Source: a virus
Length of the DNA: 23,936 bases
Direction: 5' to 3' (one strand)
Virus record (IMG/VR): IMGVR_UViG_3300042545_000294
Location: 1-23,936 of that record
This document shows, one piece after another, positions 1-23,936 of the stretch. A program made the position numbers and the translations under genes. Below the pieces are notes generated by a model that saw only the letters and a program-made list of their open reading frames with translations, was not told where the DNA came from and searched no databases. Each line of letters begins with the position of its first letter. Position 1 is the stretch's first letter.

Positions 1-2
1 CT

Positions 3-2831
3 GACGAGCTTAGAGATACCATTAAGCCGATGTCTGGTTCTAAGAAGAACTTCACAAGCCGCGAAGAGGTAGCCGCTATCTCGTCTGTTGGTGGTGTTGC
101 AATGTACTACACAAAGCAGGGCCAGAAAGAACAGGGCGTTGGTAACGTTCCTCACACCGTTCTGGTACCTAAAGACAAGGTTTACTTCTACGGAACTACA
201 GAAAGAGGTAAGGTGTCTAACGATCCAGAGAATTTCTATCCAGAAGCTCGTCGCAGATTCCAAGAATACAAGAACCGTGGAAACGAGGCAAATCCAACAG
301 AGTACGCATTCGACTCAAACAATGCTGCTGCATGGATTGGTAAGGTCGCCTCAGAGAATGGATACGACATGCTCGTTACTAACTGGGGAGCGCCGACTAG
401 TTACCGTGCACAGACCGTTAAGGAGTTGACTACAGAATCAGACTATACTGGTTTTAAAGAAATCCCAGAGCCAACATACGAGGTTGGTGACGAGGTGTTC
501 TTGTATGGCAAGTACGCGATACTCACAGACGTGAAGCCAGACGTATTGACATACGAGGTAGAGAATGCTTTCGGTAGTGTTGATTCAGGCAAGTTTCCGC
601 TGACCGTAATGACTCGCGACAAGATTATCATGGTCCAGAAGGCCAAGCCTACTGTTACCACCAAGTCTCAGAAGGTAGTGGTGAATACAATTCCTGGATA
701 CGAGCGTATGATGGGTGAGGTTGAAGGCATCTTGGAAAAGACCATGAACCGCACTGGCTCATACAACCAGGCCACAGCAAATGCAGTTGGCTACATTCAG
801 AAGTCATCTGTTTACGAAAGAGCCGACGATTCACAGCGTGAGCAGATCATCCGTGACTTTGTAAAGCTTCGCGGAGAAAAGATCAAGGTCGCTCCGTCCG
901 TAGGCAAAATCCTAGGCGACATCAAGGACGTTAAGAAAGTAACAGTAAACGAGAAGACTGCCCTTAAGGACCAGATCAAACTAGAGGCCAAAGCCGCTAG
1001 AGATGCCGTTGCGTTTGTAAAGCAGTTGAGAATGCAAATCTCTGGAAGGTTGAAAATGATGGCTGGCCGTGGCATCATCTCTGCCAAGCAGGCTAGCGCT
1101 ATCTTGGCTAGATACGACCGGATGAACATCTTGAATCCAGACATGCGTGACAGATTCGTTGACTACATGGCCAACGTGTTTCAGAGCGCTGAGTATGCGG
1201 ACAAAGTGAAAGAGGCTATAAAGCTTCGTAAGACCATCAGAAAGGCTGCAAAGAATCCTGACAACCAAGCCGAAAGCTCAAAGCTTGCAAAGACTTTTGC
1301 AGAGATCGATCCATCGCGTGTAGAAAACATCGACGACTACCTCAACAACGCTGAGCAAATCCTTAAGGCCGTATCTCGTAAGACAGGTGACGTTAAGATG
1401 CGTTCATTAGTGAACATGACCGACATGGTTTCTTACATCGACAAGGAGATCCAAGAACAAAGAAAGCAGATCAAGAATGAAATCTTGAGCAAGTACCAAG
1501 ACTTAGTAGACGCCGGCGTCTTGGACAGCAAGATGACCATCAATGAAATCAACAAAGTAGTTGCCGCCATCGAAGAAAACGAAGACGAGTCAGCAGCTAA
1601 AGCTAAAGAGGCGAAGGCCGCTGTCAAGCAGATGATGGATGAGGTATCTCCAATACTGCTTCAGATCGCAAGAACAGGCGAAGACCCATTCACTGGCGAT
1701 CCAATCGACCTAACACAAGACGAAAAATCAGCTATCGTTAAGCTTGCCAAGATGGACCTTGACAACCTGTCACTTGCAGAGGCCGTTAAGGCACTTGAGT
1801 ACGCGAACAACTTCATTGCCAATGGCGTTACCTCTGGTATTGTTGGCATGGTTGATCTGTACGAAGGATCTCTCAACGCAGAGAAGCTTGCAAAGAAAGG
1901 GTTCAAGTCTATTCCGTTTAAGAAGTACTTCTCTAAAGTAGCAGGTAGAATTTGGGCAGAACAGATCGCGTCGTTGCCAATGCTTAACAAGTTGATGTGG
2001 GGAAGCACTAGCAGGGCCTTGGAAGTGTCTGAAGCATCTGGTGTGACCGGAGTGTCAAACGGAAAGGCAAAGGCCATCAAGATCGTCGAGAAGGCTGTTA
2101 AGGAGTATGTTGCTACGTTCTCAAAGGTTAAAGACTTCTTGTCAAGCGAGAATGTTGTTGAACGCGGAATGCTTGCATTTGTGTCAAGAACAGTTATTGG
2201 AGATGAATTCCAGGCGCAAGACGAGTTTAATAGGCGCAAATCACTCATTGAGGAAACGATCCAGGCGCTAAAAGACCCAGAAAACAGCACAGACGCCGAA
2301 ATCAAGAAGGGCGAAGTAGTAGAGAAAGTCTACAACAAGATCCTAAAAGATGCCAAGAACGCGAAAGAGGTACGTGCAAATGTTAGTGAGATCAACAAGA
2401 AGGCTGTTGACTGGTGGGTAAACGAGTGGTCTAAGCACTACGACCGCATGGACGAGGTGTCTAGAAACGTGTACAACACACTGTTGTCAAGGGACGCGAA
2501 CTTTACCCCTGACAGATTCCAATTAAAAGAGGTATCGCCAGCCGCCGAAGAAGACTTCGACTCTGGTTTCTTTGGAAACTTTGAGAACGTTAGCACCGAA
2601 AAGTCTGGATCACTGAAAGAAAACAAGCGTATCAAGAACTTGCCACAGAACAAGAACGGTGTCAAGACTCGTATCGTTAACTTGGACTTCGACGTTAACA
2701 ACGTGAACGCATTGACAAATGCCATGGTTGACGTAGAGACTGCCGGGTCTGTTATGCAGATGAAAGGCTTTGTAACGTCTAAAGACTTCAGCAAGCTGTT
2801 CGCTAGCAAGGAAGACAAGAACGTGTCTTGA
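3..2831 (+). CDS. Giant virion-associated polyvalent-type protein, 5'-truncated (C-terminal ~940 residues)
   Basis: The reading frame is open to the left edge, so the ATG at 30 is probably internal and the protein starts outside the window. The first ~140 visible residues form a compact globular part with a GYD-x-LVTNWG-type segment, of a kind found in large phage polyvalent proteins that are packaged in the virion and injected. A short beta-rich segment (EVGDEVFLYGKYA, about residue 150) follows. The rest is long, charged, mostly helical sequence rich in Lys, Glu and Ala. The next gene is fused by a TTGA overlap and looks like the natural continuation. No catalytic motif was recognised. The polyvalent/internal virion role is inferred from size, composition and context. 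Confidence 0.7.
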   Translation, partial: DELRDTIKPMSGSKKNFTSREEVAAISSVGGVAMYYTKQGQKEQGVGNVPHTVLVPKDKVYFYGTTERGKVSNDPENFYPEARRRFQEYKNRGNEANPTEYAFDSNNAAAWIGKVASENGYDMLVTNWGAPTSYRAQTVKELTTESDYTGFKEIPEPTYEVGDEVFLYGKYAILTDVKPDVLTYEVENAFGSVDSGKFPLTVMTRDKIIMVQKAKPTVTTKSQKVVVNTIPGYERMMGEVEGILEKTMNRTGSYNQATANAVGYIQKSSVYERADDSQREQIIRDFVKLRGEKIKVAPSVGKILGDIKDVKKVTVNEKTALKDQIKLEAKAARDAVAFVKQLRMQISGRLKMMAGRGIISAKQASAILARYDRMNILNPDMRDRFVDYMANVFQSAEYADKVKEAIKLRKTIRKAAKNPDNQAESSKLAKTFAEIDPSRVENIDDYLNNAEQILKAVSRKTGDVKMRSLVNMTDMVSYIDKEIQEQRKQIKNEILSKYQDLVDAGVLDSKMTINEINKVVAAIEENEDESAAKAKEAKAAVKQMMDEVSPILLQIARTGEDPFTGDPIDLTQDEKSAIVKLAKMDLDNLSLAEAVKALEYANNFIANGVTSGIVGMVDLYEGSLNAEKLAKKGFKSIPFKKYFSKVAGRIWAEQIASLPMLNKLMWGSTSRALEVSEASGVTGVSNGKAKAIKIVEKAVKEYVATFSKVKDFLSSENVVERGMLAFVSRTVIGDEFQAQDEFNRRKSLIEETIQALKDPENSTDAEIKKGEVVEKVYNKILKDAKNAKEVRANVSEINKKAVDWWVNEWSKHYDRMDEVSRNVYNTLLSRDANFTPDRFQLKEVSPAAEEDFDSGFFGNFENVSTEKSGSLKENKRIKNLPQNKNGVKTRIVNLDFDVNNVNALTNAMVDVETAGSVMQMKGFVTSKDFSKLFASKEDKNVS

Positions 2832-4198
2832 AGCGCTTAGTGTCTTATGTAAACAGAGCCAAGGGCCAAGGGTATGTAGACCAAAGCGAACTCAAGACTC
2901 TTAACAGATTAGTCAATACCGTTGCGTCGTTTGGTACCGCAAAAGCATTGTTCAGTTTGTCACAGCCGTTCAAGCAGTCTATTCCTCCATTGTTCAACAC
3001 GCTCGTTCAGACTGGAAGACTTGACCTTGGCACATTGATGGTAGGTGGTTTCTCGTTCATAGACAGAACCGGTTATCCGATTGCAAACCGTGGCATTAGC
3101 TCACAGGGTGAATTGAAGTCTATCAATCGTCAGTTGGTTGAGGCTGAAAAGAACTTATTGTTGCGTGGTGTTGATGGAGTTGCTGCATACAGCAACTTGA
3201 TGCTTGAGCTTACTCTTAAGTATCCAGACATCATGACTGCTCGTTCATCTTGGTTATCTTTCTACAAGAAGGGCCTCAAAAAGGAGGGCATCAAGACATC
3301 CGGTATCAACTGGAACACCCATGAAGTAAACAAGAAAGCTGCTGACTACGCACAGATGATGGTTGACTCTCAACAGAACATCAGTGACTCTGACATGCAG
3401 GGCGAGTTCATGGCCAGCAAGGATCCTGCAAAGGCATTCTTAAGAAGAGCAATCTTCCCATTGATGACATTTGTTCTTAACCAAAAGACACGCATCTGGG
3501 CCGATGTTCGCACCCTGTCAAACAAGGCTGTTACCACAGCTGAAGACAGACAGGAAGCTGCGTTGTCATTGGCAGGTGCTCTTGTAGAGCTTGGAGCGTT
3601 TTCTGCAATCAGCTACGCAGCAAACTCAATGCTGTGGGAAGTTGCAATGAACATACTTGCCGCAGTGTCTGGAGAGGACGACGATGATGACAGGGAAGAA
3701 GAGAAGAAGAAGATGATCCTTCGCAGGTCTGCATACACAGCGCAGAACTTCATGAAGGACTTCTTTGTTCCGCCGATCCCTGGTGCTGACCTACTTGCTA
3801 GCAAGGGAATCAACTACATTCTTGATGAAACAAATTTGTCTAGCGAAATTCCATCGGACTGGTTTGGCATAGAGGACGATCGTGTTAAGTTCAGACTGTA
3901 CGACAAGGAGAACCAAGGTTACCTAGACATGTTGGGTACGCAGGGTATCGCACTTGAGAAAGCTTTGGAGCTTGCTGACTACTACGACATGGCCATCGAT
4001 GGCACATTTAAAGAAGAGAGCTATGGCACTAAGCGTGAAAAGCAGATCCTTGAAGGAGATGCAGACATGGCACGTATCAACGCTGCGATCATGACCGGGT
4101 ACTATGGCGGCTTGCTTCCTGCTGACGTGGCCTACATAGTTGGCCAGATCAACAAGAAGATCAAGAAACGCGCCGAGGTTGTTGAAGAGGAAGACTAG
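2828..4198 (+). CDS. C-terminal part of polyvalent virion protein, separate frame with TTG start
   Basis: A 456-residue frame whose only plausible local start is TTG at 2828, overlapping the TGA of the previous gene (TTGA). The first in-frame ATG lies about 70 codons further in. The product has hydrophobic or amphipathic stretches (for example LAGALVELGAFSAISYAAN near residue 250) followed by an acidic run of five Asp and a basic EEEKKK segment. Such membrane-active helices are common near the C-terminus of injected phage proteins. It ends in the convergent CTAG overlap with the metallophosphoesterase gene. It may be a separately initiated subunit, the downstream half of a -1 frameshift product, or the result of an indel in one long gene. 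Confidence 0.7.
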   Translation: MKRLVSYVNRAKGQGYVDQSELKTLNRLVNTVASFGTAKALFSLSQPFKQSIPPLFNTLVQTGRLDLGTLMVGGFSFIDRTGYPIANRGISSQGELKSINRQLVEAEKNLLLRGVDGVAAYSNLMLELTLKYPDIMTARSSWLSFYKKGLKKEGIKTSGINWNTHEVNKKAADYAQMMVDSQQNISDSDMQGEFMASKDPAKAFLRRAIFPLMTFVLNQKTRIWADVRTLSNKAVTTAEDRQEAALSLAGALVELGAFSAISYAANSMLWEVAMNILAAVSGEDDDDDREEEKKKMILRRSAYTAQNFMKDFFVPPIPGADLLASKGINYILDETNLSSEIPSDWFGIEDDRVKFRLYDKENQGYLDMLGTQGIALEKALELADYYDMAIDGTFKEESYGTKREKQILEGDADMARINAAIMTGYYGGLLPADVAYIVGQINKKIKKRAEVVEEED

Positions 4199-5307
4199 AA
4201 TATGTGGGTGATCCTAGCGATCTGCCCGTGCTCTGGGTGGTGGAGGAATCCCTCCACCGCCTTTGGAGCGCCTTTGTAACCATTGCGGTCATGCCAGCTG
4301 TCTGTCCCAGACGGTGAACGTAGACTCTCCACAGTGACACCGATGTAGTCCTTAGACGTCTTGTGGTGCACGTGGTGTGTATACACATAGCGATGCTTGG
4401 TCTGTGCCCATGACTGTGGACTCTCTTGTGCCATCAATAACGGCAAGTCCTGTGCCTTGGCACCATCTCCATGTGTTGACCCAATCATGTTTTCCCCGTA
4501 AGTGTAGTACTTTCTGTGTGCAATAGAGCAGTCGAAGGTAATGTTTTCACTCTTAGAGAACCAAGACTGGATCGTGTCGGCCAAAAAGAAACCATTGGTG
4601 TAGTCATGGTTTGATGGGTTGAAGCAGAAGTGAACGTCTGCAACCGTAACCAGCATCTCCAATAACTCAATGTATAGCTGTTTTGCGATCAAGAAGTTGT
4701 CGTACCACATGCCGTCGGTGTCCTGGAACGTTCCAGACGTGGTGGTTCTTCTTGGTGTGTCGATGTGTAGGATATCGTTTCCTGCGATGAAAAGGATCTT
4801 GTTGATGTTGAACCCTGCGGTCTTGTCCAAGATGCCCTTAACGCCTTCCTTTACGCGTTGTACAGCGATCTGGTTGTTGTACTCCTCGCCGGTCTCGAAA
4901 GAACTAGCGAGCTTTCCGATGTGGATGTCGGCTGGATCCAATACCAACAGGTGGCCGTCACGGCTCTGACTCCTGTGGATATACTGGTACTGCGGTGAGT
5001 ACTTGGACATCTGCTCGATCATCTCGTCACGGATCTCCTCGTATGACGGAGCGTCAGATCCCTTGACATTGATAGAGAAGTGTTTCCCTTTGTGCCAGTA
5101 ATGTTTTACTTGTTCTGATGGTATTCCTAACTTGTCGCACTCTTGAGTTAGTGCCTTGTGTTTACCTACTTGCCTACAAACCTCTTTCCTCACTGTCTCT
5201 ATGGACATCGGCAGATTGTGCTTGGCCTTTAGGTACCTAGCAATCTGGGACTTGTTCATCTCTCCTTTATCGAAAAGATCAATAGCCTCTTGCTTATATG
5301 ATTTCAT
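4195..5307 (-). CDS. Calcineurin-like metallophosphoesterase with N-terminal HTH-like region
   Basis: A 370-residue protein. Residues 1-45 (KGEMNKSQIARYLKAKH) resemble a helix-turn-helix. From residue ~115 the metallophosphoesterase motifs occur in order: D127-x-H129 (DIHIGK), GND at 176-178, NHD at 233-235, THGDG with H279, and HHVHH at 311-315. Together these can bind a two-metal centre. The family cleaves phosphodiesters in nucleic acids or nucleotides; the substrate cannot be read from sequence. The order of domains suggests a DNA-directed enzyme. The start overlaps the upstream small gene by 14 nt. The stop shares CTAG with the convergent structural gene. Confidence 0.9.
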   Translation of the reverse strand: MKSYKQEAIDLFDKGEMNKSQIARYLKAKHNLPMSIETVRKEVCRQVGKHKALTQECDKLGIPSEQVKHYWHKGKHFSINVKGSDAPSYEEIRDEMIEQMSKYSPQYQYIHRSQSRDGHLLVLDPADIHIGKLASSFETGEEYNNQIAVQRVKEGVKGILDKTAGFNINKILFIAGNDILHIDTPRRTTTSGTFQDTDGMWYDNFLIAKQLYIELLEMLVTVADVHFCFNPSNHDYTNGFFLADTIQSWFSKSENITFDCSIAHRKYYTYGENMIGSTHGDGAKAQDLPLLMAQESPQSWAQTKHRYVYTHHVHHKTSKDYIGVTVESLRSPSGTDSWHDRNGYKGAPKAVEGFLHHPEHGQIARITHIF

Positions 5308-5479
5308 TTGTGTGGGTCGACTGGATATCCTTAAGGATGGGTATCATTGTCTCTACGATCTTCTTGACCTCGTCATTCTCTTGGTCCATCATAGCCTCAT
5401 AGAGGTCAGTAGACAGTGAGTTCAACTCACTCATGACGTGGTTGACGTAGTTTGCGATGTTTTTGTTTTCTGATTTCAT
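5294..5479 (-). CDS. Small acidic hypothetical protein (61 aa) upstream of the metallophosphoesterase
   Basis: A short, strongly helical protein (MKSENKNIANYVNHVMSE at the start, with an ENDEVKKIVETMIPIL segment later). Its end overlaps the metallophosphoesterase start by 14 nt, which suggests translational coupling. The ATG lies only five bases downstream of the T-run of an intrinsic terminator, so expression probably depends on read-through, anti-termination, or a transcript starting very close by. I do not recognise the family. A start-point alternative within the frame is possible. Confidence 0.6.
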   Translation of the reverse strand: MKSENKNIANYVNHVMSELNSLSTDLYEAMMDQENDEVKKIVETMIPILKDIQSTHTNEII

Positions 5480-5484
5480 GGTTT

Positions 5485-5520
5485 AAAAAACAATGGGGCC
5501 GGACGAGCCAAGCCCCAATG
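5485..5520 (-). terminator. Intrinsic terminator/attenuator 5 nt before the 61-aa gene
   Basis: On the minus strand, arms at 5520-5512 and 5499-5491 pair over 9 positions with one mismatch (GGGGC/GCCCC core). They are followed directly by six T (plus-strand A at 5485-5490). This is a strong Rho-independent shape. Its place just before a start codon suggests control of the metallophosphoesterase operon by attenuation, or the 3' end of an upstream untranslated RNA. Confidence 0.7.
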
Positions 5521-5544
5521 CTCCCCAACGAGATATGAACAATG

Positions 5545-5597
5545 CAAATATAATGTTTTTGTTAAATAAATTGTGCAATTTGTGCATTTTTTGTGCA
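5545..5597 (-). promoter_or_regulatory. Candidate promoter with three TTGTGCA operator-like repeats
   Basis: Minus-strand TATATTTG (5552-5545) fits the Bacteroidota -7 box TAnnTTTG. Three direct copies of TTGTGCA lie at 5571, 5580 and 5591 (plus-strand reading), 9 and 11 nt apart, in the -33 and upstream zone. A TTG-type -33 element occurs only at 23-bp spacing, longer than the usual 19-20. A regulator bound on one DNA face is plausible. A transcript from here would enter the hairpin at 5520-5485 almost at once. Confidence 0.4.
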
Positions 5598-5639
5598 AAC
5601 ATTTGCCACTTTTTCTATTTACTGGCAATTGTTAGCAAT

Positions 5640-5800
5640 TCTGCCGAATTATAGTTCGGAAAAGGGGGAGAAGCCCTCAGTGTTGTTGGCACTCAGTCAA
5701 AGCCACTTATAACATTCCTTTCTCAAGGGAACAACACTTTAAGAAAAAGCCCCACGAGCAGATCTGACGGTATGCAGATGGGGACTTTCGGTCTAAGTGC
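5640..5800 (-). ncRNA. Possible structured untranslated RNA or leader
   Basis: No credible ORF lies here. A 9-bp inverted repeat, AGTGTTGTT (5679-5687) with AACAACACT (5730-5738), encloses smaller hairpins such as CCTT-TCTC-AAGG. A CCGAA/TTCGG stem lies at about 5644-5659. A promoter-like TATCTTTG sits just upstream in the minus direction (5807-5800), and terminator-like hairpins follow at 5785-5744 and 5520-5485. The layout fits a short regulatory RNA or a leader for the 5479/5307 operon. No known RNA family was recognised. Confidence 0.35.
5744..5785 (-). terminator. Candidate intrinsic terminator in the noncoding island
   Basis: On the minus strand CCCCA (5783-5779 region) pairs with TGGGG (5754-5750 region), with an inner TCTG/CAGA stem and an 8-nt one-sided bulge. 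The hairpin is followed by C and five T (5748-5744) and then CTT. The bulge makes it weaker than the other terminators in the window. Confidence 0.45.
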
Positions 5801-5807
5801 AAAGATA
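5800..5807 (-). promoter_or_regulatory. Promoter-like -7 box TATCTTTG inside a GTGCA/TGCAC palindrome
   Basis: The minus-strand octamer matches TAnnTTTG and lies within GTGCA-AAGATA-TGCAC (5798-5813), a short inverted repeat. The GTGCA half-site also occurs in the three repeats at 5571-5597, so the same regulator could act at both. No clear -33 TTG is present, so this is tentative. Confidence 0.3.
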
Positions 5808-6055
5808 TGCACATTTTAATGGTTATTTACCCCTGTTTTGGGCATTTTTAACCATCTTATTGGTTATTCTTGTGATAAAATCACAAATAATGTGTCTTAA
5901 AAAGTACAAAACCACTACAAATTGTGCCTTTTATGACCACTTATTCCCGATGGGGAATAAACAAGGCGTTCTTGTACAAAAATATACGAATGTTCCCGAT
6001 CGGTTAAATGTAGCATCTTTCATACATTAGTGGCACTTTTGGTCCATAATGGATG
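5808..6055. other. AT-rich noncoding stretch with several perfect hairpins
   Basis: No supported gene on either strand. Visible structure: a perfect 8-bp stem TTATTCCC-GATG-GGGAATAA (5941-5960), TTGTGAT-AAA-ATCACAA (about 5869-5885), the palindrome CCGATCGG (about 5997-6004), and an ATGGTTA/TAACCAT pair. They could be protein-binding sites or RNA hairpins in the tail of the reductase transcript. Nothing further is supported. Confidence 0.4.
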
Positions 6056-6088
6056 AAAAAGCCCACACTACTGTCAAATAATGTGGGC
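6056..6088 (-). terminator. Intrinsic terminator after the ribonucleotide reductase gene
   Basis: A perfect 7-bp stem GCCCACA/TGTGGGC (6088-6082 with 6067-6061) has a 14-nt loop and is followed on the minus strand by five T (6060-6056). It lies about 60 nt past the reductase stop and fits the 3' end of the nuclease-MazG-reductase transcript. Confidence 0.8.
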
Positions 6089-6113
6089 CTTCTCGGAGAA
6101 TTACCGAATTATT

Positions 6114-6154
6114 GTCCAGTTTTTTGCATAATAAACTGGACAGCTTTATTATGC
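6114..6154 (-). repeat. Two overlapping, mutually exclusive inverted repeats at the reductase 3' end
   Basis: GTCCAGTTT (6114-6122) pairs with AAACTGGAC (6133-6141), and GCATAATAAA (6126-6135) pairs with TTTATTATGC (6145-6154). The two stems share bases 6133-6135, and the second encloses the reductase stop codon. In the mRNA only one can form fully, as expected of a switch or of layered 3'-end protection. Confidence 0.5.
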
Positions 6155-8005
6155 AATTTCGCAGTTACCACCGGCACACGCGGCTTGGTCCATCAACTTT
6201 GTGTTGTCGCTCATTTCTACAATATTTGCGACATTCAAGGCGTTAAGATTTGTAACGAGTTGCTCGTACTCCTGCTTTGTGATGCTCTCGAATGGCGTCT
6301 GTGCATAGCTTCCAAGGTCTTGAGGAAGGAACGAAAGCCCATTGAAGTGAGACTTGTTCTCCCACAACCACTCCCCAACTGCCGGCCACTCTGACTGCCC
6401 CATGCTAACGGTCGCACTCACGTTGTGTGTGTTGTCTCCGCTGCGGTGCCCCGGTGTGATCCAGTGCTGGTGGAAGTACTTCACGCGCTCCAAGAACTGA
6501 ATGGCAGTCTCTTCGCTTCTTGTGATCGCTCCAAGCGGTGCAGACTGCGGTACAGACACGACAGCTTGTTGCTGCGGCTTGAACACGTCGTCCTCCAACA
6601 TTTCTGGGTGGTACAAAGACAGGTATGTGTACATCGCCTCGTTCTTTCCTACACGCATTCTGCGGACGTAGTACTCGTCGTGCCATGCATGGATACCAGA
6701 AGAAGTACCCAACACCAAGGAAGAGGTGCCTGATGGCTTCACACAGGTAATGCGAGCCGCCTTGTTGATTCCGATAGCATCAGAGATGGTATCATTGGCG
6801 TAAATGGCTTGGTTCACGGCTTCCTGCAAGTTCATCTTCATCACCGCACCGCTAGCGATACCGGTCATTCCGATGCCCAACAATGCCTCTTTCTCTGTGG
6901 TCTCTTTCCAAATTGGGCGGAGGTAGTGAAAGTCTGTGTAAGACGCCTGCAAGGTTCCGATCACAGAGGCCCAGTACACGCGGTCGTTAAGGTCATCTTG
7001 GTCCTTGATGTCAGAGGCGTTGACCTCAACCAAGTTACAGAACTGGAACGGGTTCAAAGCGATTTCGGCGCAAGGATTGGTTCCCATGTTCTCGTTGTCA
7101 CTGAAGTAGAAGCCCGGCTCACCAGAGTTGCTCAGCTCAATTTTTTTCCAAAGCGACATGAACTCTTCTTTAGATACACTATCACGGTTTAGGATGGCCG
7201 AGTTGTTTGCACGTGCACGCTGTGGGTTAAGTTCCCACCAGTTGCCGAACTTAGACGTGAGCATCTCTTCATCGCTGATGTCAAATAAAGCGATCATGGC
7301 ACTGCGTCTGATACCACCACTCAACACCGCGTCAGCGATAAAGCACATGATGTCATGACACTCCAATGACGTAAGCATCTCCCCGTCTTGCTTGCGGTCA
7401 AGCACAGCCTGTATGTGCATCAAGCAGATCTTCAAAGGCTCTGGTCCCGGAGCTACACCACCAGAGGTAATCAAACGCTCGCCCTTTGGTCTTACAGCAC
7501 GGAAGTCAAACGCTGGGATAGTAGAGCTCAGACCTAAGTATCCCTTTATCAATACCTTCACTGCGTCAGCCCAGCCCTCGATAGAGTCGCCAACTAGGTA
7601 TCGGCGTGTCTTGATGGCCTTACTGATCGGTGGCAACTGGTCGATGTTGAAGCTCTGTACAGAGTATCCAACGCCGGTGCCACACAACAACAAGAACATT
7701 GTCTCAGAGAACGCACGGTAGTCGTTAACTGACAGGTAAGAGCAGTTGAACAGTCTGGTGTTGTTCACCTCGATGGGGCGGCCACCGAACTGCAACGAGC
7801 GCATAGACGGAAGGATCTTCTTGTCGTACACCAACTCGTAGGCACGCTCGATTGTAACCGACAGGTCAGGGAACTTTTTCAAGTGCATCTGCTTGTTGCG
7901 GTCAACAAGTTCTTTCCATGTCTCTCTTCTGTTCAGCTCTGGCACGAAGCGTGCGTACTTGGACCATACAACGATGTCCGATAGTATTTCTTTTTCTAGT
8001 TCCAT
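6149..8005 (-). CDS. nrdJ: Adenosylcobalamin-dependent (class II) ribonucleotide reductase
   Basis: A 618-residue monomeric-type enzyme that makes deoxyribonucleotides using a B12-generated thiyl radical. The key residues are all visible: C88 in LFNCSY and C323 (reducing pair), C312 in the NPCAEI motif (radical cysteine) with E314, and a C-terminal C610-x4-C615 that would re-reduce the active site. The 312-to-323 spacing and the C-x4-C tail match the Lactobacillus leichmannii enzyme, which is longer (739). No N-terminal ATP-cone is present, so activity control by dATP is unlikely by that route. It lies 3 nt after the MazG-like gene in the same operon. It implies the host can take up or make cobalamin. 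Confidence 0.92.
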   Translation of the reverse strand: MELEKEILSDIVVWSKYARFVPELNRRETWKELVDRNKQMHLKKFPDLSVTIERAYELVYDKKILPSMRSLQFGGRPIEVNNTRLFNCSYLSVNDYRAFSETMFLLLCGTGVGYSVQSFNIDQLPPISKAIKTRRYLVGDSIEGWADAVKVLIKGYLGLSSTIPAFDFRAVRPKGERLITSGGVAPGPEPLKICLMHIQAVLDRKQDGEMLTSLECHDIMCFIADAVLSGGIRRSAMIALFDISDEEMLTSKFGNWWELNPQRARANNSAILNRDSVSKEEFMSLWKKIELSNSGEPGFYFSDNENMGTNPCAEIALNPFQFCNLVEVNASDIKDQDDLNDRVYWASVIGTLQASYTDFHYLRPIWKETTEKEALLGIGMTGIASGAVMKMNLQEAVNQAIYANDTISDAIGINKAARITCVKPSGTSSLVLGTSSGIHAWHDEYYVRRMRVGKNEAMYTYLSLYHPEMLEDDVFKPQQQAVVSVPQSAPLGAITRSEETAIQFLERVKYFHQHWITPGHRSGDNTHNVSATVSMGQSEWPAVGEWLWENKSHFNGLSFLPQDLGSYAQTPFESITKQEYEQLVTNLNALNVANIVEMSDNTKLMDQAACAGGNCEIA

Positions 8006-8008
8006 AGT

Positions 8009-8389
8009 TTAAAATTTCTTACCGTGTTTATGCTCTCTCGTACTGTTGTACGCCATTTTAAGTTGAACGTGATTGTGAAGATCAATGTCAAGACCCCCGC
8101 ATAAATCAAACAAACGGATAGCCACGTCAGCCAGTTCGTCCTCGAAGCTAGACTTAACATTATTTCTAAAAATTTCTGCATACTCTTCTTTTGTGCCTCC
8201 CCTTGCGAAGAAGTCGTCTGATAATAATTCTACGGCAGCCTTGTCTGCGTAGTGATCTTTCCTCAAGGCTTCAAGGGCCTCTGCCACTTCTGATACGATG
8301 AGCATCAGCATCTCTGGCTTGTTTCTTTCTCCTTCCCAAAAACCCTTGTCCTTGGCTACTTGGTGTGCTTGTGATATTAATTTTTTCAT
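8009..8389 (-). CDS. MazG-like nucleoside triphosphate pyrophosphohydrolase
   Basis: A 126-residue all-alpha NTP pyrophosphohydrolase. The metal-binding ExxE appears in SEVAEALE (E34/E37/E40) and the second acidic motif in EDELADVAIRLFD (residues 83-95). The family hydrolyses (d)NTPs to (d)NMP and PPi; phage members may clean the nucleotide pool or lower alarmone levels. Its ATG shares ATGA with the VRR-NUC stop, and the reductase starts 3 nt after its own stop, so the three form a coupled nucleotide-metabolism block. The exact substrate is unknown. Confidence 0.87.
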   Translation of the reverse strand: MKKLISQAHQVAKDKGFWEGERNKPEMLMLIVSEVAEALEALRKDHYADKAAVELLSDDFFARGGTKEEYAEIFRNNVKSSFEDELADVAIRLFDLCGGLDIDLHNHVQLKMAYNSTREHKHGKKF

Positions 8390-8646
8390 AGTAGTTCTTT
8401 AAATTTTTCGATTGAATCGCAGACTAGTGCCTCGATCCCTATTGCGTTCAGCTCCTTAATTCGATACTCTTGCAGTGGCCTGGCTTTCCCTCCCTCCCTC
8501 TTGACCTCAACAAAGACAGTTCTCCCCGCCCGATACATGTACAGATCGGGGATCCCTGGTTTGTTTGTGCTCAAAAGTTTTAGGACGTACCACCCAGAAT
8601 CTTCAGCAAGCTTGATCATCTTTGATTGCAGCTTAGATTCTAACAT
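8386..8646 (-). CDS. VRR-NUC domain nuclease (86 aa)
   Basis: A stand-alone VRR-NUC (PD-(D/E)XK superfamily) nuclease. E3, the GIPD motif (31-34, catalytic D34), EVK (47-49) and Q59 are in place. The start at 8646 (MLESKLQSK) is chosen because a longer in-frame extension would run 29 residues into the helicase gene with no family character. It begins 5 nt after the helicase stop. Phage VRR-NUC proteins are usually next to SF2 helicases, as here, and probably act on branched or replication DNA structures. Promoter-like TATCTTTG lies 8 bp upstream but falls in helicase codons. Confidence 0.88.
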   Translation of the reverse strand: MLESKLQSKMIKLAEDSGWYVLKLLSTNKPGIPDLYMYRAGRTVFVEVKREGGKARPLQEYRIKELNAIGIEALVCDSIEKFKELL

Positions 8647-8650
8647 GGGA

Positions 8651-9904
8651 CTACAAAGATAATAAATCCTTCTTAAAATGGGACACGGTGTAAGGCTTTT
8701 TTTGTTGAACAACTTTGTAAATTTTCTCCTCAATGCCGTCTTCCGCGAAGATCCAGTACACGTTATTCTCTAGCCTGTCCATCGTAGTTAGGCGATCCCT
8801 GCTCTGCCAGTAAGACGTGGCGGAGAAGTCGATGTTATAGTATACCAAGAAATCGGCCTCCTTCAAAGAGATGCCCTCACGCCCCGTGACAATTTGTATA
8901 GCAAAATTGTTACACTCACCTGCATGAAATTTTCCTAAATCAGTGGTCATATCTTCTTGAAAGACAGACAATAAGCATTTTAGCTCCTCTTGGAATTTGT
9001 AGAAGACCGCTATGCGTTTTCCTGCAAAGCGCCCCTTGATGAACTCAGCCTTAGTTTTGTCTAGCACGATGGACTTTCCTGACTCTAGTATGACAGTTCC
9101 GCTGTAGATCTGGTGCAGTTTCTGCATCAGCTTGACCGGCGTGTCGGCGAGTATCAAGTCGTCCTTGCCCTCGAACAGCAGGTCACGCTTCAGCTTGTCT
9201 GCGATCATGTATGTGGTGTTGCTCATCCTGACCTTCAGCACGTGCTCGTTTACTTTGGAAGTAAAGCCAGCCTCGTTCTGCGTGTAGCTGATCATGTATG
9301 GCTTAACCTCTGCCATGATCTTCTCTTGGATGCCATTGGAGTAGTCGTGTACACGAAAACCGTTGATCATCCGCTCCCAGATCTTGACGTAGCTGTGTGC
9401 CCACTTGTAGAACGTCGGCTCGGCAAACGGAGACCGGTATCCAAGTATCCACATCTGGTGGTACATCTGCGAGTATGACTCGGGCGATGGCGTTCCAGAC
9501 AGGAAGATTACATACGGGTCGCAGTGATGTACTAAGCGCCTAGCCTCGATCGCCCTTAGCGATGGCTTGGGAAATGCTCCCATGCCATGTGCCTCGTCGA
9601 ATACTATCGCGTCGTAGCATATGTCTACTATCTTGTGCAGGCTCTCGTAGTTTATGAAGTCGCACTTGTACGATGGAGCCAGAGCGTTGTAGTCTTTCTT
9701 GATTCCTTCGATCGCTTTCTTCTTCGTTACAAAGAGCACACTCGCAACACCGCCCGCACAGTCAAGTGCGGACAGTGCCGTAAGTGTTTTACCGGTTCTA
9801 ACCTCCATGGAAAGATATGCAAAACGAGGGGCATCCCTCAATAATTTGCAAGTTTTTTCCACGATAGCCTGCTGATATGGCCTTAATGTGATTTTATTTT
9901 CCAT
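8651..9904 (-). CDS. SF2 (SNF2-like) DNA helicase/translocase
   Basis: A 417-residue helicase with motifs in order: LRPYQQ (7-12), motif I EVRTGKT (34-40), motif II DEAH (103-106), motif III SGTPS (136-140), motif V GREGISLKEA (341-350) and motif VI YWQSRDR (365-371). Motif I has Arg where SNF2 proteins usually have the first Gly. It is short for SNF2 proteins, with no accessory domains, as is typical in phage replication modules. It starts one base into the primase stop (TAATG), so it is probably coupled to the primase-helicase. Likely role: remodelling replication or recombination intermediates. Confidence 0.9.
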   Translation of the reverse strand: MENKITLRPYQQAIVEKTCKLLRDAPRFAYLSMEVRTGKTLTALSALDCAGGVASVLFVTKKKAIEGIKKDYNALAPSYKCDFINYESLHKIVDICYDAIVFDEAHGMGAFPKPSLRAIEARRLVHHCDPYVIFLSGTPSPESYSQMYHQMWILGYRSPFAEPTFYKWAHSYVKIWERMINGFRVHDYSNGIQEKIMAEVKPYMISYTQNEAGFTSKVNEHVLKVRMSNTTYMIADKLKRDLLFEGKDDLILADTPVKLMQKLHQIYSGTVILESGKSIVLDKTKAEFIKGRFAGKRIAVFYKFQEELKCLLSVFQEDMTTDLGKFHAGECNNFAIQIVTGREGISLKEADFLVYYNIDFSATSYWQSRDRLTTMDRLENNVYWIFAEDGIEEKIYKVVQQKKPYTVSHFKKDLLSL

Positions 9905-12300
9905 TAAAACTCAAATTCAGTTTGTTCTGGTTCACTACGTACAAACTTGATCCATCGTCCAGAGCCGTCGCGTCCCTGCTCTGGCGTCTCACCGGTGTAG
10001 AACAGGCCGAATGCCTCAAGCCACTTGTAGAACTTGTTCAACGAGATCGATGTCTTTCCGCGCTGACCGTAGTCTGGGTTGTCCATGACGAAGTCTTTGT
10101 GAACGTCCTCCTTGTAGATCTTGGTGTTGACCTTCACGTACTTGTTCTCCTTGTCTGTCATCCACTCCCAGAAGTTGTGGTCCGTCTCGGCGATAAACTT
10201 ACGCGTCTTCAAGTTCTTGAAGTCTGATCTGATAAAGCCGAAGCAGAGGTAGTTCTTCAAGTTGTTGACCATGTAGTTGTCAAACTTGCACCAGTCGTCC
10301 TCGTTCCAGTCCTCAAACAACAGACGGCCAAACTCAACCTGTGGCGTAAAGTCCTTGCTGTAGTACTGCTTGAACTCCAGCTCCCACTTGCGTCGCTCGA
10401 ATGAGTTACCCTTTCCCTTGATCGCGTAGTTGGTGGTGATAACTACCTTCGGCGACTTGTGGAACGGGATCTTGATGGCGTCCTTGTTCTTCTTCTCAAG
10501 CGTGATCCCCTCTGTTACGATAGAGAACAAGCGCTCGAAGTCAAAGTTGCGTCTCACGTCATCGAACACAATGATCTGCGTGTCGGTCGACACTGTCTGG
10601 TATGCAAAGCTCCTCTCGAAGTTGAAGCTCTTACCATCGATCACCGCCGACTTCTTCATCCGTGAGATGGCGTTCATGAACAGTCCCTTACCGGTTCCTC
10701 CCTCTGGGTTGTCCGTGATCACCTCGTCGTTGATGATGACCGCTGGGCAGTAGCCAAGGTTCTTGTAGCTGTGGAGCAAGAAACCAATCGTGCTCTCAAC
10801 AGAGCGGATGCGTTCCTTCTCGCCGCCAGACACGTTGCTGATGAACGTCTTAAAGTCACATTCGTAGGCGTCACAGATCTGGAAGTCTCTGTCAATCACT
10901 TGGTCCTTCCACACGTAGCCACCGAGGTCGACGTAGTCAATCATGGTGATGTCGTTGCAGGTCACCTTTACGGCGCAGTTGCGGTAGTACAGGTAGGCAT
11001 TTTCCTTGTCGTCCTCCACAAAGTACACGTCAACCGGAGACAGAAGCGACAGGAAGTCCTCCTTAAAGTAGCGTGTCTTGTCGGCAAAGTGGTTGTAGAT
11101 CGACAGGTCGTCCATCCTAAACAGGTAGTCTAGAACGAAGTCTTTGATTTCATCTTCAGTCGTATTCGATATAAGGTTGTTCGTAACCTTAACGAAAATA
11201 TAATTCTTTGTACCTTCCGGTGAATACTTGAAATAGCCATGGTCTTCTAAAAATTCTTTTAATAGGTAGTGCACTACAGAGACCACGCCCTTGGAGGACT
11301 TGGTCCAAAACTCTTTGTTTGATGAGTCCTCTTCGATCTTCACCATTACGGCGTCGGTTATCTCGTCATTCAGACCGGACTCTCTCAGCTGTTGACGGAT
11401 ATCCTTTTTTGGCACGCCCTTCTTTATCTGACGGCGAACGTTGTCGATGGCATCTCTGTCCTCGAAGTACTTGGTGGCGAAGTTCATCTCCTTGCGGTAG
11501 GCGCTGTCGATCGTCGTTCTGATCTCAGACAGCGGGAATCCGTCGTGGGCAAATTCACCAAGCACGTAGGTGGCCAGCTCCTTGTTGACACCAAAGTCAT
11601 TGAAGGCGGCAGCCAGCACGTAGATGTTCTGGTTTCTCTCCCCAACAACGATGCCGTACTCTCGGTCCCACCACATGCGAAGGCGTCTGATGATTTCGTT
11701 CTGGTCGGTGACGGTGATGGTCTTCCTGTTGGCCGGCCTCTCGATCGGCTCGAACTCCTCCTCTGCCAGCTTGTCCCACTCCTTTGAGTCTGGATTATGG
11801 TAGATCAACGGGTCGTAAGACTCGTAGCACACACGTGAGATGTTCTTGGATGTCTTGTCAAACTGCTCGCAGTTGTAGTACTTCTCGAGTGCCTTGAAGT
11901 ATGTCTTGTGCTTGTTCTCGTCTGCCGGTATCTTGACCAGCAACTTTAGCCCGTCACCAGACGGAGATATGAACACAGACAGGGTGTACTTGTCCTTTGT
12001 GAACTCGTCCTTCTTGGCCAGCATGTCCGACTTCTTGGCAAAGCCATCAAAGTCGAGGCAGATAACGCCAGAGTGGTTGACAAGTGCAGAGTCTTCCCTG
12101 CGTGTGAACTCACCGGAGAAGCAGATGGCCGGAAGCTCCTTCTTGACTAGGTTACGCTTGTCCTTGTCCTTCTCTTCTCTGATCCTCTTTACGATGTCCT
12201 TCGACTTCCCCTCCCTGATGCGGTGGATTATGTACTCTACTGACCTGTAGAACGGAGCCGAAGTATCCTTGATACTTTTGAATATTGTTACGTTTTTCAT
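9904..12300 (-). CDS. Primase (BT4734/VirE-N-like) fused to SF3 helicase
   Basis: A 798-residue replication protein. The N-terminal primase-like part has the acidic motif LDFDG (D83, D85), SPSGDGLK (112-119) and a conserved basic SKNISRVCY (151-159), as in BT4734-like/VirE-N domains of the archaeo-eukaryotic primase fold. The C-terminal helicase has Walker A PEGGTGKGL (532-540), Walker B TQIIVFDD (574-581), sensor KVVITTNY (618-625) and a FERRK arginine (634-638). It should prime and unwind the phage DNA. It lies between small coupled genes and the SF2 helicase. There is no clear Shine-Dalgarno; the start follows an AT-rich run. Confidence 0.9.
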   Translation of the reverse strand: MKNVTIFKSIKDTSAPFYRSVEYIIHRIREGKSKDIVKRIREEKDKDKRNLVKKELPAICFSGEFTRREDSALVNHSGVICLDFDGFAKKSDMLAKKDEFTKDKYTLSVFISPSGDGLKLLVKIPADENKHKTYFKALEKYYNCEQFDKTSKNISRVCYESYDPLIYHNPDSKEWDKLAEEEFEPIERPANRKTITVTDQNEIIRRLRMWWDREYGIVVGERNQNIYVLAAAFNDFGVNKELATYVLGEFAHDGFPLSEIRTTIDSAYRKEMNFATKYFEDRDAIDNVRRQIKKGVPKKDIRQQLRESGLNDEITDAVMVKIEEDSSNKEFWTKSSKGVVSVVHYLLKEFLEDHGYFKYSPEGTKNYIFVKVTNNLISNTTEDEIKDFVLDYLFRMDDLSIYNHFADKTRYFKEDFLSLLSPVDVYFVEDDKENAYLYYRNCAVKVTCNDITMIDYVDLGGYVWKDQVIDRDFQICDAYECDFKTFISNVSGGEKERIRSVESTIGFLLHSYKNLGYCPAVIINDEVITDNPEGGTGKGLFMNAISRMKKSAVIDGKSFNFERSFAYQTVSTDTQIIVFDDVRRNFDFERLFSIVTEGITLEKKNKDAIKIPFHKSPKVVITTNYAIKGKGNSFERRKWELEFKQYYSKDFTPQVEFGRLLFEDWNEDDWCKFDNYMVNNLKNYLCFGFIRSDFKNLKTRKFIAETDHNFWEWMTDKENKYVKVNTKIYKEDVHKDFVMDNPDYGQRGKTSISLNKFYKWLEAFGLFYTGETPEQGRDGSGRWIKFVRSEPEQTEFEF

Positions 12301-12457
12301 TTAATTTAAGTTTTGCTCGTTTGTATAATTGAAATGCGGCATAGCGTGATATGCCAAGTTTAATGCCGGCCTTCCCGTAGGAGTAGCCCATGTCCTCTAT
12401 GAGGATCAGCGACGCGTACTGCATCGCCGTGCACCCACCAAGGTCAAGGCTTACCAT
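12152..12457 (-). CDS. Small HTH-type protein overlapping the primase start
   Basis: A 101-residue frame whose first ~50 residues look like a compact helix-turn-helix (YSYGKAGIKLGISRYAAFQ, then LYKRAKLKL), similar to sigma-region-4 or small phage regulators. The start overlaps the upstream Cys-rich gene by 14 nt. The frame then continues 149 nt into the primase gene, where it encodes a low-complexity Gly/Glu/Arg-rich tail that looks like shadow translation. Either the tail is tolerated, or a frameshift removed an earlier stop. A DNA-binding regulator is the likely role. Confidence 0.6.
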   Translation of the reverse strand: MVSLDLGGCTAMQYASLILIEDMGYSYGKAGIKLGISRYAAFQLYKRAKLKLNEKRNNIQKYQGYFGSVLQVSRVHNPPHQGGEVEGHRKEDQRREGQGQA

Positions 12458-12641
12458 CGAGTATGTCTTGAAGTGCGTCCATTATTGACTGCTGTACCTC
12501 TCCCCAGTACATGTGGCACTTTCCGTCCTTGATCGGAGGCTCAACGAAGTATGACTGGTACTCATCCGCTGGTGCTGTAAATCTGTGGCAGGTATCCTTC
12601 ATTGGACACCCGTCCCCATTGCATTTAGTTATGTCGCTCAT
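12444..12641 (-). CDS. Small Cys-rich phage protein (65 aa)
   Basis: Starts MSDITKCNGDGCPMKDTC, giving C-x4-CP-x3-C, with one further Cys in the C-terminal half (DGKCHMYW). The pattern fits a small metal-binding knot. Similar short proteins are common in early regions of Bacteroidota phages. The start at 12641 is chosen because it makes an ATGA overlap with the upstream gene; an 11-residue longer form would start inside that gene. Function unknown. Confidence 0.78.
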   Translation of the reverse strand: MSDITKCNGDGCPMKDTCHRFTAPADEYQSYFVEPPIKDGKCHMYWGEVQQSIMDALQDILDGKP

Positions 12642-12847
12642 AGTTGTTTGATTTCGTATTTTACATTTTCCCAATAGGTATAAACTGCCATTGGTACGTT
12701 TAATTGGAAGTCAAATGAATTGCATTGTATTTCTTTGACTATTCTTTTAACGCAAATTAAGGCGCAGGCGATTGCCTCGTTTCTCATTTGCAAGCCAACG
12801 CCATCAAATTCATTGACTAAACTTTGGGCCATCTCTTTCGGTGTCAT
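12638..12847 (-). CDS. Small helical phage protein, member of a tandem family (69 aa)
   Basis: Begins MTPKEMAQSLVNEF and ends with a WENVKYEIKQL-type helix; the middle carries an ACALICVKRIVKEI segment. The same plan (MTP..A..L, Ala/Cys-rich helix, terminal helix ending EI/EL-x-KL) is seen in the next upstream gene. It is joined by ATGA overlaps on both sides. The family is widespread in Bacteroidota phages by my recollection; no function is known to me. Confidence 0.75.
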   Translation of the reverse strand: MTPKEMAQSLVNEFDGVGLQMRNEAIACALICVKRIVKEIQCNSFDFQLNVPMAVYTYWENVKYEIKQL

Positions 12848-13035
12848 AATTTTCTAAGTTCTTCTTTAACTATTACGTAGTATTCCTTTGAGCCCTCTTC
12901 AATCTCGCCGTCAATGTCTCCAGCCCAGAGAGCAACTTCTATCAGCTCATTAACGCAAACCATCGCACAATCTCTCGTTGTCAATGCGTGATTGAAACTC
13001 TCCTTTAGCTGTAACGCTCTTTCGTATGGTGTCAT
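12844..13035 (-). CDS. Small helical phage protein, paralogue of its neighbour (63 aa)
   Basis: Begins MTPYERALQLKESF and ends IVKEELRKL, with DCAMVCVNELIEVAL in the middle: the same architecture as the 69-aa neighbour. The start at 13035 gives an ATGA overlap with the upstream gene; the longer upstream frame overlaps that gene by 135 nt and is basic and featureless, so it was not used. Likely arose by tandem duplication. Function unknown. Confidence 0.75.
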   Translation of the reverse strand: MTPYERALQLKESFNHALTTRDCAMVCVNELIEVALWAGDIDGEIEEGSKEYYVIVKEELRKL

Positions 13036-13256
13036 AACTTGTCTATCTCTAGTCTTACTCTGTGAAGGTACTCGTACATCTCGTCGGCTTGCTTTCCAGT
13101 GAACGTAAACGCCACACCGAGCATGCTCTGAATTTCTTTTGTCGCGAACAGCTTTGCGGTCGGCCACTCGACCCGTGAGTCGTCGTCCATCTTAAAGCTT
13201 GTGTTCTTCAGGTAGTACTCGACCATCCGCATGGCCTTTTCTTTTGCTTCTATCAT
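13032..13256 (-). CDS. Small helical phage protein, distant third member of the tandem set (74 aa)
   Basis: Has the same general plan as the next two genes: an N-terminal EKAMRMVEYYL helix, an AKLFATKEIQSML segment, and a C-terminal YLHRVRLEIDKL helix. It lacks the MTP start. It is joined downstream by ATGA. Divergence is large, so common ancestry is an inference from architecture and position. Confidence 0.72.
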   Translation of the reverse strand: MIEAKEKAMRMVEYYLKNTSFKMDDDSRVEWPTAKLFATKEIQSMLGVAFTFTGKQADEMYEYLHRVRLEIDKL

Positions 13257-13404
13257 GTGTTATAAATTTAATTGCTTCTTGTATTGTGTCAAACTCTCCG
13301 ACCCTCTCTTGGTCCACGTAAACTCTTATTCTCCTCTTGTTGTTGACAGTCGCCCGTACAATTCGAGCGTACAAAGGTACTCCGTTTGTGTCGATTTTTT
13401 GCAT
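13192..13404 (-). CDS. Small basic hypothetical protein at the edge of the repeat region; start uncertain
   Basis: The central part (RIRVYVDQERVGEFDTIQEA) reads like a real small beta-alpha protein. The frame can be extended to an ATG at 13476, but that extension is made of the GTGTCGATTTT repeats and yields repetitive low-complexity sequence. I therefore list the ATG at 13404; a later TTG at 13374 is also possible. The last ~20 codons overlap the next gene by 65 nt. A TACCTTTG (13379-13372) resembles a -7 box, which would place the true start even later. Confidence 0.45.
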   Translation of the reverse strand: MQKIDTNGVPLYARIVRATVNNKRRIRVYVDQERVGEFDTIQEAIKFITHDRSKRKGHADGRVLPEEHKL

Positions 13405-13600
13405 TTTGTGTCGGTTTTTTGGCGTTTGTGTCGATCTAGTGTCGATTTCAAAACAAAACGACACAACCAAACGCATTGAATTTCTGTTACTTAACTATTT
13501 AGTGTCGATTTTTACTATTCTCATTACTTTTTCAGAGAAAAAATAAAATAGTATATAAATATATATATACAGTAGAGAGACAGAAAATCGACACATCGAC
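13380..13600. repeat. Iteron-like GTGTCGATTTT repeats beside an AT-rich block: candidate replication origin
   Basis: Core GTGTCGA/G occurs in direct orientation at 13388, 13408, 13428, 13439 and 13502. Inverted copies lie at about 13458-13464 (degenerate core CGACAC) and 13588-13594, with a further half-site (ATCGACA) near 13595. The first three are exactly 20 nt apart, about two helical turns. Between the copies lies a very AT-rich stretch (13536-13571) with a TATATATATA run that could melt easily. Repeated binding sites plus an unwinding element beside SSB and replication genes fit an origin or a strong operator. Confidence 0.6.
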
Positions 13601-13623
13601 ATGGGTGGAGTGTTTCCACCCAT
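13601..13623. repeat. Perfect 9-bp hairpin next to the iterons
   Basis: ATGGGTGGA and TCCACCCAT flank a 5-nt loop. It lies 21 nt after the SSB stop on the minus strand and abuts the last repeat copies. The T-run needed for an intrinsic terminator is not adjacent, so it may be an mRNA 3'-end stem-loop or a structural part of the origin. Confidence 0.55.
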
Positions 13624-13643
13624 CCCGAAGCATCGGTTACCTT

Positions 13644-13937
13644 TTAGAAGGGCAACTCCTCTTGTGGTGGCTCTGGAGCCTTCTTGGTCTCATTAGAGCT
13701 CTTCTCAGCCACTGTAATGGTTCCGGTAGTCCAAACTACCTTCCCGCCTCCGATGTAGCTCTTAGAGGCCTTAGAATCGCGTTCTTCTTTTGTCTGCGAC
13801 TCGTAGATGGAAGCGTTCTTGCCCCACTGGTTGGTTTGGTCATCTACAGAGATGGTTACGTCAAGGTACTTGCCGTCCTTGATTTTGCTTTTCGTGATCT
13901 TGGTCACGTCGATCGATAAACTGATTAGTGTACTCAT
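13644..13937 (-). CDS. Small single-stranded DNA-binding-like protein (97 aa)
   Basis: Short beta-rich protein beginning MSTLISLSIDVTKI, with a WGKNASIYESQTKEER segment and an extended, Pro/Glu-rich tail ending EELPF. An acidic tail with terminal Phe is the partner-docking tip of SSB proteins. Similar small SSB-like proteins occur in Bacteroidota phages next to annealase and exonuclease genes, which is the setting here. It is coupled by ATGA to the exonuclease. It probably coats ssDNA and recruits the recombination enzymes. The OB-fold assignment is inferred. Confidence 0.75.
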   Translation of the reverse strand: MSTLISLSIDVTKITKSKIKDGKYLDVTISVDDQTNQWGKNASIYESQTKEERDSKASKSYIGGGKVVWTTGTITVAEKSSNETKKAPEPPQEELPF

Positions 13938-14668
13938 AGTGTTTCTTTTGTGTAGTATTGGGTGATGTCTTCTGTTTTATTTGGGCCGAAGAACTTGCGC
14001 CACACTTCGATTGCTTTCTGCACCTTTTCCTTCCCTCGGTCTAGGAAGTCCTCTGAGCAGTCAAACAGGCCGGTCTTGTTGCTCCCCTTCTCAACGGCGA
14101 TGAAGATAACGGGCTTTGCAAAGATCTGGTTGTAGATGTACGCCTGCGAGTCGTAGTTGTACTTTCTCGCCGAGTACTTGAACTCGTCTAGGCTACTGGT
14201 GGTCTTGAGGTCGATCACGAACTCGCTTGAGATGATGTCTGCCTTGCCCTTCCATATCTCTCCACACACGGCTGATATTCCCGGCTGTTCGTAGATGTTT
14301 CCGTCTTGGTAGATCATGTCAAAGAAGTCCATGCGCCCCTTGATCGAGTCAACCATGGCCTCAAGCTCCTCTACCTCTTTCGATAGTAGGATGATCTCGG
14401 TGTTGTGGGCCTCGACCATCTCCTTGTACGCCTTGGTGTTCCTTGACGACACGTCGCAGATCAGAAAGTTTACCAACTTCTCTGGCTCAAGTAGTGCCGT
14501 GTGAAAGTACGAGCCCTGCACCATTGGGACTGTCTTCTCCTTGTCCTTGCCGAAGGACGCCGGATCTCTTAAGAGAGACCCGATGTCCGAGTTTGACAAG
14601 AACTTCTTACCGAAGTCTCCGTAGTAGTCAGAGTCGTTGTTCAGCCTCGCTAGGATGTCTTGGCTCAC
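13934..14668 (-). CDS. PD-(D/E)XK exonuclease, RecE/exonuclease VIII-like
   Basis: A 244-residue nuclease. GSYFH (52-56), KGKADI with D144, VIDLKTT (151-157, giving D153 and K155) and SQAYIY (174-179, Q175) form the RecB-like/exonuclease VIII core. It should resect dsDNA ends to expose ssDNA for the adjacent annealing protein. The start is GTG within a GTGA overlap with the annealase, preceded by a strong AAGGAGG Shine-Dalgarno 7-8 nt upstream. Order annealase-exonuclease-SSB is a standard phage recombination cassette. Confidence 0.88.
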   Translation of the reverse strand: MSQDILARLNNDSDYYGDFGKKFLSNSDIGSLLRDPASFGKDKEKTVPMVQGSYFHTALLEPEKLVNFLICDVSSRNTKAYKEMVEAHNTEIILLSKEVEELEAMVDSIKGRMDFFDMIYQDGNIYEQPGISAVCGEIWKGKADIISSEFVIDLKTTSSLDEFKYSARKYNYDSQAYIYNQIFAKPVIFIAVEKGSNKTGLFDCSEDFLDRGKEKVQKAIEVWRKFFGPNKTEDITQYYTKETL

Positions 14669-15246
14669 GACGCAACCTCCTTGTTGACTTCCGTTCTGAT
14701 CACGTCGGTCACGTTGTACTTCTTAGACAACTGCTCGAGGATAAACTTAGAGCCCTTCTTCTTGTTGGCGTTCACGTAGTTCATTACCTTGACCCAGTTC
14801 TCGTCTCCGATGTTCAACTCAATGATGATACCCTCGGCTGGCTTAGAAGCGGCGGTCGCTACTTTGTCATCCTCTGGCATGTCCTCACCGGCGTAGATGT
14901 ACAGACCCAGTCCGTGCAGGCCAATGGCCTTGGTGGTCGAGCGCTGGATGGCCTTGTTCACGTCGAACGACGTTACCTTCTCAACGGGGATCGCATTGTT
15001 GCGAGCGTCCATGATCGGCAAGTAGTCGATGTGCTCGATGCCAGCGATGGTCACGCCTACCTTTACCCAAGCAGTGCGCCCGTCGGTGTGGTAGTTGTTG
15101 CCCAGTGCGTTCTCGTACACAGTTCTGTTCATGTCTGGGCAGAGCTTCTTAACCTCTTGCCACGCGAAGGCCCATGACAAGTACGTCAGGTTGCCTTTCT
15201 TTTCCGTCATCTTGTTGACGTTGATTGCATTTAATTCTTTAAACAT
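14665..15246 (-). CDS. DUF1071 (Sak/Rad52-like) single-strand annealing protein
   Basis: A 193-residue protein with the DUF1071 signatures LTYLSWAFAWQEVKK (20-34), YLPIMDARNNAI (75-86) and NKAIQRSTTKAIGLHGLGLY (97-116). The family binds ssDNA and anneals complementary strands. The C-terminal third (residues ~125-193) is variable and charged. It overlaps DUF3310 by 8 nt and feeds into the exonuclease by GTGA. With the exonuclease and SSB it should support recombination-dependent replication and repair of phage DNA. Confidence 0.88.
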   Translation of the reverse strand: MFKELNAINVNKMTEKKGNLTYLSWAFAWQEVKKLCPDMNRTVYENALGNNYHTDGRTAWVKVGVTIAGIEHIDYLPIMDARNNAIPVEKVTSFDVNKAIQRSTTKAIGLHGLGLYIYAGEDMPEDDKVATAASKPAEGIIIELNIGDENWVKVMNYVNANKKKGSKFILEQLSKKYNVTDVIRTEVNKEVAS

Positions 15247-15454
15247 ATTTCTCTATTAATTTATTTAAGTACCACTGGGCCTTCTTGAGGTCCTCTATTT
15301 TGTTCTTGTCCTCGTAGCGCCACATGTACTTCATGATGTTGCCCTTGAGGTAGCCACAGAACTGTTCGTTACTCATCGAAGCCTCGATGGCCGCGATGCA
15401 TTCAATGCCAGACTGGTTGTAGTGAGCTGGCTTGTTTACGCTGTCAAAACTCAT
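15239..15454 (-). CDS. DUF3310 family protein (71 aa)
   Basis: Matches the DUF3310 pattern: NKPAHYNQSGIECIAAIEAS near the start, GYLKGNIMKYMWRY in the middle and DLKKAQWYLNKLI at the end. The family is common in phages beside nucleotide metabolism genes, and its biochemical role is unclear. The ATG at 15454 is preferred; a second ATG two codons upstream (15460) is possible. It heads the annealase-exonuclease-SSB operon and has a promoter-like sequence immediately upstream. Confidence 0.85.
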   Translation of the reverse strand: MSFDSVNKPAHYNQSGIECIAAIEASMSNEQFCGYLKGNIMKYMWRYEDKNKIEDLKKAQWYLNKLIEKYV

Positions 15455-15457
15455 ATG

Positions 15458-15488
15458 CAAATTTACGATTTAGTCCTCTGATTTCCAA
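15458..15488 (-). promoter_or_regulatory. Bacteroidota-type promoter candidate for the recombination operon
   Basis: On the minus strand TTG (15488-15486), a 20-bp spacer, and TAAATTTG (15465-15458) fit the TTG-N19/20-TAnnTTTG consensus. The start ATG lies 4 nt beyond the box (15454), so a transcript from here would have almost no leader. It overlaps the last codons of the upstream gene. Confidence 0.45.
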
Positions 15489-15769
15489 GGATTTGGTGAG
15501 AATTTTAGTCCGTACATGAGGGAAATCCACGACATCTCTAGCTTCGCTGGCTTCTCGTACATCCTTAGATTTTTCTTGAGGTACGCCTCGCCCCATGCTC
15601 TCCACTCGTCGCTCTGCTCGATGGTCATTGTCCAATCGGTGTACCACTCGTCCTTTCTTCCCTTGACGTCGTCGAAGGTTACTTCGTGTCCGGCAATCTC
15701 GAACATCTTGTTGATGATGTCGATCAGCGCCTTCTCTCTTTTCTCTCCGGTTGTTAGTCTCTTAGCCAT
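15470..15769 (-). CDS. Conserved phage hypothetical protein (99 aa)
   Basis: Contains a WYTDWTMTIEQSDEWRAWG block and a KNLRMYEKPAKLEMSWISL block, a layout I recall from uncharacterised proteins in many phages. It has many aromatic residues and no catalytic motif. A GGAG Shine-Dalgarno lies upstream (TAGGAGACACACTATG). The start overlaps the preceding 50-aa gene by 16 nt. Function unknown. Confidence 0.8.
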   Translation of the reverse strand: MAKRLTTGEKREKALIDIINKMFEIAGHEVTFDDVKGRKDEWYTDWTMTIEQSDEWRAWGEAYLKKNLRMYEKPAKLEMSWISLMYGLKFSPNPWKSED

Positions 15770-15906
15770 AGTGTGTCTCCTACATTTTTGTGCTCAAACA
15801 TCATTACTTGGTAAGTCTTTCCACACGTGTCCTTTACTGCGTAACGATACGTGCCGTCTTGGTTCTGGAACGATGCCAGAATAATAAAAATTCCTATCAG
15901 TTTCAT
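15754..15906 (-). CDS. Tiny secreted or membrane-anchored protein (50 aa)
   Basis: A short frame supported by an ATGA overlap with the endolysin stop (15903-15906) and a 16-nt overlap with the next gene. It starts MKLIGIFIILASFQNQDG, a signal-peptide-like or single-span N-terminus, then a short polar part with one Cys (DTCGKTYQVMMFEH). There is no lipobox. Its place after the endolysin makes a lysis accessory (for example a spanin-like or inhibitor protein) conceivable, but nothing in the sequence proves it. Confidence 0.65.
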   Translation of the reverse strand: MKLIGIFIILASFQNQDGTYRYAVKDTCGKTYQVMMFEHKNVGDTLWLRD

Positions 15907-16406
15907 TTCATTGTCTTTAGTTTCTCTACGTACCCCGGGTCAGTAGCGTACCGCCCGTTGATGTTACCCAAGTACCGGCCCTGTATGTGAGCGTAGCACT
16001 TGACGTTGTCTCGGTACGAAGCATATTTTGCATATGCTCCGTAGCGACCAGCCACATGCTTGCAGTTGTGGTATGTGATCCCGAACAGGTTCTTGGCCTC
16101 ACGCCCAACCTTGGACTTGCCTAGGCCAGACTCGATCGTTGCCTGTGCAACTGCCACGTTTGGAAGGACCACGCCACTAGCAACCAGTTCTGCGGTCAGT
16201 CCGCTGTCGGTCAGCATCATGTCACCGCTCTCTTCGCTCACTATCACGGAGTGGTAGACGTGCTTTATCTTCTCGGGGATGTTTGCCATGTAGACCACGC
16301 TCAAGCCTAGGCCGATGTTCAAACACAGGCTGGCAATCATCGGCTTCTTCCAGTCATACCAGAAGGAAGTGGTCATGTCATCATTGATTACGATTCGTTT
16401 TCTCAT
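15903..16406 (-). CDS. Membrane-anchored glucosaminidase-type endolysin (GH73-like)
   Basis: A 167-residue protein from the ATG at 16406; a 29-residue longer form runs further into the neighbouring gene. Residues 22-41 form a single hydrophobic segment, so it could be a signal-anchor or signal-arrest-release lysozyme. The catalytic region has AVAQATIESGLGKSK (E92), NLFGI (106-110), a YASYRDNV block and a YATDPGYVEKL tail, as in GH73/lysozyme-subfamily-4 peptidoglycan hydrolases. It would cleave the glycan chain during lysis. It lies in the early replication half, not with the structural genes. Confidence 0.85.
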   Translation of the reverse strand: MRKRIVINDDMTTSFWYDWKKPMIASLCLNIGLGLSVVYMANIPEKIKHVYHSVIVSEESGDMMLTDSGLTAELVASGVVLPNVAVAQATIESGLGKSKVGREAKNLFGITYHNCKHVAGRYGAYAKYASYRDNVKCYAHIQGRYLGNINGRYATDPGYVEKLKTMK

Positions 16407-16647
16407 ACTTGTTTTGATAATAGTCTGAGCCAGATATGATCCAAGGCTCATAAAGAGCGTCGTCACATGACTCAATGATTTGTTTTCTTTCATGCTCCAG
16501 TGAGAGCAACAATTGTTCCTTAAGCCACAGAGCCTCTTGTAAAGCGCCCATGTGGAATCGTGCGTCGGTGCTAAGCGTCTGTGCTTGCGAGTGAAACGAT
16601 ATCCGTTTCTCCACCTCCGCTATTAGTTTTTGAATAGGGGTTTTCAT
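16381..16647 (-). CDS. Conserved small coiled-coil phage protein (88 aa)
   Basis: Begins MKTPIQKLIAEVEKR; helical with heptad-like Leu spacing (ALQEALWLKEQLLLSLEHER) and a C-terminal SDYYQNKYEKT tail. Proteins with an MKTPIQ start, an EKxQI-type helix and a YY tail are frequent in Bacteroidota phages (from memory), with no assigned role. It overlaps the endolysin start by 26 nt and lies within the end of the previous gene by 77 nt. Confidence 0.75.
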   Translation of the reverse strand: MKTPIQKLIAEVEKRISFHSQAQTLSTDARFHMGALQEALWLKEQLLLSLEHERKQIIESCDDALYEPWIISGSDYYQNKYEKTNRNQ

Positions 16648-16999
16648 GTATCTTTCTTAATAAGTTTGTTCGTTGGTCTTGAAACCTTGTCACGTCCTGT
16701 CCAGAGGCGAGTCTGTGCTGAATGATTCTGTTAAGTGCGTCCACTTGGTACTTGTATGTCTCAAATTCTACATACTTTGTTCCCATGTGCCATCCGTCTG
16801 TCTCAAACACTGAGTACTCTGATGGCTTTAACTTCTTGTAGAAGTCTCCTCCGAGTCGTGTGTTCTTGATGACAATCGCGCCGTCCTTGAATCTCTCAAT
16901 CTTGCATCCGTTCTGGATGGTGAACAGAGAGTCGTTGCCTATAAAGAAGGAGTTATCCTTGTCCGATCTCGCTTGCTTCCAAATATCTTCTAGTGTCAT
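16571..16999 (-). CDS. Hypothetical protein (142 aa)
   Basis: The N-terminal half is beta-rich (FFIGNDSLFTIQNG, GAIVIKNTRLGGDFY); the C-terminal half is helical and ends in a Ser/Gly-rich tail. It overlaps the DnaA-like gene by 47 nt at its start and the next gene by 77 nt at its end. Both overlaps are long, but the amino-acid composition is ordinary in the central part. I recognise no family. Confidence 0.65.
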   Translation of the reverse strand: MTLEDIWKQARSDKDNSFFIGNDSLFTIQNGCKIERFKDGAIVIKNTRLGGDFYKKLKPSEYSVFETDGWHMGTKYVEFETYKYQVDALNRIIQHRLASGQDVTRFQDQRTNLLRKIHENPYSKTNSGGGETDIVSLASTDA

Positions 17000-17405
17000 T
17001 GATTAGTTTGTTTTCTCGTTTGTAAAATAAAGGGTTGGTAATCCAGTTGTCCGCAGTGTAAATGCCATGGATTACAGTTGAGTGGTCGCGACCACCGAGC
17101 AGTCTCCCAATGGTAGACAGCGTCAACTTCATGGTATCACGAACTATGTACATGAATAGGTGTCGTGCAGTAACCAGTTCGTCGCGTCTGCTCTTCACGT
17201 TGAACGTGTCGAAGTGCATGCCAGTTACGTGCTCTACGGCCTCTACAATACGCAGGATCGACGCGATGTCTTCGCTCGACAGATGTGAGAGGTCTAGTGT
17301 CTTACGCTTGGGCTTGCACATGTCACGCACAATCCTCGCCACTTCGATGCCTGTGTACGCCTCGTGCTGTCGCTCGTGGAAGTAGTTTACTATTTCCTTC
17401 TCCAT
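16953..17405 (-). CDS. DnaA domain IV-like DNA-binding protein without the AAA+ motor
   Basis: A 150-residue protein. Residues ~56-115 carry the DnaA C-terminal signature: SRRDELVTARHLFMYIVRD (72-90) followed by LSTIGRLLGGRDHSTVIHGI (96-115). In DnaA this region reads DnaA boxes. The AAA+ ATPase domain is absent. It could bind host or phage DnaA boxes, compete with host DnaA, or load factors at a phage origin. The N-terminal ~50 residues are unrelated to DnaA. The start overlaps the 48-aa gene by 16 nt. No consensus DnaA box was found by eye in the window. Confidence 0.85.
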   Translation of the reverse strand: MEKEIVNYFHERQHEAYTGIEVARIVRDMCKPKRKTLDLSHLSSEDIASILRIVEAVEHVTGMHFDTFNVKSRRDELVTARHLFMYIVRDTMKLTLSTIGRLLGGRDHSTVIHGIYTADNWITNPLFYKRENKLINDTRRYLEASEIGQG

Positions 17406-17536
17406 GTCTTTAAGTTCTCGTGGAATTCGTTAAACCCTTCAATGGGCTGGTCGTACTCAAACTGGTAGGGGGTGGCTTCTGCCACCTCCTCCTGCTTAGT
17501 AAATAGATTCTTGATTAAATTAATTACTCGTTTCAT
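17390..17536 (-). CDS. Small hypothetical protein (48 aa)
   Basis: Supported by an ATGA overlap with the upstream gene (17533-17536) and a 16-nt overlap into the DnaA-like gene. It begins MKRVINLIKNLFTKQEEV, an amphipathic basic helix, then an acidic aromatic segment (YQFEYDQPIEGFNEF) and a basic WRRK end. No family recognised. Confidence 0.6.
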   Translation of the reverse strand: MKRVINLIKNLFTKQEEVAEATPYQFEYDQPIEGFNEFHENLKTWRRK

Positions 17537-17736
17537 TTCAGTTCAGTTTTTGTTAGTGTAAATGTAGTTCTTGTGTCCTCTCCTACCCACAGGTAGGTGT
17601 CACCAATCTTGTCGTAGAACTTTCCTTGTTCTCCCGTCATCTCGTTTGCCGTGTCCAGTATCTCTTGGTCGTTCGGCTCAGACGTAAAGGCGCAGACAAT
17701 CTGTCCGTCCTCTATTAATACCCACGTGAATGTCAT
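17533..17736 (-). CDS. Small hypothetical protein (67 aa)
   Basis: Begins MTFTWVLIEDGQIVCAFTSE, a beta-hairpin-like start, with a DTYLWVGEDTRTTF segment near the end. Joined on both sides by ATGA overlaps (17533-17536 and 17733-17736). No family recognised. Confidence 0.65.
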   Translation of the reverse strand: MTFTWVLIEDGQIVCAFTSEPNDQEILDTANEMTGEQGKFYDKIGDTYLWVGEDTRTTFTLTKTELK

Positions 17737-17900
17737 TCTTCTATATGATTATGTTTTAACTCACACACCCAAGCGTTTTCAAATTCGTAAATCCCGCAAT
17801 GCAATAACGCATTATCGTAATCTTCAAATATCTTCACATTGCCATCGGCATCTTTGAAAAATTCTTTGCTGATAATGTCTACAATGATGTATTTAGTCAT
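17733..17900 (-). CDS. Small hypothetical protein (55 aa)
   Basis: Identified by its overlaps: its start ATG lies in AATGACTAA at the end of the cassette gene upstream (8-nt overlap), and its TGA shares ATGA with the next gene. An AAAGGAGG Shine-Dalgarno stands 5 nt before the start. Begins MTKYIIVDIISKEFFKDADG and has an acidic middle (IFEDYDNALLHCG). No family recognised. Confidence 0.65.
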   Translation of the reverse strand: MTKYIIVDIISKEFFKDADGNVKIFEDYDNALLHCGIYEFENAWVCELKHNHIEE

Positions 17901-18168
17901 TGTTACCTCCTTTTATTTTCAAATGTTCTATAAATGCTTTTAATATTTTTGGTAAATCAATCTCATAAAGCATTGTATATTCTTGCTCACCTTGTTCTTT
18001 CTGAAATTTTTGTGTTTGCCACCATCTCCATATCTCTTCATTATTTGGTAGTTCGATGGGGGTTAACAATTCAACTTCATCACTACATTTCCCCTCAATA
18101 TGAAGTCTACCATTATGTACCCCTTTAAAATATATCTCTTTAACCTGTTCTTCTGTGTATAGTTTCAT
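17893..18168 (-). CDS. Cassette-array protein, MKLYTEEQ type (91 aa)
   Basis: Has the MKLYTEEQVKE start, the shared internal LTPIELPNNEEI block at ~35-46, a Trp/Gln-rich helix, and a KIKGGNND end. The first 23 bases match the two other MKLYTEEQ genes exactly, and the LTPIELP codons match 18449-18706 over about 21 bases. The C-terminal GG codons supply the Shine-Dalgarno for the next gene. It is strongly preceded by GGAGGAGG. Function unknown. Confidence 0.75.
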   Translation of the reverse strand: MKLYTEEQVKEIYFKGVHNGRLHIEGKCSDEVELLTPIELPNNEEIWRWWQTQKFQKEQGEQEYTMLYEIDLPKILKAFIEHLKIKGGNND

Positions 18169-18452
18169 TGCTCACCTCCTCCGTAGGTTAATCGAACTTC
18201 AATTGGTTGTACACCATCTTTGATTAAGTCTTGGTCTGTTGTTAAGATAATTTTTTTAAAATATGAAAAATGATGATTACTTGAAGATAGCAAAGGTTTT
18301 GAAAAAAGATACTCTCCGTTTTTAGAATAAATACATTTTACAATTTCTAATTCATTAAAAATAACCCAATCTCCCTCTTTAATTTCTTCATCAGAAGTGA
18401 TGTAGGTGTTTTTTGCAATTTCCAATGCCGTTTGTTGTTTATTGTTTGTCAT
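18165..18452 (-). CDS. Cassette-array protein, NNKQQTA type (95 aa)
   Basis: Starts MTNNKQQTALEIAKNTY and ends VRLTYGGGEQ. The middle (EEIKEGDWVIFNELEIVKCI) resembles a small beta-barrel found in phage early proteins. The start and end blocks are shared with other array genes while the middle is unique. ATGA overlaps on both sides and strong Shine-Dalgarno on both sides. Function unknown. Confidence 0.72.
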   Translation of the reverse strand: MTNNKQQTALEIAKNTYITSDEEIKEGDWVIFNELEIVKCIYSKNGEYLFSKPLLSSSNHHFSYFKKIILTTDQDLIKDGVQPIEVRLTYGGGEQ

Positions 18453-18706
18453 TGCTTACCTCCTTGTATTTTATTACGCATCCATTTTGCGCCTCTCTTA
18501 AATGCTTTGTATTGACGAACATTAAGTGAGTATGTGTTGTGATTTGCGTACAAATCAAAAGATTCTTTCTCTATCTCCTCATCACTTGGTAGTTCGATGG
18601 GGGTTAATTGATTTAAAATACCACATTCTTCTAATGTTATTAGATAATTATATTTGTCTGCCATTTGAATAGCCATCTTTACTTGTTCTTCTGTGTATAG
18701 TTTCAT
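18449..18706 (-). CDS. Cassette-array protein, MKLYTEEQ type (85 aa)
   Basis: Starts MKLYTEEQVKMAIQMADKY, has the shared LTPIELPSDEEIEKES block at ~34-49, and ends FKRGAKWMRNKIQGGKQ. Proteins with this start, the LTPIELPSDEEIE block and a GAKWMRNKI tail recur in Bacteroidota phage sequences in my recollection, with no known function. Coupled by ATGA on both sides; a GGAGGAGG motif precedes it. Confidence 0.77.
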   Translation of the reverse strand: MKLYTEEQVKMAIQMADKYNYLITLEECGILNQLTPIELPSDEEIEKESFDLYANHNTYSLNVRQYKAFKRGAKWMRNKIQGGKQ

Positions 18707-18972
18707 TTGTTACCTCCTCCGTAGGTTTGTTCGTAGTAGTGTTCACCAGTTAGTGGTAATGTACTTTCAGGATAATCAATTCCATGAACTGTTCCTTTGT
18801 TGTATGCAGTTTCAATTCTTTCCTTCTCCATTTCTTTGGCTTGTTCAATCAATTTAAATCTTTTAGTTCGAAATTCATAAATGTTTATTTTGTCAATAGT
18901 AAATTGATTAAATAATTTTTCAATTTCATTATCGTACCACTCCAATGCCGTTTGCTGTTTATTTTCTATCAT
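18703..18972 (-). CDS. Cassette-array protein, NKQQTA type (89 aa)
   Basis: Starts MIENKQQTALEWYDNEIEKL, has a basic helical middle (RTKRFKLIEQAKEMEKER), and ends EHYYEQTYGGGNK. The shared N-terminal block and the TYGGG end tie it to the array; the middle resembles a coiled-coil phage protein. Its own start lacks a Shine-Dalgarno, but its last codons provide one for the next gene. Function unknown. Confidence 0.74.
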   Translation of the reverse strand: MIENKQQTALEWYDNEIEKLFNQFTIDKINIYEFRTKRFKLIEQAKEMEKERIETAYNKGTVHGIDYPESTLPLTGEHYYEQTYGGGNK

Positions 18973-19076
18973 AATTTTTCAATCATTAAAATCCACATAT
19001 AAATAAAAGTCATAAATGCAGTTAATATAGAAACTAATAAAAGTATTTCTGCCGTCTGTTGTTTGTTATTACTCAT
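18969..19076 (-). CDS. Cassette-array minimembrane protein, NNKQQTA type (35 aa)
   Basis: A very short frame supported by ATGA overlaps at both ends (19073-19076 and 18969-18972) and by its MSNNKQQTAEI start, which matches three neighbours. After the shared block the rest is a single hydrophobic span (ILLLVSILTAFMTFIYMWIL) with a short MIEKL tail. The same N-terminal block thus heads a membrane peptide here and soluble proteins next door. Confidence 0.6.
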   Translation of the reverse strand: MSNNKQQTAEILLLVSILTAFMTFIYMWILMIEKL

Positions 19077-19357
19077 TGCTCAACTGCTTTGTAGGTTTTA
19101 ATTGATTGTAGTTTATTGGCTAAATGCTCATTATGAATACGAGACCCTAAATGGCTTAAACATCTATACACATCTGCCATTATATTTGGTCTATGCGCAT
19201 AATCGTATCGCATTGAAACTCCTAATGATAATATGTTTATTGTTCCACCATTTACTACTACATTTTCAACTCCGTTTAATCTCAATTCTTCGGCTATTGA
19301 TTCCATATAAGTTAATTTCCAATCTTTCACTGCAGTTTGTTGTTTATTGTTTGTCAT
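19073..19357 (-). CDS. Cassette-array protein, NNKQQTA type (94 aa)
   Basis: Starts MTNNKQQTAVKDWKLTYME; the middle has ENVVVNGGTINILSLGVSMR and a LANKLQSIK helix. It ends TYKAVEQ, a degenerate form of the TYGGGEQ end in which the purine-rich Shine-Dalgarno codons have been lost, so the 35-aa gene after it has no good ribosome site. Preceded by a strong GGAGGAGG. Function unknown. Confidence 0.7.
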   Translation of the reverse strand: MTNNKQQTAVKDWKLTYMESIAEELRLNGVENVVVNGGTINILSLGVSMRYDYAHRPNIMADVYRCLSHLGSRIHNEHLANKLQSIKTYKAVEQ

Positions 19358-19650
19358 TGCTCACCTCCTCCGTAGGTTAATGGAACTTCAATTACCTGCA
19401 CTCCGCAATGGTCTGCGTTATCCCATAAAGTAGAATCATCACAATTTAGAATCTCTAATAAATGTCTTGCTTCTTCTTCCGTTGTTTCTTTAGTATTGTA
19501 GATGATGAGAGTTCTTTTTGTGGTGATTGGTGCTAAATTCATAATATGTTTCTTAATCATTGATTCATGAAATTTTTCTGGGTAATTTTTAAGGTAATCT
19601 CTAATCGCCTCAGCAGTGTTTAGCAATTGTTCTTCTGTGTATAGTTTCAT
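19354..19650 (-). CDS. Cassette-array protein, MKLYTEEQ type (98 aa)
   Basis: First of the array in transcription order. Starts MKLYTEEQLLNTAEAIRDYL and ends VIEVPLTYGGGEQ, an end nearly identical to that of 18165-18452, which has the other N-terminal type. The pairing of N-block A with C-block shared by a B-type gene shows mosaic structure. Coupled by ATGA on both sides; no Shine-Dalgarno before its own start. Function unknown. Confidence 0.74.
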   Translation of the reverse strand: MKLYTEEQLLNTAEAIRDYLKNYPEKFHESMIKKHIMNLAPITTKRTLIIYNTKETTEEEARHLLEILNCDDSTLWDNADHCGVQVIEVPLTYGGGEQ

Positions 19651-19823
19651 ACTTTGTTTATTTTGTATTTAATTACTTGTACCGCTGAGTATGTGAAAAG
19701 GCATCCGCTGGCGGTCAGCGTGATGACCATGAAAGTGACTGGGCTGTAGATGCAGAATGCAACCAGGCCGATGGCTAGTAACAGCGTTGATGCGATTGCC
19801 AGTATCTCAAGTACGCGTCTCAT
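19647..19823 (-). CDS. Small two-span membrane protein (58 aa)
   Basis: Supported by ATGA overlaps on both sides (19820-19823 and 19647-19650) and an AGGAGG Shine-Dalgarno 9 nt before the start. Two hydrophobic segments (about 7-25 and 29-50) are joined by a short loop (CIYSPVT). A basic MRR start and IKYKINK end suggest both termini in the cytoplasm. A holin-like or membrane-stress role is possible but unproven. Confidence 0.68.
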   Translation of the reverse strand: MRRVLEILAIASTLLLAIGLVAFCIYSPVTFMVITLTASGCLFTYSAVQVIKYKINKV

Positions 19824-20011
19824 TTGTATATCCTCCTACTTAAGTATTTCTCTGCAACAAAGAACCCACAAGCGATGCGTATCATCCAGTACTGGGTGCA
19901 TACATACTGGTGTACCTCCTCCTGTTTGCGTTTGTCCCAAGCGCGTAACTGACCCTTGTGCCAGAAGTAAACGTAGCGTCTTTTAATCTTCTTGAATAGT
20001 TTAGTGTTCAT
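19820..20011 (-). CDS. Small basic hypothetical protein (63 aa)
   Basis: Begins MNTKLFKKIKRRYVYFWHKG; rich in Lys, Arg, Tyr and Trp. The ATG at 20011 is preferred over a TTG three codons upstream. It overlaps the preceding gene by 11 nt. High basic and aromatic content suggests nucleic acid or membrane contact. No family recognised. Confidence 0.65.
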   Translation of the reverse strand: MNTKLFKKIKRRYVYFWHKGQLRAWDKRKQEEVHQYVCTQYWMIRIACGFFVAEKYLSRRIYK

Positions 20012-20435
20012 AAATTCCAATCGTTATGTTGTCGTCTCCGAGGTATTGAATTAGTAAGTAACGCCCATCCTTTGTGAGCATGTTTTTGTGTCTCTTCATG
20101 TAGTAGAAAACGTCCTCCAACATGTGGTCTTTGTCGCTCTCCTCCATCGTGTCTTCCAGCAACTTGTACTCCGAAGGCATCGGTAATGGCTTGTCAGCCC
20201 GTGGGTCGTATCCAAAGCCATCAACAGCATAGTTGTCAAGAGGTATAAGCCTGTCAACCTCGGCCTCACATGTGTGGCATATTACAACCTTTTTGCTGTC
20301 GTCTATCGGATCGGATATGGCGTATCCGTCACCGCATCCACATGACTCAAGGGTTAGTGCGTAGGACTGCTGTCCATTGTGCATGTCAAGAAGCATACTC
20401 CGTGCCTCTTGAGAATTTTTTGCGTAGTATCTCAT
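20001..20435 (-). CDS. Hypothetical protein with CxC and CxxC metal-site candidates (144 aa)
   Basis: Residues ~32-35 read CGCG and residues ~53-56 CHTC, a pairing that could hold zinc. The C-terminal part is helical (HMLEDVFYYMKRHKNML) and then a beta pair (RYLLIQYL, NITIGIY). ATGA overlap with the upstream gene. No named family recognised. Confidence 0.7.
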   Translation of the reverse strand: MRYYAKNSQEARSMLLDMHNGQQSYALTLESCGCGDGYAISDPIDDSKKVVICHTCEAEVDRLIPLDNYAVDGFGYDPRADKPLPMPSEYKLLEDTMEESDKDHMLEDVFYYMKRHKNMLTKDGRYLLIQYLGDDNITIGIYEH

Positions 20436-20668
20436 TCTTTACAAATTGCTAGTTCAGTCTCGCTCACGAACTCCGAGAAGTATCCGTGCTCAAATAAAAA
20501 GTCTTCCAGTTCGTCCGAGTTGCCAACACTGATGGATATCAGTGGGAATCCCTTGGAGTCTTTGCCGTTCGACCTCACGCAGAAACAGTCCGCGTAGGCC
20601 ATCATGCATGGCTCTTCCACTATCACAATTGACGGGAAGCGTTCAGTTAGTATGTCTTTAAATTTCAT
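20432..20668 (-). CDS. Hypothetical protein (78 aa) directly after a terminator
   Basis: Starts MKFKDILTERFPSIVIVEE; the frame can be extended to 20707 but that would run through the terminator hairpin. It has a CFCVRS segment and an acidic DELEDFLFEHG helix. Its ATG is 10 nt after the T-run of an intrinsic terminator, so expression depends on read-through or an internal start. ATGA-coupled to the next gene. Confidence 0.7.
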   Translation of the reverse strand: MKFKDILTERFPSIVIVEEPCMMAYADCFCVRSNGKDSKGFPLISISVGNSDELEDFLFEHGYFSEFVSETELAICKE

Positions 20669-20678
20669 AGTCTTGTTT

Positions 20679-20703
20679 AAAAAGGGAGACCCATCAGTCT
20701 CCC
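20679..20703 (-). terminator. Intrinsic terminator at the end of the structured RNA block
   Basis: Perfect 7-bp stem GGGAGAC/GTCTCCC with a 6-nt loop, followed on the minus strand by five T (20683-20679). It ends the hairpin-rich untranslated block and stands just before the 78-aa gene. Confidence 0.82.
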
Positions 20704-21036
20704 ACATTAAAACCTTAAAACAAATATCATTTACAACCTATCGTTGAGGGCTAGTGATGGCTAGCCTTTGTGCATGGGTGGGGGTTTGAACCCCGTATAC
20801 CCGTTCATATCCCATGCTGTTCACCGCATCACCCCGTGGTGTTCCACCCACGATTCAAAGGACTGGGACTCAGTCCAGTGTGCGTACATAATTGGTCGGT
20901 CATTCGACCGCCAAACAATCGTCCAATATGTCAAAGAACGTGGCAGTACCATGTTGTTGATGTCAACAATATGGTCTGTCGCTCACCCCAAGTGATCCGC
21001 CTTGGCTTAGGCTGTGGGACTCACAGCGGTGGTTGA
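20704..21036 (-). ncRNA. Candidate structured noncoding RNA (~330 nt plus terminator)
   Basis: No credible protein gene is present. At least seven hairpins follow one another: GGCTAG/CTAGCC (20749-20766), GCATGGG/CCCATGC enclosing a T-arm-like loop (20772-20817), a bulged stem with GAA loop (about 20833-20852), GGACTG/CAGTCC (20860-20876), TTGG-CGGTC/GACCG-CCAA with a bulged T (20892-20914), a composite stem of about 16 bp (20942-20980) and GCTGTG/CACAGC (21011-21027). On the minus strand the block ends in an intrinsic terminator. Density and closeness of pairings exceed what coding DNA around it shows. The strand is inferred from the terminator. No known family recognised. Confidence 0.55.
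20769..20817 (-). ncRNA. tRNA-like acceptor/T-arm minihelix inside the structured RNA
   Basis: On the minus strand GCATGGG (20817-20811) pairs with CCCATGC (20778-20772). Between them are 15 nt and then a T-arm: GGGG, loop TTCAAAC (fits TTCRANN), CCCC, with the fifth pair a C-A mismatch. ACA follows the acceptor. There is no room for D and anticodon arms. It matches the plan of the element at 22422-22469. Confidence 0.45.
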
Positions 21037-21067
21037 TAGCAGAGAGGGGACTAACCCTGCTCTGCTA
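21037..21067. repeat. Long hairpin spanning the stop of the Api92/YubB-like gene
   Basis: TAGCAGAG (21037-21044) pairs with CTCTGCTA (21060-21067), and an inner AGGG/CCCT pair extends it to 12 bp with one bulged base. It covers the stop codon of the gene ending at 21051. No T-run follows, so it is more likely an mRNA 3'-end stem or the outermost stem of the noncoding RNA block. Confidence 0.5.
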
Positions 21068-21620
21068 TGTATTTGTTTACCGCCTCAATCAACTCCAATC
21101 TGTCTTTCTTTTTCATTATCTCAAGCAACTCCCAGTCTAAATCCTCAAGGCTCTCCCAATAACCCTCTGATGCGTCCTCTAGTAGGTTCTGCATGTACTC
21201 CTCTTCATCTTCCATGTATCTGAATGCGAAGTAGGTAGTGGTAACGTCACGTGTCTCCTTACCATTACAGCAGTCATACCATCCACCGAAGTTGTCTCCT
21301 GTCTCTTCGTATGTAGAGGTTATCTCTAGTTGGTACACGTCAGACAATAATCTAAAGAACTCAGAGACTGGACTCCATGCTGAGTCACCGCTCAATACAC
21401 CACTAGTTGCCGAATGTCTTTCCCACATTGGTTCAAACCATCGTGATCCGAATGTTTCGTACACGTCTTCATCAGTTGGCTCTTGCCCTAGTACTTTATA
21501 GAACGCGTTTTTGTTTAACGATGATGATATCTTGGTAGCCTTGTTCAAGGCTTTCTCGAACTTGTCAAGCATCTGCTTGCTTCCTTCGATTGATGCGGAG
21601 TTGTAGCAATGATTAGCCAT
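21051..21620 (-). CDS. Api92/YubB ferredoxin-like (DUF1281-type) protein (189 aa)
   Basis: Starts MANHCYNSASIEGSKQ, matching the N-W/H-C-x-N-x-x-x-I-x-G start of Api92/YubB-like proteins. Further hallmarks are FGSRWFEP at ~57-64 and SAWSPVSEFFRLLSDVY at ~80-96 followed by an acidic YEETGDNFGGWYD block. The family occurs in phages and plasmids; its molecular role is not settled. The C-terminus is an acidic helix. The start overlaps the preceding gene by 8 nt. Confidence 0.75.
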   Translation of the reverse strand: MANHCYNSASIEGSKQMLDKFEKALNKATKISSSLNKNAFYKVLGQEPTDEDVYETFGSRWFEPMWERHSATSGVLSGDSAWSPVSEFFRLLSDVYQLEITSTYEETGDNFGGWYDCCNGKETRDVTTTYFAFRYMEDEEEYMQNLLEDASEGYWESLEDLDWELLEIMKKKDRLELIEAVNKYIAEQG

Positions 21621-22032
21621 GTTGAATGATATTTAAAAAGTCAGACTTGTCTACGTAGCATGTCGCGTCGCAGTATCTAAGCACTCTAATGACCTCCTTT
21701 GGGCTGGCCATGAGGCTGAAGAAGTGGATGTCCGACGTGCGGTAGGCGAAGATTGAGTCGTGACATTTGTCGTACTCTCTTGCCATGAAGGACGATACCG
21801 CAGTCTTGCCACATAGTGTGTAGACCATGTCATTGGCTGGCTCTTCGATGGCAAATCGGAATCCCATCCAATGGCCGAAGTCATCGAATACGTTGTTGTT
21901 CTCAATCAGTGACTCGGACTCGTCGTCCCATAACTTGTATACGGGGTAGTTTGCTTGTACTAGGATTTGTGCAACACGTGGCTCAATGATGTACCACGTA
22001 AATCCGTCTTGTGTTGTGAATGTTTTGTTCAT
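21613..22032 (-). CDS. Hypothetical protein (139 aa)
   Basis: Begins MNKTFTTQDGFTWYIIEPRV; mixed alpha/beta, with an FDDFGHWMGFRFAIEEP block and an ASPKEVIRVLRYCDATCYVD end. No catalytic motif or family recognised. It lies after a 118-nt intergenic gap (22033-22150) that holds only AT-rich sequence and a weak TTAG/CTAA hairpin. Confidence 0.7.
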   Translation of the reverse strand: MNKTFTTQDGFTWYIIEPRVAQILVQANYPVYKLWDDESESLIENNNVFDDFGHWMGFRFAIEEPANDMVYTLCGKTAVSSFMAREYDKCHDSIFAYRTSDIHFFSLMASPKEVIRVLRYCDATCYVDKSDFLNIIQHG

Positions 22033-22150
22033 ATCGTTTTAGTTTGTTAGGGTTGTTTGGTTGGTTGGTGTAAACTGAACTTTATTCATTTTGCATGTAC
22101 AATATTAGTTACTATCTTGTTGATAACCTAATTTATTTGTCATTGAATTG

Positions 22151-22420
22151 TCATATTTCCCAGCCATTAGACCAGTAGCGTACAGCGTTTGCATATGTGC
22201 CCTTGGTACATCCTTTCAGTTCGTCGCGTGACGGGATGCGGTTGCCGTAGTAGTCCGTGAATGACTTCTTGGGTAGGAAGCAAATCCCCATCTCAAGTAA
22301 GCGCATTGCCTCACGTCCCATTGACCCTTCCATTGCCCATACTGAGCCGTTGTTGATGAGTCGTTGCATGTAGTCAACACCTGCTGACTTTTGTCTTGAG
22401 TAAATTGTTTGTATGTTCAT
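22151..22420 (-). CDS. Conserved small phage protein (89 aa)
   Basis: Begins MNIQTIYSRQKSAGVDYMQR and carries a GICFLPKKSFTDYYGNRIPS block and a DELKGCTKGTYANAVRYW end, a layout I recall from uncharacterised phage proteins. The start at 22420 is chosen because a much longer frame upstream runs through the tRNA-like element and into the DpnD-like gene with no family character. Its ATG comes one base after the CCA end of that element. Function unknown. Confidence 0.75.
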   Translation of the reverse strand: MNIQTIYSRQKSAGVDYMQRLINNGSVWAMEGSMGREAMRLLEMGICFLPKKSFTDYYGNRIPSRDELKGCTKGTYANAVRYWSNGWEI

Positions 22421-22421
22421 A

Positions 22422-22469
22422 TGGTTCCCAAGGTCAGACTCGAACTGACTGCATGCCATTGGCTTGGGA
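22422..22469 (-). ncRNA. tRNA-like acceptor/T-arm minihelix with encoded CCA (48 nt)
   Basis: Minus strand, 5' to 3': acceptor strand TCCCAAG (22469-22463), a 13-nt connector (22462-22450), T-arm GTCAG-TTCGAGT-CTGAC (22449-22433), acceptor strand CTTGGGA (22432-22426), discriminator A, then CCA (22424-22422). Both stems are perfect (7 and 5 bp) and the T-loop matches TTCRANN. The D and anticodon arms are absent: 13 nt replace the usual ~42. It starts 7 nt after a stop codon and ends 1 nt before the next ATG, so it fills the intercistronic space. It could be an RNase P/RNase Z processing site. A tRNA 3'-end attP remnant is the main alternative. Confidence 0.6.
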
Positions 22470-22476
22470 TGGGACG

Positions 22477-22791
22477 TTAGTCCTCGTCGCGTAGCATCAT
22501 CTTTGCTAACGCCTCGTGAAGTTCCTTTGGTACAAAGTCCTCGACGTGTCGGTACTCTTGAATCAGTCGCTGGATGTAAATCGAAAGGCTTTGAAGTTCC
22601 ACCGCCTCGTTCGGGCTGGGCTCCACCAACTCGACGTTGGTGTATGTCTCGATGATGTTGCACTGCTCCAACTCCTCGTGGTTCACCTTGTCGTCGTTGT
22701 CTCCAAGCCAATCGTGTACCTCTTGGATGCTCTCTGCATCTACTACCAACTCCGTGGCGTAGGTTCTGCTAATTACTACGTTGTATTTCAT
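22477..22791 (-). CDS. DpnD/PcfM-like N-terminal domain protein (104 aa)
   Basis: Starts MKYNVVISRTYATELVVDAES followed by an IQEVHDWLGD helix, the pattern of short DpnD/PcfM-like proteins (beta strand, VEA-type turn, helix). The C-terminal half is helical (LSIYIQRLIQEYRHVEDF). The biological role of this small family is unclear. ATGA overlap with the upstream gene; the stop lies 7 nt before the tRNA-like element. Confidence 0.65.
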   Translation of the reverse strand: MKYNVVISRTYATELVVDAESIQEVHDWLGDNDDKVNHEELEQCNIIETYTNVELVEPSPNEAVELQSLSIYIQRLIQEYRHVEDFVPKELHEALAKMMLRDED

Positions 22792-23051
22792 TTTAAGTTC
22801 TCCTTTATGTATTGTTTGAATTCATTGCTTGTTCTCATGTAGACCTTGTCTACCAGTACCCATGTCGCGTTGCTCCACTTGTAGTTCGTCTTGATTTGGT
22901 TCCCTCCGTAGAGGTAGAACTCTTGCTCGATGAATACGTCTGGCTTGATGTTGGAGAATACGCTCTCGTTTACCCGTTGGTACTCCTCGTTGAAGTACTT
23001 GTCAGACAATTTTAAGAACTCCTCGATGGTGAATTTTTGTTCAGTGCTCAT
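22788..23051 (-). CDS. Hypothetical protein (87 aa)
   Basis: Begins MSTEQKFTIEEFLKLSDKYF, contains an EQEFYLYGGNQIKTNYKW segment and ends FKQYIKENLK. Coupled by ATGA on both sides. No family recognised. Confidence 0.7.
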   Translation of the reverse strand: MSTEQKFTIEEFLKLSDKYFNEEYQRVNESVFSNIKPDVFIEQEFYLYGGNQIKTNYKWSNATWVLVDKVYMRTSNEFKQYIKENLK

Positions 23052-23725
23052 TGTTGGTTTAGTTTAGATTCGGTTACAAATGATATGATTTGGTTCAATT
23101 GGATTATGTGGTTCTCGTAGTACGTGTCCATGCCGTCTATCCTTGCGTGGTTGTGTAGTTGGATGAACTCGTCCATCGCCACACCTAGTGTATCCAACAT
23201 GGCATCAAAGTCGTCCCTTTGGTATAACACCTCGGTAAACTTTACCTCGTGGTTGCACAATTCGGGGATGCAGTACGAGTCCCACTCTCCGTTCTCAATC
23301 TTGTTGTCCGCATACTCAATAGCCTCGTTGATTGGCACATTAACGTATGGGCAGTTTGCGTAGATTTCATTGGGCACCTCGCTGACGAACACGTCGTTGT
23401 AGTAGATGGCTACCAATTGAAATGGCTGGTCACTTTGACTCGGCAGTCCAAGTCCCTTGTTGATACCGAGGAACATTGCCTTTGACTCTAGGTCATCCAA
23501 GAAACCGACCTCGATTCCATAGGTTGAGGACTCATTCACGATGCCGTTCTCTACTAGTCTCTCGCTGTTGTCCTCGTGCAGTTCGTACACCTCCTTGCTC
23601 ATGTTCATCAAGTCGGGCACCTCTAATGAAAGTACTTGTTGGTAAATGAATCCATCCATGTCATAATACGTTTCGCAAGATGCCAAGTTTAGATTTTTCT
23701 TCTGGGTGTTTGTTAGTTTGTTCAT
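23048..23725 (-). CDS. Hypothetical acidic protein (225 aa)
   Basis: Begins MNKLTNTQKKNLNLASCETY. It is acidic and mixed alpha/beta, with an AIYYNDVFVSEVPNEIYANC block near the middle and a helical C-terminus (YYENHIIQLNQIISFVTE). No catalytic motif or family recognised. A branched hairpin element precedes it and it is ATGA-coupled to the next gene. Confidence 0.72.
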   Translation of the reverse strand: MNKLTNTQKKNLNLASCETYYDMDGFIYQQVLSLEVPDLMNMSKEVYELHEDNSERLVENGIVNESSTYGIEVGFLDDLESKAMFLGINKGLGLPSQSDQPFQLVAIYYNDVFVSEVPNEIYANCPYVNVPINEAIEYADNKIENGEWDSYCIPELCNHEVKFTEVLYQRDDFDAMLDTLGVAMDEFIQLHNHARIDGMDTYYENHIIQLNQIISFVTESKLNQQ

Positions 23726-23740
23726 GTCTTTTGTTGTTTT

Positions 23741-23800
23741 GGTTAAGACATGGATGATTGCTCACCCATGTTTCGACTATTGAAGTCTCTTCAGTTAACC
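23741..23800 (-). other. Three-way-junction-like RNA element between two genes
   Basis: On the minus strand GGTTAA (23800-23795) pairs with TTAACC (23746-23741) and encloses two hairpins: TGAAG-AGA-CTTCA and ACATGG/CCATGT with a 12-nt loop. The closing stem contains the stop codon of the upstream gene, and the element ends 15 nt before the next start. It may act as an mRNA processing or stability element. Confidence 0.45.
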
Positions 23801-23936
23801 TTGGTCTCCCTCTCTCATTAATCTGTACTCTGACCCACTAGCGCAGTCCCATATGGCCTCTTGGTCATGGTGCTTGCCTAGGACGATGGCGACCTCCTTG
23901 GTCTGCACGTTCTCTGAAATGTCAAAGATGAATCGG
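23795..23936 (-). CDS. C-terminal end of a hypothetical gene, cut by the window edge
   Basis: An open frame from the right edge to TAA at 23797-23795, giving 46 residues: a beta-rich start (RFIFDISEN, EVAIVLGKHHDQEAIWDC) and a short charged end (YRLMREGDQG). The start is outside the window. It reads as normal coding sequence in the same strand and spacing as its neighbours. Family unknown. Confidence 0.6.
   Translation of the reverse strand, partial: RFIFDISENVQTKEVAIVLGKHHDQEAIWDCASGSEYRLMREGDQG

Follow-up and report, generated by a model that had tools for sequence, protein, structure and literature searches.

An apparently undescribed family of tRNA look-alikes without anticodon arms at phage gene junctions

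A half tRNA between two phage genes

The 48-nt ‘half tRNA’ lying between two genes of the virus record IMGVR_UViG_3300042545_000294 is genuine: it is one member of a family of tRNA look-alikes, seemingly not described before, that lack an anticodon arm. We analysed positions 1 to 23,936 of this record (23,936 nt; hereafter, the window). The preliminary description had placed the element correctly at 22422-22469; it lies on the minus strand, reading from 22469 to 22422, and is termed element 1 here. It comprises a 5′ acceptor strand TCCCAAG (22463-22469), a 13-nt linker CCAATGGCATGCA (22450-22462), a T-arm (22433-22449) with a 5-bp stem and a canonical 7-nt T-loop (GTCAG, 22449-22445; TTCGAGT, 22444-22438; CTGAC, 22437-22433), a 3′ acceptor strand CTTGGGA (22426-22432), and a tail of A (22425) and CCA (22424-22422) that is not conserved in relatives. 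All seven acceptor and all five T-stem pairs are Watson-Crick, as had been noted. The linker does stand in place of the D and anticodon arms, but it is not an arbitrary stretch: its AAUGG is an instance of a D-loop-like AANGG signature found family-wide.

On the same strand, the upstream gene (22477-22791; 104 aa, no known family) ends with a TAA (22479-22477) 7 nt 5′ of element 1, and the downstream gene (22151-22420; 89 aa, phrog_3908, of unknown function) begins with an ATG (22420-22418) 1 nt past the CCA—the spacing originally reported. ARAGORN returned no tRNA gene in the window and Rfam no match at element 1, whose folding energy is by itself unremarkable (z -1.5) and would have been insufficient to flag it. 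Scanned in full with a descriptor that allows linkers of 7-25 nt, the window yielded only element 1 and a second, previously named element (element 2, see below), even with a loose threshold. Across 400 first-order Markov copies of the window, hits reaching the score of element 1 occurred at a rate of 0.0025 per window, and none of the 400 copies contained two hits at the level of both real elements.

The element recurs at many gene junctions

To collect related loci without reference to the element, we relied on homology of the flanking genes alone, with the downstream protein yielding 34 IMG/VR loci. The homology-fetched loci contained more than 20 elements, as compared to 0.5 expected. The same architecture, with unrelated sequence, was present at this and many other junctions, with up to eight elements per phage. 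A DNA pattern search returned a further 62 stretches, some of them true tRNAs, and descriptor scanning of this pattern-found set together with the window gave 95 elements against 0.7 expected for the whole locus set; since the DNA pattern itself demanded part of the motif, the clean enrichment test is that on the homology-fetched loci. Unlike sequences were aligned structurally, via equal-length members and covariance models, one of which (R1) reported 122 copies in 80 sources. Whole records held up to eight copies, all on the same strand within each record listed. L108, a contig assigned by binning to a Lachnospiraceae genome, contained at least eight, the majority followed closely by a Shine-Dalgarno sequence and a start codon.

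An outer-stem-plus-flanks pattern leaving 22-44 free bases inside retrieved 23 distinct interiors, nearly all of which can form an inner hairpin at the position of the T-arm. The T-arm GCAAGG-TTCGATT-CCTTGC is nearly constant in L108 while its acceptors differ (eight different ones), and the reverse holds in L009, with a constant acceptor and differing T-stems.

Both stems covary

The preliminary description had proposed compensatory stem changes in related phages as a check, and these were found among 84 distinct sequences. Of all cells in the aligned stems, 97.7% were paired, and 12 of the 13 pairs had changed on both sides (7/7 in the acceptor, 5/6 in the T-stem). The covariation score was 0.765, against 0.138 after shuffling and at most 0.105 in slid-partner controls, and none of 500 shuffles matched the observed value; fitting the alignment to the model works in favour of the structure, whereas the descriptor scans and the outer-stem pattern are independent of that fit. 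With both acceptor strands present and covarying, rather than the 3′ half of a tRNA only, the elements are not attP remnants. The outermost pair was the loosest (unpaired in 15 of 81 cases), so the coaxial acceptor/T-stem helix measures 12-13 bp.

Family members span ~41-50 nt and lack an anticodon arm. A T-loop of the form UUCRANN closes a 5-bp stem stacked on a 7-bp acceptor, often extended to 6+7 bp in the family, and acceptor and T-stem are spaced by 10-15 nt in most copies. The linker contains GG in 81 of 88 elements, mostly as AUGGU, the kind of D-loop sequence that contacts the T-loop in tRNA. The (A)UGGU linker is placed to meet the UUCGAYU T-loop, probably forming a tRNA elbow. The bases most commonly following the acceptor are C, U, A/C and A; most elements carry no CCA and have a U after C73 in the 13-bp register. 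G.U pairs occupy 0.8-1.3% of family stem cells versus 8.5% in phage tRNAs, making them six to ten times rarer, which could reflect either a need for highly stable stems or a constraint at the DNA level.

Variant forms were seen as well. In subclass B, a 2-3-bp hairpin (AGC..GCGAA) replaces the D-loop and the T-loops are altered; in subclass C, the replacement is a CCAT....ATGG hairpin. Non-canonical T-loops in these two subclasses include TTCGTGA and AGCGAAA-like sequences, and both subclasses share phages and flanks with the main form (L091, L012, L018, L040, L060, L098, L141). Some copies possess a real D-arm, such as CGGC-TGGT-GCCG in L145, and element 2 of the window has a miniature one.

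Elements lie at stop codons and seem to follow the upstream gene

The filling of an intercistronic gap, first described for the window copy, is repeated across the family. Using plain ORF calls, and counting stops for ORFs of at least 40 aa, we found a stop codon within -15 to +14 nt of the element's 5′ end for 68 of 86 copies, compared with 9% of random places. An ORF start followed within 60 nt in 52 of the 86 (median 20 nt; 18% of random places), and stop and start were both so placed in 50% of copies, versus 2.5% of random places. In 23 of these 68 copies, the 5′ acceptor strand overlaps the stop codon; in the other 45, the stop lies outside it. A tRNA-like fold is present between cistrons, whose gene order suggests one shared transcript.

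Comparisons between phages point to an association with one flank. Where only the upstream gene was alike, median element identity was 0.91 (8 pairs); where only the downstream gene was alike, it was 0.5 (23 pairs, many of them involving a single query gene). Apparently, then, the element is linked to the upstream gene's 3′ end.

The CCA end and the near-leaderless start are private to the window copy

At the junction holding element 1, relatives have an upstream gene with 47-66% identity and a downstream gene with 92-98%. L006 and the window both read TCCCAAG...CTTGGGA here, while L003, L004 and L005 read AACCACG...CGTGGTT with a GAGGGG T-stem (44.8-59.3 bits in the covariance model). In L004 and L005, extra sequence with a new start codon separates the element from the 89-aa gene, and the element nevertheless stays at the upstream gene's stop. 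Searching the window with a model built without any window sequence (R2) ranked element 1 at the top of the window, with 17.2 bits and an E-value of 0.071 for 75 kb. Both window elements scored low in covariance models, so their family membership rests on structure and shared position.

Two features prominent in the preliminary description do not extend to the family. NCCA occurs in one of 88 elements, namely the window copy; the closest relative, L006, has GCAA. Likewise, in L006 a gap of 20 nt precedes the orthologous ATG, so the near-leaderless downstream start is no family trait either. At the position of ACCATATG in the window, L006 reads GCAAATTAATAACACAACATATG; from this sequence comparison, the window CCA probably arose by a deletion joining C to CATATG, which would make the near-leaderless start private to the window copy, too.

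Element 2 ends a conserved noncoding segment

The second element named in the preliminary description is present at 20769-20817 on the minus strand (reading 20817 to 20769). It has the acceptor GCATGGG/CCCATGC, a small D-arm-like ATAT-GAACGG-GTAT and the T-arm CGGGG-TTCAAAC-CCCCA, whose stem contains a single C-A mismatch; ACA replaces CCA. One of its acceptor pairs is T-A in the window and C-G in L006. Element 2 ends a conserved, RNA-like noncoding segment with several hairpins (window 20765-21060, minus strand; ~175-300 nt), which is common to the window, L003, L004, L005, L006 and L099, and for which Rfam returned no match. The best conserved part of this segment starts with GTTCTTTGACATATTGGA (20922-20939, minus strand), which we take to resemble a boxA antitermination signal of the kind used for untranslated phage RNA. 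The 18-mer GTTCTTTGACATATTGGA was found in more than 100 viral contigs (L150-L229; e.g., L150:5691, L152, L155, L200), and in four of six contigs inspected by eye it was followed by apparent tRNA genes.

Element 2 has a shortened linker in L004, L005 and L099 but retains its acceptor and T-loop there. Given this shortening, and since the boxA-like block elsewhere precedes apparent tRNA genes, element 2 may be a tRNA relict—or else part of the noncoding RNA—rather than an ordinary gene-junction element.

Separately, L006 harbours a larger tRNA-like sequence at 7858-7918 (TAGCAGA...GCAGG TTCGAGT CCTGC C TCTGCTA CCA), directly 5′ of an ATG. It has a D-arm-like part and a CCA and was missed by ARAGORN, and its acceptor could alternatively pair with a second TAGCAGA ~60 nt farther upstream.

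A candidate role in message punctuation and its alternatives

What might such elements do? We favour, with moderate confidence, mRNA punctuation, in which the element folds in a polycistronic transcript and is handled by host enzymes of tRNA end maturation. One copy would sit at the 3′ end of each cistron, at or just past the stop and ~20 nt before the next start, and fold within the polycistronic transcript; host RNase P would cut on its 5′ side and/or RNase Z on its 3′ side. The upstream message would thereby gain a defined 3′ end that is folded, and the downstream one a fresh 5′ terminus. Cleavage by either of these host enzymes appears to be the best mechanism, and the features that the family retains (acceptor, T-arm and D/T-loop elbow) would be those that tRNA end-processing enzymes read. 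The missing CCA and the U after C73 are presumably compatible with RNase Z, judged from the Bacillus subtilis enzyme. Phage-encoded RNase Z (TIGR02651) and TIGR03875, which we take to be HARP-like, were both absent from 19 phage records, some of which are fragments; host enzymes must therefore be meant. As for RNase P, an acceptor/T-stem/T-loop unit by itself is a good substrate of the bacterial enzyme, which cleaves it at the canonical position; T4 gene 32 mRNA, phage C4 RNA and polycistronic mRNAs are known substrates, too (PMC11143913). PMC12630138 likewise refers to phage and polycistronic RNAs as RNase P substrates.

Several observations strain the punctuation reading. Nearly all members lack the RCCA end that RNase P uses, the near-absence of G.U pairs is odd for a purely RNA-level constraint, and the hairpins and non-canonical T-loops of subclasses B and C count against it. 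Where the stop lies inside the acceptor (23/68), a canonical RNase P cut would remove it and give a non-stop upstream message. With about a third of located stops so placed, a 3′ cut would be favoured, or else cleavage restricted to times when no terminating ribosome keeps the stem open. A fuller picture—that DNA phages possess a tRNA-punctuation system, seen in crAss-related Bacteroidota phages and in the Lachnospiraceae-binned contig, of gene plus anticodon-less-tRNA units whose polycistronic message is cut into defined pieces by the host's tRNA-maturation enzymes, with the ribosome that terminates and opens the acceptor perhaps serving as a gate—is one we put forward tentatively, with somewhat more doubt than confidence.

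An alternative is a fold that is never cut and acts at the cistron end as a 3′ stability knot, as a spacer between terminating and initiating ribosomes, or by setting the coupling of adjacent genes. The tight stop-to-start placement, the stops inside the acceptor, the tracking of the upstream gene (0.91 versus 0.5) and the nearly G.U-free stems all agree with it. A plain hairpin would suffice for any of these tasks, however, and the retained T-loop and GG linker would go unexplained, which leads us to regard an uncut fold as rather unlikely.

The tracking of the upstream gene, the single copy per unit at the gene's 3′ end in constant orientation and the near-perfect Watson-Crick stems with few G.U pairs would likewise fit a hairpin acting as DNA, that is, a gene-cassette junction resembling integron attC, with gene and element moving as a unit. 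We hold this to be improbable: there is no constant core—acceptors all differ in L108, T-stems in L009—and the part that is constant, the tRNA T-loop and the D-loop signature, is meaningful in RNA.

That the elements are decayed phage tRNA genes or attP fragments with no present function is very improbable and, for the family as a whole, already contradicted. The position of element 2 downstream of a boxA-like block that directly precedes tRNA genes in several phage contigs, and the CCA-bearing, ARAGORN-negative sequence near it in L006, are what decay might leave behind; decay does not, however, yield compensatory change in both stems over 84 sequences or repeated copies at gene junctions, and an attP copy would comprise nothing but a tRNA's 3′ half. 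Intrinsic terminators, which the stable stems directly past stop codons might bring to mind, can be dismissed almost entirely, as the downstream sequence is typically CUCAUCAAA or CUAAA without a U-run and a gene starts ~20 nt on.

Comparison with known tRNA-like and gene-junction elements

The earlier statement that no phage element of this form had been described held: we found none in Rfam or the open-access literature, nor any counterpart there for multicopy, covarying tRNA mimics without anticodon arms that are fixed at phage stop codons. No element reaches the Rfam gathering threshold for tRNA (RF00005), the single match in L097 being a real tRNA elsewhere; with the anticodon arm absent as well, membership of this family was rejected. 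At relaxed E-values, Rfam gave only short T-arm matches to tmRNA (RF00023) in L054 (best E 0.0078, under the gathering score). A tmRNA identity was discarded since the elements, at 41-50 nt only, have no messenger part or tag and no CCA end.

Among systems sharing some of these features is the tRNA punctuation of mitochondria, in which RNase P and RNase Z cut tRNA-shaped folds located between the cistrons of a polycistronic RNA. The phage folds differ in lacking an anticodon arm, in measuring 41-50 nt, usually in lacking CCA, and in residing in phage operons, where cutting is a proposal. The tRNA-like domain of tmRNA (RF00023) similarly combines an acceptor and a T-arm with a near-stemless D-loop and no anticodon arm; the phage elements have no mRNA ring, tag or CCA. 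The 3′ tRNA-like structures of plant RNA viruses (TYMV type) are viral tRNA mimics, too, and RNase P can cut the TYMV type, but they stand at the genome's 3′ end and contain a pseudoknot, whereas the phage elements are multicopy, internal, free of pseudoknots and found in DNA phages. Integron attC sites likewise place an inverted repeat, in the same orientation, at every gene's 3′ end; unlike them, the phage elements have no constant core boxes, their conserved positions being tRNA loop bases. Finally, AT1-type RNase P model substrates (McClain and Altman; PMC11143913) consist of acceptor and T-arm and are synthetic; the phage elements add a GG-containing, D-loop-like linker and often a 13th pair, and mostly lack RCCA. 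The family thus misses a defining feature of every known kind tested, although it probably operates in a manner akin to tRNA punctuation.

Should cleavage take place, phages would be partitioning their messages in mitochondrial fashion, by means of host tRNA maturation. Without cleavage, the tRNA elbow found at so many junctions would have to affect ribosomes or RNases in some novel manner. In both cases, the elements offer a compact, testable system and reveal one class of tRNA-shaped RNA that tRNA finders miss.

Phages and hosts carrying the family

Scanning cultured relatives revealed no element above the scan threshold in the Flavobacterium elemo phage (first 50 kb) or the Maribacter phage Panino, and one variant element in the uncultured ctfjg026 (MW202828). 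Among host chromosomes, 250 Lachnospiraceae genomes gave one hit, which was the query's own contig, and 296 genomes from the phylum of G024 gave none, a weak absence given that only 20-24 candidates were scored per genome and one search had no positive control. Two element-bearing records (G007, G029) share terminase and portal families with Flavobacterium elemo, Cellulophaga phi38:1-like and crAss-like phages. Based on these matches, most hosts should be Bacteroidota. L043 and L108, in which a Shine-Dalgarno sequence follows the element, probably come from other hosts.
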